Origin: Actinoplanes octamycinicus
GTDB lineage: Bacteria > Actinomycetota > Actinomycetes > Mycobacteriales > Micromonosporaceae
Length of the DNA: 64,000 nt
Assembly (NCBI RefSeq): GCF_014205225.1
Contig: NZ_JACHNB010000001.1
Location: 1,488,001 to 1,552,000 of the forward strand
Direction: 5' to 3'
The translations under genes were made by a program, and so were the position numbers. Of this stretch, positions 1-64,000 are shown in pieces (positions within the stretch are counted from its first letter, which is position 1; the number at the start of each line of letters is the position of its first letter). A model generated the notes under the pieces. It ran no database searches, was not told the DNA's origin, and worked only from the letters and a program-made list of their open reading frames with translations.

Positions 1-343
1 TCGAGCCGACCGTGTGCCGCGGGTTCAGCGACGAGTACGGGTCCTGGAAGATCATCTGGACGTCGCGGCGCAGCGGCCGCATCTGGGTCACCGACTTGTG
101 GCTGATGTCCTCACCCTCGAAGACGATCTTGCCACCGGTCGGCTCCAGGATCCGGGTGAAGAGCCGCCCGGCCGTCGACTTGCCGCAACCGGACTCGCCG
201 ACCAGGCCCAGCGTCTCGCCGGCCTGCACGGTCAGGTCGATGCCGTCCACCGCGCGGACCGCGCCGACCTGCCGCTTGAACAACCCCTTCGTGATCGGGA
301 AGTGCTTCTGCAGCCCGGTCACCTCGAGCAGGTTCTCGCTCAT
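1..343 (-). CDS. dppF: Dipeptide/oligopeptide ABC transporter ATP-binding protein (DppF/OppF type), partial
   Basis: N-terminal 114 codons of an ABC ATPase; the C-terminal part lies beyond the window edge. The protein starts MSENLLEVTGL and has a Walker A motif (GESGCGKST) near residues 51-59 and the Q-loop stretch MIFQDPYSSLNPR near 96-108, typical of the OppF/DppF branch that energises peptide import at the inner face of the membrane. It is the last visible gene of a five-gene minus-strand operon and begins 19 nt after the DppD-type ATPase ends. The signature motif and Walker B are not in the window. The substrate is inferred from family and operon only. Confidence 0.92.
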   Translation of the reverse strand, partial: MSENLLEVTGLQKHFPITKGLFKRQVGAVRAVDGIDLTVQAGETLGLVGESGCGKSTAGRLFTRILEPTGGKIVFEGEDISHKSVTQMRPLRRDVQMIFQDPYSSLNPRHTVGS

Positions 344-362
344 CGTTCTCTCTCTTCCCCGC

Positions 363-1385
363 TCAGAGGTTGGGTGCCACTTCTTCCTTGAACAACCTGG
401 TGCGTTCCTCGGCAGGCAGGTGGCAGGCGACCGCGTGCGCCCCGCCCGTCAGCACCGGCGTCTCGGTGAACGACCGGTTGCCGTTGCGGCCCGCGTACGG
501 GCAGCGCGGGTGGAAGGCGCAGCCGTCGGGCAGGTTGATCAGGCTGGGCGGCGAGCCCTTGACCGGGGTGAGCCGGTCCCGGACGTCCCGGTCCAGGCGC
601 GGCATCGAGCCGAGCAGACCCCAGGTGTACGGGTGCTGCGGCCGCTGGAACAGGTCGATCGTCGGACCGCGCTCGATGATCTTCCCGCCGTACATCACCA
701 GGACGTCGTCGGCCAGCTCGGCCACCACGCCCAGGTCGTGGGTGATCATGATGACCGCCGAGCCGAACTCCTCCTGCAGGTCCCGGATCAGGTCCAGGAT
801 CTGCGCCTGGACGGTCACGTCCAGGGCCGTGGTGGGCTCGTCGGCGATCAGCAGCTTCGGGTCGTTGACCAGCGCCATCGCGATCATCGCGCGCTGCCGC
901 ATACCCCCGGAGAACTGGTGGGCGTAGTCCTCGAAGCGGCGCGCCGGCTGCGGGATGCCGACCCGGGCCAGCATGTCGATGGCGCGCTCGCGGGCCACCT
1001 TCTTGTTCACCCCGGGGTGGTGCACCCGGTACGCCTCGACGATCTGCGCCCCGACCGTGAAGTACGGGTGCATCGCGCTCAGCGGGTCCTGGAAGATCAT
1101 CGACATCTTGCCGCCGCGCAGCGCCCGCACGTCCTCGTTGGTGGCGGTGACCAGCTCCTGGTCGTCGAGCCAGATCTGGCCGCTGACCTTGGCGTTGCTG
1201 CGGGTGCGGTGCAGGCCGAGCAGGGCCAGCGAGGTGACGCTCTTGCCGGAACCGGACTCGCCGACGATGCCGAGCGTCTTGCCGGCCTCCAGCGAGAAGT
1301 TCGACTCGGTGACCGCCTGGACGATGCCGTCGTCCGTCTCGAAACGGACGGTGAGGTCTTTGACCTCGAGGAATGGGCGTGACAT
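363..1385 (-). CDS. dppD: Dipeptide/oligopeptide ABC transporter ATP-binding protein (DppD/OppD type)
   Basis: A 340-residue ATPase of normal length for DppD/OppD. Visible motifs are Walker A GESGSGKS (about residues 40-47), the ABC signature FSGGMRQR, Walker B LLIADEP and the H-loop ITHDLG. The C-terminal Cys-containing segment CAFHPRCPYA is characteristic of oligopeptide ATPases, where it may carry an Fe-S cluster. It pairs with the DppF-type protein as the ATPase heterodimer. The start ATG lies 10 nt downstream of the permease gene, so the two are very probably co-transcribed. Which peptide is carried cannot be read from the ATPase. Confidence 0.95.
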   Translation of the reverse strand: MSRPFLEVKDLTVRFETDDGIVQAVTESNFSLEAGKTLGIVGESGSGKSVTSLALLGLHRTRSNAKVSGQIWLDDQELVTATNEDVRALRGGKMSMIFQDPLSAMHPYFTVGAQIVEAYRVHHPGVNKKVARERAIDMLARVGIPQPARRFEDYAHQFSGGMRQRAMIAMALVNDPKLLIADEPTTALDVTVQAQILDLIRDLQEEFGSAVIMITHDLGVVAELADDVLVMYGGKIIERGPTIDLFQRPQHPYTWGLLGSMPRLDRDVRDRLTPVKGSPPSLINLPDGCAFHPRCPYAGRNGNRSFTETPVLTGGAHAVACHLPAEERTRLFKEEVAPNL

Positions 1386-1395
1386 GCGCTCTCCC

Positions 1396-2397
1396 TCAGC
1401 CCAGCCGCACGCGCGGGTCGATGATGCCGTAGACCAGGTCCACGATCAGGTTGGCGAAGACGATGAAGAACGCGGCGATCAGTGTGACGCCCAGGATGAC
1501 CGGCAGGTCGTTGCCGCGGATCGCCTGGAGCGCCTGGTAGCCCAGGCCGCGCAGGTTGAAGACGGCCTCGGTGAGCACCGCACCGCCGAGCAGCGCGCCC
1601 AGGTCCAGACCGAAGATCGTGACGATCGGGGTCAGGCCGGACCGCAGGCCGTGCTTGCCGATGACGGACCGCTCCGGCAGGCCCTTCGCCCGGGCCGTGC
1701 GGATGTAGTCCTCGCCGAGGGTCTCGAGCATGTTCGCCCGGGTGAGCCGGGCGTAGGTGGCCGCGAAGAGGAACGCCAGCGTGATCCAGGGCAGCAGCAT
1801 CTGCACGAACCAGTCGCTGGGACTCTCGGTGAACGGCACATATTGGCCCTGTGGCAGCCAGCCCAGGGTGTAGACGAACACCGAGGTGGCGAGCAGACCG
1901 GTGAAGTAGACCGGTAGCGAGACGCCGGCCAGGGCGACTGTCATCGCCGCCCGGTCGACCACGCTGCCTCTTCGGAGCGCCGAGATGACGCCGGTGCTGA
2001 TCCCGCCGATGAGCCAGAGGACCGCGGCGCCGAGCGCCAGCGACAGGGTCACCGGCAGGTCGCTCATCAGCAGCGGGGTCACCTCCTGCTCGGTCTTGAA
2101 CGAGTAACCGAGGCACGGGGCCGGGCAGTGCGTGACCTCGCTGCCGGTGACGTAGTCACGGCCAGCCACGATGCCTTTGAGGAACTTGCCGTACTGCACC
2201 AGGATCGGGTCGTCGAGACCCATCTTGGTACGGATGCCCTCGATCGACGCGGCGTCGGCGGTCTTGCCGATGTAGAGCAACGCCGGATCGCTGCCGGTGA
2301 TCTTCGGCACCATGAAGAAGACGCCGAAGGTCACGAACGTGACCACGAGCAGCGTGATGACGGCGTTGATCAGCCGCCGGATGAGGTATGCCAGCAC
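1396..2397 (-). CDS. dppB: Dipeptide/oligopeptide ABC transporter permease (DppB/OppB type)
   Basis: A 333-residue integral membrane permease starting MLAYLIRRLINAVITLLVV, the usual DppB N-terminal helix. It has further hydrophobic helices and the EAA-type loop around ETLGEDYIRTARAKGLPE that contacts the ATPases. A roughly 70-residue periplasmic-type loop follows the first helix, as is normal for the B subunit. It forms the translocation pore with the C-type permease at 4371-5378. Its start lies 115 nt downstream of the binding-protein stop, with a strong hairpin between them, so expression relative to the binding protein may be reduced. Confidence 0.95.
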   Translation of the reverse strand: MLAYLIRRLINAVITLLVVTFVTFGVFFMVPKITGSDPALLYIGKTADAASIEGIRTKMGLDDPILVQYGKFLKGIVAGRDYVTGSEVTHCPAPCLGYSFKTEQEVTPLLMSDLPVTLSLALGAAVLWLIGGISTGVISALRRGSVVDRAAMTVALAGVSLPVYFTGLLATSVFVYTLGWLPQGQYVPFTESPSDWFVQMLLPWITLAFLFAATYARLTRANMLETLGEDYIRTARAKGLPERSVIGKHGLRSGLTPIVTIFGLDLGALLGGAVLTEAVFNLRGLGYQALQAIRGNDLPVILGVTLIAAFFIVFANLIVDLVYGIIDPRVRLG

Positions 2398-2415
2398 GAC
2401 GTTCGGCCGAAGGAC

Positions 2416-2450
2416 GGGCGGGCACCGGTTGCGAGAACCAGTGCCCGCCC
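2416..2450 (-). terminator. Intercistronic hairpin between binding protein and permease B
   Basis: A perfect 10-bp stem (2416-2425 with 2441-2450) is extended inward by GGTT/AACC pairing. It lies in the 115-nt gap between the binding-protein stop and the dppB start. There is no U-tract on the minus transcript, so it looks more like an mRNA-stabilising or partly terminating intercistronic hairpin than a full terminator. Such hairpins commonly follow solute-binding protein genes, whose product is needed in excess; that role is inferred here. Confidence 0.6.
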
Positions 2451-2511
2451 GCCGTGGGCGGCCTTCACCAACCCTTCGAATTACCCGTTGCTATTAGGGC
2501 GGACGGCGCTG

Positions 2512-4296
2512 TTACTTGCCGTCGCTGACGCCGAGGGCCTGGAAGTCGATCATGCCGAAGGCCTCGTGCACGTAGGCGTTCGTGAGCCGCGGGTTGCGGT
2601 AGTTGAGCGCCTTGTCGACCACGAACGGCAGGTAGTACGCGCCCTCCATGATCTTGTGGTTGATCTGGTTGTAGAGCTCCGCGGCCTTCGCCGGGTCGGT
2701 CTCACCAGCAGCCTGGTCGAACAGGCCGTCGATCGCCGGGTCCTTGATCTCGGACAGGTTGTAGTTGCCGTTCTTCGGGATGAAGCGGCTGTCCGCCAGC
2801 GGCTGCATGTAGCCGGCACCGGTCGGGTAGTCCGCGCCCCAACCGCCGATGATGATGCCGTAGCCCTTGGCCTTCACGTTGTCCGGAGCACCGGTGATGG
2901 AGGCCTGCTGGGCACCGTCGTACTGCTCGATCTTGGCGTTGATCTTGGCGGCCTTGAGGGCGGCCTGCAGCGCCTCGGCGGTCTTGACCTCGGCCGGCTT
3001 GTTGTTACGCACCGCGATGGTCACGTCGAAGCCGTTCGGCTTGCCACACGCGGCGAGGGCCTTGGTGGCCTCCTCGACCTGCGGCTTGCCCTGGAGGCGG
3101 TTGAACGGGTCGTACTTGGCGTCCGAGCCGGCGATGTTCGGCGGCAGCATGCTGGTGCCGATGTCGCCACCCGCGATCGGGCCGCCACGCGCGGTCTGCA
3201 GCGAGGTCGGGTCGGCGGCGTAGATGACCGCCTTGCGGCACTCGATGTTGTCCAGCGGGGCCACCGAGGTGGCCAGGCCCGCGTACCGGAGGAAGCCGGT
3301 GGTCGGGGTGTCCGCGTTCGCCTTCAGGGTCGGGTCCTGGAGGATCTTGGTACGCGCGGTCGCCTGCACACCGGTCTGGCCGGCGTCGAGGTCGACGGTG
3401 CCGGCCATCAGCCGGTTGTCCATGTCCTCGGCGTTCGTGGTGACCGTGAAGTTGATCTGGTCCGGCAGCGCCTTGCGGATCGGGTCGGTCGCCGGGTCCC
3501 AGTTCGGGTTGCGCACCCAGGTCGCGCCCTTACCGGGCTGGATGCTGCCTTCCTTGAACATGTACGGGCCGGAGGAGGCCGGCGCCGTGGTGTACTGCGC
3601 GCCCTTGTCCCGCTTCTGCGGCACCGGGCCGGAACCCGGCATGGCGAGCAGGTAGATGAAGTCGGAGGTCGGCTTCGCCAGGGTGAAGACGATCGTCGAG
3701 TCGTCCGGCGTCTGGACCGACTTCAGACCCAGCTTGTTCGGGTCGGTGTCCTTGTACGGGCCCTTGTACTCGCCCTTGGGGTCGAGGATGCCGGGCAGGT
3801 AGACCGGGCCGCCGGAGATGACGTCCGAGGCCCAGACCCGCTCGATGCCGTACTTGATGTCCTTCGACGTGATCGGGGAACCGTCGTCGAACTTGATGCC
3901 GCTGCGCAGCTTGAAGGTGTAGGTCTTCTTGTCCGCGCTGATCTCCGGCATCGCCTGCGCGAGGTCGGGCTGCAGCTCGAGGCCGGCCTTGCCCGGCGAA
4001 GCGGCGTAGTCGACCAGCTTGCGGGTGTAGAGCCGGTTCAGGTTCCACACGAACGCGTAGTAGGCGCGGGCCGGGTCCCAGAAGTCGGCGTCCTGCGCGC
4101 TCCACAGGTTCAGCGTGCCGCCCTTGGTGGTGGACGGGTTCACCACGTCGGTGATCGCGGCGTTGTAGGCGGACTTGCCGCCGGTGGAACCGCCACCGCT
4201 CTTGTTGTCATCCTTCGAACCGCCGCACGCGGCGGTCGTCAGGCCGAGCGCGAGCGCGACGCCGGCGGCCGCGATCGCCCTAGTCTTCCTGGACAC
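2512..4296 (-). CDS. dppA: Extracellular peptide-binding lipoprotein of ABC transporter (SBP family 5)
   Basis: A 594-residue substrate-binding lipoprotein. The chosen GTG at 4296 is preceded by AGGAGG and a second TAGGAG. It gives MSRKTRAIAAAGVALALGL followed by a lipobox ending at Cys24, whereas a longer reading to 4359 would put 21 unrelated residues in front of the signal peptide. The mature protein has the family 5 layout (WDPARAY near the N-terminus, YTFKLRSGIKFDDGSP, SDFIYLLAMPGSGPVP). It should be anchored outside the membrane and deliver peptides to the DppB/C pore. It sits between the two permease genes, an order slightly different from the usual binding-protein-first operon. Confidence 0.93.
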   Translation of the reverse strand: MSRKTRAIAAAGVALALGLTTAACGGSKDDNKSGGGSTGGKSAYNAAITDVVNPSTTKGGTLNLWSAQDADFWDPARAYYAFVWNLNRLYTRKLVDYAASPGKAGLELQPDLAQAMPEISADKKTYTFKLRSGIKFDDGSPITSKDIKYGIERVWASDVISGGPVYLPGILDPKGEYKGPYKDTDPNKLGLKSVQTPDDSTIVFTLAKPTSDFIYLLAMPGSGPVPQKRDKGAQYTTAPASSGPYMFKEGSIQPGKGATWVRNPNWDPATDPIRKALPDQINFTVTTNAEDMDNRLMAGTVDLDAGQTGVQATARTKILQDPTLKANADTPTTGFLRYAGLATSVAPLDNIECRKAVIYAADPTSLQTARGGPIAGGDIGTSMLPPNIAGSDAKYDPFNRLQGKPQVEEATKALAACGKPNGFDVTIAVRNNKPAEVKTAEALQAALKAAKINAKIEQYDGAQQASITGAPDNVKAKGYGIIIGGWGADYPTGAGYMQPLADSRFIPKNGNYNLSEIKDPAIDGLFDQAAGETDPAKAAELYNQINHKIMEGAYYLPFVVDKALNYRNPRLTNAYVHEAFGMIDFQALGVSDGK

Positions 4297-4370
4297 CTGT
4301 ACTCCTACCTCCTCGAACAGCGAAACCAAATGGATCCGCCGAAATTTGCGATGTTCCAACTGCCGCTGTG

Positions 4371-5378
4371 TCAGCGGGCCTTCGGATCGAGCGCGTCACG
4401 CAGGCCATCACCGAAGAGGTTGAAGGCCAGCACCGTGATGAAGATCGCGGTACCCGGGATGATCATGTACATCGGACTGATGGAATAGGTGGCCACCGCG
4501 TCCGACAACATGCCGCCCCAGGACGGGTTGGGTGGCGGAATACCGACGCCGAGGAAGCTGAGCGCCGCCTCGGTGAGGATGTTCGTCGGGATGATCAAAG
4601 TGGCGTAGACCAGGATCGGGGCGGCCAGGTTCGGCAGCATCTCCCGGAACAGGATCCGCGGCGAGCGCGCGCCGATGCTGCGCGCCGCCTCGACGAACTC
4701 GCGCTCACGCAGCGAGAGCGTCTGACCGCGGACGATCCGGCCGATGTACGGCCAGCCGAAGAACCCGATGATGCCGATCAGGATGAGCATCGCCGACACC
4801 CGGCTGTTCATCCCGAAGATCGAGTCGGGCAGCACCGAGACCAGCGCGATCGAGAACAGCAGCTGCGGGAAGGCGAGCAGGAAGTCCATCACCCGGCTGA
4901 TGAACGCGTCGACCCAGCCGCCGAAGAAGCCGGCCGCGGTGCCGAACAGGACGCCGAGCACGGTGGAGACGAAGGCGGAGAGGAACGCAACGGTCAGCGA
5001 GGTCTGCGCGCCGTAGACGATCCGGCTGAACACGTCCCGGCCGCTGGTCGGCTCCACACCCAGGATGAAGTCGGAGCTGATCCCACCGAACGGCTTGATC
5101 GGGGTGCCGAAGGTGGCGTCGATCTGGTCCTGGTGGAACTCGTCGATCGGATAACCGAAAAGCTTCGTCAGCACGGGCGCGAGGATCGCCACGACGATCA
5201 GGAAGAGGACGACGAAGCCGCCGCCCATCGCCACCTTGTCCCGCTTCAGGCGGCGCCACGCGATCTGCTTCAGCGACCGGCCCGCGATCGCCTTCTCGGC
5301 GGGGCCTCGCACCTCAGCCGCGTCGGCTGTCGGCGCCTGCATCTCGTCGGAGATGGGCGCTTCTGGGCCAAGCGACAT
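4371..5378 (-). CDS. dppC: Dipeptide/oligopeptide ABC transporter permease (DppC/OppC type)
   Basis: A 335-residue inner-membrane permease and first gene of the operon. The ATG at 5378 (MSLGPEAPISDEMQAP) was chosen over an upstream start at 5606 because the extra 76 residues are non-hydrophobic and look non-coding. It has an N-terminal cytoplasmic tail, a first helix (GGFVVLFLIVVAILAPV), a periplasmic loop and the EAA loop REREFVEAARSIGARSPRI. The C-terminal FNLFGDGLRDALDPKAR is a typical DppC ending. Partner of the DppB permease. The 406-nt region upstream holds a candidate operator palindrome and a strong hairpin. Confidence 0.94.
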   Translation of the reverse strand: MSLGPEAPISDEMQAPTADAAEVRGPAEKAIAGRSLKQIAWRRLKRDKVAMGGGFVVLFLIVVAILAPVLTKLFGYPIDEFHQDQIDATFGTPIKPFGGISSDFILGVEPTSGRDVFSRIVYGAQTSLTVAFLSAFVSTVLGVLFGTAAGFFGGWVDAFISRVMDFLLAFPQLLFSIALVSVLPDSIFGMNSRVSAMLILIGIIGFFGWPYIGRIVRGQTLSLREREFVEAARSIGARSPRILFREMLPNLAAPILVYATLIIPTNILTEAALSFLGVGIPPPNPSWGGMLSDAVATYSISPMYMIIPGTAIFITVLAFNLFGDGLRDALDPKAR

Positions 5379-5784
5379 ATTGTTCGCCGGTCCTCTCCCG
5401 GCCACCACGGGGCAGAGGAGTCCACAGCCACCGGCGCGCGTGCACGGAAGTCCCACGGCCCGGAGACGATGGCCCACGCTGCCCGCGGTAAACCGATCGG
5501 TTATCGCATGCCTCGAGTGCCGGCCCTCGTCGCACCGGCCGAGATCAGGCCGGAACCACGAAGGCACTCGACGGCGGTGGTGGCCGCCGTCGAGAGGAAC
5601 ATTCACCTAATGCGGAGCCTCGGTCAAGCTCACCGACCGCACGCGGATGCTTCCGTGTCTCCCTCGTGATGTCACCGTGACCTAGACGCCGAACAAACGG
5701 AAGGTACCGCGTAAGGGGCCCGCAAGTAGCTAATCCGGGCCAAACAGCTTGCATGCCGTTACGCCAGTGTTACCGCAGGTAAAT
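5379..5784. promoter_or_regulatory. Leader/promoter region of the peptide transporter operon
   Basis: About 400 nt without a convincing gene, between the dppC start and the recR stop. It contains a perfect 12-bp palindrome AACCGATCGGTT at 5491-5502, the size and symmetry of a LacI- or TetR-type operator. It also has a perfect 11-bp stem with a 6-nt loop at 5567-5594 (CTCGACGGCGG / CCGCCGTCGAG). The hairpin would lie in the 5' leader of the dpp transcript or form the 3' end of the recR transcript; no U-tract follows it. The regulator is unknown. Confidence 0.4.
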
Positions 5785-6378
5785 TCAGATCGCGCGGCGA
5801 CCCTCGAACGCCCTACCCAGCGTGATCTCGTCCGCGTACTCCAGGTCACCGCCGACCGGCAGACCGCTGGCCAGCCGGGTCACCGCGATCCCCATCGGTT
5901 TCACCAGCAGCGCCAGATAGGTCGCGGTCGCCTCGCCCTCGGTGTTCGGGTCGGTCGCCAGGATCAGCTCCTTGACCTCACCGGTGCCCAGCCGCATCAG
6001 CAACTCGCGGATCTTGAGGTTGTCCGGCCCGATCCCCTCCAGCGGATTGATCGCCCCGCCGAGAACGTGGTACCGGCCGCGGAACTCGCCGGTACGCTCG
6101 ATCGCGACGACATCCTTCGGCTCCTCGACCACGCACAGCACCTCGTTGGTGCGGCGCGGGTCGCGGCAGACGCGGCACTGCTCCGACTCGGCCACGTTGA
6201 AACAGGTGGTGCAGAACCGGACCAGTTCCTTCACCTTGCGCAGCGCCGTGGCCAGCCGGTTCACGTCGGCCGGATCGGCGGACAGGACGTGGAAGGCGAT
6301 GCGCTGCGCCGACTTCGGGCCCACGCCCGGCAGCCGGCCCAGCTCATCGATCAGGTCCTGGATGGCACCTTCGTACAC
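5785..6378 (-). CDS. recR: Recombination mediator protein RecR
   Basis: A 197-residue protein of standard length for RecR, which acts with RecO (and RecF) to load RecA on SSB-coated gaps. It has an N-terminal helix-hairpin-helix ([20 protein letters not shown]), the four-cysteine zinc motif starting [16 protein letters not shown], and a Toprim domain ([17 protein letters not shown], then [16 protein letters not shown]). It starts 4 nt after the EbfC stop, so the two are surely co-transcribed. The ebfC-recR arrangement downstream of dnaX is widely conserved in bacteria. Confidence 0.97.
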
Positions 6379-6382
6379 CGGA

Positions 6383-6706
6383 TCAGAACCCCGGCAGGGA
6401 GAGGCCGCCGGTGGCCGGTCCCATCTTCTGCTCGGCCAGCTCCCGCTGCGCCTCGGCGGCGTTGTGGATCGCGGCGAGCACCAGGTCCTCCAGCGTCTCG
6501 ACGTCGTCGGCGTCCACCGCCTTCGGGTCGATCTTCACCGCCTTGAACTCGCCCAGCCCGGTCACCGTCACGGTCACCAGCCCACCCCCGGCCGTCCCGG
6601 TCAGCTCGGCCTCGGCCAGCTCGGCCTGCGCCTGCGCGACCTGCTGCTGCATCTTCTGCGCCTGCTTCATGAGTTGCTGCATGTTCGGCTGTCCACCGGG
6701 GCGCAT
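6383..6706 (-). CDS. ebfC: YbaB/EbfC family nucleoid-associated protein
   Basis: A 107-residue DNA-binding protein of the YbaB/EbfC family. The ATG at 6706 was chosen because GAGGAG lies 7 nt upstream; a start five codons earlier would overlap that ribosome site. The N-terminal Gln/Met-rich helix ([19 protein letters not shown]) and the body [25 protein letters not shown] fit the family, which forms dimers that bind DNA and is linked to nucleoid structure and RecR function. It is directly followed by recR (4-nt gap). Confidence 0.95.
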
Positions 6707-7050
6707 GGCACCGCTCCTCAACTAGTCATCTCTCCCACGGAAACCACCATCAATAACCCGGCGGCCTCCGAATCAACCGCCGCCAGCGTAGCCGCCAGCC
6801 TCTCTGCCCCCGGGCAACCACCACGCCACACCCCGACGTCGCACCCAACCGGTCGCAGGACACCCGTTCTGTCGGCGGCTCGGGTTCGAGGCGGTGCTCG
6901 TGCACCAGGCCACCCCGCCCCGCCAGGCACCCGCCAGACCGCCGCGCCCCCGGCCACACGCCGGGCGACCACCGAACCGCCGCGGCCCACAGCATTGGAA
7001 GACCCGGACCTCAAAGACCCACTTCGAAAAGCAGGCCGCCTGCGGACGGG
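6707..7050. other. Gap between dnaX and ebfC without a clear gene
   Basis: About 340 nt. A 98-codon minus-strand reading frame (6718-7014) exists but has no good ribosome site, recognisable motif or convincing composition, so it is not called as a gene. No strong terminator hairpin with a U-tract was seen. The ebfC promoter may lie here. Confidence 0.4.
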
Positions 7051-10000
7051 CTACATCTCGCCGATCTTCTCCGCGCCGAAGGCGTCGCGGAGAAGCTGGA
7101 AGGCCTGCTCCTCGCTGCTCTGCCGGGCAGTCTTCTCGTCGATGACCTCGTCCAGCGGCTCGTCGCCCGGGTCGAAGCCCTCGTAGCCGGCTCCGGTCGG
7201 GGGCGGGCCGTCATACTCCGGGTCGTAGGGCGCCTCGGGGATCGGCGTGCCGTCGGCCCAGGCCGCACCGCCGGGCTGGGCGTTGCCCGGTTGCCCGGTT
7301 GCCGGGCCGGCGGGCGAACGGTTGGCGCCCGCGTTGCGTGCGGCAGCCCGGGCGGCGGCCAGGCCACCGCCCGCATTGCCACCACGGGCCGCGGCCGCCC
7401 GGGCCGCCTCCATCGCGGCGGAACGAGCCGGCGCCGCGGGCCTGGTCGCCGCCGGCTTGGTCACGGCCGCCGAATTCGCTGTCGCCGCCGGTGGACCGGC
7501 CGGAGCCGGGGACGCCGCGCGTCCCGGAGAGGTGTCCACGGTGACCGAGGCCGACATCGCGGGGCTTGCCTGAACCGCCGGGCCCGCTGGGCTGACCCGA
7601 CCGGTCTGCGCTGCCTCGCCACCCGGCACAGCGGGCACGGACGAGCCGGACTGCGCCGCCCATCCTTCCGATGCCGCGGGCGACGGCGGGCCGGGCCGTG
7701 CCGCCCATCCTTCCGATGCCGCGGGCGACGCCGGGCCGGGCCGTGCCGCCCAGCTGTCCGGTGCAGCCGAGGCCACGCTGCTCTCCGGGCCGTTGCCGAC
7801 GGCGGTGACCGGCGCGGAATAGGCCCACGGATCGGCCGGAGCCGCATCGTCTGGCCCGGCGGCAGGAGCCGCCGCCGGATGGATGGTCGGGGCTTTGGAG
7901 CCCGGTTTGACCGGCTCGGGCCAGCCGTCGTCGGCCGGTGCGGGCGCCGCCGGGCGTGGCGCGGCGGTGCCTGGGCGGACCGGCTCCGGCCAGTCGGTGT
8001 CTCCACCGTCGGCACTCGTCGGCTCGGTGGGGGCCGGGCTGGCGGGCGCGACCGGGTTCGCGGCTCGGTCTGCCGGAGGCGGGGAAGAGACGGGGCGCGG
8101 TGCTGCCGGACCGTCGTCGTCGGCGTCGGCCGGGGCGCGCTGGGGGCGCGACGGGCGGGACTCGGTGCGGCCGGTGTTGCGCTCCGGGGCCGCCGACGCC
8201 GCCGCGACCGGGGCCGCGGCGGGCCGGGTGGCGGCGGCCGGGGCCGTGCGGCGGGCCGCCGCGTGGTCACGACCGGTGGACTGGTCACGGCCGGCGGCCG
8301 GCGAGCCCTGTGAAGGACCGGCACCGGGCGAATCATGCGACGCACCCGCGCCGGGCGTGCCGTGTGCGGGGGTGCTGCGCGGCGGGGTGTCGGCGGTCAG
8401 CGTGCCGACCTCGCAGTGGATCTGCCAGCGGCCACCGAGGGTGCGGCCGAACTCGGTGGCGATCGCGTTCGTCCAGCGGAGGAAGCGGTCGGCGATGGCC
8501 TCGGACGGGGCGACGAAGACCACCGTGTCGCCGCGCAGCTCGCGGACGCCGATGCCGGCGTCCTGCATCGCCTGGACGCGCTGCTGCTGGCGGCCGAGGG
8601 ACTGCCAGGCGGTGCGGACCTTCGCCAGCCGCTCGTCGACCTGCGGGCGCGGCGGCTCCACGTCCTCCGGGGGCTCCTCGTCCCACGGCGGCTCGTCGTC
8701 GTAGTAGTCGGCGGGCTCGGGGTGGGCTCCGTCGGCGACCTGGTTCCAGTCCGCGTCAGGCCCGGCGGCGGACGGATCCGGCGCGGCGGCCGGAGCGGCC
8801 GGAGAGGCGCCAGCAGCGGAAGCTGAGTGCGCAGAGCCGGAGGCGGCTGGGACCGACCCGACTGGCGCAGACCCGGTCAGATCGGGGTCAGTCGAGCCAG
8901 AAGGACCGGCGGCAGGCGCGCCCTCCGCCGCATCCACGGAAGGCGACACCACCGGCGCGGCAGGCGTCTCACCAGCGGCCGAGGCCCCAGCCGCAGGGAC
9001 CGGAGAAACAACGGCTTCAGCGGCCGAGGCGGGCACGGCCGGAGCAGGCACTACCGGAGCGGACGCGGCTGGAGCAGACGAGACGGGAGCAGGGGAAACG
9101 GGGCGGGCTGGACCACCAGCGGCACGCCGGGCGGCGGCCGCCGCAGCCCGGGCCGCGGCGAGACCGCCACCGCCGGCACCGGCCGGCGCGGCAGCCTCCG
9201 GGGTGACTCCGGCCGGAGCGGGGGCCACGGCGGGCTGCTCACCGCGTACGTCAGAAGGGTCGGCAGCGGGCAGCGGACCGCGCCGCTCCAACCGCTCCAG
9301 GCGCTGCAGCAGCGCGCCGGTCGAGTCGTCCGCGCCGGGCAGCAGCATGCGGGCGGTGATCAGCTCCAGCAGCAGCCGCGGGGCGGTGGTGCCGCGCATC
9401 TCGACCAGCCCGTTGTGCACGATGTCGGCGCTGCGCGACAGGGTGGCGGCGCCGAGCCGGGTGGCCTGGGCGTGCATCGCCTCCAGCTGGTCGGCCGGGC
9501 CGTCGATCAGGCCCTTGGCGACCGCGTCCGGCACCTGCTGCAGGACGATCAGGTCGCGCAGGCGCTCCAGCAGGTCGGAGGCGAAGCGGCGCGGGTCGTG
9601 GCCGGCCTCGGCGACCCGGTCGATGGTCGAGTAGGCGGCGGCGCCGTCGCCGGCGGCCAGCGCGTCGCACATCTCGTCGATCAGGGCGACGTCGGTGACG
9701 CCGAGCAGGGCGACCGCCCGGGCGTAGCTGACGCCCTCCGGACCGGCGCCGGCGATCAGCTGGTCGAGCACCGACAGGGTGTCCCGGGCGCTGCCGCCGC
9801 CGGCCCGGACGACCAGCGGGAAGACCGCCGGGTCGACGGTGATCCCCTCGGCGTCGGTGAGCTGCTGAAGGTACGGCCGCAGGGTGGCGGGCGGGATCAG
9901 CCGGAACGGGTAGTGATGGGTCCGCGAGCGGATCGTGCCGAGCACCTTGTCCGGCTCGGTGGTGGCGAAGATGAACTTCACATAGTCCGGCGGCTCCTCG

Positions 10001-10431
10001 ACGAGCTTGAGCAGCGCGTTGAAGCCGGCCGACGAGACCATGTGCGCCTCGTCGATCACGTAGATCTTGTAGCGGCTGCTGGCCGGGGCGAAGAACGCTT
10101 TCTCCCGGAGCTCGCGGGCGTCGTCGACGCCGCCGTGGCTGGCCGCGTCGATCTCGATCACGTCGATCGAGCCGGCGCCGTCGTTGGCCAGCGACTTGCA
10201 GGAGGCGCAGACACCGCACGGGTCCGGGGTGGGACCCTGCTCACAGTTGAGCGAGCGGGCCAGGATGCGCGCGCTCGACGTCTTGCCGCAGCCGCGGGGT
10301 CCGGAGAAGAGATAGGCGTGGTTGAGCCGGCCGCTGCGCAATGCCTGCGACAACGGCTCGGTCACGTGCTCCTGACCGATGACCTCGGCGAACGTGCGCG
10401 GACGGTATTTCCGGTAGAGGGCGAGAGCCAC
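7051..10431 (-). CDS. dnaX: DNA polymerase III subunits gamma and tau
   Basis: Clamp-loader ATPase, 1126 residues. The GTG at 10431 (MALALYRKYRPRTFAEVIG) has AGGAGG 8 nt upstream, and the family starts at this LYRKYRP segment. Visible are Walker A GPRGCGKTS, the zinc-binding cysteines CEQGPTPDPCGVCASC, Walker B/DEAH (VIDEAHMV), and the sensor regions ATTEPDKVLGTIRSR and GGGSARDTLSVLDQL. After about residue 400 comes a tail of about 700 residues, very rich in Ala and Pro, which is long even for actinobacteria. It includes a 15-residue tandem repeat (GWAARPGPASPAASE type, roughly 7640-7760). A tau-like domain segment (VDERLAKVRTAWQSLGRQQQ) lies within the tail. The SRP RNA gene is directly upstream. 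Confidence 0.96.
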   Translation of the reverse strand: MALALYRKYRPRTFAEVIGQEHVTEPLSQALRSGRLNHAYLFSGPRGCGKTSSARILARSLNCEQGPTPDPCGVCASCKSLANDGAGSIDVIEIDAASHGGVDDARELREKAFFAPASSRYKIYVIDEAHMVSSAGFNALLKLVEEPPDYVKFIFATTEPDKVLGTIRSRTHHYPFRLIPPATLRPYLQQLTDAEGITVDPAVFPLVVRAGGGSARDTLSVLDQLIAGAGPEGVSYARAVALLGVTDVALIDEMCDALAAGDGAAAYSTIDRVAEAGHDPRRFASDLLERLRDLIVLQQVPDAVAKGLIDGPADQLEAMHAQATRLGAATLSRSADIVHNGLVEMRGTTAPRLLLELITARMLLPGADDSTGALLQRLERLERRGPLPAADPSDVRGEQPAVAPAPAGVTPEAAAPAGAGGGGLAAARAAAAAARRAAGGPARPVSPAPVSSAPAASAPVVPAPAVPASAAEAVVSPVPAAGASAAGETPAAPVVSPSVDAAEGAPAAGPSGSTDPDLTGSAPVGSVPAASGSAHSASAAGASPAAPAAAPDPSAAGPDADWNQVADGAHPEPADYYDDEPPWDEEPPEDVEPPRPQVDERLAKVRTAWQSLGRQQQRVQAMQDAGIGVRELRGDTVVFVAPSEAIADRFLRWTNAIATEFGRTLGGRWQIHCEVGTLTADTPPRSTPAHGTPGAGASHDSPGAGPSQGSPAAGRDQSTGRDHAAARRTAPAAATRPAAAPVAAASAAPERNTGRTESRPSRPQRAPADADDDGPAAPRPVSSPPPADRAANPVAPASPAPTEPTSADGGDTDWPEPVRPGTAAPRPAAPAPADDGWPEPVKPGSKAPTIHPAAAPAAGPDDAAPADPWAYSAPVTAVGNGPESSVASAAPDSWAARPGPASPAASEGWAARPGPPSPAASEGWAAQSGSSVPAVPGGEAAQTGRVSPAGPAVQASPAMSASVTVDTSPGRAASPAPAGPPAATANSAAVTKPAATRPAAPARSAAMEAARAAAARGGNAGGGLAAARAAARNAGANRSPAGPATGQPGNAQPGGAAWADGTPIPEAPYDPEYDGPPPTGAGYEGFDPGDEPLDEVIDEKTARQSSEEQAFQLLRDAFGAEKIGEM

Positions 10432-10529
10432 TCCTGCCACCTCCTGAACGACCGCGCCATTCTCCGTCGAGGGTGTGACAAGAACAAACGACATGCCCCG
10501 ACCGTGCACGCCCGGGAGGAACGAAAGGA

Positions 10530-10612
10530 CCCCTCGTGCACCCGCCAGAGCCCGCTTATCCTTGCTGCCTTCCGGCCCTGGGGAGGTTCACAGGATGACG
10601 CCGCACGAGGGG
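10530..10612 (-). ncRNA. ffs: Signal recognition particle RNA, small bacterial (4.5S) type
   Basis: On the minus strand the segment forms a long hairpin closed by CCCCTCGTGC / GCACGAGGGG. The apical part carries the SRP domain IV signature with the GGAA tetraloop and asymmetric loop (CAGGGCCGGAAGGCAGCAAG). This RNA binds Ffh to form the SRP that targets membrane proteins. The location between dnaX and a tRNA-Ser gene is the usual actinobacterial context. Exact ends are estimated from the closing stem. Confidence 0.9.
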
Positions 10613-10698
10613 CTGATCGACAGCCTACCCGGTGCCGCCAAGCCGGGCGCGCGCCCCCCACGCAAGGGGACCGGCGCAGCTCTTGTACTCTGGCGCAC

Positions 10699-10783
10699 GG
10701 AGGATTCGCCTAGAGGCCTAGGGCGCACGCTTGGAAAGCGTGTTGGGTTAACACCCTCACGAGTTCGAATCTCGTATCCTCCG
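10699..10783 (+). tRNA. tRNA-Ser (anticodon GGA)
   Basis: An 85-nt class II tRNA. The acceptor stem is GGAGGAT / ATCCTCC with discriminator G, the anticodon stem-loop CACGC-TTGGAAA-GCGTG gives anticodon GGA (reads UCC/UCU), the long variable arm is TTGGGTTAACACCCTCA, and the T-loop has GTTCGAATC. The CCA end is not encoded. Confidence 0.97.
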
Positions 10784-10788
10784 CCGCT

Positions 10789-10815
10789 GAGGCCGGACCC
10801 GCTGGGTCCGGCCTC
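10789..10815 (+). terminator. Hairpin terminator after tRNA-Ser(GGA)
   Basis: A perfect 12-bp GC-rich stem (10789-10800 with 10804-10815) with a 3-nt loop, starting 5 nt after the mature tRNA end. There is no U-tract, as is frequent in high-GC actinobacteria. Confidence 0.7.
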
Positions 10816-10925
10816 GCTGCGTTTCCGGGCAGATCGGCGGGCGGACCGGGCCGCCGAGGCAATCAGGGATGCCGCTGCGTGAGGCGATCATCGCGTCTCG
10901 TATGCTCCGGCACGAAAACAGTGCA

Positions 10926-10960
10926 GGCGAGGGCCGGCCCCGATCGGGCCGGCCCTCGCC
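10926..10960 (-). terminator. Terminator of the large secreted protein gene
   Basis: A perfect 15-bp stem (10926-10940 with 10946-10960) and 5-nt loop, just past the stop codon of the minus-strand gene starting at 14889. A TTTT run follows a little further along the minus transcript. Confidence 0.75.
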
Positions 10961-10965
10961 GTCTC

Positions 10966-13900
10966 TCAGCGCTTGATCCGGCTGCTGGCGCTGGTTCGCT
11001 TGCCGTCGTAGTAGCCGGCCTTCTTGGCCACCACGGTCACGGTCAGCTTCTTGCCGGCCCAGGACTTCTTGATCTTCACGGACGACCCGGTGGCGACCAG
11101 CTTGCCGTTGACCCGCCACTCGTACCGGTAAGTGTCCGGCTTCGGCCACCAGTACCCGGCCGAGACCTTGACCTTGCGGCCGACCTTGACCGTTCCGGAG
11201 ATCTTCGGCGCCTTCGCCGCCTTCGGCGGCAGGCCGTAGTTCACCCAGCCGCCGGCGGAGACCGCCGGCGAGTTCAGCCGGTTGGCACGGCGGGCGGTGA
11301 CGATCACGGCGAGCTTCTTGCCGCGGAGCGAGGCCGGGATGACGTACGACGATCCGACCGCCCCACCGATCGCCGCCCCGTTCGCGGTCCACTGATAGGA
11401 GTACGCGCTCGCCGCCGGGCTCCACGACCCGACCACGGCCCGCACCGTCGACCCGACCCGGAGGGTCCCGCTGATCGCCGGCGCCTTGACCAGGGTCAGC
11501 CCGGCCGCGGTCACGGTCAGCGCCCCGGCCAGCGTGGTCCTCCGCCCGTCCGGGGCGGTCGCCGTGACGTTCCACGCCCCGGGCAGCGCCCCGGTGAGGT
11601 CCGCGGTGGCGGTCAGCACACCGCCGGCGACGCTCTGCACCACCGCCGGGATCGGGGTGGCACCGGTCCGGCTGAGCTGCACCGTGTCGCCGGTGGCCAC
11701 CTCGCCGCTCAGGGTGAGGGTGACCGGGCCGCTGTTCGGCGCGCTCGCCGGGGCGGCCGAGGTGAGCACGTACGGCTTCGCGTCACACGGCTCGTAGTCG
11801 CAGAGCGCGCCCATCCGGAACGGCACGGACCCGCTCGTCCCCTCCCGCGCCAGCACGAACAGCGCGGTCGACGACTTCGGCGCGGGTTGGGCCAGGCTCA
11901 CGCTGCAGCCATGCCCCCCGGTCACCCAGGAGCAGCGCAGAATCATGCCGCCGGCGCCGGTCGGCGAGAAGTAGTACGGCTCGGCCGCGCCGGTGATCAC
12001 TGCCCGAAAGGTGCTGCGCCCGTTGATGACCGGCACTGCGACGCAGACCGCGGTGTGCGTGTCGTCCAGGGTGCCGGCGAGACTGAAACCGGGCGCGGCC
12101 GCGACTGCGGGGCACTGCGCCGCCGGGTTGTCCACGGTGCCCAGGTTCCAGGTGTCTACCGCATACGGCACCGCGTCGTTTCCGCCGGGCTGCACGAATA
12201 CCAGGTACGAGGTGGAGCCGCTGACCCGGCACGGGACGAGCACGTCCGAGCAGCGGTCGGCTCCGGACGCGTCGGTGACCCAGTATTTGACGCTTCGGTC
12301 AGCGGTGTTGCGCACCCCGAGCCAGTAGTTGTCGGCCGCCGCCGCGCTCACCCGGTAGCACCGGATGTCGTCCCGCGCGGCAAGCGTGCCGGTGGCGGCG
12401 ATCCCGCCGAGCACCGTGTTGGCCGGCGTCTGGCAGGCCGCGCCGGTGGCGTCCCGCCGGCCGATCCGGTACTGGACGTTCTCGGCGGCCGCGGTCATCA
12501 CAACCGTGTACGCCTTGCCGGTCTGAAATTTGCACCGGGCCAGCGACGCCGAGGCATAGAGCCCGGTGCTGCAGACCGTGGCGCCGGTGCTGTCCATGAC
12601 GCCCAGCTGGGCCCAACCGGCGCCGGGGGTGACCGACGCCAGAGTCAGGAGCTCCGAGCCGGCGTGCTGGGTGGCCGGGATGGTCCAGCAGGCGGTGAAC
12701 CGATCCGCGCCGAACGTCACGGTCGTACTGGCCGGCAGCGTGGGGCAGCCGGTGATCTGGTCCTGCCGCTGCACCACGATCGCGTAGTCGCCGGGCGCCG
12801 AGTCCTCCGGCGCGTTGAGCAGCACCCGGTAGGGCGCCGGCCCACAATCGTCCGACGCGCAGGCCCGATTGCCGGCCGCGTCGATCAGCTGGTAGTCCGG
12901 GCGGGCCGCGCCGCTCGCCCGGGGCGGGCTCAGCACGCTGACATTGGCGCCGGCCGAGCCGTCGAGCACCAGGCAGTCGGTCTCGCCCACGATGCTGAAC
13001 GAGCCGCGGATCGCGCCGGTCAGGAGTCCCTGCGCGGTCGCCGGCACGCAGCCCGGGGCGTCCGGAGCAAGGAGCACCGTGGCGAACTGGGTCTCGTCCA
13101 CCGAACGGCCGGTGCCGCCGAGGATCAGCGAGTAGGTGCCGGCGGCGGGGAACTCACAGAAGTAGTTGGCCGCGCAGAGCCGCTTGCCGTCGGCCGTGTA
13201 GACCTGCGCGTACTCCTCGTTGTTCTCGTCGTCCACGGTCCGGAGCAGGTACTTTCCGGCAGCCGGCACGGCCAGCGCGCGGCAGCGGTTGCCGGCCAGG
13301 GCACCGGACGGGGCGGTCCCGTACGAACCTGGGCTGACCGCCGTGCAGCCGGTCGCCGCCGAGAGCGACCCGATCTGAACCTTGAGCCCATCTCGACTCT
13401 CCGCCTCGACGATCATCCGGTACGGCCCGTCGCCGGGCAGCACGCACCCGTCCTGACGCTCCTCGTACTCGGTGCAGATCTCCGTGCCGGTGCCGTCCGA
13501 AATCCAGTTCCGCCCGCCGAGGCCGGTGAACGCCGCCACCCGTTCGCCCGGCTTCGCGTCGAACGGCTGGCAGTAGACCTCCAGCGGGCTGGCCGGCGTG
13601 AAGGTGTGCACCGACTTGTCCCAGGCGAGGCCGGCGACCGGCGCGCAGCCCGCGGTGCCGGCCGCGTCGATCATCACGGCATGGGACTTCACCGGCTCGC
13701 TCGACCAGCCGCTGTTGCGCAGCCAGAGCGTGTAGTCCCCCTCGGCCGGCAGTTCGCAGACCAGCTTGCCGAAGTGCATGTCGGCCTCGCTGCAGGCCGG
13801 TCCGGCGGCGCCGGTGATCTCCCAGCCGACTTGCCCGCCGTCACCGGTCCGAATGATCTTCGCGCCGCCCGTGGCGTGCACGGTGTAGCAGGTGAACTCA

Positions 13901-14889
13901 CCAGCGCTCAGGCTGGCGTCGGCGATCTGGGCGGGCGTGAGCGCCCCGAACCCGGCCACCTCCAGCGTCTCGCAGCCGATCGGCCGGTCCTTGCGGACCA
14001 GCCGCAGGGTGTAGTCCACCGCGTTGCCGTACTCGTCGCGCAGGAAGAACGTGTAGGTGCCGTCCGCGGCCAGCGTGCAGTCGCCGCCGCCGAACTGGAT
14101 CGGGCAAACCTGCTCCCCGGCCGGGTCCCACATCGTCCCGCGGACGTCCGCGCCGGCGTTCTCGACCGACGTGCTGTCGGTGGTCTCCACGGTCAGCCGC
14201 ATCCCGGCCGTCCCGGCGAAGCGGTAGCAGTCACCGGCGTCGCCGCGGGCCAGCGACCGGGACAGCGGCGTGCCGCGCACGGCGAAGGTGGCCGGGTCGA
14301 GGGTGGTGCAGGTGGACGGCTTGTCCCGGGACTCGAAGCCGAGCGCGTAGGAGGCACTGCCCTCGCCGTGGTAGAGCGAGACGTCGACCTGGTGCACGCC
14401 GGGCTCGGCGATCGTGCACTCGGTCGGGTACGGCCCGAGGAAGCAGTCCCCGATTTTCGCCGTGACGCTGTCCCCGGTCGCGTTGAACTGGGTGAACACC
14501 CGCTCGTCCGGGACCGTGGTGGTGAGGGTCCAGACGTGGTGCCCGGTCCCGGTCAGCTCGGGGCAGGTCACCGGCGTACCCATGACCAGCGGGCCGCCAC
14601 AACCGGCGGCCGCGACCTTGGCCCGCGCCGCGGCCGGCGGCGAAGCGGAGGCCGACGGCGAAGCCGAGGTCGAAGCCGAGGCTGACGTTGACGCCGAGGC
14701 TGAAGCAGAAGGCGAAATGGACGGCGACGACGAGGCCGTCTCGGACGGCGTGGCTGATGCGGCGACTGACGCCGATGACGATGACGACGGGGAGCCCGAC
14801 GGCGACGGGGACTCTTCCGCCCGTGCCGCGGCCGGCAACCCGACTGCTAGGACCAGGCCGCTGAGCACAGCGGCACTCCAACGCCTCAC
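10966..14889 (-). CDS. Large secreted protein with nine Cys-containing repeat modules and C-terminal Ig-like repeats
   Basis: 1307 residues, not recognised as a named family. A signal peptide (MRRWSAAVLSGLVLAVGLP) is followed by a Ser/Ala/Pro-rich low-complexity linker to about residue 90. Then come about nine modules of roughly 100-115 residues. Most follow a scheme of an initial GC or C, a second Cys after 20-30 residues (CYRF, CYTV, CQPF, CRAL, CLVL, CWTI, CYRV), a later C-x(5-12)-C pair and a Y-x-L/Y-x-V strand. An IPT/TIG-like region follows, then two repeats of the type KAPxISGTxxVG...YxYxWxxNG, common in secreted actinobacterial proteins. It is probably extracellular, with paired disulfides and an adhesive or scaffold role; that role is inference. 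Monocistronic, with its own terminator. Confidence 0.85.
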   Translation of the reverse strand: MRRWSAAVLSGLVLAVGLPAAARAEESPSPSGSPSSSSSASVAASATPSETASSSPSISPSASASASTSASASTSASPSASASPPAAARAKVAAAGCGGPLVMGTPVTCPELTGTGHHVWTLTTTVPDERVFTQFNATGDSVTAKIGDCFLGPYPTECTIAEPGVHQVDVSLYHGEGSASYALGFESRDKPSTCTTLDPATFAVRGTPLSRSLARGDAGDCYRFAGTAGMRLTVETTDSTSVENAGADVRGTMWDPAGEQVCPIQFGGGDCTLAADGTYTFFLRDEYGNAVDYTLRLVRKDRPIGCETLEVAGFGALTPAQIADASLSAGEFTCYTVHATGGAKIIRTGDGGQVGWEITGAAGPACSEADMHFGKLVCELPAEGDYTLWLRNSGWSSEPVKSHAVMIDAAGTAGCAPVAGLAWDKSVHTFTPASPLEVYCQPFDAKPGERVAAFTGLGGRNWISDGTGTEICTEYEERQDGCVLPGDGPYRMIVEAESRDGLKVQIGSLSAATGCTAVSPGSYGTAPSGALAGNRCRALAVPAAGKYLLRTVDDENNEEYAQVYTADGKRLCAANYFCEFPAAGTYSLILGGTGRSVDETQFATVLLAPDAPGCVPATAQGLLTGAIRGSFSIVGETDCLVLDGSAGANVSVLSPPRASGAARPDYQLIDAAGNRACASDDCGPAPYRVLLNAPEDSAPGDYAIVVQRQDQITGCPTLPASTTVTFGADRFTACWTIPATQHAGSELLTLASVTPGAGWAQLGVMDSTGATVCSTGLYASASLARCKFQTGKAYTVVMTAAAENVQYRIGRRDATGAACQTPANTVLGGIAATGTLAARDDIRCYRVSAAAADNYWLGVRNTADRSVKYWVTDASGADRCSDVLVPCRVSGSTSYLVFVQPGGNDAVPYAVDTWNLGTVDNPAAQCPAVAAAPGFSLAGTLDDTHTAVCVAVPVINGRSTFRAVITGAAEPYYFSPTGAGGMILRCSWVTGGHGCSVSLAQPAPKSSTALFVLAREGTSGSVPFRMGALCDYEPCDAKPYVLTSAAPASAPNSGPVTLTLSGEVATGDTVQLSRTGATPIPAVVQSVAGGVLTATADLTGALPGAWNVTATAPDGRRTTLAGALTVTAAGLTLVKAPAISGTLRVGSTVRAVVGSWSPAASAYSYQWTANGAAIGGAVGSSYVIPASLRGKKLAVIVTARRANRLNSPAVSAGGWVNYGLPPKAAKAPKISGTVKVGRKVKVSAGYWWPKPDTYRYEWRVNGKLVATGSSVKIKKSWAGKKLTVTVVAKKAGYYDGKRTSASSRIKR

Positions 14890-15013
14890 GAAGATTCCCC
14901 CGGCTGGCTCACTGAGATCGTCAGGGATCTTGCCAGGGCGAATATTTACGAACGTGACAATCCCACATATCGGGAAGACGCAGCTCGGAGGCGGCGACGA
15001 TCCCGTTCCGGCG

Positions 15014-15355
15014 TCACAGCTGGCCGGCCGCTATCGCGTCGTCCACCTCCGGGAAGATGGCGAAGTACCGGTTCAGGCCGACCGTCTCCAGCAGCGTGGT
15101 GAGGAACGGGTTGGCCGCGGCGAAACTGAGCCAGCCGCCGCGCGCCGCGATCACCTCTTTGCTGATCACGAAGGTGCTCAGGCCGATCGAGTCGCAGAAC
15201 TTCAGACCGGTCAGATCCACCACGATCCGCGGGACCGGCCGATCCAGCAGTCCGGCGAGGGCGGCGCGCAGCTGCTCGGCCGTGTCCGCGTCGAGTTCGC
15301 CCTGGAGATGCAGCACGGCGACGTCAGGCCGGTGCTCGGTGATGGTGGCCCGCAT
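15014..15355 (-). CDS. STAS-domain anti-sigma factor antagonist
   Basis: A 113-residue single STAS domain protein (SpoIIAA/RsbV class). The segment LTGLKFCDSIGLSTFVIS contains the conserved DSxGL motif with the Ser that an anti-sigma kinase phosphorylates. The beginning (VAVLHLQGELDADTAEQLRAAL) and the helix after the phosphorylation loop fit the fold. Members release a sigma factor by binding its kinase/anti-sigma partner when unphosphorylated. No kinase or sigma gene is adjacent, so the partner is encoded elsewhere. Confidence 0.93.
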   Translation of the reverse strand: MRATITEHRPDVAVLHLQGELDADTAEQLRAALAGLLDRPVPRIVVDLTGLKFCDSIGLSTFVISKEVIAARGGWLSFAAANPFLTTLLETVGLNRYFAIFPEVDDAIAAGQL

Positions 15356-15455
15356 GGCGATCGCTTTCTACCCTGTGGATGGAAATTCAGGGTAGATTGC
15401 GCAGAATCGCGCACATCGGACTGAACGTGCGTCGCCAACCGGCTTGACACCCACG

Positions 15456-15490
15456 AAAAAAGGCCGGACCCCGAGGGATCCGGCCTTCTC
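15456..15490 (-). terminator. Rho-independent terminator of the 15548-15757 gene
   Basis: Stem AAGGCCGGACCC / GGGATCCGGCCTT (one bulged A, 3-nt loop) followed on the minus strand by TTTTTT. It lies about 60 nt past the stop of the small minus-strand gene and supports that gene being transcribed. Confidence 0.8.
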
Positions 15491-15547
15491 ACAAGGCTGG
15501 GCCGAGACAGTCAAGCACCGACGGCGCAGCCCGGGCTCCTGGCGCGC

Positions 15548-15757
15548 TTACAGCTCGCGCCACCGCCAGCGTGGACCGCGCCACGCGTCGGCCAGGATCA
15601 TCGCTGACGCCCGGCCGGGACACTGCTGCACCTTCGACTTCCCCTCGGGTCCGCCCAGCTGGGCCTCGACCTCCCACAGAGTGCCGTCGGTGCGGACGTA
15701 GACGTCGCGGCGCTGGAGCCGGACGTCGCCATTCCACCAGTGATGCTCAACTCTCAC
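15548..15757 (-). CDS. Small hypothetical protein
   Basis: 69 residues beginning MRVEHHWWNGDVRLQRRD (GTG start). No known domain recognised. The sequence is well mixed, with strand-like segments (DVYVRTDGTLWEVEAQLGG) and a C-terminal helix ending RGPRWRWREL, which reads like a real protein rather than a shadow. It is backed by the good U-tract terminator downstream. A TTAAAT sequence lies about 10 nt before the GTG, so the transcript may be leaderless. Function unknown. Confidence 0.6.
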   Translation of the reverse strand: MRVEHHWWNGDVRLQRRDVYVRTDGTLWEVEAQLGGPEGKSKVQQCPGRASAMILADAWRGPRWRWREL

Positions 15758-16070
15758 GTGTCAAATTTAAGACAGCCATCGACGAACCTGCCGTGGGGCG
15801 AACCTGTGAAACTTTCTCACCGCCCGGTCGGAACCACATTGTCTGATCCGGTGTATTTGGGTTGCGTGACTTGCGCTACACCCCATGTCGCTGGGCCGTC
15901 CAAGATTCACTACACAGCGTAATTCAAGGCTTTGACGTGCGACGACATCTCGCTGTTACAAAACCAGCGCTGATCATGGAGAACGTCCGAACGGACTAGG
16001 CCGGCACGGTACCCACGGTCGACCCGTTCACGAGGCACACAGAGTGACGCATGGGACCGGAGAAAACAAG
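15758..16070. other. AT-richer intergenic region without a clear gene
   Basis: About 310 nt, visibly less GC-rich than the surroundings, between the small gene at 15548-15757 and the tRNA-Ser(CGA) terminator. Only short reading frames without ribosome sites are present. It probably holds the promoter of the small minus-strand gene. Confidence 0.4.
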
Positions 16071-16101
16071 AGAGCCCGACCCGGAAACCGGATCGGGCTC
16101 T
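16071..16101 (-). terminator. Terminator of tRNA-Ser(CGA)
   Basis: Stem AGAGCCCGACCCGG / CCGGATCGGGCTCT (14 positions, one mismatch) with an AAA loop, immediately 3' of the tRNA on the minus strand. The transcript continues with TTGTTTTC. Confidence 0.75.
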
Positions 16102-16103
16102 GC

Positions 16104-16193
16104 TGGCGGTGGCGGCGGGATTTGAACCCGCGGAGGGCGTAAACCCTCACACGCTTTCGAGGCGTGCTCCTTAGGCCACTCGGACACACCACC
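16104..16193 (-). tRNA. tRNA-Ser (anticodon CGA)
   Basis: A class II tRNA on the minus strand. Acceptor GGTGGTG pairs with CGCCACC (one G-U) with discriminator G. The anticodon stem-loop CACGC-CTCGAAA-GCGTG gives anticodon CGA (reads UCG). It has a long variable arm and a T-arm with GGTTCAAATCC. The 3' CCA appears to be encoded (16104-16106); without it the tRNA ends at 16107. Confidence 0.97.
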
Positions 16194-16309
16194 GGGAAGT
16201 ACGTTACCGGACGCCCCGAGCGACCTGTCGCCGGGTGCCCCATAACCGCCCGGGACCGCGCTGACCTGGCAAGATCGGCGGCAGGAATCCAACGAGACGG
16301 AGTGAGCAC

Positions 16310-17023
16310 ATGAGCGTGCACATCGGCGCGAAGCCGGGCGAGATCGCCGAGCGGGTGCTGCTGCCCGGCGACCCGATGCGGGCGAAGTGGATCGCCGAGA
16401 CCTTCCTGGAGGACGCGGTCTGCTACACCCAGGTCCGCGGGATGCTCGGCTTCACCGGCACCTGGCAGGGACAGCGGGTGTCAGTGCAGGGCTCCGGCAT
16501 GGGCATGCCGTCGGCCTCGATCTACACCCACGAGCTGATCAACGAGTACGGGGTGAAATCGGTCATCCGGATCGGTTCATGCGGCGCCCTGGCGATGGAC
16601 CTGAACCTCGGTGACGTGGTCGCCGCGATCGGCTCGGCGACCGATTCGAACATGAACCGGTCCCGCTTCGACGGCCTGATCGACTACGCCCCGGTGGCCG
16701 ATTTCGGCCTGCTGCGCACCGCCGTCGACACGGCCGCGGCGCAGGGCGTCCCGATCCGGGTCGGCCCGATCCTGGCCGCTGACGCCTTCTACACCGACCG
16801 GCCCGACCTGTACGACGCGCTGGCCCTCTACGGCGTGCTGGCGGTCGAGATGGAGTCCGCCGCGATCTACACCATCGCGGCCCGCTACGGCGCCAAGGCG
16901 CTCACCATCCTGACCGTGAGCGACCACATCAAGCGCGGCGAGGCGATGGAGGCGGCGCAGCGCGAGCAGGGCTTCAGCAACATGGTCCGGATCGGCCTGG
17001 ACACGATCATCTCCGACTCCTGA
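16310..17023 (+). CDS. deoD: Purine-nucleoside phosphorylase, DeoD (hexameric) type
   Basis: 237 residues, standard for the bacterial hexameric PNP, which splits purine (deoxy)nucleosides with phosphate into base and (deoxy)ribose 1-phosphate for salvage. Visible signatures are [15 protein letters not shown], the phosphate/ribose site [23 protein letters not shown], the VEMESAAIY segment and the catalytic-Asp region [12 protein letters not shown] with GGAG 7 nt upstream. No other nucleoside gene is adjacent. Confidence 0.96.
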
Positions 17024-17135
17024 GGCCGGCGCGCCCGAAGATCGGGTTCGAGCGGAGTCGGCATCCGAAACACCCGACGATCGGGTTCGAGTCGAGGCGG
17101 CGTTCGAAGCGCCCGAAGATCAAGATCAAGAGCTT

Positions 17136-17459
17136 GCTGACTCGGATCCGCGCTGATCACTGATCGTCGCTCCCGCCAGGGACCCTTCCGGGCCGGGCTG
17201 GCCGCTGCGCGTCCAGAACGCCCGGCCCTCCAGGGCGACGTCCGCGGGTGGTCACGACCCGCCACAACCGCGAACCCCGGATCCGCCCCGAGCCACGGGC
17301 CGGGTCCGGGGTTCGGGTTTTGGGCTTTGGGTCTTGGGCTTTGGGCTTTGGGTTTTGGGCGGACCACCGTCAGGGGGCAGTTCGGCCCGGATGCGGCCTC
17401 GCGGTCGTGAGGTGGCAGCGGCCTCGCGTCGGCGGCGGGACCGGGCTGTGCGGTTGGGG
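17136..17459 (+). repeat. Two-arm dispersed intergenic repeat, copy A
   Basis: Arm 1 (17136-17264, 129 nt) matches 52588-52716 in reverse orientation with only 3 substitutions. Arm 2 (17353-17459) matches 52111-52219 reversed, with a 33-nt identical core (TTCGGCCCGG...TGAGGT). Between the arms is an 88-nt spacer with TTTGGG-type short repeats. The arms contain several small inverted repeats (for example CGCTGATCACTGATCG and CGGGCCGGGCTGGC). Overlapping reading frames on both copies have no support as genes. Nature unknown; see copy B. Confidence 0.85.
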
Positions 17460-17499
17460 CGGGGCGCGGACCGTACCGAGGAATGGTCTTGATCCTCAG

Positions 17500-17702
17500 G
17501 TCGGCGCGGAGGGAACAGCAGCGCGGAGGGAACAGCGGCGCGGAAGGGCCACAGCGGCGCGGAGGGAACAGCGGCGCGGAAGGGCCACAGCGCGTAGAGA
17601 TCAGCGGCGCGGGATCAGCGGTGTGGGATCAGCGGCGTGGGGGTCAGCCGCGTGAGGTTGGCCGCGTGAGGGTCAGCGGCGCGGGGGTCAGCCGCGTGGG
17701 GG
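17500..17702. repeat. Short tandem repeats downstream of tadA
   Basis: Degenerate tandem units: first 17-19 bp copies of CGGCGCGGAGGGAACAG / CGGCGCGGAAGGGCCACAG, then about eight 14-15 bp copies of the CAGCGGCGCGGGGGT type, running up to the tadA stop codon. They are non-coding on both strands as far as can be judged. Confidence 0.8.
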
Positions 17703-18149
17703 TCAGCGGAAGAAGTTGCGCATCAGCTGGGCGCACTCGGTTTCCAGGACGCCGCCGTAGACCTCGGGGCGGTGGTTGAGGCGCGGGTCGCGGACGACGT
17801 CCCAGAGGGAGCCGACCGCGCCGGTCTTCGGTTCCCAGGCGCCGAAGACGACCGTGGCGATCCGGGCCAGGACCAGCGCGCCGGCGCACATCGTGCACGG
17901 CTCCAGGGTGACCACCAGGGTGCAGCCGTCCAGGCGCCACTCGCCCCGGGCCGCGGCGGCCCGGCGCAGCGCCAGCACCTCGGCGTGCGCGGTCGGGTCG
18001 CCGGTCAGCTCCCGCTCGTTGCCGGCGGCGGCCAGCTCGGTGCCGTCCGGACCGAGAATGATCGCGCCGACCGGCACGTCCTCCGGTGACGCGGACGCGG
18101 CGGACAACGCCCGCCGCATCCACAGCTCATGCCGCTCCCGGCGGATCAC
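17703..18149 (-). CDS. tadA: tRNA-specific adenosine deaminase TadA
   Basis: Deaminates A34 to inosine in the tRNA-Arg(ACG) wobble position. The zinc-site motifs are HAEV (in DPTAHAEVLALRRAA) with the catalytic Glu, and PCTMC (in VTLEPCTMCAGALVLAR). The C-terminus CAQLMRNFFR is typical. The GTG at 18149 gives VIRRERHELWMRRAL, the usual first helix, for 148 residues. The frame stays open upstream through a 15-bp tandem repeat that would add LRGGG units, each containing a possible TTG start, so the exact N-terminus is uncertain. The gene lies downstream of its associated-protein gene on the same strand. Confidence 0.93.
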   Translation of the reverse strand: MIRRERHELWMRRALSAASASPEDVPVGAIILGPDGTELAAAGNERELTGDPTAHAEVLALRRAAAARGEWRLDGCTLVVTLEPCTMCAGALVLARIATVVFGAWEPKTGAVGSLWDVVRDPRLNHRPEVYGGVLETECAQLMRNFFR

Positions 18150-18325
18150 GCCGCCGCGCAATCCGCCGCCGCGCAATCCGCCGCCGCGCAATCCGCCGCC
18201 GCGCAATCCGCCGCCGCGCGGACCGCCGCCACACGGACCGCAGCCGCGCAGACCGCCACACGCACCGCAGCCGCGCGGACCGCCACACGCACCGACGCCG
18301 CGCGGACCGCCAACCGGGGCAGCTG
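18150..18325. repeat. 15-bp tandem repeat upstream of tadA
   Basis: Four exact copies and one variant of a 15-bp unit (CCGCCGCGCAATCCG in one phase) at 18150-18224, followed by degenerate copies with a 27-30 bp higher-order period up to about 18325. It fills the gap between tadA and the gene upstream. In the tadA frame one unit reads LRGGG. Confidence 0.9.
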
Positions 18326-18333
18326 GAGAGCGA

Positions 18334-18849
18334 TCACGCCTCGCGCAGCTCCTCCATCTCGTCGCCGCAGCCGATCCGCTGGCAGATCTCCGCGGTGATG
18401 TCGGACGGCAGCATGCCCTCCATGCCGCACAGGGCCAGCAGCCGCTGCGCGGTGATCCCCAGGTCGTTCAGCAGCTCGGCGTCACCGATCGGATCGGCGT
18501 CCGGGTCCGCGGCCGGCCGATCGTCCTCGTCGTCATCGTCCGGGGCGGCCAGGTCGTCCACCCCGAGCGCCGGCGTCTCCACCTCGCCGAGCAGCACCGA
18601 CCCGATCCGCGATTCCTCGGCGAACGCCGAGTCGGACCCGAAGACCCGCAGGTCCTCGCCCTCGTCCAGGCGCAGGATCGCGAGGTACTCGTCGTCGCTC
18701 TCGACGAACAACAGCGCCAGCCCGGCGTCCGGCTCGGCATCCCGGAGCGCATCCACCACCTCGTCGATGTCGGCCAGGCCCGAGAGGTCCAGCTCCGACG
18801 CAGTCCACCCGTTCTTCCCGCGGGCGACAGCGGCAGCGAAAATCGACAC
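18334..18849 (-). CDS. tRNA adenosine deaminase-associated protein
   Basis: 171 residues (GTG start with GGGGGA just upstream). An acidic protein with N-terminal FAAAVARGKNGWTASELDL, a beta-rich middle (ALLFVESDDEYLAILRLDEG), a disordered Asp-rich linker (DDDDEDDRPAADPDADP) and a C-terminal helical part with two cysteines. This is the pattern of the actinobacterial family described as tRNA adenosine deaminase-associated, named for its constant position next to tadA. Its biochemical role is not established. Same strand, just upstream of tadA, with the 15-bp repeats in between. Confidence 0.85.
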   Translation of the reverse strand: MSIFAAAVARGKNGWTASELDLSGLADIDEVVDALRDAEPDAGLALLFVESDDEYLAILRLDEGEDLRVFGSDSAFAEESRIGSVLLGEVETPALGVDDLAAPDDDDEDDRPAADPDADPIGDAELLNDLGITAQRLLALCGMEGMLPSDITAEICQRIGCGDEMEELREA

Positions 18850-18967
18850 GATTCCCCCAACGCGGTTCTTATCCTCAGCGCCTGACGGTAGCTGGTGCGG
18901 TGGCGGGCGTGACGCGCCACGCCCTTGGTCTCGATGAGAGCCGTTCTTTTTCAGAGCCTCGACGAGA

Positions 18968-19135
18968 TCAGCTCGCGGTGCGGCGGCGCGTGGCGATCAG
19001 CTCGCGGAGGCGCATGCCACGCGCCCGTTGCGGCGGCGCCGACTCACGCACCGATTTCGCGTGGGCCAGAGCCGCCAGAAGTTCCAGACGGCGACGGCAG
19101 CGATCCGCGTCCAGCCGCTGCGGTGAGGGGGCCAT
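18968..19135 (-). CDS. Small hypothetical protein (doubtful)
   Basis: 55 residues beginning MAPSPQRLDADRCRRRLELL, basic and likely helical, with no recognised domain. The frame stays open up to 19336, but that extension looks non-coding. The ribosome site is weak. Called only because the stretch between the TadA-associated gene and the membrane protein gene is otherwise empty and the sequence is helix-like; it may be spurious. Confidence 0.3.
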   Translation of the reverse strand: MAPSPQRLDADRCRRRLELLAALAHAKSVRESAPPQRARGMRLRELIATRRRTAS

Positions 19136-19259
19136 GCTGCCGAGCGTGCCCAGCCGTCCGGCGTTCGTCAAGGGTCGATCCGCACTTCGGCAGACCCGGT
19201 GCGCAGGGCGATCGACAGCTTCCGGAGCGTGGCCGAATCCGCAGGTCAAAAGCGGACAA

Positions 19260-19607
19260 TCACCACAGCGGGAAGTCCAGCGTGTCGACCCATCGGGCGC
19301 CGGTGAAGCCCAGTGCGATGGAGAGCCCGAGTCCACTCACCACCGCCACCCCGAGCGCCACGCCCCGATCGCCGATCAGCGTCAGCACCAGCGCCACCAG
19401 CCAGGCGCTGACCGCGGCCAGGATCGTCCACCAGACGTAGGAGGCCAGGTCTCGGCCGAGGCTGCCGAACAGGGTCAGCCAGACGGTGCCTGCGGCCAGG
19501 CCGGCGAGCACCGGGCGGGCCCCGACCGGGTGCGGCTCGCGGTAGATCGGCCGCGGCGGCAGCCCGGCGAGGTAGCCCGGCGGCGGCTGCGGTGGCGCGG
19601 GATACAT
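19260..19607 (-). CDS. Small hypothetical membrane protein
   Basis: 115 residues. A Pro-rich cytoplasmic N-terminus (MYPAPPQPPPGYLAGLPPRP) is followed by three likely membrane helices (about 33-50, 57-77 and 84-102). No family recognised; such Pro-rich N-tail small membrane proteins are common in actinobacteria. Divergent from the M23 peptidase gene, sharing a 71-nt gap. Confidence 0.7.
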   Translation of the reverse strand: MYPAPPQPPPGYLAGLPPRPIYREPHPVGARPVLAGLAAGTVWLTLFGSLGRDLASYVWWTILAAVSAWLVALVLTLIGDRGVALGVAVVSGLGLSIALGFTGARWVDTLDFPLW

Positions 19608-19678
19608 GTCTGCAGCCTATCCGGCCCGGAGATCGGTAGGGGTCCACGCGGATCGGCCGCGTCTGCCAGGATGTCGCG

Positions 19679-20356
19679 GTGCGTCTTATCGGTACCCTCT
19701 CAGCTCTGACGATCGCGGCCGTGAGTCTGGCCGGCTGCGCGGTCGGCGGCTCCGGCACCTCAGCCGCCGCCGACGCCGCCCCGGCGCGTGTCGCTGCCGC
19801 GCCCGCCGCGGCCCCCAGCACGGTGCAGGTCGCCGCGGCCAAGGCCACCAAGAAGTACGCCTTCCCGGTCGCCGCCAAGAACGTGTCCTGGCACGAGACC
19901 CACTCCGGCTACAAGGCCACCGACATCTTCGCCGCCTGCGGCTCGAAGGTGGTGGCCACCACCAACGGCGTGGTGCTCGAGGTGAGCCGGGTGGACAAGT
20001 ACAAGAAGGGTGTGAAAGACGGGCCGTACAACGGCGGCAAGTTCGTCTCCATCCTCGGTGACGACGGGGTGCGCTACTACGGTTCGCACCTGAAGTCGGT
20101 GACCAAGGGGATCAAGGCGGGTGTCCGGGTCAAGGTCGGCCAGCAGGTCGGCAAGGTCGGCAAGACCGGCAACTCGAGCGGCGTCTGCCACCTGCACTAC
20201 GGCATCTCCCCGGCCTGCAAGAAGGTCGGCGACTGGAAGGTGCGGCGCGGCGTGGTGTGGCCGTACTCGTACCTGAAGTCGTGGCGCAAGGGCGGGCAGA
20301 AGAGCCCGGTCGCCGCCGTGAAGAAGTGGAACAAGGCGCACGGCTGCAAGGCCTGA
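19679..20356 (+). CDS. M23 family metallopeptidase lipoprotein
   Basis: 225 residues (GTG start). The lipobox VSLAGC places the mature N-terminal Cys near residue 19, so it is anchored outside the membrane. After an Ala-rich linker comes an M23 domain: HSGYKATDIFAACGSKV carries the H-x(n)-D zinc ligands, VVLEVSR, GVRYYGSHL, and HLHYGISP provides the remaining His ligands. Such proteins cut peptidoglycan cross-bridges or act as cell-division hydrolases; the substrate is not deducible. Followed 16 nt later by tyrA, possibly one transcript. Confidence 0.9.
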   Translation: MRLIGTLSALTIAAVSLAGCAVGGSGTSAAADAAPARVAAAPAAAPSTVQVAAAKATKKYAFPVAAKNVSWHETHSGYKATDIFAACGSKVVATTNGVVLEVSRVDKYKKGVKDGPYNGGKFVSILGDDGVRYYGSHLKSVTKGIKAGVRVKVGQQVGKVGKTGNSSGVCHLHYGISPACKKVGDWKVRRGVVWPYSYLKSWRKGGQKSPVAAVKKWNKAHGCKA

Positions 20357-20372
20357 CCCGGTATAACAAGGC

Positions 20373-21332
20373 GTGCGGATCGCGGTCGTCGGACTCGGAC
20401 TCATCGGTGGCTCGCTGCTGCGGGCGTTCGCGGCGGCCGGGCATGAGGTGACCGGTTTCGACGTGGACCCCGCCACCCGGGATCTGGCCCGGGCGGCGGG
20501 GTTCCGCGTCGGCGACTCCGCCGCGGCGGCGGTGGCCGGGACCGCGGTCGCGGTGCTGGCGGTGCCGCTGCCGCACCTGCCGGCCGTGCTCGCCGAACTG
20601 GTCGACTATCCGGGTCTGCTCACCGACGTGACCTCGGTGAAGGGGCCGGTGCGGGACCTCACCGAGGGCCGCCGGTTCGTCGGCGGCCATCCGATGGCCG
20701 GCACCGAGTCGTCCGGGTTCGCCGCGGCCGACCCGGAGCTGTTCACCGGCTGCGTCTGGGTGCTCTGCGTCGAGCCGCACGGCACCGACCTCGACGACTG
20801 GATGGTGCTGGCCCGGTTGTACACCGCGCTCGGCGCCCGGGTGCTGCCGATCACCGCGGCCGAGCACGACAACGCGGTGGCGTCGATCAGCCACGTCCCG
20901 CACCTGCTGGCCGCCGCGCTGGCCATGAAGGTGGGTAGCCCACTGAACGCGGCGCTGGCGGCCGGATCATTCCGGGACGGGACGAGGGTCGCAGCCACCC
21001 GGGCGGAGCTGATCGCCGCCATGTGCGGGGGCAACGCCAACGAGGTGGGCAACGAGCTCCGCCACGTGATCAACGATCTTGAGGCGCTGGTGCGGGACCT
21101 GGAGCTGCCGGATCCGGCGACGGCGCTGCTTCCCTATCTGGGCAGGGCCGGCGAGTTGCGGCGGACCTGGCCTCCGCAACCGGGCGTGCCGGGCCGGATC
21201 CCGTGGCCTCCGGAAGCGCCACCCGGCCGCCCCTGGCTGGCCGCGCCGGCGCACACGCTGCTGGAGCTGGGCCGGGCCGGGGGCTGGGTGACTTCGGTGG
21301 ACGATGTCGGGCTCGCGACAATGCGGCCGTAA
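20373..21332 (+). CDS. tyrA: Prephenate dehydrogenase
   Basis: 319 residues (GTG start). NAD(P)-binding Rossmann start MRIAVVGLGLIGGSLLRAF. The substrate-binding segments FVGGHPMAGTESSGF and EHDNAVASISHVPHLLAAAL contain the conserved His residues of TyrA. It converts prephenate to 4-hydroxyphenylpyruvate in tyrosine synthesis. There is no ACT domain, which agrees with the shorter actinobacterial enzymes. No other aromatic pathway gene is in the window. Confidence 0.93.
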   Translation: MRIAVVGLGLIGGSLLRAFAAAGHEVTGFDVDPATRDLARAAGFRVGDSAAAAVAGTAVAVLAVPLPHLPAVLAELVDYPGLLTDVTSVKGPVRDLTEGRRFVGGHPMAGTESSGFAAADPELFTGCVWVLCVEPHGTDLDDWMVLARLYTALGARVLPITAAEHDNAVASISHVPHLLAAALAMKVGSPLNAALAAGSFRDGTRVAATRAELIAAMCGGNANEVGNELRHVINDLEALVRDLELPDPATALLPYLGRAGELRRTWPPQPGVPGRIPWPPEAPPGRPWLAAPAHTLLELGRAGGWVTSVDDVGLATMRP

Positions 21333-21392
21333 ACTGACCGCTATTCGCCCTAGCGTGGTTTCCGACGAAGAAACCACGACTTAGGAGTCGGC

Positions 21393-21962
21393 ATGCCCGG
21401 TCAGGTCGGACCCATCAGCAACGAGCAAGAGGGCCTGCTGGCCTACCTCGCCCAGATGCGTTACCAGCTCCGGCTGACCGCCTACGGCCTCACTCCGGAG
21501 CAGCTGCGGGCCACGCCGAGCGCCAGCACGCTCAGCGTCGGTGGCCTGATCAAGCACTGCGCGTCCACCGAGGAGGGCTGGATCGCCACCGCCCGGGGCA
21601 GCGACCAGAAACCGGACTTCGCGAAGTACCAGGAGAACTTCGCGCTGGCCGACGGCGAGACGATCGAGGAGCTGTTCGCCCGCTACGACCGGATCGCCGA
21701 GGAGACCGAGAAGACCGTCACCGAGCTGGACGACCTGGGCCACCGGATCCCGGTCGACAAGTCGGTGCCATGGAACCGGCCGGACCTCGACCACTTCACC
21801 CTGCGCTGGATCCTGCTGCACCTGATCCAGGAGACCGCCCGGCACACCGGGCACGCCGACATCATCCGGGAGAGCATCGACGGCGCCACCGCGTTCCCGC
21901 TGATGGCGGCCGCCGAGGGCTGGCCGGACACGCCGTGGCTCACGGCGTGGACCAAGCCCTAG
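21393..21962 (+). CDS. DinB-like (DUF664) protein
   Basis: 189 residues. Four-helix-bundle protein of the DinB/DUF664 group: LAYLAQMRYQLRLTAYGLT, LSVGGLIKHCASTEEGW and LHLIQETARHTGHADIIRE. Three His residues (KHC, ETARHTGH) are positioned as in the metal site of mycothiol- or bacillithiol-dependent transferases. A thiol-transferase function is plausible but unproven for DUF664. The gene converges on mtnA with a 4-bp overlap. Confidence 0.88.
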   Translation: MPGQVGPISNEQEGLLAYLAQMRYQLRLTAYGLTPEQLRATPSASTLSVGGLIKHCASTEEGWIATARGSDQKPDFAKYQENFALADGETIEELFARYDRIAEETEKTVTELDDLGHRIPVDKSVPWNRPDLDHFTLRWILLHLIQETARHTGHADIIRESIDGATAFPLMAAAEGWPDTPWLTAWTKP

Positions 21963-22921
21963 GGTCGCTCCCCGCGATCGAGCCTGATCACCCGGCGGTC
22001 GGTGACGATCGCGGTGACCAGATCGGCCGGGGTCACGTCGAACGCCGGATTGACCGCGTCGCTCCACGCGGTCACCTCGGCGGCCCCGCGGTCCTCGATC
22101 TCGACGTGCCCGCCGGTCGGCGTCGCCCCGTCCACCGTCGACTCCGGGGCCACCACCAGGAACGGGATGCCGGCCCGGCGAGCACCGAGCGCGTGCGCGT
22201 AACTGCCGATCTTGTTGATCACGTCGCCGTTCGCGCAGATCCGGTCGGCGCCCAGGATCACCGCGTCCACCTCGCCGCGGGCCATCAGGAACGGCCCGGC
22301 GGAGTCGACCGCGACCCGGTGCGGGACACCCCACTGGGTCAGCTCCCAGGAGGTCAGCCGGGCGCCCTGGAGCAGCGGCCGGGTCTCGCTGGCGATCACC
22401 CCGGTCAGCCGGCCGCGCCGGTGCAGCTCGCCGACCACGCCCAGCGCGGTGCCGACGGTCACCGCGCACAGCCCGCCGGTGTTGCAGTGGGTCAGCAGCC
22501 GGGCCCGCGGCCCGCACAACTCGGTGACCAGGTCGGCGCCGCGGGCGGCCATCGACTCCGAGGCGGCGATCTCCTCGTCCCGGATCGCGCAGGCCTCGGC
22601 CAGCACCGCGTCCGGGCCCAGGGGCAGCAGGTTCGCCGCGCGTTGCGCGCCGCGGGCCAGGTTCACGGCCGTGGGCCGCGCGGTCTCGATTCGCTGTACG
22701 GCCTGGCGCAGCGCTCCGGGGTCGTCCCCGTGCACCCGGGCCGCGAGCGCCACCCCGAACGCGCCGGCCACACCCAGCGCCGGCGCGCCCCGCACGGCCA
22801 GCGACTGGATCGCCGCGATCAGCTCGCCGACCGTGTGCAGCCGCAGCACCCGCAGGTCGCCGGGGAGCGCCGTCTGATCGACGATCTCCACGGCTCCGTC
22901 CACCCAGTCGATAGTCCGCAT
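21959..22921 (-). CDS. mtnA: S-methyl-5-thioribose-1-phosphate isomerase
   Basis: 320 residues. Methionine-salvage isomerase converting 5-methylthioribose 1-phosphate to the ribulose form. Motifs are SLAVRGAPALGVAGAFGVAL, LLTHCNTGGLCAV (catalytic Cys region), ASETRPLLQGARLTSWEL and the Asp-containing GADRICANGDVINKIGSY. These separate MtnA from the related eIF2B-type proteins. It lies 13 nt downstream of the M48 peptidase gene on the same strand, probably co-transcribed; no other mtn gene is adjacent. Confidence 0.93.
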   Translation of the reverse strand: MRTIDWVDGAVEIVDQTALPGDLRVLRLHTVGELIAAIQSLAVRGAPALGVAGAFGVALAARVHGDDPGALRQAVQRIETARPTAVNLARGAQRAANLLPLGPDAVLAEACAIRDEEIAASESMAARGADLVTELCGPRARLLTHCNTGGLCAVTVGTALGVVGELHRRGRLTGVIASETRPLLQGARLTSWELTQWGVPHRVAVDSAGPFLMARGEVDAVILGADRICANGDVINKIGSYAHALGARRAGIPFLVVAPESTVDGATPTGGHVEIEDRGAAEVTAWSDAVNPAFDVTPADLVTAIVTDRRVIRLDRGERP

Positions 22922-22934
22922 GGCGGCAGACTAT

Positions 22935-24788
22935 CTATCTGTCCCGCTTGTCCCGCAGCTCGGTGAGCATCTCGCGGAACAGGTCGTCGCTCTTGCCCAT
23001 CTTGTCGGCGGTCCACCGCTCCTGGATGCCGACCGTGCGCCCGTCGTGCAGCGTCAGCGTGGCGTTGACCGGCACCTCCCGGTCGATCCGCACGGTGGAG
23101 ATCTCCTCGAACGGGAGGTAGCGGTACCGCGCCGCCAGCTCGGCCGGCGAGACGGCGCCGAGCAGGGCGGCCACCCGCTTGTCGCCGTCGTCGGTCGACT
23201 TCGGCGCCGGGACCAGGACGAAACCCTTGCTGAGCAGGATCAGGTCGGCGTGCTCGGCGCCGTCCACCTTGACGTTCGGCATCGCGCCGAGCACCTCGGC
23301 ACCCTGCCCGGTGGCCCGGGTCTGCACCACGGTGACGGTCTCCACCTGCACGCCCCGCTCGGCCAGCCGGCGGCGCGCCTCGTCCAGCGTCTCCGGGGCG
23401 ACGGCCAGCTTGGCGATCTCGGAGAAGTCGACCGGCTCGCCGTCCCGGTCGACCAGCCGGGCCGGCGCCGACCAGGAGTGCTGCCAGCGGGCCTGGCCGG
23501 AGCGCACCGCGGCCAGCTCGATCAGGTCGTCCATCGGGCCGGCGAACCGGGCGGCCGCCTCCCGGCGGGTCGACTCCGGGAAGAACTCGGCGGCCAGCTC
23601 GCCCAGCCGGCCCGCCTGGACCAGGCCGAAGAGCTCGGCCAGCCCGGCCGACGGGGCGCCGGTCAGCCGGGCCACGCTGCGGAACACCCGGTCGGCGCGG
23701 TTCTGCGCGACCAGGGTCATCGACGCGGCGGTGAAGTCGGCCCAGGGCAGGACGGTCCGGCTGCCGAAGTCGACCACCTCGCGCTGCAGCGCCAGGCCGG
23801 CCGCCTCGACCGCGGGCAGCAGCACGGTGGCCGGCCGGCCGTCGACCGCGTGCGCGGTGCGCGGCGCGGCCCGCATCGCGGCGATCCGGTCGCCGATCGC
23901 CGGGTGGCTGTCCCAGCGCGAGGTCTCGTCGTCCGGCTCCTGCTCGCGCAGCTCGGCGAGTTCGTCGGCGCGGGCCCGGTAGAGCTGGCTGAAGCCGCCG
24001 AAGACGTCGTCCGGGGCGTAGCCGAGCTCCCAGCCGTAGCCGATGTACCGGTTCATGTAGAAGCCCCAGGCGGCGCCGACGACCGGCAGCTCGCGCATCG
24101 AGGAGACCGCCGCGTCCACTCCGGCCACCCGCACCGACGCGAGGTCCGCCTCCAACTCCTGCCGGCGCGCGACCGCGCTGCTGACCAGCTGGTACAGCCA
24201 GCCGTACGCCTTGAAGACCCAGCCGAACACGTTCCACCGGCCGACCCGGTCGAGGGTCTCGTGCATCGCCACCCGGCCCCGGTAGGCGACCGCGGACAGC
24301 CGGGTGTGCGAACCGGAGTAGTGCCCCAGCTCGTGGGCGAGCACCGAACGCATCTGGTCCACGCTGAAGGTCTGCAGCAGCGGCATGCCGATGTAGAGCC
24401 GGCGCGTCCCGCCGACCAGGCCGAGCAGCTTGGTGTCCTCGCTGACCGCGGCGTTCACCTCGGGCACCAGCCGGATCTCGTCCGGCGCCCGGGTGCCCAC
24501 CTCGGCGGCCAGCGCCCGGACCTGCTGCCACAGCTCGGGCGCCTGCTCCGGGCTGACCAGCAGACCGTCCGGGTCGCCGGGCTTGGCCCGGATCGCCCGC
24601 CACAAACCGGCCAGCACCGCGCCGACCGCGGCGATCAGCAGCCAGCTCAGCTTGGCCGCGCCGGCGCCGTGCAGGTGCGTCCAGATCTCGTAGAGAAGCC
24701 AGCCGACCAGGGCCAGCTGCGCCAGCCCGAGCAGATAGAAACCGGCCAGCATGACGACCGAGATCGCGGCACGCAGCGCTGTGGGCAT
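22935..24788 (-). CDS. M48 family membrane metallopeptidase
   Basis: 617 residues. The ATG at 24788 has GGGGAG 7 nt upstream; the open frame to 25082 is an unsupported extension. Two N-terminal membrane helices (about 10-33 and 43-62) precede a soluble M48 domain with the zinc motif HELGH in RSVLAHELGHYSGSHTRLS. A following helix region and EADLASVRVAG supply the third ligand. The long C-terminal part (after about residue 300) has no recognised family, with strand-rich segments near the end (IQERWTADKMGKSDDLF). Probably a membrane quality-control protease. Confidence 0.88.
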   Translation of the reverse strand: MPTALRAAISVVMLAGFYLLGLAQLALVGWLLYEIWTHLHGAGAAKLSWLLIAAVGAVLAGLWRAIRAKPGDPDGLLVSPEQAPELWQQVRALAAEVGTRAPDEIRLVPEVNAAVSEDTKLLGLVGGTRRLYIGMPLLQTFSVDQMRSVLAHELGHYSGSHTRLSAVAYRGRVAMHETLDRVGRWNVFGWVFKAYGWLYQLVSSAVARRQELEADLASVRVAGVDAAVSSMRELPVVGAAWGFYMNRYIGYGWELGYAPDDVFGGFSQLYRARADELAELREQEPDDETSRWDSHPAIGDRIAAMRAAPRTAHAVDGRPATVLLPAVEAAGLALQREVVDFGSRTVLPWADFTAASMTLVAQNRADRVFRSVARLTGAPSAGLAELFGLVQAGRLGELAAEFFPESTRREAAARFAGPMDDLIELAAVRSGQARWQHSWSAPARLVDRDGEPVDFSEIAKLAVAPETLDEARRRLAERGVQVETVTVVQTRATGQGAEVLGAMPNVKVDGAEHADLILLSKGFVLVPAPKSTDDGDKRVAALLGAVSPAELAARYRYLPFEEISTVRIDREVPVNATLTLHDGRTVGIQERWTADKMGKSDDLFREMLTELRDKRDR

Positions 24789-25044
24789 CGCGTTCACTCC
24801 CCTGTTACGCCGTCGGCCCGACCGCACGGCGCAGGGAACATACCGATGTGAATCTTCACTGGGCAACCCCGTCCGGAACTCCGGTCTGACGGCTGACAAC
24901 CATCCCCGCTGCCGCGACGCCGACCGCATCCTCGCGGATCTTTTCCCGGTACGACCGGTAGCCCGGTGGCAGCGAAGAGATCCACCGTCGCTGTCCCGCG
25001 GTGAGCCGGCACAGCGGAGGCTGATTCCGCCTAGTCTGGGCGGT

Positions 25045-26103
25045 ATGGCATCGCGTGATCCGGTCGCCGATCTGCGGCGCATCGCGTTCCTGCTGGAGCG
25101 GGCGAACGAGGCGACCTACCGGGTGAAGGCGTTCCGGTCGGCGGCCGCGACGGTGGCGCGGACACCCGGCGAGGAGCTGGCCGAGCGGGCCGCGGCCGGC
25201 ACCCTGGCCAAGCTGGCCGGGGTCGGCGAGGTGACCGCCCGCTGCGTGACCGAGTCGCTGGCCGGCGAGGAGCCGGTCTACCTGCGGCGGCTGCTCAGCA
25301 CCGAGGGCACCGACCTGCCGGCCGCGGCGGCCGAGCTGCGGGCCGCGCTGCGCGGTGACTGCCACGTGCACTCGGACTGGTCCGACGGCGGCTCGCCGAT
25401 CGCCGAGATGGCGCTGGCCGCGGCCGAGGTCGGGCACGAGTACTTCGTGCTCACCGACCATTCGCCGCGGCTGACCGTGGCCCGCGGGCTGACCGCCGAC
25501 CGGCTGCGCCGTCAGCTCGACCACGTGGCGGAGCTGAACGCGCAGCTGCCCGACGGCTTCCGGATCCTCACCGGGATCGAGGTGGACATCTTGGAGGACG
25601 GCTCGCTGGACCAGGAGGACGAACTGCTGGACCGGCTGGACGTGGTGGTCGGCTCGGTGCACAGCAAGCTGCGCGACGACTCGGCGCGGATGACCCGGCG
25701 GATGCTGGCCGCGATCGCCAACCCGCACCTGGACATCCTCGGGCACATGACCGGGCGCAAGGTGGCCGCGGCCGGGGCCGGCGACGCCGCGCACCGGACC
25801 GCCCGGACCCGCCCGCCGAGCACCTTCGACCTGGAGAAGGTGCTGGCCGCGTGCGTCGAGCACGACAAGGCCGTGGAGATCAATTCCCGGCCGGACCGGC
25901 TCGACCCGCCGAAGCGGATGCTCACCGTGGCGGTCGAGGCCGGCTGCCGGTTCAGCATCGACACCGACGCGCACGCCCCCGGCCAGCTGGACTGGCAGGG
26001 CTTCGGCTGTGAGCGGGCGGCGCTCTGCGGGGTGACCGCCGACCGGGTGGTCAACACCTGGACCGCCGATCGCCTGGTGGAGTGGACGGCGTCGCACCGC
26101 TGA
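25045..26103 (+). CDS. PHP domain phosphoesterase with PolX-like N-terminal helix-hairpin-helix region
   Basis: 352 residues. N-terminal residues 1-100 resemble the family X polymerase 8-kDa/HhH part (LRRIAFLLERANEATYRVKAFRSAA, then LAKLAGVGEVTARCV). The PHP domain follows with CHVHSDWSDGGS, YFVLTDHSPRL, TGIEVDIL, VVGSVHSKL, LDILGHMTGRKV and SIDTDAHAP, a full set of metal-binding His/Asp motifs. The polymerase palm of bacterial PolX is absent. A role in DNA 3'-end processing or phosphate-ester hydrolysis is inferred. Divergent from the M48 gene. Confidence 0.88.
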   Translation: MASRDPVADLRRIAFLLERANEATYRVKAFRSAAATVARTPGEELAERAAAGTLAKLAGVGEVTARCVTESLAGEEPVYLRRLLSTEGTDLPAAAAELRAALRGDCHVHSDWSDGGSPIAEMALAAAEVGHEYFVLTDHSPRLTVARGLTADRLRRQLDHVAELNAQLPDGFRILTGIEVDILEDGSLDQEDELLDRLDVVVGSVHSKLRDDSARMTRRMLAAIANPHLDILGHMTGRKVAAAGAGDAAHRTARTRPPSTFDLEKVLAACVEHDKAVEINSRPDRLDPPKRMLTVAVEAGCRFSIDTDAHAPGQLDWQGFGCERAALCGVTADRVVNTWTADRLVEWTASHR

Positions 26104-26146
26104 AATGGGACGGCTGCGGCGGCGGGACATCGCCTAGGGTCGGGCC

Positions 26147-27817
26147 GTGGGACGAATTGACGAACTCGCCAACCGCTATGTCGACGACTGGGCCGAGCTG
26201 AACCCGACCGGCGCCTCCGCCGTCGGCATCTCGGGTTACGACGACAAGACCGACGACCTCTCACCGGAGGGTTTCGCGGCCCGGGCCGAGCTGACCCGCC
26301 GCACCCTCAACGACCTCGACGTGCTGGAGCCGGAGCACGAGTCGGAGGAGGTGGCCAAGGACGCCATGATGGAGCGGCTGGGCCTCGAGCTGGCCCGGCA
26401 CGACGCCGGTTACACGGCCACCGACCTCAACGTGATCGCCAGCGGGCTGCACGAGCTGCGGATGGCGTTCGACATGATGCCGACCGAGGGCGAGCCGGCG
26501 GTGGCCAACATCGCGGCCCGGCTCAACGATCTTCCGCGCGCCCTGCAGCAGTACCGGCGGACCCTGCTGGAGGGCGCCGACCGGGGCGTGATCAGCCCGC
26601 GGGCGCAGCTGGCCGCGGTCGCCGAGCAGTGCGCCGCGTGGACCGACCCGGAGCGGGACAACTTCTTCGAGGGCCTGGCCGACCGGCTGCGGGCGTCCGG
26701 CGGGCTCGCCGCCGACCTGCGCCGGGGCGCCACCGCGGCGACCGTCGCGACCGCCGAGTTCGGCCGGTTCCTGCGCGACGAGCTGGCCCCGCGCGGGCGG
26801 GCGAAGGAGGCCGCCGGCCTGGAGCGGTACACCCTGGCCTCGCAGTACTTCCTCGGCGCGAAGGTGGACCTGCTGGAGACGTACCAGTGGGGTTTCGCCG
26901 AGCTGCACCGCCTGGAGCGGGAGATGCTCGCGGTCTCCGCGGCGATCGCCGGACCGGGCGCCTCGATCGAGCTGGCGGTGGACACCCTGGACGCCGACCC
27001 GGCCCGCAACCTTCCCGGCAAGGAGCAGTTCCGCGACTGGATGCAGGCGCTCTCCGACCGGGCGATCAGCGAGCTGAACGGCACCCACTTCGACATCGAG
27101 GCGCCGGCCCAGAAACTGGAGTGCTGCCTCACCCCGACCAGCGACGGCGGGATCTACTACACCGGCCCGAGCGAGGACTTCTCCCGGCCGGGCCGGATGT
27201 GGTGGGCGGTGCCGGAGGGCCAGGAGACCTTCTCCACCTGGCGGGAGGTGACCACGGTCTACCACGAGGGCGTGCCCGGGCATCACCTGCAGGTCAGCCA
27301 GACCCTGCTCCGGGCCGCCACGCTGAACCGCTGGCAGCGGCTGCTGTCCTGGTGCTCCGGGCACGGCGAGGGCTGGGCGCTGTACGCCGAGCGCCTGATG
27401 GACGAGCTGGGCTACCTCACCGATCCGGGCGACCGGCTCGGCATGCTGGACGGCCAGGCGCTCCGTGCGGCCCGGGTGATCGTCGACATCGGCATGCATC
27501 TCGAGCTGGAGATCCCGAAGGACAACCCGTTCGGCTTCCATCCGGGCGAGCACTGGACACCCGAGCTGGGCTGGGAGTTCCTCCGCGGGCACAGCCGGAT
27601 GCAGGAGGACGTGCTGCGGTTCGAGTGGCGGCGGTACCTGGGCTGGCCGGGGCAGGCGCCGTCGTACAAGGTCGGCGAGCGGATCTGGCTGCAGGCCCGG
27701 GACGAGGCGAGGCAGCGCAAGGGCAGTGACTTCGACCTCAAGACATTCCACCGAGATGCGCTGAATCTGGGCTCTCTCGGTCTTGATCCACTTCGGAAAG
27801 CACTGAGCAGGATTTAA
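26147..27817 (+). CDS. DUF885 family protein (putative metallopeptidase-like)
   Basis: 556 residues (GTG start). Typical DUF885: N-terminal LANRYVDDWAELNPTGAS, a long helical middle and the HEGVPGHHLQVSQTL segment, which resembles an HExxH zinc site, followed by WCSGHGEGWALYAERLMDELGY with the downstream Glu. Mostly annotated as hypothetical; peptidase activity is inferred from the zinc motif. No signal peptide, so cytoplasmic. Followed by a clear terminator. Confidence 0.88.
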   Translation: MGRIDELANRYVDDWAELNPTGASAVGISGYDDKTDDLSPEGFAARAELTRRTLNDLDVLEPEHESEEVAKDAMMERLGLELARHDAGYTATDLNVIASGLHELRMAFDMMPTEGEPAVANIAARLNDLPRALQQYRRTLLEGADRGVISPRAQLAAVAEQCAAWTDPERDNFFEGLADRLRASGGLAADLRRGATAATVATAEFGRFLRDELAPRGRAKEAAGLERYTLASQYFLGAKVDLLETYQWGFAELHRLEREMLAVSAAIAGPGASIELAVDTLDADPARNLPGKEQFRDWMQALSDRAISELNGTHFDIEAPAQKLECCLTPTSDGGIYYTGPSEDFSRPGRMWWAVPEGQETFSTWREVTTVYHEGVPGHHLQVSQTLLRAATLNRWQRLLSWCSGHGEGWALYAERLMDELGYLTDPGDRLGMLDGQALRAARVIVDIGMHLELEIPKDNPFGFHPGEHWTPELGWEFLRGHSRMQEDVLRFEWRRYLGWPGQAPSYKVGERIWLQARDEARQRKGSDFDLKTFHRDALNLGSLGLDPLRKALSRI

Positions 27818-27824
27818 GTCATTC

Positions 27825-27868
27825 GGGCCTCTCCGTGTCGAAAACGGGACGGAGGGGCCGCCTTTTTA
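27825..27868 (+). terminator. Rho-independent terminator after the DUF885 gene
   Basis: Stem GGCCTCTCCGT / ACGGAGGGGCC with one G-U pair, followed by a CCTTTTT tract; 8 nt past the stop codon. Confidence 0.85.
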
Positions 27869-28228
27869 TGTCGCGATCCGGCTACGCAGGGTGAGTTTCT
27901 GCCTTTCTGTGATTGGTAGACCACTTTCCGTGGAGCTGATCGCACCCAAGACGTAACGAATCCGAAGTAGAACTCATATTCACGTCTCCGCCGCCATCCG
28001 GATACCATCTCCGCGGCACGTTTCACTCAGCCGACGCCCCCACGCTGCGGGTACAGCGGGTTCGGCAGTGCTGCGTATCCCCCGATCAGCCGAGCGAACT
28101 CTGACCCTTGGAAAGGGGTTTCTTGAGGATTTCTCGGATAGATTGACCCAGATCGGTGCGCCCGCATGGCTACGTTCGGTAGCCCCCCAATGGCCCATCG
28201 CGTGTGTGCATGGCGGAGGACGAAAGCA
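27869..28228 (+). promoter_or_regulatory. Upstream region of the conservon locus
   Basis: About 360 nt with lower GC content and no convincing gene, between the DUF885 terminator and the first sensor gene. It very likely carries the promoter of the six-gene conservon transcript. A TTGACC near 28142 could be a -35 box, but no well-spaced -10 was found, so no promoter is placed. Confidence 0.35.
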
Positions 28229-29353
28229 ATGTCAGTCTCGGTGAACAGCCGGCGAACCCGTTTACGCTCCGCCCTCGCGGTGGTGCTGACGGCTCTGGTC
28301 CTGCTGCCGGCCGCAGGCCTGTTCCTGCGGGTCCTGCAAGAGAACTCCAAGCAGCGCGACAACACCCGGCTCGAGCAACAGGGCGTGGAATACCTGGGCG
28401 CCCTGTCGAAGCTGGTCAGCGCGCTCGCCGAGTCGCAGTCCTCGGCCCTGCAGGGCGTCGCCGCCGAGCCCGCCTCGGTGACCGCGGCGGTGTCCCGGGT
28501 GCAGGGTGTCGACGAGCGCCTCGGTGACGACCTGGGGACCACGACCCGCTGGGCCGACCTCAAGGACAAGATCGCCAAGCTGCCCAAGGTCACCGGCACC
28601 GCCGACGAGGTCTTCGAGGCGCACGTCGAGGTCGCCGACCTGACGCTCGAGATGTACGACGTGGTCGCCGAGAACTCGACGCTGGCGCAGGACGACGACA
28701 ACGACATCTGGTTCCTCCAGGAGGCGGTCACCGCCCGCATGCCGGAGTCGGTCACCGCGGTCAGCCGGATGAGCGACCTCGCGGCCATGGCCGCCGGCGC
28801 CCGCAAGGCACAGCGGCAGCTGCTGACGATCAAGTTCGGCTACCAGGCGCTGCAGGTGCAGGAGGGCGTGGAGGAGGTCACCGACAGCCTCCAGGAGGCG
28901 GTCGACAGCACCAACAGCGACACCCTCAGCGGCAACCTGGTGAGCAACCTGGACTCGTTCCGGCGCGGCATCGAGGCCGCCAACCGTGGCGCCAACATCG
29001 GTGGCGGCGCGCCGAACGCGTCGACCCTGGTGACCGCGCAGTCCTCGCTGCAGAACGCGCTGAGCGCGCTGTCCGACGTGGTGCTCAAGGAGATCTCCGG
29101 CCTGCTCGACGACCGGATGGACACCCTGAACTACAAGCGCTTCGAGGCGTACGGCCTGTTCGCCGTGGCGGTCCTGCTGATCGTGGTGGCCACCTTCTGG
29201 ACCCGGATCCGGGCTCGCGACGTGCGGGCCGGCCTGGCCCCGCAGCCGGGCGAGGGCAGCCGCGACGTCTCGGTGCAGTCGGCCGGCTCGTACGACACCT
29301 ACGGCGACTCGAACTACAGCGGCGGGCGGGAGCGTACCGGTGCTCTTCGCTAA
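28229..29353 (+). CDS. Membrane sensor-like protein preceding the conservon
   Basis: 374 residues. The ATG at 28229 has GGAGGA 8 nt upstream. One helix near the N-terminus (about 12-34) and one near the C-terminus (about 322-342) bracket a roughly 280-residue extracytoplasmic helical domain (LEQQGVEYLGALSKLVSALAE). A short cytoplasmic tail rich in Gly, Ser and Tyr follows. It resembles the sensory half of a chemoreceptor or NIT-type histidine kinase without a kinase or HAMP part. It overlaps the cvnA start by 14 nt, so it is translationally coupled to the conservon. It may be a co-sensor for CvnA (inference). Confidence 0.8.
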   Translation: MSVSVNSRRTRLRSALAVVLTALVLLPAAGLFLRVLQENSKQRDNTRLEQQGVEYLGALSKLVSALAESQSSALQGVAAEPASVTAAVSRVQGVDERLGDDLGTTTRWADLKDKIAKLPKVTGTADEVFEAHVEVADLTLEMYDVVAENSTLAQDDDNDIWFLQEAVTARMPESVTAVSRMSDLAAMAAGARKAQRQLLTIKFGYQALQVQEGVEEVTDSLQEAVDSTNSDTLSGNLVSNLDSFRRGIEAANRGANIGGGAPNASTLVTAQSSLQNALSALSDVVLKEISGLLDDRMDTLNYKRFEAYGLFAVAVLLIVVATFWTRIRARDVRAGLAPQPGEGSRDVSVQSAGSYDTYGDSNYSGGRERTGALR

Positions 29354-32300
29354 GTTCCGCATCCTGGGCAAACTCGCCCTGCTGGTGCTCGTACCACTGC
29401 TCGGCGTGCTCGCGCTGACCGTGCCGATCATCTACAACCGTGTCGACGCCGCGTCGACCGCGCAGGACACCTCGGACACCGTCCAGCTCGCCACCCGGGT
29501 CAGCACCGCGGTCCTGGAGCTCCAGGAGGAGCGCCTGCTGTCGGTGGGTTACACCCTGGGCCTGGTCGAGGAACCGGATCTGGTGGTGCAGAGCGCCGAG
29601 GCCGCCGACAAGGTGGCCGAGCTGCTCACCGACGACGAGATCAGCCTGCCGCCGGCGCTGCGGCGGTCGGTCGTGCTGGCCAGCAAGCTGAACAGCACGC
29701 GGGCGAACGTGCTCAACGGCCTGGTCCTGCCGACCGACGTGGTCCAGGACTTCACCAACGTGATCACGCCGATGATCGACGGTCTGGCGCTGTCCACCCA
29801 CGCCGACCTGACCACCAGCGTCGGCCAGCAGGTCTTCGCCCTGGAGCGCGCCATGCGCTCCGACGACCTGATCAGCCAGGCGTCCTGTTACCTGGCCACC
29901 GCGGTCGCGGTGAGCCGGGCCCCGGACGCCAAGACGCGGGCCACCGCGCCGCTGTTGCTGACCCTGTTCGGCAACGCGTTCAACGAGATCCAGTCGATCA
30001 TCACCTCGTCGAAGCCGTACTTCACCGACGGGCAGTACAAGCTCTACCTGAGCACCCAGGACGCGTTCCAGTCCCGGGTGGGCCCGGAGTTCACCGCCTC
30101 GCTCGCCACCAACCCGGGCCAGGCGCTGGGCACCCTCAACATCCGGACGCTGTTCCCGTCGCTGAACTCGGTCATGGTGCTCGGTGGTTTCGTCGAGAAG
30201 CGCGTGGCCAAGGACGTGGACATCGCCGTCAACGGCAACCGGGACAGCGCCATCCGGCAGGCGGTGTTCGTCGGTGGTGGCGCGCTGCTCCTGCTGATCC
30301 TGGTGGTCACGCTCTCGATCTTCATGGCCCGCGCGGTCGCCCGGCCGCTGCGCCGCCTGACCGTCTCCGCGGACCGGATCGCCCGAGCCGCCGAGGCCGA
30401 GCTCGAGCGGGTCGCCGACGACGAGGCCGAGGCCCAGGTACGCCCGATCCGCCTGGACCCGGTCGACGTCGAGGCCCAGGACGAGATCGGTGACCTGGCC
30501 CGCGCGTTCGACCGCGTGCAGACCACCGCCGCCCGGCTGGTGGAACGCCAGGTGCTCGGCCGCCGTAACGTCGCCCAGATGTTCGGGCACGTCGGCCGGC
30601 GTACCCAGAACCTGGTCGGCCGCCAGCTGTCCCTGATCGACTCCCTGGAGCGCCGGGAGACCGACAGCGACCGCCTCCGCGAGCTGTACCGCCTGGACCA
30701 CATGTCCAGCCGTCTGCGCCGGAACGCGTCCGCGCTGGTCGTGCTCTCCGGCAGCGCCGGCTCGAACGAGCACATGGCCCCGCTGCCGCTCTCCGACGTC
30801 GTCCGTCTCGCCCTCGGTGAGATCGAGGACTACACCCGTGTCGACGTGGAGGTCCCCGAGGAGATCGTCGTGGTGCCGGCCGTCCTGGCCGACCTCACCC
30901 TGCTCCTCGCCGAGCTGCTGGAGAACTCCACCACGTTCTCCCCGCCGCACACCACCGTCACGGTCAGCGCCGAGGAGCTGCGCGGCGGCGCCCGCCTGGC
31001 GATCATCGACCACGGCCTCGGTCTCGCGCCGGAGCGGCTGGCCGAGGAGAACGCCCGGTTGACCCGCCGTGAGCGGCTGGACCTGGCCCCCACCGAGGTG
31101 CTCGGTCTGTTCGTGGTCGGCCGGCTGGCCCGCCGGCACGGCATCGAGGTCACCCTGACCGACACCCCGGACGGCGGTCTGACCGCCTGGATCGACCTGA
31201 GCCCGCAGCACCTGATCGCCCGGGTGGAGAGCCTGGCGGTGGCGGGTGCGCAGGCGCCGCCGGCGGTTCCGGCGGCGGCCGCGATGCCGCAGATCCCGGC
31301 CCAGCGGGAGCCGATGATGGCGCCGGTCAGCGGTGCGCTGCGCGGCAACACCGCCGAGGTGGCGATCGCCAGCACCGCGGTCCGTACCGTCCCGGGCAGC
31401 CAGCAGCCGTTCGACCCGAACGTGCTGAACCGGGCCACCCAGACCCTGGAGTCGGTGCCGTCCTGGAACGCCTTCGGCGCGCAGCCGGCCGTCGAGGACC
31501 CGTACGCCGGTCAGCCGGTCTACGACGCCGAGCCGGTCTACTCGCCCGGCCCGGCCTACCAGGAGCCGGCCTACCAGCAGCCGGTCTACCAGCAGCCGGA
31601 CCCGTCGCACGGCTACAACAGCGGCATCCCGGTCGCCGGGCGGGTTCCGTCCGCGCTCCCCGAGCTGCCCGCCGCCGGCCAGCAGTCCTGGGGCGCCGAG
31701 CCGGCCCTGCCGGCCGCACCGGGCTGGAACACGCCGCAGCCGTCGGAGACCGCCTGGAACGTCCCGGAGCCGGCCGCGGCCGCCTGGGCCACCCCGGCCC
31801 CGGCTCCGGCCGCGAACAGCTGGGACACCCCGGCCCCGGCCGAGCCGAGCTGGAACACCCCGGCCCCGGCGGAGTCCAGCTGGAACACCCCGCAGCCGGC
31901 CGAGCCGGTCTGGAACACCCCGGCCCCGGCCGAGAGCACCTGGAACACCCCCCAGCCGGCCGAGCCGGTCTGGAACACCCCGGCTCCGGCCGTGGAGGCA
32001 CCGATGACTTCGGCCAGCAACTCGGGCTACTCGGCCCCGGTCCCGGAGCCGACCGCTCCGGAGCCGGCGGCGGCCCCGCGGAACGGCGGCAACAAGCCGC
32101 TGCGCCGCCGGGTGCCGGGCAGCCAGCTCCCGATGGAGACCGGTCCGAAGCAGCACGCCGCGGCGCCGTCGCAGGACGACGCCCTGGCCGCCCGGGCCGC
32201 CTTCGACGCGTTCGAGGCAGGGGTCAGCCGGGCTCACGAGACCAGCACGTCCCTGCCGGCTCCGGACTTCGCGGACGGCCAGTGGACGATGCCGGCCTCG

Positions 32301-32675
32301 ATGCCCGACCTGCCCGCCCCGCAGTGGAACGTGCCGGCCCCGGCTCCGGAGGCCGCGCCGCAGTGGAACACGCCGGCCCCCGAGGCCGCGCCGCAGTGGA
32401 ACACCCCGGCTCCCGAGCCGCAGTGGAACACCCCGGCCCCCGCTCCGGCGGCGGTCCCCCCGCCCCCTCCGCCGTCCAACGGCGGCGGTGGTGGCTTGAC
32501 TCGCCGCGTGCCAGGGGCAACCCTGCCGCGTGACGAGCCGCACCAGCCGATCCTTCCGCCGGCGCCGACGCTGATGGATCCGGAGCAGGCCCGAGCCCTG
32601 ATGGATCAGTTCGAGTACGGCGTCGCACTCGCACTGAATGAAACTCAGCCACAACCCGAGGGACAACCGCGATGA
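29340..32675 (+). CDS. cvnA: Conservon sensor histidine kinase-like protein CvnA with NIT domain
   Basis: 1111 residues (GTG start, GGGAGC upstream). Helix 1 about 8-28, an extracytoplasmic nitrate/nitrite-sensing-like all-helical domain about 50-300, helix 2 about 310-332 and a HAMP-like segment to about 400. A DHp-like segment follows (RRTQNLVGRQLSLIDSLERR, then LYRLDHMSSRLRRNASALVV), then an HATPase (ELLENSTTFSPP, IIDHGLGLAPERL). From about 630 the protein is a very long Ala/Pro/Gln tail with many WNTP-type units. CvnA proteins sense signals and act with roadblock protein CvnB and GTPase CvnD, like a membrane-bound G-protein switch. Confidence 0.93.
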   Translation: MLFAKFRILGKLALLVLVPLLGVLALTVPIIYNRVDAASTAQDTSDTVQLATRVSTAVLELQEERLLSVGYTLGLVEEPDLVVQSAEAADKVAELLTDDEISLPPALRRSVVLASKLNSTRANVLNGLVLPTDVVQDFTNVITPMIDGLALSTHADLTTSVGQQVFALERAMRSDDLISQASCYLATAVAVSRAPDAKTRATAPLLLTLFGNAFNEIQSIITSSKPYFTDGQYKLYLSTQDAFQSRVGPEFTASLATNPGQALGTLNIRTLFPSLNSVMVLGGFVEKRVAKDVDIAVNGNRDSAIRQAVFVGGGALLLLILVVTLSIFMARAVARPLRRLTVSADRIARAAEAELERVADDEAEAQVRPIRLDPVDVEAQDEIGDLARAFDRVQTTAARLVERQVLGRRNVAQMFGHVGRRTQNLVGRQLSLIDSLERRETDSDRLRELYRLDHMSSRLRRNASALVVLSGSAGSNEHMAPLPLSDVVRLALGEIEDYTRVDVEVPEEIVVVPAVLADLTLLLAELLENSTTFSPPHTTVTVSAEELRGGARLAIIDHGLGLAPERLAEENARLTRRERLDLAPTEVLGLFVVGRLARRHGIEVTLTDTPDGGLTAWIDLSPQHLIARVESLAVAGAQAPPAVPAAAAMPQIPAQREPMMAPVSGALRGNTAEVAIASTAVRTVPGSQQPFDPNVLNRATQTLESVPSWNAFGAQPAVEDPYAGQPVYDAEPVYSPGPAYQEPAYQQPVYQQPDPSHGYNSGIPVAGRVPSALPELPAAGQQSWGAEPALPAAPGWNTPQPSETAWNVPEPAAAAWATPAPAPAANSWDTPAPAEPSWNTPAPAESSWNTPQPAEPVWNTPAPAESTWNTPQPAEPVWNTPAPAVEAPMTSASNSGYSAPVPEPTAPEPAAAPRNGGNKPLRRRVPGSQLPMETGPKQHAAAPSQDDALAARAAFDAFEAGVSRAHETSTSLPAPDFADGQWTMPASMPDLPAPQWNVPAPAPEAAPQWNTPAPEAAPQWNTPAPEPQWNTPAPAPAAVPPPPPPSNGGGGGLTRRVPGATLPRDEPHQPILPPAPTLMDPEQARALMDQFEYGVALALNETQPQPEGQPR

Positions 32676-33118
32676 CTTCCCCATACCCCACCGCGCAAAG
32701 TCAGCTCAGCGCCGAAGCCAAAACCTTCAACTGGCTGCTTGACTCCTTCACGTCCGGTACCGCGGGCGTTATCGAAGCCATCGCCGTCTCCTCGGACGGT
32801 CTGCTGATGGCCATGTCCGCGATCAAGGACCGCCCGAACGCCGAGCGTCTCGCGGCCGTCGTCTCCGGGCTGACCAGCCTGGCCGGCGGCGCCGCGAGCT
32901 GGTACCGGCTGGGCGCCCTGAACCGGGTCATCATCGACATGGCCGACGGCTACCTGCTGGTCACCGCGATCAGCGCCGGCTCGGTGCTCGGCGTGATCGC
33001 CGACCGGACCGCGAACCTGGGCACCCTGGCGTACGAGATGACGCTCTTCGCCACCCGGGCCGGCGGCGCCCTGAGCCCGCGCCTGATCGCCGAGCTGAAG
33101 AACGCCGTCCAGCAATGA
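32672..33118 (+). CDS. cvnB: Roadblock/LC7 domain protein CvnB
   Basis: 148 residues, starting inside the cvnA stop (ATGA overlap). Roadblock/LC7 fold: FNWLLDSFTSGTAGVIEAIAVSSDGLLMAMSA, GLTSLAGGAASWYRLG and VIIDMADGYLLVTAISAGSVLGV. In conservons CvnB is thought to connect CvnA to the small GTPase CvnD, acting as an activating or regulating partner at the membrane. Length and position are standard. Confidence 0.95.
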   Translation: MTSPYPTAQSQLSAEAKTFNWLLDSFTSGTAGVIEAIAVSSDGLLMAMSAIKDRPNAERLAAVVSGLTSLAGGAASWYRLGALNRVIIDMADGYLLVTAISAGSVLGVIADRTANLGTLAYEMTLFATRAGGALSPRLIAELKNAVQQ

Positions 33119-33579
33119 CGTACCCGGACCCCGACGAACCGGTGCCTCCGGCGCGACCCGGAGTCCGGCCCTTCCTGCAATCCGGTCCGAAGCACTCGGC
33201 CGGTGGCTACACCCCTACCGGGGAACAGCCGCCGGTCGAGCAAGGACAGAACAACACTCTGCGCCCGTTCGTCATCACGGCGGGACGCACCGATGGAGGC
33301 GATCCCGACATCGGTATGGAGACTCAGGTGACGGTGGTGCATGGCGCGCCGCCGTCCCGGCTCTCACCGGAAACCAGGGCGATCGTGTCTCTCCTCGAGG
33401 AGAGCCCGATTTCGGTAGCCGAGATCTCCGCACGCCTTCGCCTGCACCTGGGCGTCTGCCAGATCCTCGTCGGCGACCTGCGCGCCGCCGGCCAGGTGGA
33501 CGTGCAAGGGCGCGAGAACGACACCCCTGACCCCGAGACCATCATGCGAGTGATCCGTGGACTTCGATCCATCAGCTAA
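33115..33579 (+). CDS. cvnC: DUF742 protein CvnC
   Basis: 154 residues, ATGA overlap with cvnB. A Pro-rich N-terminus is followed by the DUF742 winged-helix-like domain (RPFVITAGRTDGG, SPETRAIVSLLEESPISVAEISARLRLHLGVCQILVGDLRAAGQVDV). This is the third component of conservons; its exact task is not known. The C-terminus MRVIRGLRSIS overlaps the cvnD start by 23 nt. Confidence 0.95.
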   Translation: MTYPDPDEPVPPARPGVRPFLQSGPKHSAGGYTPTGEQPPVEQGQNNTLRPFVITAGRTDGGDPDIGMETQVTVVHGAPPSRLSPETRAIVSLLEESPISVAEISARLRLHLGVCQILVGDLRAAGQVDVQGRENDTPDPETIMRVIRGLRSIS

Positions 33580-34183
33580 CCGCGTCGTCGGTACCGCGCG
33601 CATACCGGGCGCTCCCGCGCCGAAGAAGGCGCCGGTACCGGTCAAGATCATCGTGGCCGGTGGCTTCGGGGTGGGCAAGACGACGACCGTCGGCGCCATC
33701 TCGGAGATCTCTCCGCTGACCACCGAGGCCGAGATGACCTCGGAGTCGATCGGCATCGACAACGTCGGTCAGGCCACCACGAAGACCACCACCACCATCG
33801 CGATGGACTTCGGCGTACTGACCATCGACCAGACGCTGAAGCTCTACATCTTCGGCACGCCGGGCCAGACCCGGTTCGCCTTCATGTGGGACGACCTGGT
33901 CAAGGGCGCTCTCGGCGCGCTGGTCGTGGTGGACACCAACCGCATCGACGACTGCTACCCGGCGGTCGACTACTTCGAGCGGGCCGGCCTGCCGTTCGTG
34001 GTCGGCGTGAACACCTTCAACGGCCAGATGGGCTACAGCCTCGACGAGGTGCGCTGGGCGCTCGCGGTCCGCGAGGACGTCCCGGTCATCTCCTACGACG
34101 CCCGGTTCCGCGCCTCGGTCCGGGACGCCTTGCTGGTCGTTCTCGACCAGGCTCTGGACAAGGCGATCCGGATGAAGGCCTGA
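33557..34183 (+). CDS. cvnD: Ras-like GTPase CvnD
   Basis: 208 residues (GTG start inside cvnC). P-loop GGFGVGKTTTVG, switch region with TTTTIAMDFGVL, the Walker B-like LYIFGTPGQTRF and the GVNTFNG segment in the position of NKxD. The family is the prokaryotic Ras-like/MglA-related ATP/GTP-binding proteins of conservons, switched by CvnB and recruited to the membrane with CvnA. Last of the overlapping cvn genes. Confidence 0.95.
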   Translation: MDFDPSANRVVGTARIPGAPAPKKAPVPVKIIVAGGFGVGKTTTVGAISEISPLTTEAEMTSESIGIDNVGQATTKTTTTIAMDFGVLTIDQTLKLYIFGTPGQTRFAFMWDDLVKGALGALVVVDTNRIDDCYPAVDYFERAGLPFVVGVNTFNGQMGYSLDEVRWALAVREDVPVISYDARFRASVRDALLVVLDQALDKAIRMKA

Positions 34184-34300
34184 TCCGTATCCCGTCGTAG
34201 GGTGTGCGCGAGTCGCCCGGTTCACAAGCATTCCCAAACGTGCCCACGGGAGGGCACAGTGGGGTACCGGGCGACCGTGCGAACGAAGAGGACGGTGACC

Positions 34301-35044
34301 GTGCGAGGCGGACTGGACGACGCGCTCGACAAGCTTGCTCGTCGCGACGAGCTCCGGCGGCGCGCCACCGGGGCGGACGCCCCGTCGACGCCGCCGGCCG
34401 TGACCGAGCTGGTCGAGGCGATCGCCGCGGTGGTCGCCCGGCATCCCAGCCTGGCCGTCACGGTCGGGGTCGAGGGCGTCGGCGACCCGGTGCTGCTCCA
34501 GTTCGCCTTCGCCGGCGGCACCGTGCAGGTCCGGGCCGACCGCTCGGTGGCCGACCGGCCGCCGCCCGGCGCCGGGCGCACGCACGCCGATTTCGAGATC
34601 AACGTCGAGGACCCGGAGCCGCCGCCCCGCGGCAGCCACGACGACCAGGACCGGTTCGGCCCCACCGACTACGACTACGCCGAGCCGCCCACCGCGGAGC
34701 GGCCGTTCGTGACGCCGCAGTCCCCGGCCGCGCCACCCCCGCCGCCGCCGGCCGCCTATGCACCGCCGCCGGTGCCCTCGGCGCCGCCGTTCACCCCGCC
34801 GGCGCCCGCCGCGCCGCCGTTCGTCTCGCCGGTGCCGTCCGCGCCGCCGTTCGCTCCACCCGTGCCGCCCGCGTCGCACGCCGAGCCGACCGCGTTCCAG
34901 GAGCCGGTCTTCCAGGAGCCGCTGCCCTACCAGGAGCCGGTCCCGTTCCAGGCCAACCCGGCGGAGGAGACCGAGATGGCGGCGCGCCGGCTGGCGGCGA
35001 TGCTGCGGGACAACCCCACCCTGCTGGACGACACCCGGGATTAG
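34301..35044 (+). CDS. Hypothetical Pro-rich protein downstream of the conservon
   Basis: 247 residues from the GTG at 34301 (AAGAGGA about 8 nt upstream; earlier starts to 34202 are possible). The N-terminal globular part (about 1-125) begins RGGLDDALDKLARRDELRRR, then VTELVEAIAAVVARHPSLAVTVG and QFAFAGGTVQVRADR. A Pro/Ala/Phe-rich disordered region with repeats (APPFxxPxPxAPPF, QEPVFQEP) follows, then a C-terminal helix (EETEMAARRLAAMLRDNPTLL). No family recognised. Same direction as the conservon, about 117 nt behind cvnD, with a terminator after it, so probably part of the same transcript. Confidence 0.75.
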   Translation: MRGGLDDALDKLARRDELRRRATGADAPSTPPAVTELVEAIAAVVARHPSLAVTVGVEGVGDPVLLQFAFAGGTVQVRADRSVADRPPPGAGRTHADFEINVEDPEPPPRGSHDDQDRFGPTDYDYAEPPTAERPFVTPQSPAAPPPPPPAAYAPPPVPSAPPFTPPAPAAPPFVSPVPSAPPFAPPVPPASHAEPTAFQEPVFQEPLPYQEPVPFQANPAEETEMAARRLAAMLRDNPTLLDDTRD

Positions 35045-35058
35045 CTGTCCGGGCACGG

Positions 35059-35089
35059 AAGGCGGTCGCTTGAGGCGGCCGCCTTTTTC
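35059..35089 (+). terminator. Terminator ending the conservon locus
   Basis: Stem AAGGCGGTCGC / GCGGCCGCCTT (one G-U pair) with a TTGAG loop and a following TTTTT; 15 nt after the stop of the Pro-rich protein gene. Confidence 0.85.
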
Positions 35090-35388
35090 GTACGCCATGA
35101 GCACCCTCTGTAGTCATCCGGTCGCCCCCGAGTTAACTACTCTCCGCATCCGTCCGGTGACCCCAGGAATTCTCTTCCGACTCACCCGATTCGGGCACCG
35201 CACGCCCGGTTTCGCCTGCTCCGCGCCGCCTGAGTTGTCTGACATGGGCCTTTCGGGCGGTCTGCGCCCCCGCCCGGCCGACGCCCCTTGGATGACGCTG
35301 AGTAGCGCCGTAATGTCCTATTACGTCCAAGAGCGTGGTCCACTTCGCTGGCGGAATCTCACGAAAAGTGACAGAGACGGGGGATGTG
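35090..35388 (+). promoter_or_regulatory. Promoter region of the polysaccharide operon with inverted repeat
   Basis: About 300 nt without a gene. An inverted repeat CGTAAT-GTCCT-ATTACG lies at 35309-35325, about 64 nt before the GT2 start. It is AT-richer than the flanks and suitable as an operator or overlapping a -10 region. The regulator is unknown. Confidence 0.45.
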
Positions 35389-36720
35389 ATGTCGGCATCT
35401 GACGGCTGGCTCATCGCGGTGACTGGCTACGCGATCCTGCTGGCCTGGCCGCTCTCCACCGTCGTCCTGGTCTGGTTCGCGGTCCGCTACGTCGGCACGC
35501 ACCGGGCCCGGGTGGTCAACAAGACCCTGGCCAGCGGCGTCGGCAAGCCCGACCACTTCTGGATCATCGTGCCCGCGCTGAACGAGGAGGCGGTGGTCGC
35601 CAACACCGTGAACGCCGCCCTCGGCCTGCGCGGCGCGGCCGGCACGCTGGCCCGGGTGCTGGTCGTCGACGACGGCTCGGACGACCGGACGCCCGAGGTG
35701 CTGGCCGGCATCGACCACCCGCGCCTGCACGTGATGCGCCGCGAGCTGCCCGAGGCCCGGCAGGGCAAGGGCGAGGCGCTGAACGCCGCCTACCGCTTCA
35801 TCGCCCGGATCTCCGCCGAGGAGGGCATCCCGGCCCACCGGGTGGTGCTCGGCATCATCGACGGCGACGGCCAGGGCAGCGAGAACATCCTGGTCGAGGT
35901 CGGCCGGCTGATGGGCGACACCAAGGTCGGCGCGGTCCAGGTGCAGGTCCGGATCCGCAACCGGAACAAGCTGCTCGGCGCGGTCCAGGACCTGGAATTC
36001 GGCGCGATCGTGGACGCCTGCCAGAACATGCGGGACGCGCTGGACACCGTCGGCCTCGGCGGCAACGGCCAGTTCAGCCGGCTCTCCACGCTGATCGCGC
36101 TGGGCGACGCCCCGTGGTCCAGCTGCCTGGTCGAGGACATGGAGCTGGGCCTGCGGATGCACCTGCAGGGCGTCTCGATCCGCTACTCGTCGCGCGCCTC
36201 GGTCACCCAGCAGGCGGTGGTCGACCTCAAGCGCCTCACCCGGCAGCGCACCCGCTGGGCGCAGGGCAACCTGCAGTGCGCCCGCTACCTCGGCTCGCTG
36301 TTCTCCTCCGGCAACATCACCCGCACCTCGCTGGTCGAGATCCTGCACTACCTGATCTCGCCGTGGGTCAACGCGATCGTCGCGGTCCTGCTCTCGCTCA
36401 GCATGATCGTCGGGGCGCTGGGCCTCATGATCGGTCACCCGCTGCCGATTCTGCCCACCTGGGTCGCCCTCGGTCTGAGCCTCGGCATCTGGCTGGTCGT
36501 GACCACGTTCCCGGGTCTGGTCTGGGTGCTCGTGCACCGGACCAAGCGCGGGGACGAGTCGATGTCCCGCATGCTGCTCGCCGCCCTGGCATACCCGGCC
36601 TTCCTGCTCCTCGGCCTGGTCGCCACCTACCGGGCGCTGGGCCGGCAGCTGACCGGCAAGCAGGCCTGGGCCAAGACCGAGCGCCTCGTCGAGGAGCCGC
36701 TGGTCCTGCAGACCGCCTGA
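35389..36720 (+). CDS. Family 2 glycosyltransferase (processive polysaccharide synthase-like)
   Basis: 443 residues. The ATG at 35389 follows GGGGGA. One N-terminal membrane helix, then a GT-A domain with VPALNEEAVVANTV, VLVVDDGSDDRT, IIDGDGQG (DxD) and SCLVEDMELG, and the QxxRW motif in TRQRTRWAQGN. Three or four C-terminal helices follow (about 320-440). This layout fits membrane polymerases such as NAG/hyaluronan/cellulose-type synthases that build and extrude a surface polymer. It begins a three-gene operon with a UDP-GlcNAc 2-epimerase and a deacetylase-like protein, suggesting an amino-sugar polymer (inference). Confidence 0.9.
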   Translation: MSASDGWLIAVTGYAILLAWPLSTVVLVWFAVRYVGTHRARVVNKTLASGVGKPDHFWIIVPALNEEAVVANTVNAALGLRGAAGTLARVLVVDDGSDDRTPEVLAGIDHPRLHVMRRELPEARQGKGEALNAAYRFIARISAEEGIPAHRVVLGIIDGDGQGSENILVEVGRLMGDTKVGAVQVQVRIRNRNKLLGAVQDLEFGAIVDACQNMRDALDTVGLGGNGQFSRLSTLIALGDAPWSSCLVEDMELGLRMHLQGVSIRYSSRASVTQQAVVDLKRLTRQRTRWAQGNLQCARYLGSLFSSGNITRTSLVEILHYLISPWVNAIVAVLLSLSMIVGALGLMIGHPLPILPTWVALGLSLGIWLVVTTFPGLVWVLVHRTKRGDESMSRMLLAALAYPAFLLLGLVATYRALGRQLTGKQAWAKTERLVEEPLVLQTA

Positions 36721-36780
36721 GCCCGCAGGCGACCGCACCACCGCACCACCCCCCATCCCCCTGTGAAGGAAGGCTCCCCC

Positions 36781-37962
36781 TTGTCCCTTCGCGAAGTACA
36801 CCTGATCGGCGGCACCCGGCCCGAGGCCGTCAAGCTCGCCCCGGTCGCCCTCGCCTTCCGCGAGGCCGGCCTGCTCACCCCGATCCTGCTGGCCAGCGGC
36901 CAGCATCCGGCAATGGTCACCCAGGCCCTCGGCGCGTTCGGCCTGGCGCCGGACATCACGCTCACCGTCGACCGCGCCTCCGGCACCCAGGCCGAGCTGC
37001 TCACCGCGATGATCCAGCAGCTCGACGAGCTGTGGTCGGTACGCACCCCGGCCGCCGTGATCGTCCAGGGCGACACCACCACCAGCCTGGCCGGCGCGCT
37101 GGCCGCGTTCTGGCGGCGGATCCCGGTGGTGCACCTGGAGGCCGGGCTGCGCTCCGGTGACCTGGAGTCGCCGTTCCCGGAGGAGGGCAACCGCCGGCTG
37201 GTCGCCCAGGTCGCCGCGCTGCACCTGGCCCCGACGCCGCTGGCCGCGATGAACCTGCTGGACGAGAAGATCCCGGCGGGCGACGTGCTGGTCACCGGCA
37301 ACACGGTGGTGGACGCGACGCTGGCGGTGGCGGCACGCAAGCTGCCGTACGAAAATCCGGCTGTCGCCGAAGCGCGGGCCGCGGCCACCGGGCGTCTCGT
37401 CCTGGTCACCGCGCACCGCCGGGAGTCCTGGGGCGAGCCGCTGGACCGGATCCTGGGCGCGGTCAAGGAGCTGATCGCCCGCTACCCGGACATCGACGTG
37501 GTGCTGCCCAGCCACCCCAACCCGGCGGTCCGCGCCCAGGTGGACGGCGCGCTGGCCGGGGTGGAGCGGGTCACCGTGACCGACCCGCTGCCCTACCCGG
37601 ACCTGGCCCGGCTGCTCTCCGAGGCCTACCTGGTGCTCACCGACTCGGGCGGGATCCAGGAGGAGGCGCCGTCGTTCGGCGTCCCGGCCCTGGTGCTGCG
37701 GGACGTCACCGAGCGCGTCGAGTCGCTGCACGCCGGCTGCGCGAAGCTGGTCGGTTCCGACCCGGAGCTGATCGTCGCCGAGGCGGCCGCGCTGCTGGAC
37801 GACCGGTCCCGCCGGGACGCGATGACCGCGGGCGGCAACCCGTACGGGGACGGCCGCGCCGCCGAGCGCACCGCCCAGGCGACCGCCGCCCTGCTCGGCC
37901 TCGCCGCCGCCCCGGAAGCCATGCCCGTCCTGCAGTCCGCCGAGATCGGAGCCGTCGCCTGA
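36781..37962 (+). CDS. wecB: UDP-N-acetylglucosamine 2-epimerase (non-hydrolysing)
   Basis: 393 residues. The TTG at 36781 has GAAGGAAGG 7 nt upstream; the only earlier start (GTG 36763) lacks a ribosome site, so a TTG start is preferred. Motifs are LIGGTRPEAVKLAPVALAF, VQGDTTTSLAGAL, HLEAGLRSGDLESPFPEEGNRR, TAHRRESWGEPL and LTDSGGIQEEAPSFG. It interconverts UDP-GlcNAc and UDP-ManNAc, providing sugar for surface polymers. It lies 60 nt behind the GT2 gene and its stop overlaps the next start (TGATG). Confidence 0.93.
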   Translation: MSLREVHLIGGTRPEAVKLAPVALAFREAGLLTPILLASGQHPAMVTQALGAFGLAPDITLTVDRASGTQAELLTAMIQQLDELWSVRTPAAVIVQGDTTTSLAGALAAFWRRIPVVHLEAGLRSGDLESPFPEEGNRRLVAQVAALHLAPTPLAAMNLLDEKIPAGDVLVTGNTVVDATLAVAARKLPYENPAVAEARAAATGRLVLVTAHRRESWGEPLDRILGAVKELIARYPDIDVVLPSHPNPAVRAQVDGALAGVERVTVTDPLPYPDLARLLSEAYLVLTDSGGIQEEAPSFGVPALVLRDVTERVESLHAGCAKLVGSDPELIVAEAAALLDDRSRRDAMTAGGNPYGDGRAAERTAQATAALLGLAAAPEAMPVLQSAEIGAVA

Positions 37963-39590
37963 TGCGCACCTCGAAGGTCACCCGACGCACCCTGATCGCC
38001 GGCGGCGGTGCGGCCGCCGTGGCCGCCGCGGTCGGCCTGAGCACCGTGGAGGCGGATGCCGCCGCCTCGCTGCCGGTCAGCACCCCGCTGATCGGCCGGA
38101 CCGGCAAGGCCGCCCCCGGCGCCGGTTCGGCGAAGGTCCTGGTCCTCTACGACACCACCGGCGAGTACGGCTGGCTGGGCGAGGTCTACGCCACCCAGAC
38201 CGCGAACCTCGCCTCGCACTTCGGCACCTGGACGGCCGCGCCGGTGATCAAGTACCGGACCGGCGACCTGAACGCCTACTCCGCGGTGATCTACCTGGGC
38301 TCGACCTACGACGAGCCGGTGCCGGACGCCTTCCTGACCGACGTGCTGGCCACCACCAAGCCGGTGACCTGGGTCTACGACAACATCTGGCAACTCGCCG
38401 CGAAGCCCGGCTTCACCGACCGGTACGGCTTCGCCAGCGGCACCTTCGACCTCGCCCCGGTGACCGAGGTGCGGTACAAGGGCCGGAAGCTGACCCGGAG
38501 CACGGACAACCAGGCCGGGATCATGAACCTGCCGATCAGCGACCCCGCCAAGGTCAGCACGCTGGCCACCGCGGTCCGCGCGGACGGCACCACGTACCCG
38601 TGGGCGGTGAAGTCCGGCAACCTCACCTACGTCGGCGAGATCCCGTTCTCCTACGTCACCCACGACGACCGCTACCTGATCTTCGCCGACCTGCTCTTCG
38701 ACGCGGTGGGCAGCACCGCGCCGGAGCGGCACCGGGCGCTGATCCGGATCGAGGACGTCGGGCCGGACGCCGACCCGGAGCAGCTCCGGGCGGTCGCCGA
38801 CTTCCTGGCCGCGGAGAAGGTGCCGTTCAGCGTCGCGGTCTACCCGCGCTTCCGGGACCCGAAGGGCGTGCAGAACAACGGCCCGGCGCAGGACTACACG
38901 CTGGCCTCCCGGCCGAAGGTGGTCGCCGCGCTGAAGTACATGCAGGCCAAGGGCGGCACGCTGCTCATGCACGGGTACACCCACCAGTACGGCTCGGTGG
39001 CGAACCCGTACGACGGGGTGAGCGCGAACGACTTCGAGTTCTACACCGCGCACGTCGACTCGCACGACAGCGTGATCTACGACGGGCCGGTCGCCGAGGA
39101 CTCGGCCGCCTGGGCCACCGCCCGGATGATCGCCTCCGGCGCGATCTTCGTGGCCACCGGCCTGGGCGCCCCGAAGATCTTCGAGTTCCCGCACTACGCC
39201 GCCAGCCCGGCGGACTACCAGGCGGTGCACGCGCTGTTCGGCAAGCGCTACGACCGTGGCCTGTACTTCCCGGGCGTGCTGGCCGGCGGCAAGTACGACT
39301 ACAGCCGCCAGTTCGGGCAGTTCTTCCCGTACACGGTGCGCGACGTCTACGGCTCGGTGGTGGTCCCGGAGAACGTCGGCAACGTGGAGACCGAGGCGTT
39401 CAACAACCACCCGGTCCGGCTGCCGGCCGACATCGTCGCGTCGGCCGAGCGCAACCTGGTGGTCCGGGACGGCGTGGCGAGCTGCTTCTACCACGCCTAC
39501 CTCGGCACCGATCACCTGAAGGACCTGATCGGCGGGATCAAGAACCTCGGCTACACGTTCGTGAGCGCCGAGACGATGCTCAACGGCTGA
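37962..39590 (+). CDS. Tat-exported DUF2334 polysaccharide deacetylase-like protein
   Basis: 542 residues, ATG overlapping the epimerase stop by one base. Twin-arginine signal MRTSKVTRRTLIAGGG with an Ala-rich h-region. The mature part has an N-terminal alpha/beta domain (AKVLVLYDTTGEYGWLGEVY) and a NodB-like DUF2334 domain with RIEDVGPDADPEQL, FSVAVYPRF, LLMHGYTHQYG and EFPHYAASPADY, offering Asp and His residues as in metal-dependent deacetylases. It would act outside the cell on the polymer made by the GT2. DUF2334 activity is not well characterised, so deacetylation is inference. Confidence 0.88.
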   Translation: MRTSKVTRRTLIAGGGAAAVAAAVGLSTVEADAAASLPVSTPLIGRTGKAAPGAGSAKVLVLYDTTGEYGWLGEVYATQTANLASHFGTWTAAPVIKYRTGDLNAYSAVIYLGSTYDEPVPDAFLTDVLATTKPVTWVYDNIWQLAAKPGFTDRYGFASGTFDLAPVTEVRYKGRKLTRSTDNQAGIMNLPISDPAKVSTLATAVRADGTTYPWAVKSGNLTYVGEIPFSYVTHDDRYLIFADLLFDAVGSTAPERHRALIRIEDVGPDADPEQLRAVADFLAAEKVPFSVAVYPRFRDPKGVQNNGPAQDYTLASRPKVVAALKYMQAKGGTLLMHGYTHQYGSVANPYDGVSANDFEFYTAHVDSHDSVIYDGPVAEDSAAWATARMIASGAIFVATGLGAPKIFEFPHYAASPADYQAVHALFGKRYDRGLYFPGVLAGGKYDYSRQFGQFFPYTVRDVYGSVVVPENVGNVETEAFNNHPVRLPADIVASAERNLVVRDGVASCFYHAYLGTDHLKDLIGGIKNLGYTFVSAETMLNG

Positions 39591-39606
39591 TCACCGGCTC
39601 GTCGCG

Positions 39607-39639
39607 AGGCCGCCGCCCGGGCTCGGGCGGCGGCCTTTC
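39607..39639 (+). terminator. Terminator of the polysaccharide operon
   Basis: A perfect 12-bp stem (39608-39619 with 39624-39635), GGCT loop, followed by TTTCG; 17 nt after the DUF2334 stop. Confidence 0.8.
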
Positions 39640-39665
39640 GTCGTAGCATCACGACAGGAGACGAC

Positions 39666-40016
39666 ATGGACGTAGTGGACTTCTGGGTCAGGTCCTGGAC
39701 CTCGGACGACCTGCCCGCGGCGCGCAAGCTGCTCACCCCGGACGTGGAGACCGAGTGGAACCTGGACGCCCCGGTCGACGACGAGGAGTTGCTGCAGGTG
39801 CTGCACCGGATCGCGGCCTTCGCCGACCGGGTGGAGCTGGCCGCGCGCACCGACGCGCTGGACGGCGCCGCGCTGGTCTACGACCTGGTGGCGCCGTTCG
39901 GCACCGCCCGGCTGGTCGAGTTCCTGGCCGTCGAGGACGACGTGATCACCGAGGTCCGGCACGTCTACGACACCACCGCGATCGACAGGTACTTTCCCGG
40001 CCTCTACGCCAACTGA
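39666..40016 (+). CDS. NTF2-like (SnoaL-type) fold protein
   Basis: 116 residues with ACAGGAG 5 nt before the ATG. MDVVDFWVRSWTSDDLPAARKLLTPDVETEWNL-like start, LVEFLAVEDDVITEVRHVYD and a C-terminal YFPGLYAN: the usual cone-shaped NTF2/SnoaL pattern of a small ligand-binding or isomerase-like protein. Substrate unknown. Its 3' end overlaps the convergent dienelactone hydrolase gene by 13 bp. Confidence 0.8.
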   Translation: MDVVDFWVRSWTSDDLPAARKLLTPDVETEWNLDAPVDDEELLQVLHRIAAFADRVELAARTDALDGAALVYDLVAPFGTARLVEFLAVEDDVITEVRHVYDTTAIDRYFPGLYAN

Positions 40017-40765
40017 GCCGGCAGGGCCCGGTCCAGCAGCGCGAACAGCGCCGCCCAGTGCCGCCGCTCGCCCTCCGGGTGATACATCGCCGTGTCGGAC
40101 ATGGTGAATCCGTGCGGCGCGCCCTCGTACAGCTCGGACGTGTGCCGGACGCCGGCTGACGCCAGCGCCGCCTCCAGCTCCTTGATCTGGTCCGGCGTCA
40201 TCGAGCCGTCGTTGTCGGCGTGTCCGAAGTAGACCTCGCCGGTGATCGAGCTGACGGCCAGGTGCGGGCTGTCCGGACCGTCGGTGACCAGCCGGCCGGC
40301 GTGGAAGCTGCCCAGCACCGCGAGCCGGTCCGGCAGCGCGGAGATCGCGATCAGCGCGTTCCGGCCTCCCATGCAGTACCCGACGATCCCGGCCGGCCCG
40401 GCCGCGACACCGTCCTGCGCGCTGAGGAAGTCCAGGTAGGCCGTAGTGTCGGCGACCAACCGGTCCGGCGTGAGCCCCTGGATCATCGGCATGAGCCGGC
40501 CGAACGCGGCACTGCGCTTCTCCGCGTCGCTCAGCTCCTCCGGGTCCACCAGCGGGCTGCGCTGATCCCGGTAGAAGAGATTGGGCACCAGCACCGCGTA
40601 GCCGTGCTCGGCGATCCGGTCGGCCATCTCCCGGAGCCGCGGGCGGAGACCGAACCCGTCCATGAAGAACAGGATTCCCGGGTACGGCCCAGGACCGTCC
40701 GGCTTGACGAAGTACGCGTCGGATCGGCCGTCCGCGGCCGGCACGTCGATCGAGCTCTGCTGCAT
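40004..40765 (-). CDS. Dienelactone hydrolase family protein
   Basis: 253 residues. The ATG at 40765 (MQQSSIDVPAADG) has GGAGGA 7 nt upstream, better than the in-frame ATG nine codons earlier. Alpha/beta hydrolase with the DLH nucleophile motif GYCMGGRNAL (Cys), a FGHADNDGSMTPDQ segment carrying the Asp and the catalytic His in YEGAPHGFTM. Members hydrolyse dienelactones or related esters in aromatic catabolism; the true substrate here is unknown. A TetR gene is divergent, 89 nt away, and is the likely regulator. Confidence 0.92.
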   Translation of the reverse strand: MQQSSIDVPAADGRSDAYFVKPDGPGPYPGILFFMDGFGLRPRLREMADRIAEHGYAVLVPNLFYRDQRSPLVDPEELSDAEKRSAAFGRLMPMIQGLTPDRLVADTTAYLDFLSAQDGVAAGPAGIVGYCMGGRNALIAISALPDRLAVLGSFHAGRLVTDGPDSPHLAVSSITGEVYFGHADNDGSMTPDQIKELEAALASAGVRHTSELYEGAPHGFTMSDTAMYHPEGERRHWAALFALLDRALPAQLA

Positions 40766-40854
40766 CGCGATGTCCTCCGCACCATTGGTCATGATCCGGG
40801 CGACCGTAGCATCGGCTGACGGCTTTGCCGACCGAACGCCGTATTGTGTGGCGC

Positions 40855-41412
40855 ATGGCCACCCGGCTGCGTGCGGATGCCCGCCGAAATCGAGCGGCCC
40901 TGCTCACCGCCGCTCGCGAGGTCTTCGCGGAGCAGGGTCTGGACGCCTCGCTGGACGAGATCGCCAAGCGCGCCGGGGTCGGCAACGCCACCCTCTACCG
41001 CCGCTTCCCCAGTCGCCGGCACCTGATCGCCGAGGTCTTCGCCAGCCACATGACCGCCGCGGTCCGGCTCGCCGACCAGGCGCTGGAGCATCCGGACCCG
41101 TGGGCCGCGTTCGTCGGCTACCTGACCCGGGTCTGCGAGCTGCAGGCCACCGACCGCGGCCTGGCCGAGCTGCTCGTGACCAGCGCGTTCGACGACGACG
41201 AGCGGCTGTCCGCGCTGCGGGTGGCCGCCCAGCAGCGCGCGGTGGACGTGCTGACCCGGGCGCAGCGGGCCGGCCGGCTGCGCGGCGACTTCACCCGGCA
41301 CGACCTCTGGCTGGTGATGATGGCGAACGCCGGGGTGAACCGGCACGCCACCGACCCGAACGCCTGGCGCCGCCAGCTGGCCCTGCTCCTGGGCGGTCTG
41401 GCGACCCGGTGA
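40855..41412 (+). CDS. TetR family transcriptional regulator
   Basis: 185 residues from the ATG at 40855 (in-frame starts at 40825 and 40846 are also possible). N-terminal helix-turn-helix: RRNRAALLTAAREVFAEQGL, ASLDEIAKRAGVGNATLYRRFPSRRHLIAEVF. The C-terminal helical domain is of the small SbtR-like type (WAAFVGYLTRVCELQATDRGLAELL). It probably represses itself and the divergent dienelactone hydrolase in response to a small ligand (inference from arrangement). Confidence 0.92.
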   Translation: MATRLRADARRNRAALLTAAREVFAEQGLDASLDEIAKRAGVGNATLYRRFPSRRHLIAEVFASHMTAAVRLADQALEHPDPWAAFVGYLTRVCELQATDRGLAELLVTSAFDDDERLSALRVAAQQRAVDVLTRAQRAGRLRGDFTRHDLWLVMMANAGVNRHATDPNAWRRQLALLLGGLATR

Positions 41413-41529
41413 CAGGCCGGTCACGGTGCGGCTTTTAAGGATGTTTAAGGCTTGCGCCGGAGACCGTTAAGACGGCTTCGACGAACAATCGCTGGCGTCA
41501 CAAGCCCTCGTGATTGATCGGAGCCTCCC

Positions 41530-42993
41530 ATGCAACGCAGCCGTCTGCGGCTCGCCATCTACTCCTCCGCCGCGGTGCTCGCGGTCGGCGGGGGCATCGG
41601 CGCGGCGGTCGCTGCCACCACCGGCGGCACGGGCAGCCTGAGTGCCAGCTTCGCCAAGGACAGCGACTGGGGCTCCGGCTACCAGGCGCACTACACGATC
41701 AAGAACGGCACCGGCGCCGAGGTGAACGGCTGGCAGCTGGTCTTCGACCTGCCGAGCACCGCGAAGCTGAGCACCTCCTGGGACGCCACGGTGACCACCA
41801 GCGGCAGCACCGAGACGGCCCGGAACGCGGCGTGGAACGGCACCATCCCGGCCGGTGGCTCGATCTCCTTCGGTTTCGTGGTCAACGGCAAGGGCGACCC
41901 GACGAGCTGCACCATCAATGGCGCGTCCTGCACCGCCGGCGGCGCGACCGTGGCCCCGACCGCCACCGCCACGGCGACGCCCACCACGACCGCGACCGTC
42001 GCGCCGACCAAGACCGCGACGGCCACGCCGACCAAGACCGCCACCGCGACGCCGACCAAGACCACCACGGTCGCGCCGACCACCACCGCGACCGGCGGGA
42101 CCGGCTCGTCGGGCGGCGGGGTGCTGGTCGCCCCGTACGTCGACATGGGCATCCTCTCCAACGGCGGCACGCTCTCCGCGCTGGCCGCCGGCGGCAACGT
42201 CAAGTCGTTCAGCCTGGCGTTCGTCACCGCGACCGGCTGCAAGGCCAGCTGGTTCGGCGCGTTCGACCCGCGGCAGAAGCAGTTCGCCGACCAGATCGGC
42301 GCGATCCGGGCGGCCGGTGGCGACGTGAAGGTGTCGTTCGGCGGCGCGACCGGCGTCGAGCTGGCCCAGGCCTGCACCTCGACCAGTGCCCTGCAGGCCG
42401 AGTACCAGGCCGTGGTGGACGCCTACCAGCTGAAGTACATCGACCTGGACATCGAGGGCGCGGCATCGGCGGACACCGCCTCGATCAACCGCCGTTCGGC
42501 CGCGCTGGCCGCGCTGCAGAAGGCCAACCCGGGCCTGAAGATCTCGCTGACCCTGCCGGTGCTGCCGGAGGGCCTGACCGCGGACGGCCTGAACGTGGTC
42601 AAGTCGGCCAAGGACGCCGGCGTGGACCTGGACCTGGTCAACATCATGGCGATGGACTACGGCCGGTCCGCGCAGGACTACGGTGACCTGGCGATCCAGG
42701 CGGTCACCTCGACCAAGAACCAGCTCAAGTCGCTGTACGGCACCAGCGACGCGGCGGCCTTCAAGATGGTCGGCGTCACCCCGATGATCGGCAAGAACGA
42801 CGACAGCGGCACGTTCACGCAGAGCGACGCCAAGGACGTGGTCGCCTTCGCCAACGCGAACCACCTGGGCTTCGTCTCCTTCTGGGAGATGCAGCGGGAC
42901 AAGAACGCCTGCCAGGGCGCGCTCTTCCAGTGCACCAACGTCAGCCAGACCGCCTTCGAGTTCTCCAAGATCTTCGCCGGTTTCCAGGGCTGA
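41530..42993 (+). CDS. Secreted chitinase: CBM2 plus GH18 domain
   Basis: 487 residues. Signal peptide (LAIYSSAAVLAVGGGIGAAV), then a family 2 carbohydrate-binding module (about 35-136, with W47, W68 and W84 surface tryptophans and one Cys pair). A Thr/Pro/Ala-rich repeat linker follows (about 139-195, PTKTATATPTK units), then a GH18 barrel from about 198 (LVAPYVDMG). The catalytic strand reads YIDLDIEG with D305, D307 and the acid/base E309; the first Asp of the canonical DxxDxDxE is Lys302. MAMDYG and the WEMQRD strand are present. It hydrolyses chitin outside the cell, complementing the LPMO at 59098-59916. Confidence 0.93.
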   Translation: MQRSRLRLAIYSSAAVLAVGGGIGAAVAATTGGTGSLSASFAKDSDWGSGYQAHYTIKNGTGAEVNGWQLVFDLPSTAKLSTSWDATVTTSGSTETARNAAWNGTIPAGGSISFGFVVNGKGDPTSCTINGASCTAGGATVAPTATATATPTTTATVAPTKTATATPTKTATATPTKTTTVAPTTTATGGTGSSGGGVLVAPYVDMGILSNGGTLSALAAGGNVKSFSLAFVTATGCKASWFGAFDPRQKQFADQIGAIRAAGGDVKVSFGGATGVELAQACTSTSALQAEYQAVVDAYQLKYIDLDIEGAASADTASINRRSAALAALQKANPGLKISLTLPVLPEGLTADGLNVVKSAKDAGVDLDLVNIMAMDYGRSAQDYGDLAIQAVTSTKNQLKSLYGTSDAAAFKMVGVTPMIGKNDDSGTFTQSDAKDVVAFANANHLGFVSFWEMQRDKNACQGALFQCTNVSQTAFEFSKIFAGFQG

Positions 42994-43027
42994 CCTTCAA
43001 AGATCAAGACCAGTTTCCGGTACGCGT

Positions 43028-43058
43028 AGAGCACGGTCCCGCCACGGGGCCGTGCTCT
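43028..43058 (+). terminator. Terminator after the chitinase gene
   Basis: A 13-bp stem AGAGCACGGTCCC / GGGGCCGTGCTCT with one G-U pair and a 5-nt loop; 35 nt after the stop; weak U content. Confidence 0.7.
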
Positions 43059-43120
43059 CGTCGTACCCGAATCGGGTGGTGATCTCGCCGTTGATCTTCC
43101 GGTGGTGAGCCCGGCGGAGC

Positions 43121-43729
43121 TCAGGCGAAGCCGCGGCCCGCCTCGACGAGCGCCTCGCTCGCCAGGTCCCAGTAGCCGACCTCCGGCCTACGCTCCAGCC
43201 AGACGGTCAGCGAGATCCGCAGCACCGCCAGGAACGTCCCGGCGATCAACTGGGACCGCAGCCCGAGCGGGTCGGCCGGGCCGAGCCGCAAGGCCACCTC
43301 GGCGGCCATCTCCCGCTCCAGCGCGGCGAACGTCTGCACCTGCGCGGCGGCCAGCGACGGGTGCCGGCGGACCATCCGGTTCCGGCTCATCCACTCCGGG
43401 TCGAGGTCGCCCAGCCCGCGGTAGAACCGCTCGGCGGCCGCGCACAGCGCCGCCCACGGCGACTCGCTCGCCGGCCGTTCCCGGACCAGCCCGGCCAGCT
43501 GCCGCATCCGCTGCAGGTCGCCGTAGAAGAGGGCCTCCTCCTTGTTGGCGAAGTAGTTGGAGAAGGTCCGCCGGGAGACGCCGGCCTCGTCCGCGATCGC
43601 CTCGACCGTCACCCGCTCCGGCCCGTGCTCGAACGCCAGCCGCAGGGCCGCCTCGTGCAGCGCCTGCCGGGTGGCCGCCTTCTTCCGCTCGCGCAGGCCC
43701 AGCTCCGGCTCGGACGTGGTGTCGGTCAT
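43121..43729 (-). CDS. TetR family transcriptional regulator
   Basis: 202 residues from the ATG at 43729 (MTDTTSEPELGLRERKKAAT). Helix-turn-helix RQALHEAALRLAFEHGPERVTVEAIADEAGVSRRTFSNYFANKEEALF. C-terminal ligand domain with RLGPADPLGLRSQLIAGTFLAVLRI. Divergent from an MFS efflux gene with a 111-nt gap holding an inverted repeat, the classic arrangement of a repressor of a drug-efflux pump. The ribosome site is weak. Confidence 0.92.
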   Translation of the reverse strand: MTDTTSEPELGLRERKKAATRQALHEAALRLAFEHGPERVTVEAIADEAGVSRRTFSNYFANKEEALFYGDLQRMRQLAGLVRERPASESPWAALCAAAERFYRGLGDLDPEWMSRNRMVRRHPSLAAAQVQTFAALEREMAAEVALRLGPADPLGLRSQLIAGTFLAVLRISLTVWLERRPEVGYWDLASEALVEAGRGFA

Positions 43730-43761
43730 GCCGGGAAGCGTACCGGCGACGTACATCACTT

Positions 43762-43787
43762 CCCAGTGAGAAAGTTTGCACACTGGG
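43762..43787. promoter_or_regulatory. Candidate TetR operator between regulator and MFS pump
   Basis: An inverted repeat CCCAGTG-(12 nt)-CACTGGG in the shared 111-nt promoter region. A possible pump promoter (TTGCAC at 43776, 17-nt spacer, GATAGT at 43799) overlaps its right half, so binding would block transcription. Inference from position and symmetry. Confidence 0.5.
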
Positions 43788-43840
43788 CAACGCTTGCCGA
43801 TAGTTGTATCGAGCAACCAATACCGAAAGGGGCAGCGCGG

Positions 43841-45418
43841 ATGAGCACTCCGACCACGAGTCGCGGCGAACCCGGAGCCATGTCACACCGCGAGATCCTG
43901 GAGGCCCTCTCCGGCCTGCTGCTCGTGCTCTTCGTCGCGATGTCCAGCTCCACCATCGTCTCCACCGCGCTGCCGACCATCATCGGCGACCTGAACGGCT
44001 CGCAGACCCAGTACACCTGGGTGGTCACCGCGACCCTGCTGACCGCCACCGCGTCCACCCCGATCTGGGGCAAGCTGGCCGACCTGTACAGCAAGAAGCT
44101 GCTCGTGCAGGCATCGATCGTGGTGTTCGTGCTCGGCTCGATCCTGGCCGGGCTCACCCAGAACACCGAGCAGCTGATCGCCGCCCGGGCCTTCCAGGGC
44201 CTCGGCATGGGCGGCGTGCAGGCGCTGGTCCAGGTGGCCATCGCGGCGATGATCCCGCCCCGCGAGCGCGGCCGCTACAACGGCTACCTGGGCGGCGTGA
44301 TGGGCCTGGCCACGGTGGCCGGCCCGCTGCTCGGCGGCGTGATCGTCGACTCCTGGCTGGGCTGGCGCTGGTGCTTCTTCGTCGGCGTCCCGATCGCGGT
44401 GATCGCCCTGGTGGTGCTGCAGAAGACCCTGCACCTGCCGGTCCTGCGCCGGGACGACGTGAAGATCGACTACCTGGGCGCCACCCTGATCGCGGCCGGC
44501 GTCAGCGTGATCCTGGTCTGGGTGTCGTTCGTGGACAGCTCGTTCGGCTGGCTCTCCTGGCAGACCTTCGCCATGGTCGGCGGCGGCGTGGCCCTGCTCG
44601 GCCTGGCCACCTGGGTCGAGTCCCGGGTCGCCGAGCCGGTCGTCCCGCTGCCGATCGTCAAGCAGCGCACCACCGCCCTGGCCATCCTGGGCAGCCTCGC
44701 GGTCGGCATGGCGATGTTCGGCGGCTCGGTCTTCCTCGGGCAGTACTTCCAGATCGGCCGCGGCTACAGCCCCACCGAGGCCGGCCTGCTCACCATCCCG
44801 ATGATGTTCGGCCTGGCGTTCGCCTCGACGGTGGCCGGCCGGCTGATCACCCGCAGCGGCAACATCAAGCCGTACGTGGTGGCCGGCACGATCATCCTGG
44901 TGATCGGCTTCGGCGGCCTCTCGGTCCTCGACCACGACACCCCGCTCTGGTACGTCGGCATCGCGATGTTCCTGGTCGGCGCGGGCGTCGGCATGTCGAT
45001 GCAGAACCTGGTCCTGGCCGTGCAGAACACCGTGGCGCTCAAGGACATCGGCGCGGCCAGCTCGACCGTGGCGTTCTTCCGCTCGCTCGGCGGCACGATC
45101 GGCGTCTCGGTGCTCGGCGCCGTGCTGGCCCGCCGGGTCGCCGACTCGATGACCGGCCAGCTGGCCGCGCTCGGCGTGCACTCCACCGGCGACTCCAGCG
45201 TCAGCGCCCTCAACCTGGGCAGCCTGCCGCCGGCCATCCAGCACGTGGTGCGGGTCGCCTACGGCGACGCGACCGGCCACATCTTCCTGATCTCGATGGG
45301 CATCGCGGTGGTCGGCGTGCTCGCCGCGCTGCTGATGAAGCCGACCAAGCTGCGCAGCACGGTCGACCTGGCCGCGGCGAAGGAGCCGGAGCCGGAGCTG
45401 GCCGGCGCCACCAAGTAG
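43841..45418 (+). CDS. MFS transporter, DHA2 (14-helix) drug/H+ antiporter family
   Basis: 525 residues; the ATG at 43841 has GAAAGGGG 8 nt upstream. MFS signatures: LFVAMSSSTIVSTALPTIIGDL (helix 1, motif D1-like), WGKLADLYSKKLL (motif A) and GLATVAGPLLGGVIVD (motif C of antiporters). About 14 hydrophobic helices place it in the EmrB/QacA-type DHA2 group, exporting hydrophobic or cationic compounds by proton exchange. Regulated in all likelihood by the divergent TetR. Followed by a terminator hairpin. Confidence 0.94.
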   Translation: MSTPTTSRGEPGAMSHREILEALSGLLLVLFVAMSSSTIVSTALPTIIGDLNGSQTQYTWVVTATLLTATASTPIWGKLADLYSKKLLVQASIVVFVLGSILAGLTQNTEQLIAARAFQGLGMGGVQALVQVAIAAMIPPRERGRYNGYLGGVMGLATVAGPLLGGVIVDSWLGWRWCFFVGVPIAVIALVVLQKTLHLPVLRRDDVKIDYLGATLIAAGVSVILVWVSFVDSSFGWLSWQTFAMVGGGVALLGLATWVESRVAEPVVPLPIVKQRTTALAILGSLAVGMAMFGGSVFLGQYFQIGRGYSPTEAGLLTIPMMFGLAFASTVAGRLITRSGNIKPYVVAGTIILVIGFGGLSVLDHDTPLWYVGIAMFLVGAGVGMSMQNLVLAVQNTVALKDIGAASSTVAFFRSLGGTIGVSVLGAVLARRVADSMTGQLAALGVHSTGDSSVSALNLGSLPPAIQHVVRVAYGDATGHIFLISMGIAVVGVLAALLMKPTKLRSTVDLAAAKEPEPELAGATK

Positions 45419-45432
45419 CCGATATTCGCGGG

Positions 45433-45463
45433 AAAGGGGCGTCTCCGCGCGAGGCGCCCCTTG
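45433..45463 (+). terminator. Terminator after the MFS gene
   Basis: Stem AAGGGGCGTCT / AGGCGCCCCTT (one G-U pair), 7-nt loop, ending in TT; 15 nt after the stop codon. Confidence 0.7.
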
Positions 45464-45616
45464 TGGCGACCGGGATCACGTCCACGAATCGGTAATGAAA
45501 CGTTGACACAGCGCTAACCTCGGTTGACGGAGAGCTGATCACCGGTCTGCCGCGGTTTTCCTCATCCCCGGCACGTGGCGACCGATCTGTCCGGCCGCTG
45601 CGGAGAGGAGCACCGG

Positions 45617-47206
45617 GTGAAGAAGCGCCGCACGGACGCCGAGACGCTGTCCGCCGCCCTACTGACGATCGAGGACCAGCGGGCCTGGGACGCCCGTGCC
45701 GAGCTGGCACGGGCTGTGGAGCTGGAAGACGCGGCGCTCGCCCTCGGCGACGACTTGCTCGTCATGCGGGCCCGGCTGTGCCAGATCAACATGCGGATGC
45801 GCAGCGGTGACGTGGCCGCCGCGGCGGAGCAGATCTGGCGGGTGCACCAGTGGGCGGTCGACAACGACGCCCGGCAGTTGCTGGCTCGGACCCACCTGAT
45901 CTGGCACAGCATCCATCAGCACCTCGGTGATGCCGAGCAGGCCCTGGAGCACGCGCTGCTCGCGGTGGAGCTGCTCGATGACGACTCCACCGAGCACATG
46001 CATGTCTGGCACCGCACCAAGCTGGGTGATGCCCTCTGGGCCGCCGGCTCGGTGGACGCCGCCCGGCAGCGTCATGCGCAGGCCGAGGAGCTTGCCGTCC
46101 GGACCGGCTCACCGGCGCTGCTCTGCCTGCTCAACAACTATGCGTACGCCGAGTTCTCCTACGGCGACCAGCAGCGCGCCGAGGAGATCGCCTGGCGGAT
46201 GGAGCACCTCGCCCGCGAACAGGGGGAGCAGCTCCAGCCTTCGTTCCTGGACACGCTCGGCGCGATCCAGAACGGCAACGGGCACTACGCCGCCGCCGAG
46301 GCGACCATGTTGCACTGCATCGAGCAGCACGCCGAGGGCCAGCACGAGGACGCGGACGCGCTCGCCGAGTACCTTCTGACGCTCAGCCAGGCGCAACGCG
46401 GGCTGGCGGCGTACGACCGGGCCCAGGGCAGCCTCGACGAGTCCCGTCGGCTGTGCCTGGAGCGAGACCTTGGCGAGACGCTCGTCCGGGTGCAGCAGGA
46501 ACAGGCCGAGCTGCACGCCGCCCGGGGCGAGTTCGCCGCGGCGTTCGCCGCGCACAAAGCCTTCTTCGAGGCCCACTGCAAACTGCAGTCGCTGCAGCGG
46601 GAAGCACGTACCCGGACCCGGCAGGCGATGTTCGAGACCGCCGAGGCGCGGCAGGAAGCCGAGCGCTTCCGCGAGCAGGCCCGCCGGGACCCGCTCACCG
46701 GCCTGCACAACCGCCGCCACGTCGACGAGGTGCTGCCCGGCCTGATCCGCACCGACCCGCAGCTCACCGTGGCGCTGGTCGATCTGGACCACTTCAAGCA
46801 GATCAACGATCAGCTGTCGCACGACGTCGGCGACCAGGTGCTGGTCCGGGTCGCCCAGCTGCTGGCCCGCGAGGTGGCCACCGCCTGCCCGGGCGGCTTC
46901 GCGGCCCGGATGGGTGGCGAGGAGTTCCTGGTGGTGCTCCCGGGCACCGCGGTGCCACGGGCGCACGCGCTGCTCGACGCCCTCCGGAGGACCATCCGCA
47001 ACCAGCACTGGGCGCCGATCACCCGGCACCTGCCGGTGACGGTGAGCATCGGCGTGGCCGGCCTGGCCGACGCCCCGCAGGGCGCCCAGGCACCCCTTCT
47101 GTCCACTGCGGACGGTCATCTGTACGCTGCCAAGCACGGCGGACGTGACCGCGTGGTCTCCTCGGTGCAGCTGCGCGACTGGGTCGGGCACGCCTCGGCC
47201 GCCTGA
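45617..47206 (+). CDS. GGDEF diguanylate cyclase with TPR-like N-terminal region
   Basis: 529 residues; the GTG at 45617 has GAGGAG 6 nt upstream. The first 350 residues are helical repeats like TPRs (AAAAEQIWRVHQWAVDNDA, DAARQRHAQAEELAVRTGSPA, RGLAAYDRAQGSLDESRRL). A coiled coil (FETAEARQEAERFREQARR) leads into a GGDEF domain with DPLTGLHNRR, VALVDLDHFKQIND and the active-site RMGGEEF. An RxxD inhibitory site is not seen at the usual place. It makes cyclic di-GMP in the cytoplasm; there is no membrane segment, so its input is probably protein binding. Confidence 0.93.
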   Translation: MKKRRTDAETLSAALLTIEDQRAWDARAELARAVELEDAALALGDDLLVMRARLCQINMRMRSGDVAAAAEQIWRVHQWAVDNDARQLLARTHLIWHSIHQHLGDAEQALEHALLAVELLDDDSTEHMHVWHRTKLGDALWAAGSVDAARQRHAQAEELAVRTGSPALLCLLNNYAYAEFSYGDQQRAEEIAWRMEHLAREQGEQLQPSFLDTLGAIQNGNGHYAAAEATMLHCIEQHAEGQHEDADALAEYLLTLSQAQRGLAAYDRAQGSLDESRRLCLERDLGETLVRVQQEQAELHAARGEFAAAFAAHKAFFEAHCKLQSLQREARTRTRQAMFETAEARQEAERFREQARRDPLTGLHNRRHVDEVLPGLIRTDPQLTVALVDLDHFKQINDQLSHDVGDQVLVRVAQLLAREVATACPGGFAARMGGEEFLVVLPGTAVPRAHALLDALRRTIRNQHWAPITRHLPVTVSIGVAGLADAPQGAQAPLLSTADGHLYAAKHGGRDRVVSSVQLRDWVGHASAA

Positions 47207-47327
47207 CCCCCGGTCGTGTCACTCCGTGACGAAATACGGATCATGGGGGTGATGCCGGTCAATCGTTGACGCTAGGCTGGACGGACTGTCGATGATCGAC
47301 GGTGGGGTCCAGCGTGAGGAGGCGGTC

Positions 47328-48155
47328 GTGGAGCACAGCAGTGGTAACTCCGCTCCCAGCGAGGTCGCTCCGCCTGGGGTCAACATCAACGTGCCGCACT
47401 CCGCCCGCATCTACGACTACTGGCTGGGCGGCAAGGACAACTTCGCGGTCGACCGGGCGGTCGGCGACGCGATGATCCAGGCCATCCCCGGCATGCGCTA
47501 CATGGCCGGGGAGAATCGCAAGTTCGTTCACCGCGCCGCCCGCGACCTGGTCGCCAAGGAGGGCATCCGGCAGTTCCTGGACGTCGGCACCGGCATCCCG
47601 ACCCGGCCCAACCTGCACGAGGTGGCCCAGCGGATCGCCCCGGAGACCCGGGTGGTCTATGTCGACAACGACCCGATCGTGCTGGTCCACGCCCGCGCCC
47701 TGATGCTCAGCTCCCCGCAGGGCCGCAGTGAGTACATCAGCGCCGACATCCGCGACCCGCGCTCGATCCTGCAGGACAAGGTCCTCAAGGAGACCCTGGA
47801 CCTGACCCAGCCGGTCGGCCTCACCCTGATCGCGATCCTGATGCTGCTGGCCGACGAGGACGACCCGTGGTCCACGGTCGCCGCGCTGCGCGACGCGATG
47901 CCGTCCGGCAGCTGCCTGGCGATCACCCACCCGACCGCCGACTTCAACCCGGACGAGGTCGGCCAGGCCGTCGCCGCCGCCACCGGCGCCGGGATGACCC
48001 TGGTCGCCCGCACCCAGGAGGCGGTCGCCCGCTTCTTCGGCGACTGGGAGCTGCTCGAGCCGGGCCTGGTCCCGGTCTCCGCGTGGCGCCCGGACGCCCC
48101 GGCCGCCGACCCCAAGGCGGCCTATTACTGGGCCGGAGTCGCCCGCAAACCCTGA
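47328..48155 (+). CDS. SAM-dependent methyltransferase, DUF574 family
   Basis: 275 residues; the GTG at 47328 has GAGGAGG 5 nt upstream. DUF574 (PF04672) signature PHSARIYDYWLGGKDNFAVDRAVG, a Rossmann SAM site FLDVGTGIPTRPNLHEVAQ, VVYVDNDPIVLVHARAL, and EYISADIRDPRSIL. The C-terminus is AYYWAGVARKP. The family is abundant in filamentous actinobacteria; substrates are unknown. Single gene, followed by the tandem-repeat region. Confidence 0.92.
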   Translation: MEHSSGNSAPSEVAPPGVNINVPHSARIYDYWLGGKDNFAVDRAVGDAMIQAIPGMRYMAGENRKFVHRAARDLVAKEGIRQFLDVGTGIPTRPNLHEVAQRIAPETRVVYVDNDPIVLVHARALMLSSPQGRSEYISADIRDPRSILQDKVLKETLDLTQPVGLTLIAILMLLADEDDPWSTVAALRDAMPSGSCLAITHPTADFNPDEVGQAVAAATGAGMTLVARTQEAVARFFGDWELLEPGLVPVSAWRPDAPAADPKAAYYWAGVARKP

Positions 48156-48230
48156 CCACACCCCGGCCAGCCCGCAACGTGCCGTCTCAGGTTCTTCCAC
48201 GCAAAAACACCTGAGGTGCACCACAAGATC

Positions 48231-48515
48231 GGCCCCGCCCACTGCCCGGGCGGGGCCGATCCTTCTCCTGACGCCGCTCGCCGCCCACTCCCCGGGCGGG
48301 GGCCGATCCTTCTCCTGACGCCGCTCGCCGCACACTCCCCGGGCGCGATCCTTCTCCTGACGCCGCTCGCCGCCCACTCCCCGGGCGCGATCCTTCTCCT
48401 GACGCCGCTCGCCGCCCACTCCCTGGGCGAGGCCATCCTTTTCTGACGCCGCTCGCCGCCCACTCTCCGGGCGAGGCCATCCTTTTCTGACGCCGCTCGC
48501 CGCCCACTCCCCGGC
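48231..48515. repeat. Tandem repeat array, six units of 42-47 bp
   Basis: The CTGACGCCGCTCGCCG core occurs at 48268, 48315, 48357, 48399, 48443 and 48487 (spacings 47, 42, 42, 44, 44). Units have the form GATCCTTCTCCTGACGCCGC + TCGCCGCCCACTCCCCGGGC. The last two units carry a variant CATCCTTTTCTGACG. It is non-coding as far as seen, although frames stay open because one period is 14 codons. It lies just after the DUF574 gene. Confidence 0.9.
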
Positions 48516-49046
48516 CCCACCCTCAGCCGGCTCAACAGCGAGTTGTCCACATCAGCGCGCCGTCCACAGCCCAGCCCCGGAAAATCCTGCCGCCGCGCCA
48601 CACTGTCTTCGGGGCGGCTCCCCCTGGGAGGGCGGGGACTGGGACGTGGCCGAGCCCGCAGCGAATGAACCGGATGCTGCCGGCCGCCCCACGGACCAGC
48701 TGGCCACGCCGCTGCGGCACATCTCGACCCGGGACGTCCCCCGAGCTGCTGCTCGGCTTCGGGCCGACTGCGGCGCTTCCGGCGTACCGGAAATCTCGGC
48801 GCGCAAGCCGAAGCGAACCTCGGGCCGGCCGGCGGACCGGAGAGTGCTGACCGCGCGTGCCCGAACGGCTCAGGTGAAGCGGATCTGTCCTACTGTGCCG
48901 GCCCCGCCTCCCGCCCCGGCGGGGCCGGCAAGTCCACGACCCGGCCGTCGCCGGTCGTTCACCGGCGACGGCCGCGCACTACTCACACACCGCTCGGAGG
49001 ACCCCTCCGAACGTCCTGGACGCCCGATCAACCCCGGTGGGGTGGA
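48516..49046. other. Intergenic region with strong hairpins
   Basis: No convincing gene. Perfect inverted repeats are present: a 12-bp stem at 48897-48908 / 48918-48929 and a 10-bp stem at 48945-48954 / 48962-48971. Long open frames exist on both strands but have shadow-like composition. Confidence 0.6.
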
Positions 49047-49089
49047 CCGGATGGGTGGCCCAGCACGGGGAACCGGGCCACCCATCCGG
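49047..49089 (-). terminator. Perfect 15-bp hairpin downstream of the 49092-49400 gene
   Basis: Stem CCGGATGGGTGGCCC (49047-49061) with its exact complement at 49075-49089 and a 13-nt loop. It begins 2 nt after the stop codon of the minus-strand gene and so is probably its terminator, though no U-tract follows. Confidence 0.65.
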
Positions 49090-49091
49090 CG

Positions 49092-49400
49092 TCAGACGGG
49101 CGTATCTCGCAACACCCGAAGTCGTGGCCGTTTGCAGGCCGGGGGGATCGGCACCCGGCCGGCGCGGATCAGGATCTCGCGCACCGCGCCCTCGCGGCCG
49201 TCCGGATCGACGACGATCCCGCGGACGCCGAGCCAGATCTCGCCCTCGTGGGGAATCGGCTTGTGCCAGTCGACCCGGACGACGCGCAGCCGGATCGTGC
49301 CGATGCCGTAGCAGTAGTCCGACTCGGCGAACTCGTGGACCGGCCAGCGTGGCCGGCTCGGCCGCAGCCGATCGTCACGGACCCGTGGCGCCGAGGCCAT
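49092..49400 (-). CDS. Hypothetical protein
   Basis: 102 residues from the ATG at 49400; the frame is open to 49481, so the start is uncertain. The segment VHEFAESDYCYGIGTIRLRVVRVDWHKPIPHEGEIWLGV... looks like a compact beta-rich protein (alternating strands, conserved-looking Trp and Tyr) and ends in a basic tail (CKRPRLRVLRDTPV). No family recognised. Downstream of another small gene on the same strand (59-nt gap), with a strong hairpin after it. Confidence 0.6.
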   Translation of the reverse strand: MASAPRVRDDRLRPSRPRWPVHEFAESDYCYGIGTIRLRVVRVDWHKPIPHEGEIWLGVRGIVVDPDGREGAVREILIRAGRVPIPPACKRPRLRVLRDTPV

Positions 49401-49458
49401 CCACCGCGAACGGGCGTGCGGCCGGCCCACGGACCGGTGCCCGTGACAACGAACGAGT

Positions 49459-49710
49459 TCACTCGCGCGCGTCGGACTCACCCTCCTCTGCCGGTGGCTC
49501 GGCGGTGCTGATGCCGCCGGGCTTACTCAGTGCGTAACGAACGCCGCCGAACCGGTGGGTAACCGCGCTGGCCCGGGTGGAGGCGGCGACCACGTCGTCG
49601 GTGATCCTCACGTCCCGGTGGACCGGCGGCGGATTACCCCGGCGCGAGCTCTCACTCGCACCGGGATCGCCCGGATCGGGGTGTTCTGGGCCGATGTTGG
49701 GTATCGACAC
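49459..49710 (-). CDS. Hypothetical protein
   Basis: 83 residues from the GTG at 49710 (AGAGG 8 nt upstream) or 86 from the GTG at 49719. The N-terminal half is hydrophilic (IPNIGPEHPDPGDPGASES). The centre VRITDDVVAASTRASAVTHRFGGVRYALSKPGGI looks like a folded core, with an acidic end. No family recognised. First gene of a two-gene minus-strand unit, divergent from the DUF397 gene. May be connected with the neighbouring DUF397/XRE regulatory pair, but only by position. Confidence 0.55.
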   Translation of the reverse strand: MSIPNIGPEHPDPGDPGASESSRRGNPPPVHRDVRITDDVVAASTRASAVTHRFGGVRYALSKPGGISTAEPPAEEGESDARE

Positions 49711-49837
49711 GCTCGTCACCTCTCGCTCGGACGCCCCCGCCAGGGAGCCTCGCGTCGAGGCCGCAGACGTCGCTCCGCGACCGACCAGTCACCTAAAGAT
49801 GTCACCCTGAGTGACACTTCTTCGGATGTCTTGTGCG

Positions 49838-49908
49838 TTATCATGCTCAGAATCCCGGTACTACGCAAGGCCAGATGCACGTGCATTTGCATCGTCAAGC
49901 GATTTGGC
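49838..49908 (+). promoter_or_regulatory. Conserved leader element upstream of the DUF397 gene, with ATGCACGTGCAT palindrome
   Basis: It contains a perfect 12-bp palindrome ATGCACGTGCAT (49875-49886) and an ATG frame (49843) reading MLRIPVLRKARCTCICIVKR. The same element, same orientation relative to its gene, occurs at 51263-51333 before the XRE gene. By hand count 41 of 66 nt and 14 of 22 codons agree, and the 5 differing codons among the conserved residues change only at the third base. Here the frame has no early stop and runs into the DUF397 gene in another phase. Either a leader peptide region or a binding site. Confidence 0.55.
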
Positions 49909-49966
49909 ACAGGGGGATCACCACCCCGGGTCGAACAGCGATCCGGGCAGACCAAGGGAGCTTGGA

Positions 49967-50203
49967 ATGACCTACGTGGTCAACGGCATGCCAGCCGGTC
50001 AGCTGCAGGGCGTGACCTGGCAGAAGAGCCGTCGCAGCAACCCGAGTGGCAACTGTGTGGAGTGTGCCGTCCTGCCCGGCGGCGACGTCGCCGTGCGCAA
50101 CTCCCGCGACCCGGAGGGTGCCGCGCTCATCTACACCCGCGCCGAGATCGAGGCGTTCCTGGGTGGGGTCCGGGACGGGGACTTCGACAACCTGGTGGCC
50201 TGA
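49967..50203 (+). CDS. DUF397 domain protein
   Basis: 78 residues; ATG with AGGGAG 6 nt upstream. Diagnostic motif GVTWQKSRRSNPSGNCVECAVLPGGDVAVRNSRDPEGA and an acidic C-terminal helix (EIEAFLGGVRDGDFDNLV). In actinobacteria DUF397 proteins are partners of XRE-DUF5753 regulators, modulating them in developmental and antibiotic control (as in the Streptomyces pairs near bldB/whiJ). Its cognate XRE gene is convergent directly downstream. Confidence 0.93.
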   Translation: MTYVVNGMPAGQLQGVTWQKSRRSNPSGNCVECAVLPGGDVAVRNSRDPEGAALIYTRAEIEAFLGGVRDGDFDNLVA

Positions 50204-50222
50204 AGGTCACCGCCATACACGA

Positions 50223-50259
50223 AAAACGGTCCGGCCGGGACATTCACACCGGCCGGACC
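50223..50259. terminator. Bidirectional terminator between DUF397 and XRE genes
   Basis: Stem GGTCCGGCCGG (50228-50238) with CCGGCCGGACC (50249-50259). AAAAAC on the left gives a U-tract for the minus-strand XRE transcript. It lies between two convergent stop codons. Confidence 0.8.
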
Positions 50260-50275
50260 ATTGGCGTGCCTGGAC

Positions 50276-51166
50276 CTAGATCGGGCGGCCGACCTCGTGC
50301 AGCAGCTTCCCGAGGATCTCCTGCGTGTGGTTCGGCGGGTCGGCGTCGATGCAGACGCGCTCCATCGCCATCGCGTACTGATCCACGTCCTCGCGCTTGT
50401 CGAGGTAGATCGCACTGGTGAGCTGCTCGACGTAGACCACGTCGGGCAGCTCCGGCTCGGGGAAGCGCAGGATCGAGAACGGACCACCGGCCGCGGCGTG
50501 CCCGCCCGCGGTGAACGGGATGATCTGCAACCGCACGCTCGGCAGTTTCGACGCCTCGATCAGCGCCTCGATCTGCGAGCGCATCACCTCGACGCCGCCG
50601 ATCGGCCGGCGCAGCACCGCCTCGTCGATCACCGCCCACAGCTGCGGCCCACCCGAACGGGTGAGAATCTGCTGCCGCTGCCGACGCACCTCGACCCGCT
50701 TGTCGATCTCGTCGGAGCTCGCGCCGGCGTGACCCAGCATGATCACGGCACGCGCGTACTCCGGGGTCTGCAGCAGGCCCGGGACGAACTGGATCTCGTA
50801 GGTGCGGATCAGCGTGGCCGCCGCCTCCAGCCCCAGATAGGCCTGGAACCAGTTCGGCAGCACGTCGTTCAGCTGCTGCCACCAGCCGGGGCTGTTCGCC
50901 TGGCGGGCGAGGCCGATCAGCGCGTCGCGCTCCGCTTTGTCGCTCACGCCATACAAGGTCAACAGGTCCGCGACGTCGCGTTCCTTGAAACTGACCCGGC
51001 CCAGCTCCATCCGGCTGATCTTGGAACCCGAGGCGCGGATCTCATAGCCCGCCGCATCCCGGGTGATCCCTTTCGACTCCCGCAGCTTCCGGAGCTGGGA
51101 GCCGAGCAGAATGCGCAGCACGGTTGGGCCGCCGCCCGGCGCCTCCTCCTGCGTACCCGCGCTCAC
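50276..51166 (-). CDS. XRE family regulator with DUF5753 domain
   Basis: 296 residues. N-terminal helix-turn-helix (about 18-75): LGSQLRKLRESKGITRDAAGYEIRASGSKISRMELGRVSF. C-terminal DUF5753 (about 105-290): IRTYEIQFVPGLLQTPEYARAV, then RRQRQQILTR, LWAVIDEAVLRRPIGG, RLQIIPFTAGGHAAAGGPFSIL. This is the usual DNA-binding partner of DUF397 proteins. Convergent with the DUF397 gene; a copy of the shared leader element lies about 100-170 nt upstream, hinting at common control of both partners. Confidence 0.93.
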   Translation of the reverse strand: MSAGTQEEAPGGGPTVLRILLGSQLRKLRESKGITRDAAGYEIRASGSKISRMELGRVSFKERDVADLLTLYGVSDKAERDALIGLARQANSPGWWQQLNDVLPNWFQAYLGLEAAATLIRTYEIQFVPGLLQTPEYARAVIMLGHAGASSDEIDKRVEVRRQRQQILTRSGGPQLWAVIDEAVLRRPIGGVEVMRSQIEALIEASKLPSVRLQIIPFTAGGHAAAGGPFSILRFPEPELPDVVYVEQLTSAIYLDKREDVDQYAMAMERVCIDADPPNHTQEILGKLLHEVGRPI

Positions 51167-51232
51167 CTGACTCCTCGTCGCCGCGTCGTGACTACCGGAA
51201 TGCAGTCGTGTGCATCCTAAGGCGGAGATCGT

Positions 51233-51328
51233 CTACCGCGAAACCTTGTCAAGCCTAGTCCTACCGAAGCGGATGCGCGCACAGATGCACGTGCAGACGG
51301 CCTTGCGGACGCACTTGATGACGAGCAT
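51233..51328 (-). CDS. Candidate 31-residue Cys-rich leader peptide upstream of the XRE gene
   Basis: A frame beginning MLVIKCVRKAVCTCICARIR and ending VSR, with four cysteines (C6, C12, C14, C16) and a basic tail. The stop lies 66 nt before the XRE start on the same strand. The related frame at 49843 upstream of the DUF397 gene keeps RKA-x-CTCIC and RFG with third-position changes (ATT/ATC, TGC/TGT, CGA/CGC, TTT/TTC, GGC/GGT), which suggests translation. No clear ribosome site is visible and the partner copy lacks an early stop, so this may instead be a DNA or RNA control element. Confidence 0.35.
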   Translation of the reverse strand: MLVIKCVRKAVCTCICARIRFGRTRLDKVSR

Positions 51329-51333
51329 GATAG
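51263..51333 (-). promoter_or_regulatory. Conserved leader element upstream of the XRE gene, with TGCACGTGCA palindrome
   Basis: Second copy of the element at 49838-49908, in the same orientation relative to the gene it precedes. It shares ATCATGCTC, CGCAAGGCC and TGCACGTGCAT blocks at the same spacing. The palindrome lies at 51286-51295. Possible binding site for the XRE protein or leader region. Confidence 0.55.
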
Positions 51334-51455
51334 CTGACAGACACGTACCGATTGCTAACGCAGCGTGCCGAAAACTTCGGCTGCTCGGCCGTTGCGCCCC
51401 GTTGGTGCTGCCTGTTGGCCACCTGACGCAGCCTCGAGAGCTTGGAGGCACCGTG

Positions 51456-51755
51456 ATGTCGAACTGGATGACATCCACGCCGACCGTCACCCCGCCACAG
51501 CGAGACCCGGCCGACGTGGCGCCTGCGGAGAGCTACCGCCCGGCCGACCCGGTGTGGGTCTACCGCGACGGCTGGCGCGCCGGCGTCATCGAGGCCGCCT
51601 CCCCGCGGGCCGTCACGGTCACCTACAAGCCAGGCAGCCACCGCGGCACCGGCGTCGACACCTTCACCGCGCCCTACGTGACCTCCCGCGACGACGACGA
51701 CCCGACCCTCGACAACCGCGGTCTCCGGCTGGTCCGTCGAAAGCCGCTGGCATGA
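51456..51755 (+). CDS. Hypothetical protein
   Basis: 99 residues; ATG with TTGGAGG 7 nt upstream. The middle (PADPVWVYRDGWRAGVIEAASPRAVTVTYKPGSHRGTGVDTFTAPYV) has the look of a small beta-barrel domain (SH3- or Tudor-like spacing of strands), with a low-complexity N-terminus. No family recognised. Its end overlaps the next start (ATGA), so it is coupled with a small membrane protein gene. Confidence 0.65.
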   Translation: MSNWMTSTPTVTPPQRDPADVAPAESYRPADPVWVYRDGWRAGVIEAASPRAVTVTYKPGSHRGTGVDTFTAPYVTSRDDDDPTLDNRGLRLVRRKPLA

Positions 51756-51937
51756 CCGGCGCCGTCACCGTCTCCGCCATCGTCGGCCTGCTGAGCCTCT
51801 TCTCCGGCGTCGCCCTGGGCTGGTATCTACGGCGCACCAACGACTGGTGCCCCACCTGCGGCGAGCAACTCACCTGCGGCGATTGCAAGATGAGCGTCCA
51901 CTGGCCGGACCAGCAGCCCGCCGCCAGCCCCCGCTGA
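51752..51937 (+). CDS. Small membrane protein with Cys-rich (zinc-ribbon-like) tail
   Basis: 61 residues, start overlapping the previous stop by 4 nt. One N-terminal membrane helix (VTVSAIVGLLSLFSGVALGWYL, about residues 5-26). Then NDWCPTCGEQLTCGDCKMSV with CPxC and CGDC pairs that could bind zinc or form a redox pair, and a Pro-rich end. Not a known family to me. Its coupling to the upstream gene suggests joint work at the membrane. Confidence 0.6.
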   Translation: MTGAVTVSAIVGLLSLFSGVALGWYLRRTNDWCPTCGEQLTCGDCKMSVHWPDQQPAASPR

Positions 51938-52779
51938 TCCCGGCCGGTCGAGCCCACTCACTTCCGGCCGGTTCACCACTATCCGGCCCGCCGACGTCTT
52001 GGCCGCCCCACCACGGACCACTCTCCGGCCAGCACCATCACCACCGGCCCGCGGACCACTTCCGGCCGCTTCAACCTCAGGATCGCCCTCTCCGGTACGA
52101 CCGGCACCCACCCCAACCGCGCTGCCCGGTCACGCCGTCGACGCGAGGCCGCCCGGACCTCACGACCGCGAGGCCGCATCCGGGCCGAATTGCCCGCCTT
52201 GCGGTGATCCGCCCAAACCCCAGGTGCGCCCGGCACGCCCACCCGGCACGCGCGCCCCGCCGTGTGGGGCACGCGCGCGCCGCACCGTGTTGGGCAGGCG
52301 CTCCAAACCCTGACCCGGCCCAACTCCGACCCGGCACCAGGCCCAGGAGCAGCCCGGCTTCAGGCTCGGAGCACCAGCCGGGCCCGCGAGGCAGCGGGGG
52401 CTTGTATCGCCCTTCATTCCTCAGCACCCGTCTTCGTCCCTGAACACCAGCCAGTGCCTCGCAAGCCCGCTAAGGGCCAGACAGCAGGCGGCCGCCGCAG
52501 CAGCCAGACCGGACCGCAAGGGGCGGCCGAGCCGCGCGGCTGGGCCGAGCCAGGCGGCCGAGCAGGGCTTTCGTCTGGGTTTGGGTTTGGCGGGTCGTGG
52601 CCACCCGCGGGCGTCGCCCTGGAGGGCCGGGCGTTTTGGACGCGCAGCGGCCAGCCCGGCCCGGAAGGGTCCCTGGCGGGAGCGACGATCAGTGATCAGC
52701 GCGGATCCGAGTCAGCACGCATTTGATCTTGAAGGTCTTGAAGGTCTTAAAGGTCCGGATCTCTGCGGCGACATATCCG
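51938..52779. other. Long intergenic region carrying repeat copy B
   Basis: About 840 nt without a credible gene. It contains the two arms of the dispersed repeat (52111-52219 and 52588-52716, both inverted relative to copy A) with a 368-nt unrelated spacer, two near-copies of ACTTCCGGCCG at 51960 and 52058, and three tandem 9-bp CTTGAAGGT units near 52727-52755. Confidence 0.7.
52111..52716 (-). repeat. Two-arm dispersed intergenic repeat, copy B
   Basis: Arm 1 (52588-52716) is the reverse complement of 17136-17264 with 126 of 129 bases identical. Arm 2 (52111-52219) corresponds to 17353-17459, including a 33-nt identical block. The spacer (368 nt) is longer than in copy A (88 nt) and unrelated except for GGGTTTGGGTTT next to arm 1. 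Confidence 0.85.
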
Positions 52780-54987
52780 TTATGGAGTGATATTGAAGTT
52801 GTCGCGGAAGACGTTGTCCGGGTCGTAGCGGCGCTTCAGCTCGCGCAACCGCTCCAGCGTCGCTGGCGGCCAGGCCTCCGCGATCCGCTCCGGCCGCTGA
52901 TCGGTCTCGAACGACAGGTACAGCCCGCGGAAGTGCGGCGCCAGCTCCGCCCAGGCCGCGTCCAGCCGCTCCCGGGACGAGCCGAACGCCACCACCGAGA
53001 AGTTCGCGTCGCGGTGCGCGTAGGCGGTCGCCTCGGCCGGCACGTCGGCGACCGCGCCGCCCACCGAACGCACCTGGAAGAAGTAGGCCGCCCCGGACGC
53101 GATCAGCCGGGCCGCGGCCGCGCAGAACGCCGGGGTGAGATGGTCGATCAGGCCGGACCGGGCGGTCGGATCGCCCTGCCCGTCGTGCGGGGCGTCCGGC
53201 ACGTTCATCACCTCGGCGTACGGCACCAGCTGCACCTGCTGATCGAGCAGCGGCCCGACCGTGGCGATCGGCGTGAACCGGTCGATGATGGTGTCCGGCA
53301 CGTCGGAGTCGACCACGCCGTAGATCTGCGCGAGCGACTGCCCGCGCCGTGGCGCCCCCATGATCAGGTTGGTGGTGACGTCCCGGGGCGCGGCCTCCAT
53401 CGCGGCGCCCCAGCGTTCCAGCAGCCCGGCGCCGTCGGTGGCGTCCAGCACGAACTGCCCGAAACCGACCGGCCCCACCTCGTCCACCTGGAACTCGAAC
53501 GCGGTGACGATGCCGAAGTTCGCCCCGGCGCCGCGGACCGCCCAGAACAGGTCCGGGTTCTCCGTCGCGCCGGCCCGGACCAGCGTGCCGTCGGCCAGGA
53601 TCAGCTCGGCGGCGCGCATCCGGTCGATGGTCAGCCCGTGCTCCCGGGCCAGCCAGCCGATCCCGCCGGCGGTGGCCAGCCCGCCGACGCCGACCCCGCC
53701 GTAGTCGCCGCTGCTCAGCGCCCAGCCGTGCGGGGCGAGTGCGGCGGCCACCTCCTTCCAGCGGGCGCCGGGACCGACTCTGATCAGCCGGTCGGCGGTC
53801 GACAGGATCTCGATGGTGTTCAGCCGGCCGACGTCGATCACGATCCCGCCGTCGTTGGTGGAACGCCCGCTGATCCCGTGGCCGCCGCTGCGCACCGCGA
53901 GCGGCACCTCCTGGTCGCGGGCGAAGGCCAGCGCGGTCACCGCCTGCTCGACGTCGCGCGGCTGCAGCACCAGGCCGGGGGCGCCGGCACGCATGTAGGT
54001 GGAACGGACCCGGCCGTACCCGAAATCGCCCGGCTCGATCGCGACTGCCGCAAGCGAATCCGGCAACCCGTCGTAGTCGATCCCGTCCCGGCGGCGCGCC
54101 AGCGCCGCGGCGGCGCGCACCGGACCGGTCGGCGCGCCGCTCCCCGCGCGCTCCCGGTCCACCGCCTCGCGCAGCGCCGGGATCACCTCGGCGGCGAACC
54201 GTTCCAGCTCGGCGGGCTGGTCGGTGCCGACGATGAAGGTGCTGACGCCGTGGTCCCGCACGTAGCCGAGCAGTTCCTCGACGTCCTGCTGGGGCCCGAC
54301 GTTGAGCAGCCGCCGGATCTCGCGCGGGTCCCGGCCGGCCGCGGCCGCCGCCTCGTCGATGATCGTGTTGCCCCGCGCCAGCGCGCCGGGTTTCAGGTAG
54401 GACAGCGACGGCAGCCATCCGTCCGCCTTGGTCCCGGTCAGCTTCAGCATCCGCGGGCCGTAGGCGCCCAGCCAGATCGGCACCCGATGGGCCGGCGCGG
54501 GACCCCGCTTCGTGCCGTTGAGCTGGTAGTACTCACCGTTGTAGCGGACCGGCCGGCGGGACTCGGTGTCCCACAGCTCGCGGATCACGTCGATCGCCTC
54601 GCCGAGCTGATCGACCGATTCGCCGGGCGTGCGCCGGGTGACGCCCATCGCCACCATCGGGTCCCAGAAGCCGCCGGCGCCCAGCCCGAGCGCGAGCCGG
54701 CCGCCGGAGAGCAGGTCCAGGCTGGCCGCCGCGCGGGCCAGCACCGGGGCCGGCCGCATCGGGACGTTGAGCACGTTGCCGGCCAGCTCGATCCGCTCGG
54801 TGCGGGCCGCGACCCAGCTCAGCAGCGTCCAGGTGTCCAGGAAGCCGGGCTGGTACGGGTGGTCCTGGAAAGTCACCAGGTCGTAGCCGAGCTGCTCGCT
54901 GAGCACCGCCCGGACGACCACGCCGTCCGGATCGTCGTTGGCCGGCGTCAGAAACGTCCCGAACCGCAGCGGAAGCCCGTAGTCCAC
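52780..54987 (-). CDS. Fusion of LLM-class flavin oxidoreductase and BBE-like FAD oxidase
   Basis: 735 residues from the GTG at 54987 (DYGLPLRFGTFLTP start; the open frame to 55236 runs over the divergent gene). Residues 1-280 are luciferase-like (LLM, F420/FMN-dependent): GYDLVTFQDHPYQPGFLDTW, GNVLNVPMRPAPVLARAAASLDLLSGGR, LGLGAGGFWDPM. From about 310 to the end it is a berberine-bridge-enzyme-type oxidase: LAVRSGGHGISGRS with His370 as likely covalent FAD anchor, the FAD segment SSGDYGGVGVGGLATAGGIGWL (no second Cys anchor) and the BBE end RRYDPDNVFRDNFNI. The two flavoenzymes probably act in series on one substrate, unknown. Confidence 0.9.
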   Translation of the reverse strand: MDYGLPLRFGTFLTPANDDPDGVVVRAVLSEQLGYDLVTFQDHPYQPGFLDTWTLLSWVAARTERIELAGNVLNVPMRPAPVLARAAASLDLLSGGRLALGLGAGGFWDPMVAMGVTRRTPGESVDQLGEAIDVIRELWDTESRRPVRYNGEYYQLNGTKRGPAPAHRVPIWLGAYGPRMLKLTGTKADGWLPSLSYLKPGALARGNTIIDEAAAAAGRDPREIRRLLNVGPQQDVEELLGYVRDHGVSTFIVGTDQPAELERFAAEVIPALREAVDRERAGSGAPTGPVRAAAALARRRDGIDYDGLPDSLAAVAIEPGDFGYGRVRSTYMRAGAPGLVLQPRDVEQAVTALAFARDQEVPLAVRSGGHGISGRSTNDGGIVIDVGRLNTIEILSTADRLIRVGPGARWKEVAAALAPHGWALSSGDYGGVGVGGLATAGGIGWLAREHGLTIDRMRAAELILADGTLVRAGATENPDLFWAVRGAGANFGIVTAFEFQVDEVGPVGFGQFVLDATDGAGLLERWGAAMEAAPRDVTTNLIMGAPRRGQSLAQIYGVVDSDVPDTIIDRFTPIATVGPLLDQQVQLVPYAEVMNVPDAPHDGQGDPTARSGLIDHLTPAFCAAAARLIASGAAYFFQVRSVGGAVADVPAEATAYAHRDANFSVVAFGSSRERLDAAWAELAPHFRGLYLSFETDQRPERIAEAWPPATLERLRELKRRYDPDNVFRDNFNITP

Positions 54988-55131
54988 CTGAAGATCGTAT
55001 GCCGCGCCCGGGCCGGGTGACCGCGGCTCGTCTCGGGCCGGTTGCTGTGCCGGTGTGCCGACAAACGCGGTTGACACGCCCTCGGAAGGGGTAGTTTCGA
55101 GCAGTCGATCCGCGCAACGGAGGTGACCGGC

Positions 55132-55434
55132 GTGCTCGAGCCGCGGGATGAGCGGGAGTTCGACAGCTTGGTGTCCCGGCTGCGGGACACCGACCCAGCC
55201 TTCACCCGGCGGTGCGACCGCCTGCAGGCCCGCCAACGCCGGCGCTGGCTGATCATGGCGGTTCTGCTGTGGACGGTCGCCCCGCTCTGCCTGTTCTTCG
55301 GCGGCTGGACCGGCGTGCTGGAGGCGGTGCTGGCAGTCGTTTACGGCGCGTGGCTGCTGCGCAAACGCAGCCGGGCGACGGAGGCCCCGGCCTGGCCGTC
55401 ACCGACCGACCGCCGCCCGACCGCGGAAGCGTGA
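55132..55434 (+). CDS. DUF3040-like small membrane protein
   Basis: 100 residues from the GTG at 55132 (GGAGG 8 nt upstream; the GTG at 55123 overlaps that site). N-terminal acidic helix (PRDEREFDSLVSRLRDTDPAFTRR), a basic stretch and two hydrophobic helices (about 42-58 and 62-76). The arrangement matches DUF3040 proteins of actinobacteria, whose function is unknown. A possible promoter (TTGACA at 55071, TAGTTT at 55092) has a short 15-nt spacer. Confidence 0.7.
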   Translation: MLEPRDEREFDSLVSRLRDTDPAFTRRCDRLQARQRRRWLIMAVLLWTVAPLCLFFGGWTGVLEAVLAVVYGAWLLRKRSRATEAPAWPSPTDRRPTAEA

Positions 55435-55438
55435 GCGC

Positions 55439-56275
55439 TCAGCTCCAGCGGTCGCCGGTCAGCCGCTCGTAGACCTCGACGTACCGGTTGCGGGTCGCCT
55501 CGACCACGTGCTCGGGCAGCTCCGGGCCCGGCTCGGTCCGGTCCCAGTCGGTCTCCTTGGTCGCCCAGTCGCGCAGCACCTGCTTGTCCAGGTACCGCTG
55601 CACACTCCCCGGCTGCCACTCGTCCGCCGCCCAGAACCGCGACGAGTCCGGCGTCAGCAGCTCGTCCCCGAGCTTCAGCTCCCCGTCCTTCAGCCCCAGC
55701 TCGATCTTGGTGTCCGCGATCAGGATCCCCTTGCCGGCCGCGATCTCCGACCCCCGCCGGTAGATCTCCAGCGTGATCCGCCGCAGCTCGTCCGCCTGGT
55801 CCTGCCCCTCCTGAGCCACCACCTCGGCGAAGGTCATCGGCGCGTCATGCCCGGCACCCACCGCCTCCTTGGTGGTCGGCGTGAAGATCGCCTCCGGCAG
55901 CCGCGACCCCTCGACCAGCCCGGGCGGCAGCGGAACCCCGGAGATCGCCCCGTCCCGCTGGTAGTCCTTGAGCCCGGACCCGGCCAGGTAGCCCCGGGCG
56001 ATGCACTCGACCTTCACCATCTCCAGCCGCTCGCACCGGATGGCCCGCCCCTGCCACTCCTCCGGCACGTCGGTCGAGGAGATGATGTGGTTCGGCACCA
56101 CGTCACTGAGCTGGTCGAACCACCACAGCGACAGCTGGGTCAGGATCTTCCCTTTGTCGGGGATCGGCGTGGGAAGAATGACGTCAAAGATCGACATCCG
56201 GTCCGAGGCCACCAGGACAAGGTCGTCCCCGTCGGCATAGACGTCCCGAACCTTGCCGGAGTGCAGCAGCTCCAC
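55439..56275 (-). CDS. purC: Phosphoribosylaminoimidazole-succinocarboxamide synthase
   Basis: 278 residues (GTG start, AGGGGA upstream). SAICAR synthase of purine synthesis, joining CAIR and aspartate with ATP. Motifs are LLHSGKVRDVY, VLVASDRMSIFDVILPTPIPDKG, MVKVECIARGYLAGSGLKDY, LIADTKIELGLKDG and the ELLTPDSSRFWAADEW signature. Length and order are normal. Convergent with the DUF3040-like gene 4 nt away. Confidence 0.97.
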   Translation of the reverse strand: MELLHSGKVRDVYADGDDLVLVASDRMSIFDVILPTPIPDKGKILTQLSLWWFDQLSDVVPNHIISSTDVPEEWQGRAIRCERLEMVKVECIARGYLAGSGLKDYQRDGAISGVPLPPGLVEGSRLPEAIFTPTTKEAVGAGHDAPMTFAEVVAQEGQDQADELRRITLEIYRRGSEIAAGKGILIADTKIELGLKDGELKLGDELLTPDSSRFWAADEWQPGSVQRYLDKQVLRDWATKETDWDRTEPGPELPEHVVEATRNRYVEVYERLTGDRWS

Positions 56276-56458
56276 GTGTTCCCCTCAGCTATGACCGGTC
56301 AGCGTGCACTTTCACGCTATCGAACCGAGCCGCGACAGACCCGGCCGGTCAAGGAACCCCCTAGCCCCGACGCAAGCGAGGCCCATGATCCGATGCCGAG
56401 GTCCGATGGGCTGGTCAGGCGACCAGACGAGAACACCGGCCGAACTCAGGGGTTGGAA

Positions 56459-57238
56459 GTGGGCGCTCGCGACGGTACGCCGTGGCTGCAGGACGAGTAC
56501 GTCATCGTTGGCGACCTCTGGCAGCGTCGAGGTCGAACGGTGGGAATCGGAGACGCGGAAGTACGAGAGATCGCCGAACTGTTTGGGCGCAGCCCGGCCT
56601 CGATCAGTAGGCGCGTGGGCAATTTCGCCGGGACTGACAAGCCCGGCACTGGCCTGAAACCGATCACCGGCGAGCCCCTCGACCTTTGGACCAACATCCG
56701 CGGAAACCGCGCTGCTCTGGAACGTGCGGTGTCACAAGCTCGCGCGCGCTTGTCTCTCTTGACCAACGGAATGGTGCTGAACCAGGTCGACGCCACGGGC
56801 ATTCGTATCGTCGCTCCCGAGCTGCCGAGCGTGGAACCGGTTGCCGTGGTCACCAAAGAGGCCGCGAGACAGGCAGAGCAAACCGAGGCTCTCCTTCGTG
56901 AGGAATTCCGGTCCTGGCGAGACCGCAAGGGTGACCGGCTTCGCGGAATCTCGATAGAGACCCCGACCTCAAGGCTCCGTGTCGACCTGTACGACCAGGT
57001 CACCAATGTGCTGATCGAGGTGAAGGCCAGGGCTGAGCGCGATTACTTGAGGTTCGCCGTCGGCCAACTCTATGACTACCGGCGCTATCTCGACTTCGAG
57101 GTCAATCTCGCGGTCCTGGTTCCCCGCCGGCCCACCGATGACCTGATGGGCTTGCTGAAGACGGCCGGGGTTGCAGCGATCTGGAAGGCAGAGACCTCTT
57201 TCGCCGACTCGGAGAACGGACGCCTACTTCATTCCTGA
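56459..57238 (+). CDS. Orphan PD-(D/E)XK nuclease-like protein
   Basis: 259 residues from the GTG at 56459 (CAGGGG 6 nt upstream; an ATG at 56393 would add 22 residues). N-terminal part DEYVIVGDLWQRRGR...IAELFGRSPASISRRVGNFAG is the helical module found in front of many HNH-type and other restriction-like nucleases. The C-terminal part holds a PD-(D/E)XK core: RVDLYDQVTNVLIEVKA, with Asp, the ExK pair, then a QLYDYRRYLDFEVNLAVLVP helix-strand unit. Base composition is noticeably lower in GC than the neighbours, suggesting transfer. No methylase is adjacent. Possible defence or DNA repair nuclease. Confidence 0.8.
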   Translation: MGARDGTPWLQDEYVIVGDLWQRRGRTVGIGDAEVREIAELFGRSPASISRRVGNFAGTDKPGTGLKPITGEPLDLWTNIRGNRAALERAVSQARARLSLLTNGMVLNQVDATGIRIVAPELPSVEPVAVVTKEAARQAEQTEALLREEFRSWRDRKGDRLRGISIETPTSRLRVDLYDQVTNVLIEVKARAERDYLRFAVGQLYDYRRYLDFEVNLAVLVPRRPTDDLMGLLKTAGVAAIWKAETSFADSENGRLLHS

Positions 57239-58383
57239 CGGGCGGCCACCCCTTGATCGGAGTCATGACCGTCTCGCGCGGAGGTGTAGGCGGTGAGGCG
57301 GGCGTCGTTGACCTGGTAGAGGTGGGAGCCGGCGGGGACTACCGCGCCTGGGAGGGTAGTGCCGGTGGGCTTGCCGGTGGTGGCGGTGAGGACCTGCGCG
57401 CCGGTGTAGACGAGGCTGGCGGCCAGCACCGGCTGGGTGGGCGGGGTAGGCAGGCGGCGGGACCAGACGGGACGGCCGGTCAGGGCGTTCACCGCGGCAA
57501 GTGTGGGGCCGGACGCCAAGTAGAGGCGGGGGCCGTCGGTGGCCAGCAAGGACGTCGCCTTGCCGGGGGTGGACCAGAGGACGGCGCCGGTGGCAGCGTT
57601 CAGGGCGGCCAGGGCGCCGGCGCGGTTGGTGGCGTAGAAGCGGCCGAACGTGGGGCTGGCCGCTTCGACCTGCCATGCGGCCGGGCGGGTCCAGCGGGGT
57701 TTGCCGGTGACGATGTCGACGGTGGTGGTTTCGCCGGAGGGGACTCCGTAGCCGTCGGTTCTCTGGAGCGGGACCAGGCCGTCGGCGGAGACGCCGCTGG
57801 ACGCGTAGTTCTCGCGAGTCCAGATCAGATGGCCGTCGCGGACCCGGTAGGCCGCGACCGTCTCGGCGTCGGACTGGGACCACCCGGACACCAGGACCAC
57901 GCCCTTGTCGACGACGACCGTGTCGATCGGTGGGTCCAGGCGAAGCTTCCAGCGGGTTCTGCCGTAGAAGTCGAGGGCGGTGAGCTGGCCGTCCGGGTCG
58001 CTCTGCGAGTTGCAGCCGCCGTTGGCGAGGATCAGCAGGTCGCCGGCGACGGCCATCCGCGGGGTGCCGTTGTCCAGGGCGTCGTCCCAGGTGAAGCGCA
58101 GCCTGAGGTCGCCGGAGTCCAGGCCATAGCTGGAGACGCCCTCGGTGTCGGTGACGAAGACCTGGTCGGCGGCGACGAGCGGGGCGGAGAAGCCCGAGCA
58201 GCTCTCGTCGACCTGGCGCAGCTTCGCCGACCAGACCTGGCGCAGCTGCGCGACGTCGCTCACGGACGCGTGCGGGTTGAAATGGCTGTCCTCGGCGTCG
58301 TAACCGGGGTGATCCCACAGGGGCAGCGGCAAGCCCAGGACCAGGGAGGACAACGCCGCTACGGTACGCCGCAAGGTGCGCAT
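57229..58383 (-). CDS. Secreted PQQ-like beta-propeller repeat protein
   Basis: 384 residues from the ATG at 58383 (signal peptide RTVAALSSLVLGLPLPLW). WD/PQQ-type blades recur: FVTDTEGVSSYGLDSGDLRLRF, LTALDFYGRTRWKLRL, DIVTGKPRWTRP, LAALNAATGAVLWSTPG, LAAVNALTGRPVWSRR, each with the A-x-D/N-x-x-TGxxxW pattern. No quinone ligand residues can be assigned, so it is more likely a binding or scaffold propeller than an enzyme. Overlaps the convergent nuclease gene by 10 nt. Confidence 0.85.
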   Translation of the reverse strand: MRTLRRTVAALSSLVLGLPLPLWDHPGYDAEDSHFNPHASVSDVAQLRQVWSAKLRQVDESCSGFSAPLVAADQVFVTDTEGVSSYGLDSGDLRLRFTWDDALDNGTPRMAVAGDLLILANGGCNSQSDPDGQLTALDFYGRTRWKLRLDPPIDTVVVDKGVVLVSGWSQSDAETVAAYRVRDGHLIWTRENYASSGVSADGLVPLQRTDGYGVPSGETTTVDIVTGKPRWTRPAAWQVEAASPTFGRFYATNRAGALAALNAATGAVLWSTPGKATSLLATDGPRLYLASGPTLAAVNALTGRPVWSRRLPTPPTQPVLAASLVYTGAQVLTATTGKPTGTTLPGAVVPAGSHLYQVNDARLTAYTSARDGHDSDQGVAARQE

Positions 58384-58419
58384 ATCGGGAAAATAGCGCA
58401 CCTGTCGTCGTACCGAAGG

Positions 58420-58460
58420 AAAAAGCGGATGGCCCGCCCGCCAGGAACCGAGCCATCCGC
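58420..58460 (-). terminator. Terminator of the LPMO-DUF305 operon
   Basis: A perfect 9-bp stem GCGGATGGC / GCCATCCGC (58425-58433, 58452-58460) followed on the minus strand by TTTTTCC; 38 nt after the DUF305 stop. Confidence 0.8.
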
Positions 58461-58498
58461 CTGAAGCCGAAGCGGCCGGAAGCCGAAGCGACCGGAAG

Positions 58499-59101
58499 CT
58501 AGCCGTTGAGGAGACGGAGCATCTGCTGGACCTGGTCCGCGCGCGACTGCTTCACCCGCTCCGCGAACTGCTTGGTCTGCTCGTTCGCGCCCTTGTCCAG
58601 TTCGAGCTGGGCCATCTCCACCGCGTTGTGCTGGTGCGCCAGGAAGAGGTTCAGGAAGGCCGTCTCGAAGTCCTTCTTCTTCGCCGTCTTCAACGAGTTG
58701 ATCTCGGCGTCGGTGGTGCTCGGCAGGCCGCCGTGATCGGCGTGGACGCTGACCCGCTTGTCGACCGTGGTCGGCTTGCCCCACTCGGTCAGCCAGTTCT
58801 TCATCATGGTCAGCTCGTCGGTCTCGGTCAGCGAGACCGCCTTGGCCAGGTCGGCCACGTCGGCCCGGGTGGCCCGCTGAGCGCCGATCGCGGCCATCTC
58901 CAGACCCTGCTGCTGGTGGTCGGCCAGCATCTGGAGGAACATCACGTCCCGATCGTTGAAGGTCGAGCCGGCGGTGATCTCCGCGACGTTCTTGACGGCG
59001 GGCGCCGCGGTCGACGCGGACGGCGCCGGTGACGTCGCGGTGCCGCACGCGCCGAGCAGGAACGGCGCCACCAGGAGACCCGCTACCAGCCGGCGCTTCA
59101 C
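58499..59101 (-). CDS. DUF305 family lipoprotein
   Basis: 200 residues from the GTG at 59101, which overlaps the LPMO stop (GTGA). Signal with lipobox LLGAC (LVAGLLVAPFLLGACG). Two DUF305 repeats: FNDRDVMFLQMLADHQQQGLEMAAIG and FETAFLNLFLAHQHNAVEMAQLE, each with the M-x(2)-H/HQQ helix that can bind metal (His, Met). The family is four-helix-bundle, ferritin-like, often linked to copper. Coupling to a copper-dependent LPMO suggests copper delivery (inference). Confidence 0.9.
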   Translation of the reverse strand: MKRRLVAGLLVAPFLLGACGTATSPAPSASTAAPAVKNVAEITAGSTFNDRDVMFLQMLADHQQQGLEMAAIGAQRATRADVADLAKAVSLTETDELTMMKNWLTEWGKPTTVDKRVSVHADHGGLPSTTDAEINSLKTAKKKDFETAFLNLFLAHQHNAVEMAQLELDKGANEQTKQFAERVKQSRADQVQQMLRLLNG

Positions 59102-59916
59102 CGCGGGAGCCAGAGCGCGAGGGTGAACACGGACGGCTCCCAGCTGCGGATCGAGGTGTGCGCCTGCCGGCACTGGTAGGAGGCGCCGTTGTAGGTCACC
59201 ACGTCACCGGTGCGGTAGCTCACGCCCGGCGCCCACGCGGTGCCGCCGGTCGAGGAGGCGGCGGAGCTGGTCGCGGTCGCGGTCGGCGCCGCGGTGGTGG
59301 CGGTCGCGGTCGGCGCGGTGGTGGTCGGCGCGGTCGTGGGCGCGGTCGTCGGCGCCTTGGTCGGGGCCGCGGTGGTCGGCGCCGTGGTGGGCGTCGCGGA
59401 GCCGCTGCCACCAACGTTCACGTCGACGCAGTTGTAGAAGGCGTTCGCCGTGTCCCCGATGTTCCAGACCGCGAGGACCGTGTGGTTGCCCGGGAACTTG
59501 CTGAGGTCGACCTTGTGGCTGACGCTGGCCGCGGGGATCGCGTTGCCGTCATTGAACGTGGCGACCTCGGTACCGTCGACGTAGTAGACCCAGGTCGCGG
59601 TCCGGTGCCGGGCGGTCAGCACCCAGTTGAAGGTGACCGAGGTACCGACGGCAGTGCGCTTCCAGCTCTTGGAGTTGTCGTTCAAGACCGGGTAGGCGGC
59701 GTTTCCACCGTTGCATTGCTTGGAGCCCTTCGGTGCCTCGACGCTCTGCGGCTCGAACTGGATCGCGCCGCAGTCGGCGACGGTGCCGGCGGCGCACTGC
59801 GCCTGCCGGCTCGGCGGCGATGAGACGTAGCCGTGTGCCAGGGCCGGTGAGGCGATCACCAAGGTCGATCCGACCATCCCGAGGGTGGCCAGCGGGTAGG
59901 CGATCTTCCTGCGCAT
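59098..59916 (-). CDS. Lytic polysaccharide monooxygenase AA10 with C-terminal CBM5/12
   Basis: 272 residues; the ATG at 59916 has GGAG 6 nt upstream. Signal peptide ends ALA before His28, which becomes the N-terminal copper ligand (HGYVSSPPSR). His104 in WVLTARHRTATWVY completes the histidine brace. The AA10 body runs to about 168 with Cys pairs. A Thr/Ala/Pro-rich repeat linker (PTTAPTTAAPTKAPTTAPTT) and a CBM5/12 chitin-binding domain (WAPGVSYRTGDVVTYNGASY) follow. It oxidatively cuts crystalline chitin or cellulose, complementary to the GH18 enzyme at 41530-42993. Confidence 0.95.
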   Translation of the reverse strand: MRRKIAYPLATLGMVGSTLVIASPALAHGYVSSPPSRQAQCAAGTVADCGAIQFEPQSVEAPKGSKQCNGGNAAYPVLNDNSKSWKRTAVGTSVTFNWVLTARHRTATWVYYVDGTEVATFNDGNAIPAASVSHKVDLSKFPGNHTVLAVWNIGDTANAFYNCVDVNVGGSGSATPTTAPTTAAPTKAPTTAPTTAPTTTAPTATATTAAPTATATSSAASSTGGTAWAPGVSYRTGDVVTYNGASYQCRQAHTSIRSWEPSVFTLALWLPR

Positions 59917-60020
59917 GTCAGTCTCCAGACATCTCGTCCTGGCTTCCTTACGGACCGGAACGTTATGAGGAGCTGCCATAACGCAGCCTTAAGGCGACCG
60001 AAAACCCGCCTGAAACCCGA

Positions 60021-61337
60021 TCATGAGACCGCGCGGCGCCGCCGGCGCGGCTCCTCCGCGGGGACATCCGCGGGCGAGGTGAGCAGGAAACCCACGCGAG
60101 CCCCACCCAGCGGGCTCCGCCCGACGACCAATTGCCCCTGTACGGTATCCGCCGCCCGCCGCACGATGTCCAGCCCGAGCCCGGTCGACCCGGCGCCGCT
60201 GAACCCACGTTGCACGGCAGCCGCCGGATCGGCGATGCCCGGCCCCGCGTCGTCCACCAGCAGCCCGGTCGACGAGACGCTGACCCGGAACGCGACGCCC
60301 TCCGGGGTGTGCGAGAAGACGTTGCCCAGCATCGCGTCGACCACCAGGATCACCTCGCTCTGCGGCATCGCCACCATCACCGGCTCGTGCCCGCCGACCA
60401 CCTCCCAGGGCCGCTCCTGGTCCTCGGCCAGCACCGACCAGAAGGCGAGCCGGTCGGCCAGCACCTCGACCAGGTCGCACTGCTCGGTGCCGCGCACCTC
60501 GACGCCCAGCCGGGCGCCGTTGATGATCGCGTCGAGCTCCTCGTCGAGCAGGTCGCAGGCGTCCCGCATCCGGTCGGCGATCGGACCCGGCGGGATGGTC
60601 TCGGCGTCCAGGCGGAGCGCGGTCAGCGGCGTACGCAAGCGGTGGGAGAGGTCAGCGGCCAGTTCCCGCTCGCGGTCCAGCAGGCGCCGCAGATCCCCGG
60701 CCATCGTGTTGAACGCCTGCGCGGCGTCGCGCAGCTCGCGCGGCCCGGTCGGCTCGATCCGCTCGTTGAGCTCGCCGCCGCCGAGCCGGCGGGTGGCCGC
60801 CGCCAGGTTCCGGGTGGCCCGCACCAGCTGGGCGCCGAGCCGGTCGGCGAGCAGCGTCGAGCCGCCGACCAGCACCACGGCCAGCCCGCCGAGGGCCAGC
60901 CAGGCGGACCAGACGCCACGCCGCATCTCCTCGTCGGTGACGAAGACCTCGACCACCACGGTCCGGCCGTCGGTCAGCACGGTCGGCTGCAGGTAGGCGA
61001 GGCCGCCGTCGGCGTCCGCGGTCGCCGACCGGCGCTGTTTCGCGGCCCGTTCCACGGTCTCCGGCGCCAGGTGCGAGGTGCCGATCGGGTCCAGGCCCGG
61101 CAGGTGGACGGCGAGCAGCCCGGCGCTGCCGGCCGAGGTGCTGGCCACCGCGTTGGTCAGCGCGGTCGGGTCGGCGTTCACGCCGAGCACGGTGACCATC
61201 GAGGTGGCCTGCTGGCGCGCCTCGGAGACGGCCTTGTCGTGGGCGATCTGCCAGATCGCCACGGCGAGCGGGACCAGGAAGGCCAGCGCCACCATCGAGG
61301 TGATCGCCAGGGCCAGCCGGTTGAGCGCCCACCTCAC
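60021..61337 (-). CDS. Two-component sensor histidine kinase
   Basis: 438 residues; the GTG at 61337 overlaps the regulator stop (GTGA). Helix 1 about 8-30, an extracytoplasmic domain of about 110 residues, helix 2 about 143-165, HAMP about 166-220, and a DHp domain with the phospho-accepting His232 in ADLSHRLRTPLTALRLD. HATPase with the N-box-like VDAMLGNVFSHTPEG, G1 VDDAGPGI and G2 STGLGLDIVRRAA. The signal is unknown. Partner of the regulator encoded just upstream. Confidence 0.94.
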   Translation of the reverse strand: MRWALNRLALAITSMVALAFLVPLAVAIWQIAHDKAVSEARQQATSMVTVLGVNADPTALTNAVASTSAGSAGLLAVHLPGLDPIGTSHLAPETVERAAKQRRSATADADGGLAYLQPTVLTDGRTVVVEVFVTDEEMRRGVWSAWLALGGLAVVLVGGSTLLADRLGAQLVRATRNLAAATRRLGGGELNERIEPTGPRELRDAAQAFNTMAGDLRRLLDRERELAADLSHRLRTPLTALRLDAETIPPGPIADRMRDACDLLDEELDAIINGARLGVEVRGTEQCDLVEVLADRLAFWSVLAEDQERPWEVVGGHEPVMVAMPQSEVILVVDAMLGNVFSHTPEGVAFRVSVSSTGLLVDDAGPGIADPAAAVQRGFSGAGSTGLGLDIVRRAADTVQGQLVVGRSPLGGARVGFLLTSPADVPAEEPRRRRRAVS

Positions 61338-62020
61338 TGCGGGTCGACCATCATCACGCCGACACCGCGGACGGTGTGCAGGAAGCGCGGCTTCGCGGCG
61401 GTCTCCCCGAGCTTGCGGCGCAGCCAGGAGATGTGCACGTCGATGGTCTGCTCCTCGCCGATCCGGGCCTGGTTCCACACCTGGTTCATCAGCTCCCGCC
61501 GGCTGATCACCTGGCCGACCCGCTCGGCCAGGTAGGCCAGCACGTCGAACTCGCGGCGGGTCAGCTGCAGCGGCTCCCCACGCAGCTCGGCCCGGCGCTG
61601 CCGCGGCTTGATCACCAGCTCACCCACGGTGATCGCGTTCGGCGCCTGCTCGGTGGTGGTCCGCGCCCGGCGCAGCACCGCGGAGATCCGGGCCAGGATG
61701 TGCCCGCCGGAGAACGGCTTGGTCACGTAGTCGTCGGCGCCGGCGCTGAGCAGTGCGATGATGTCCGCCTCCGAGCGCCGGGCGGTCGCCACGATCACCG
61801 GCACGTCGGAGACGGTACGCATCATCCGCAGCGCGTCGGTGCCGTCGATGTCGGGCAGCCCGAGGTCGAGGATGACCAGGTCGGGCCGCTCCTGAGTGAC
61901 GATCTTCAGAGCTTGGGCAGCCTGGCCCACCGGGCGCACCACGTGCCCGGCATCGGTCAGCGCACGGGTGAGTGCGGCCGCGATGTTGCGGTCGTCCTCG
62001 ACCAACAGGATCAACGCCAT
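61334..62020 (-). CDS. OmpR/PhoB family response regulator
   Basis: 228 residues from the ATG at 62020 (MALILLVEDDRNIAAALTRA; an ATG four codons earlier has no better ribosome site). Receiver domain with the acidic pair E8/D9, phospho-acceptor D52 in LVILDLGLPDIDG, Thr at VATARRS and K101 in YVTKPF. The C-terminal winged helix (about 130-228) has LTRREFDVLAYLAERVGQVISRREL and TIDVHISWLRRKLG. Regulates genes on signal from the coupled kinase; targets could include the adjacent secreted enzymes, which is a guess from position. Confidence 0.95.
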   Translation of the reverse strand: MALILLVEDDRNIAAALTRALTDAGHVVRPVGQAAQALKIVTQERPDLVILDLGLPDIDGTDALRMMRTVSDVPVIVATARRSEADIIALLSAGADDYVTKPFSGGHILARISAVLRRARTTTEQAPNAITVGELVIKPRQRRAELRGEPLQLTRREFDVLAYLAERVGQVISRRELMNQVWNQARIGEEQTIDVHISWLRRKLGETAAKPRFLHTVRGVGVMMVDPQ

Positions 62021-62057
62021 GGCGTACACCATAGGACCAGGTGAGAGGATGGGCCTC

Positions 62058-62648
62058 GTGCGATCTTCCAGGTGGGTGCCAATAGCCGGATGGTTCGCGG
62101 CGACCGCGACCAGCATCGTGCTCTCCTGGGTGGCCCTGCTTCCGGTGCTCAACGCGGCCCGGGCGGACGTCGGCACGCTGCCGGATGTCGACCAGGTGCC
62201 GGCCGCGGACGTCGCCTCGGTGCCGCCGGTGACCACGACCGTGCCCGCCCGGCCCGCGCCGCCCGCCAAGTCCCCCGCTCCGGACCAGACGCCGAAGGTC
62301 ACCAAGAAGCCGACCAGAAAGCCGACGTCCGCACCGCCGCCGGCCACGACGACGACGCCGCCCCCGACCGTGGAGAACGGCTGGACCGTCACCACCGATC
62401 AGAACGGGACGAAGAACTACGTCCGCTCGTTCACCGTCGAGGGCGGCCAGGCGGTGATCAAGATGACCGGCGAGGGCGTGGTCTCCCTGGTCACCGCCAC
62501 CCCGGCGGACGGTTACGCGGTGGAGAAGACGCAGAGCGCGCCGGCCGACATGGCGGTCTACTTCAACGAGACCGGGCACAGCTTCATCATCCGCGCGATC
62601 TGGTGGAACGATGCGCCGTTCACCGAGGTCAGCGAGATCGGCTCATAG
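62058..62648 (+). CDS. Hypothetical membrane-anchored or secreted protein
   Basis: 196 residues from the GTG at 62058 (GAGAGG 9 nt upstream; the ATG at 62049 overlaps that site). One N-terminal hydrophobic segment (IAGWFAATATSIVLSWVALL), a Pro/Thr/Lys-rich linker (TPKVTKKPTRKPTSAPPP) and a C-terminal beta-rich domain of about 85 residues (VTTDQNGTKNYVRSFTVEGGQAVIKMTGEGVVSLVTATPA). No family recognised. Divergent from the response regulator gene (37-nt gap), so a possible target of that system. Confidence 0.75.
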   Translation: MRSSRWVPIAGWFAATATSIVLSWVALLPVLNAARADVGTLPDVDQVPAADVASVPPVTTTVPARPAPPAKSPAPDQTPKVTKKPTRKPTSAPPPATTTTPPPTVENGWTVTTDQNGTKNYVRSFTVEGGQAVIKMTGEGVVSLVTATPADGYAVEKTQSAPADMAVYFNETGHSFIIRAIWWNDAPFTEVSEIGS

Positions 62649-62737
62649 AAGTTTCTTAATAGAGCACGCTCCCAGAAACCGTCCAGGGGACCGCAAGGGT
62701 TTTCCCTGATTCGGTGACGACCGTCGATGCATAACGT

Positions 62738-62763
62738 CACACCTCAAGTCATCCAGGTGTGAC
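62738..62763. promoter_or_regulatory. Inverted repeat upstream of the M4 protease gene
   Basis: TCACACCT-(10 nt)-AGGTGTGA, 8-bp perfect arms, 60 nt before the start. Candidate operator; CATAAC at 62731 could be a -10 box next to it. No regulator assigned. Confidence 0.45.
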
Positions 62764-62786
62764 CCATCGTCCACGGACGGTCGAAC

Positions 62787-62810
62787 CCGCCCGCCACCCC
62801 CCGGGCGGGA
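62787..62810 (+). promoter_or_regulatory. Hairpin directly before the ribosome site of the M4 protease gene
   Basis: Stem CCCGCCCG / CGGGCGGG with an 8-nt loop, ending directly before AAAGGAG. Could affect translation initiation or mRNA stability in the 5' leader. Confidence 0.4.
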
Positions 62811-62822
62811 AAGGAGCAGTGC

Positions 62823-64000
62823 GTGAAATCCCGTACCCCTGTCGTCGCCGCCACGGTCGCCGCAACCGCGGTCGCCGCGGTCGCCGTGGCCGTCGCCCAA
62901 CCGGCGACCGCTCAAACTCCGCCGCCCTCGCCTCAGGCCGCCGCCCAGGCCGCGTCCAACCTGCTCGCAGCGCCGCCCGCGGCACTGCACGCCTCCGCGG
63001 GTGAGGCGTTCGTCCAGCACGATGTGATCTCCACCGACAAGCTGCAGTACGTCCCGTTCGACCGCACCTACCAGGGCATTCCGGTGATCGGCGGGGACGG
63101 CGTGGTCGTCACCGACGCGACCGGCCAGATCACCTTCACCTCGGTGGCGCAGGACGCGCCGCTCGGCACGGTCGACACCACCCCCACCCTGAGCGCCGCC
63201 GACTCCCTCAAGGTCGCCAAGAGCGAGCTGAAGTCGGTGACCACCGTCGAGGGCACCAAGCTGGTCATCCTGGCCACCACCGGGACCCCGGCGCTGGCCT
63301 GGGAGTCGACCATCCGGGGCACCAGCGCGGAGGGCCCGAGCCGGCTCACCGTCGACGTGGACGCCGACTCCGGCAAGGTGCTGCGCACCTACGAGCACGT
63401 CACCGACGTGGCCGGCACCGGCACCGGCTGGATCAACGGCTCGGTCAGCCTGGACACCACCCAGTCGGGCAGCAACTACCTGCTGCGTGACCCGAGCATC
63501 GCCACGCTGCAGTGCCAGGACGCGGCGAACAACACGACGTTCAGCGGCACCGACAACGTGTGGGGCAACGGCACCGGGACCAACAAGGAGACCGGCTGCG
63601 TCGACGCCTTCTACTCGGCGCAGAAGGAGAAGGGGATGCTGTCCAGCTGGCTGGGCCGCACCGGCTTCACCAGCAGCGGCGGCGCCTGGCCGATCCGGGT
63701 CGGGCTGAACGACCAGAACGCGTACTACGACGGCACCCAGGTCCAGATCGGCAAGAACACCGCCGGTCAGTGGATCGCCTCGGCCGACGTGGTGGGCCAC
63801 GAGATCGGCCACGGCATCGACGACAACACCCCGGGTGGCATCTCGCGCAGCGGCACCCAGGAGTTCGTCGGCGACGTGTTCGGCGCGGCCACCGAGGCGT
63901 ACGCGAACAACCCGAACGACCCGGCCGACTACCAGGTCGGCGAGGAGGTCAACCTGGTCGGCAGCGGCCCGATCCGGTACATGTACAACCCGTCGCTGGC
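62823..64000 (+). CDS. M4 family (thermolysin-like) secreted metalloprotease, partial
   Basis: First 392 codons; the gene runs off the window. GTG with AAAGGAG 6 nt upstream. Signal peptide (VVAATVAATAVAAVAVAVAQ), an FTP/PepSY-like propeptide (about 35-195: HDVISTDKLQYVPFDRTYQG, VPVIGG-like segment, ALAWESTIRG), then the protease domain from about 200 with the zinc motif HEIGH (His326, Glu327, His330) and Glu347 in TQEFVGDVFG. The spacing between the second His and the Glu is 17 instead of the 20 of thermolysin, as in a branch of actinobacterial M4 enzymes. Extracellular protein degradation. Confidence 0.93.
   Translation, partial: MKSRTPVVAATVAATAVAAVAVAVAQPATAQTPPPSPQAAAQAASNLLAAPPAALHASAGEAFVQHDVISTDKLQYVPFDRTYQGIPVIGGDGVVVTDATGQITFTSVAQDAPLGTVDTTPTLSAADSLKVAKSELKSVTTVEGTKLVILATTGTPALAWESTIRGTSAEGPSRLTVDVDADSGKVLRTYEHVTDVAGTGTGWINGSVSLDTTQSGSNYLLRDPSIATLQCQDAANNTTFSGTDNVWGNGTGTNKETGCVDAFYSAQKEKGMLSSWLGRTGFTSSGGAWPIRVGLNDQNAYYDGTQVQIGKNTAGQWIASADVVGHEIGHGIDDNTPGGISRSGTQEFVGDVFGAATEAYANNPNDPADYQVGEEVNLVGSGPIRYMYNPSL

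Follow-up and report, generated by a model that had tools for sequence, protein, structure and literature searches.

A conserved palindromic site before both genes of an XRE/DUF397 pair in Actinoplanes octamycinicus: candidate operator of a small gene network rather than a hidden peptide

Pairs of an XRE regulator and a DUF397 protein (WhiJ/BldB-like) are numerous in filamentous actinobacteria, with effects on both development and antibiotic production. In the literature covered, only a few of these pairs have known operators and direct targets. One pair in Actinoplanes octamycinicus raises a specific question: why do two convergent genes carry the same leader element, and does this element act as DNA or as a translated peptide? 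The locus lies in the window, a stretch of 64,000 nucleotides (contig NZ_JACHNB010000001.1, positions 1,488,001 to 1,552,000). An earlier note had read the leaders as a sign of joint control, exerted either by the XRE protein at the palindrome TGCACGTGCA or by a short Cys-rich upstream frame. Comparison with related loci supports joint control through the XRE protein and speaks against the frame. The genes and leader parts are these:

49838-49908, plus strand: leader element before the DUF397 gene, as given in the earlier note
49839-49844, plus strand: TATCAT, candidate -10 hexamer of the putative DUF397 promoter, based on conservation
49864-49872, plus strand: operator block CGCAAGGCC, DUF397 side
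49876-49885, plus strand: palindromic candidate operator TGCACGTGCA (the decamer), DUF397 side, exact in 45/45 convergent loci
49967-50203, plus strand: DUF397 gene, the BldB-like small partner (PF04149, 71.9 bits, cut-off 24)
50276-51166, minus strand: XRE-DUF5753 regulator gene, Sco1979 family (PF13560 and PF19054; NF058600)
51263-51333, minus strand: leader element before the XRE-DUF5753 gene
51286-51295, minus strand: palindromic candidate operator TGCACGTGCA, XRE side, exact in 44/45 convergent loci
51299-51307, minus strand: operator block CGCAAGGCC, XRE side
51327-51332, minus strand: TATCAT, candidate -10 hexamer of the putative XRE promoter, kept at -37 from the decamer

The regulator matches NF058600 with 430 bits over residues 13-291, above the curated cut-off of 350, which places it in that family. 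With an XRE helix-turn-helix, a DUF5753 domain and an adjacent DUF397 gene, the locus is a WhiJ/BldB-type pair, and its two genes are convergent. The nearest XRE relatives, at 83-94% identity, come from Actinoplanes and its splits (L014-L055, L057, L059, L068). Searches among solved structures found no sequence relative of the XRE or DUF397 protein at E<=0.01, and the poor XRE structure model (pLDDT 64.6) was not used.

Direct reading confirms that TATCATGCTC, CGCAAGGCC and TGCACGTGCAT are common to both leaders at equal spacing. TATCAT is conserved at 95% or more on the DUF397 and XRE sides alike (46 copies per side), and a generic sigma-70 scan found no complete promoter at the leaders. A repeat search recovers the leader pair as the longest inverted match within 48000-53000 (58 nt, 71%). 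The repeat search also finds six direct repeats of about 51 nt, spaced 42-47 nt apart, at 48251-48520. The surroundings include an S-adenosyl methyltransferase gene at 47292-48155 (plus strand; PF04672, 348 bits) and, at 52780-55236 (minus strand), a luciferase-like monooxygenase domain and a FAD-binding/BBE oxidase domain joined in one open frame.

A 58-nt match at 71% could also reflect a recent, functionless duplication. Over 120 columns in the 45 species with both sides, however, side-to-side identity is no higher within species (0.498) than between them (0.506), while each side is itself conserved among species (0.67 on the XRE side, 0.69 on the DUF397 side). Because cognate similarity equals non-cognate similarity, the likeness has been long kept and is not a recent copy. 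Each side has its own long history, with only the core shared. Recent duplication was rejected on these figures, and we give it practically no credence.

The case for a translated Cys-rich leader peptide before both genes, exerting control by attenuation, began with the two window copies, where 14 of 22 residues are alike and five codons differ only in the third base. The earlier note had called this a coding signature. By eye, its count is correct for these two copies, yet the signature is lost on comparison with orthologs. The ortholog set comprised 47 sequences, the window plus 46 of 80 loci, and left out second copies without DUF397 (L056, L061) as well as more distant loci (L060, L062-L067, L069-L093); since L054 (XRE side) and L018 (DUF397 side) end at contig borders, each side is represented by 46 copies. 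On the DUF397 side, 41 of 46 copies close the proposed frame with a stop among its first 17 codons, and one copy has ACG in place of ATG. The window copy looked open, as the earlier note had observed, because it is among the 5/46 without an early in-frame stop. On the XRE side, 12 of 46 copies have ATC for ATG and four stop early. Variability at codon positions 1, 2 and 3 outside the decamer is flat (0.299/0.336/0.342 on the XRE side, 0.269/0.288/0.236 on the DUF397 side), so the ortholog copies show no third-position bias on either side, and the CTCI string is a mere reading of TGCACGTGCAT in the proposed frame. A conserved open frame with a kept start codon and no early stop, the mark of a leader-peptide attenuator, is lacking among these copies. 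The Cys-rich peptide was rejected on the stops, the lost start codons and the missing bias; at the level of sequence comparison, the stop and ATG counts already refute it as the shared mechanism.

What remains is a DNA site, and other XRE/DUF397 pairs were searched for it. Of 121 confirmed XRE relatives, 80 were kept for the locus survey. In each of the 70 DUF397-bearing loci, an exact decamer lies no more than 500 nt ahead of at least one of the genes XRE and DUF397. Of the ten relatives lacking DUF397, nine have no decamer upstream; the exception, L018, carries one on a contig that stops about 260 nt past XRE. The 70 loci represent five gene orders, with the operator present in every one:

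Convergent, 45 loci: sites before both genes in all but L054, where the fetched stretch starts only 60 nt ahead of XRE
XRE then DUF397, 14 loci: sites only before XRE in seven Actinomadura and L079, before both genes in five Nonomuraea and L089
Both genes in one direction with DUF397 a long way upstream, six Kitasatospora: sites before both genes
DUF397 just before XRE, three Streptosporangium: one site, before DUF397
Divergent, two Frankia: site before DUF397 only

The site also follows the protein. A comparison of 97 DUF397-bearing XRE loci, pooled from four locus samplings, on the window's 23-residue helix-turn-helix stretch gives 0-5 differences for the 80 loci with the site and 6-16 for the 17 without it. 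The two groups do not overlap (U=0, p=1.1e-11, a value made too small by shared descent; the loci are related, and P values overstate their independence). XRE loci without DUF397 break this rule: L056 and L061 (one helix mismatch), L085 and L096 (three) and L070 and L076 (four) have no upstream decamer despite a close helix. L132, paired with a protein of about 82 residues, combines seven helix mismatches with a decamer. The decamer sites could also be acted on in trans by orphan XREs whose helices are similar, and paralogous XREs that share the helix could bind there as well.

These exceptions give some room to a different regulator that binds TGCACGTGCA and co-regulates the set, given that a palindrome alone does not name its binder, that paralogous XREs have near-identical helices and that some XREs with such helices lack a site of their own. 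Yet among DUF397-bearing loci the site follows the XRE helix without overlap, and it stays with XRE/DUF397 through changes of gene order, which makes another binder unlikely. The conservation of the site, its position and its tracking with gene order and recognition helix are established by this comparison. Joint control by the XRE protein via TGCACGTGCA, as the earlier note had suggested, thus gains strong comparative support as a prediction, from both the 70/70 loci and the helix tracking.

Genome-wide counts show that placement, not number, sets the decamer apart. TGCACGTGCA occurs 34 times in the 10.28-Mb single-contig host genome, compared with 52 times for a reversed control, so it has no genome-wide enrichment and its placement is what counts. 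The chance of finding it within 150 nt upstream of both genes is about 2.5e-7, assuming an even spread. At up to three mismatches, the composite CGCAAGGCCNNNTGCACGTGCAT finds the two leaders (0 mismatches each) and a third place (3 mismatches) in the host genome; this third match means nothing by itself, because the reversed control yields five, and the place turned out to be the site of a GGDEF gene described below. Across the family, GCAAGGCCNNATGCACGTGCAT at up to two mismatches has matches in 103 of 300 genomes. All 67 genus genomes, host included, show at least one forward and at least one reverse match by eye, while a control is non-zero in 2/67; among the 233 family genomes of other genera, 36 have matches, mostly single.

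Further operator sites elsewhere in the genome had escaped the earlier note. Sorted by an open-reading-frame heuristic and by reading, most of the 34 host decamers lie inside genes, and seven are seemingly intergenic or at gene starts. Two of these seven are the window leaders; the others are:

With its first base 40 nt ahead of a GGDEF-domain gene (EAL is present as well in the ortholog L139)
With its first base 47 nt ahead of an EboE-like TIM-barrel gene
Ahead of a member of an unnamed family of about 82 residues
Before an AAA_31 gene (L151)
Flanked by a LacI-type gene and the gene divergent from it (L162)

The EboE assignment comes from ortholog L138, which scores 118.8 bits against the NCBIfam EboE model, below the cut-off of 250; the host gene itself matches AP_endonuc_2 below threshold. 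Orthologs of both genes, GGDEF-EAL and EboE-like, occur in 67/67 genus genomes, and the decamer was tested at the best-scoring 30 loci of each (one of the two ortholog searches also gave weaker second matches in many genomes). The exact decamer stands upstream in 30 of 30 loci for either gene, always at -47 for the EboE-like one; shuffles contain it in 0.17% and 0%. The AAA_31 comparison gene, with the decamer in only 3 of 14 orthologs (14 of 25 loci, those whose match reaches the N-terminus), was dropped as a regulon member.

The family of about 82 residues is present in all 40 genomes searched and has a copy beside the pair:

49092-49481, minus strand: gene of the ~82-residue family, divergent from DUF397, placed by alignment on F-x-E-x-DY-x-x-G-x-G; start codon uncertain

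The family, which includes the window copy, L129, L136 and L156, carries the motif F-x-E-x-DY-x-x-G-x-G, followed in most members by W-Y-E-V-x-G-x-E; at E<=1, the members tested matched nothing in Pfam or NCBIfam. The decamer lies 82-152 nt upstream in 22 of 30 loci tested. In the other eight, orthologs of the window copy, it lies 500-545 nt upstream and is, by coordinates, the DUF397 operator. A structure model (pLDDT 83.7) predicts a small protein that is mostly beta and has a helix at its C-terminus, without a match in the PDB at E<=0.001. The idea that this family is a divergent DUF397 found no support (hhalign probability 0.5%). Among 20 third sites sampled from at least 21 in the same genus, eight have a paralogous XRE with a related helix and an ~82-residue protein in place of DUF397, and three show the ~82-residue protein with no XRE seen (L134, L136, L137). 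Two are EboE-like (L138, L143), three GGDEF-EAL (L139-L141) and four have other or unclear content (L127, L128, L130, L133).

The peptide reading returns at the GGDEF-EAL gene, where all 30 loci have a short upstream open frame that spans the operator and overlaps the gene start with its stop (ATGA in 16, GTGA in 14; L169-L198). Located by a conserved purine-rich stretch before its ATG, this frame has 25-31 codons, or 55 and 63 in two loci. Its three codon positions are equally variable (0.374/0.346/0.39), so what seems to be conserved is the frame and not the peptide. Read in this frame, the decamer falls within LHVH or MHVH (in a few loci MHVQ or LHVQ); the CTC of the window comes from a different frame, which argues against a common peptide. 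The EboE-like leader frame (MVHTG...CTC; 25 codons in 28 of 30 loci, 28 codons in two) has no third-position bias in those loci either, and coding is not claimed for it. Even with a start-overlapping frame at one candidate target, attenuation by a Cys-rich peptide is very improbable.

The spread of sites also bears on the proposal, made for DUF397-Xre on genomic grounds (PMC2701414), that such pairs are type II toxin-antitoxin modules, in which case the operator would serve the usual autoregulation of these modules. Conserved sites, however, also lie far from the pair, and S. coelicolor is described as showing no clear toxicity when 14 DUF397 proteins are overexpressed (PMC10364602). A toxin-antitoxin role for the pair is therefore improbable, and control of a small set of genes by the XRE protein is the reading we retain.

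Upstream of the candidate -10 hexamers, the element extends to a further box that the earlier note had missed:

49802-49814, plus strand: BldD-box-like TCACCCTGAGTGA upstream of the DUF397 promoter, 9/9 informative positions of TNACNCWGNGTNA
51356-51368, minus strand: BldD-box-like GCACGCTGCGTTA upstream of the XRE promoter, 8/9 informative positions

The BldD box consensus is given as TNAC(N)5GTNA or nTnACnC(A/T)GnGTnAn (PMC4151990, PMC7374567), and it is matched at a fixed position before both window genes. Counting the window and its orthologs, TNACNCWGNGTNA reaches at least 8/9 in 43 of 46 copies on the DUF397 side (at -74 to -76 from the decamer) and 32 of 46 on the XRE side (at -73/-74), which leaves 3/46 and 14/46 below that level; 0.9% of mononucleotide shuffles reach it. 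A box at a conserved position, as in a BldD regulon, is thus found on both sides, with BldD binding itself predicted, and the host genome encodes one protein with a BldD-like C-terminal domain. Unlike the window promoters, the GGDEF-EAL and EboE-like upstream regions (30 loci each) contain no copy with a BldD box of at least 8/9; 11 of 30 GGDEF-EAL copies reach 7/9, compared with 6.7% of shuffles. The window also encodes a GGDEF-domain protein at 45575-47206 (plus strand; PF00990, 110.6 bits), about 2.8 kb before the DUF397 gene, which is a third link to c-di-GMP beside the GGDEF-EAL target and the BldD-like boxes.

Taken together, the leaders are probably a regulatory DNA module with an operator bound by the XRE protein, serving autorepression of both genes and control of a small regulon; the shared element looks like part of a small gene network and not like a hidden peptide. 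For XRE binding, repression, the DUF397 role and BldD binding, we infer the following course. The module would run from the BldD-like box through the candidate -10 TATCAT to an operator just downstream of the presumed start, which takes the form CGCAAGGCC-N3-TGCACGTGCAT and would be bound by the XRE-DUF5753 protein itself. Since the convergent genes need separate promoters, the operator is kept before each; relatives whose two genes point the same way may have just one. By analogy with WhiJ9, the XRE protein would occupy a site downstream of each start and repress XRE and DUF397, and the DUF397 partner may adjust XRE activity, as in the WhiJ model (described in PMC6262351, PMC4255298). The XRE protein may also control the GGDEF-EAL gene, the EboE-like TIM-barrel gene and genes of the ~82-residue family, and the XRE and DUF397 promoters may receive a further, c-di-GMP-dependent signal through BldD. 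At each target the effect may be repression or activation, because WhiJ9 is reported to activate a neighbour as well (PMC10294661). A broader idea, possible although on balance doubtful, is that Sco1979-type pairs form a c-di-GMP-linked switch in Actinoplanes: BldD/c-di-GMP would act on both promoters and the XRE protein directly on GGDEF-EAL in a feedback loop, with an EboE-like enzyme and ~82-residue alternative partners of paralogous XREs as further components.

The conserved site of 10 bp, which accompanies the pair through gene rearrangements and marks further genes, yields a short target list with a c-di-GMP enzyme on it and suggests that a BldB-like module is connected with BldD/c-di-GMP signalling. 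No title or abstract describing this operator or regulon was found in a search that covered few subscription papers, and the motif may already be known for SCO1979. SCO1979/SCO1978 of Streptomyces coelicolor belongs to the same NCBIfam family, NF058600, as the window XRE and likewise has a DUF397 partner; in contrast, the window genes are convergent with separate promoters. Autoregulation of SCO1979 is already reported by citation, with the protein said to bind upstream of its own gene (PMC12565409), and Zhu et al. 2020 is named as the study of SCO1979 in PMC10364602. In eight genomes of one genus, presumably Streptomyces, the best XRE locus carries the decamer before XRE in 8/8 and before DUF397 in 7/8; the decamer is missing from eight other XRE loci of this genus that are more distant (L279, L282-L288). 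WhiJ9/BldB9 of Streptomyces venezuelae is a second relative, with an XRE gene beside DUF397 and a site that, according to PMC10294661, lies downstream of its own promoter and mediates about two-fold autorepression, much as proposed for the window pair. Its repeats, CGNNCTCAAC, known as WhiJ9's own site and not as a family-wide one, have no match at up to one mismatch within 49838-49908 or 51263-51333. WhiJ9 is described as binding three direct repeats, CGXXCTCAAC (PMC10294661), whereas the window site is palindromic and recurs at several places across the genome.
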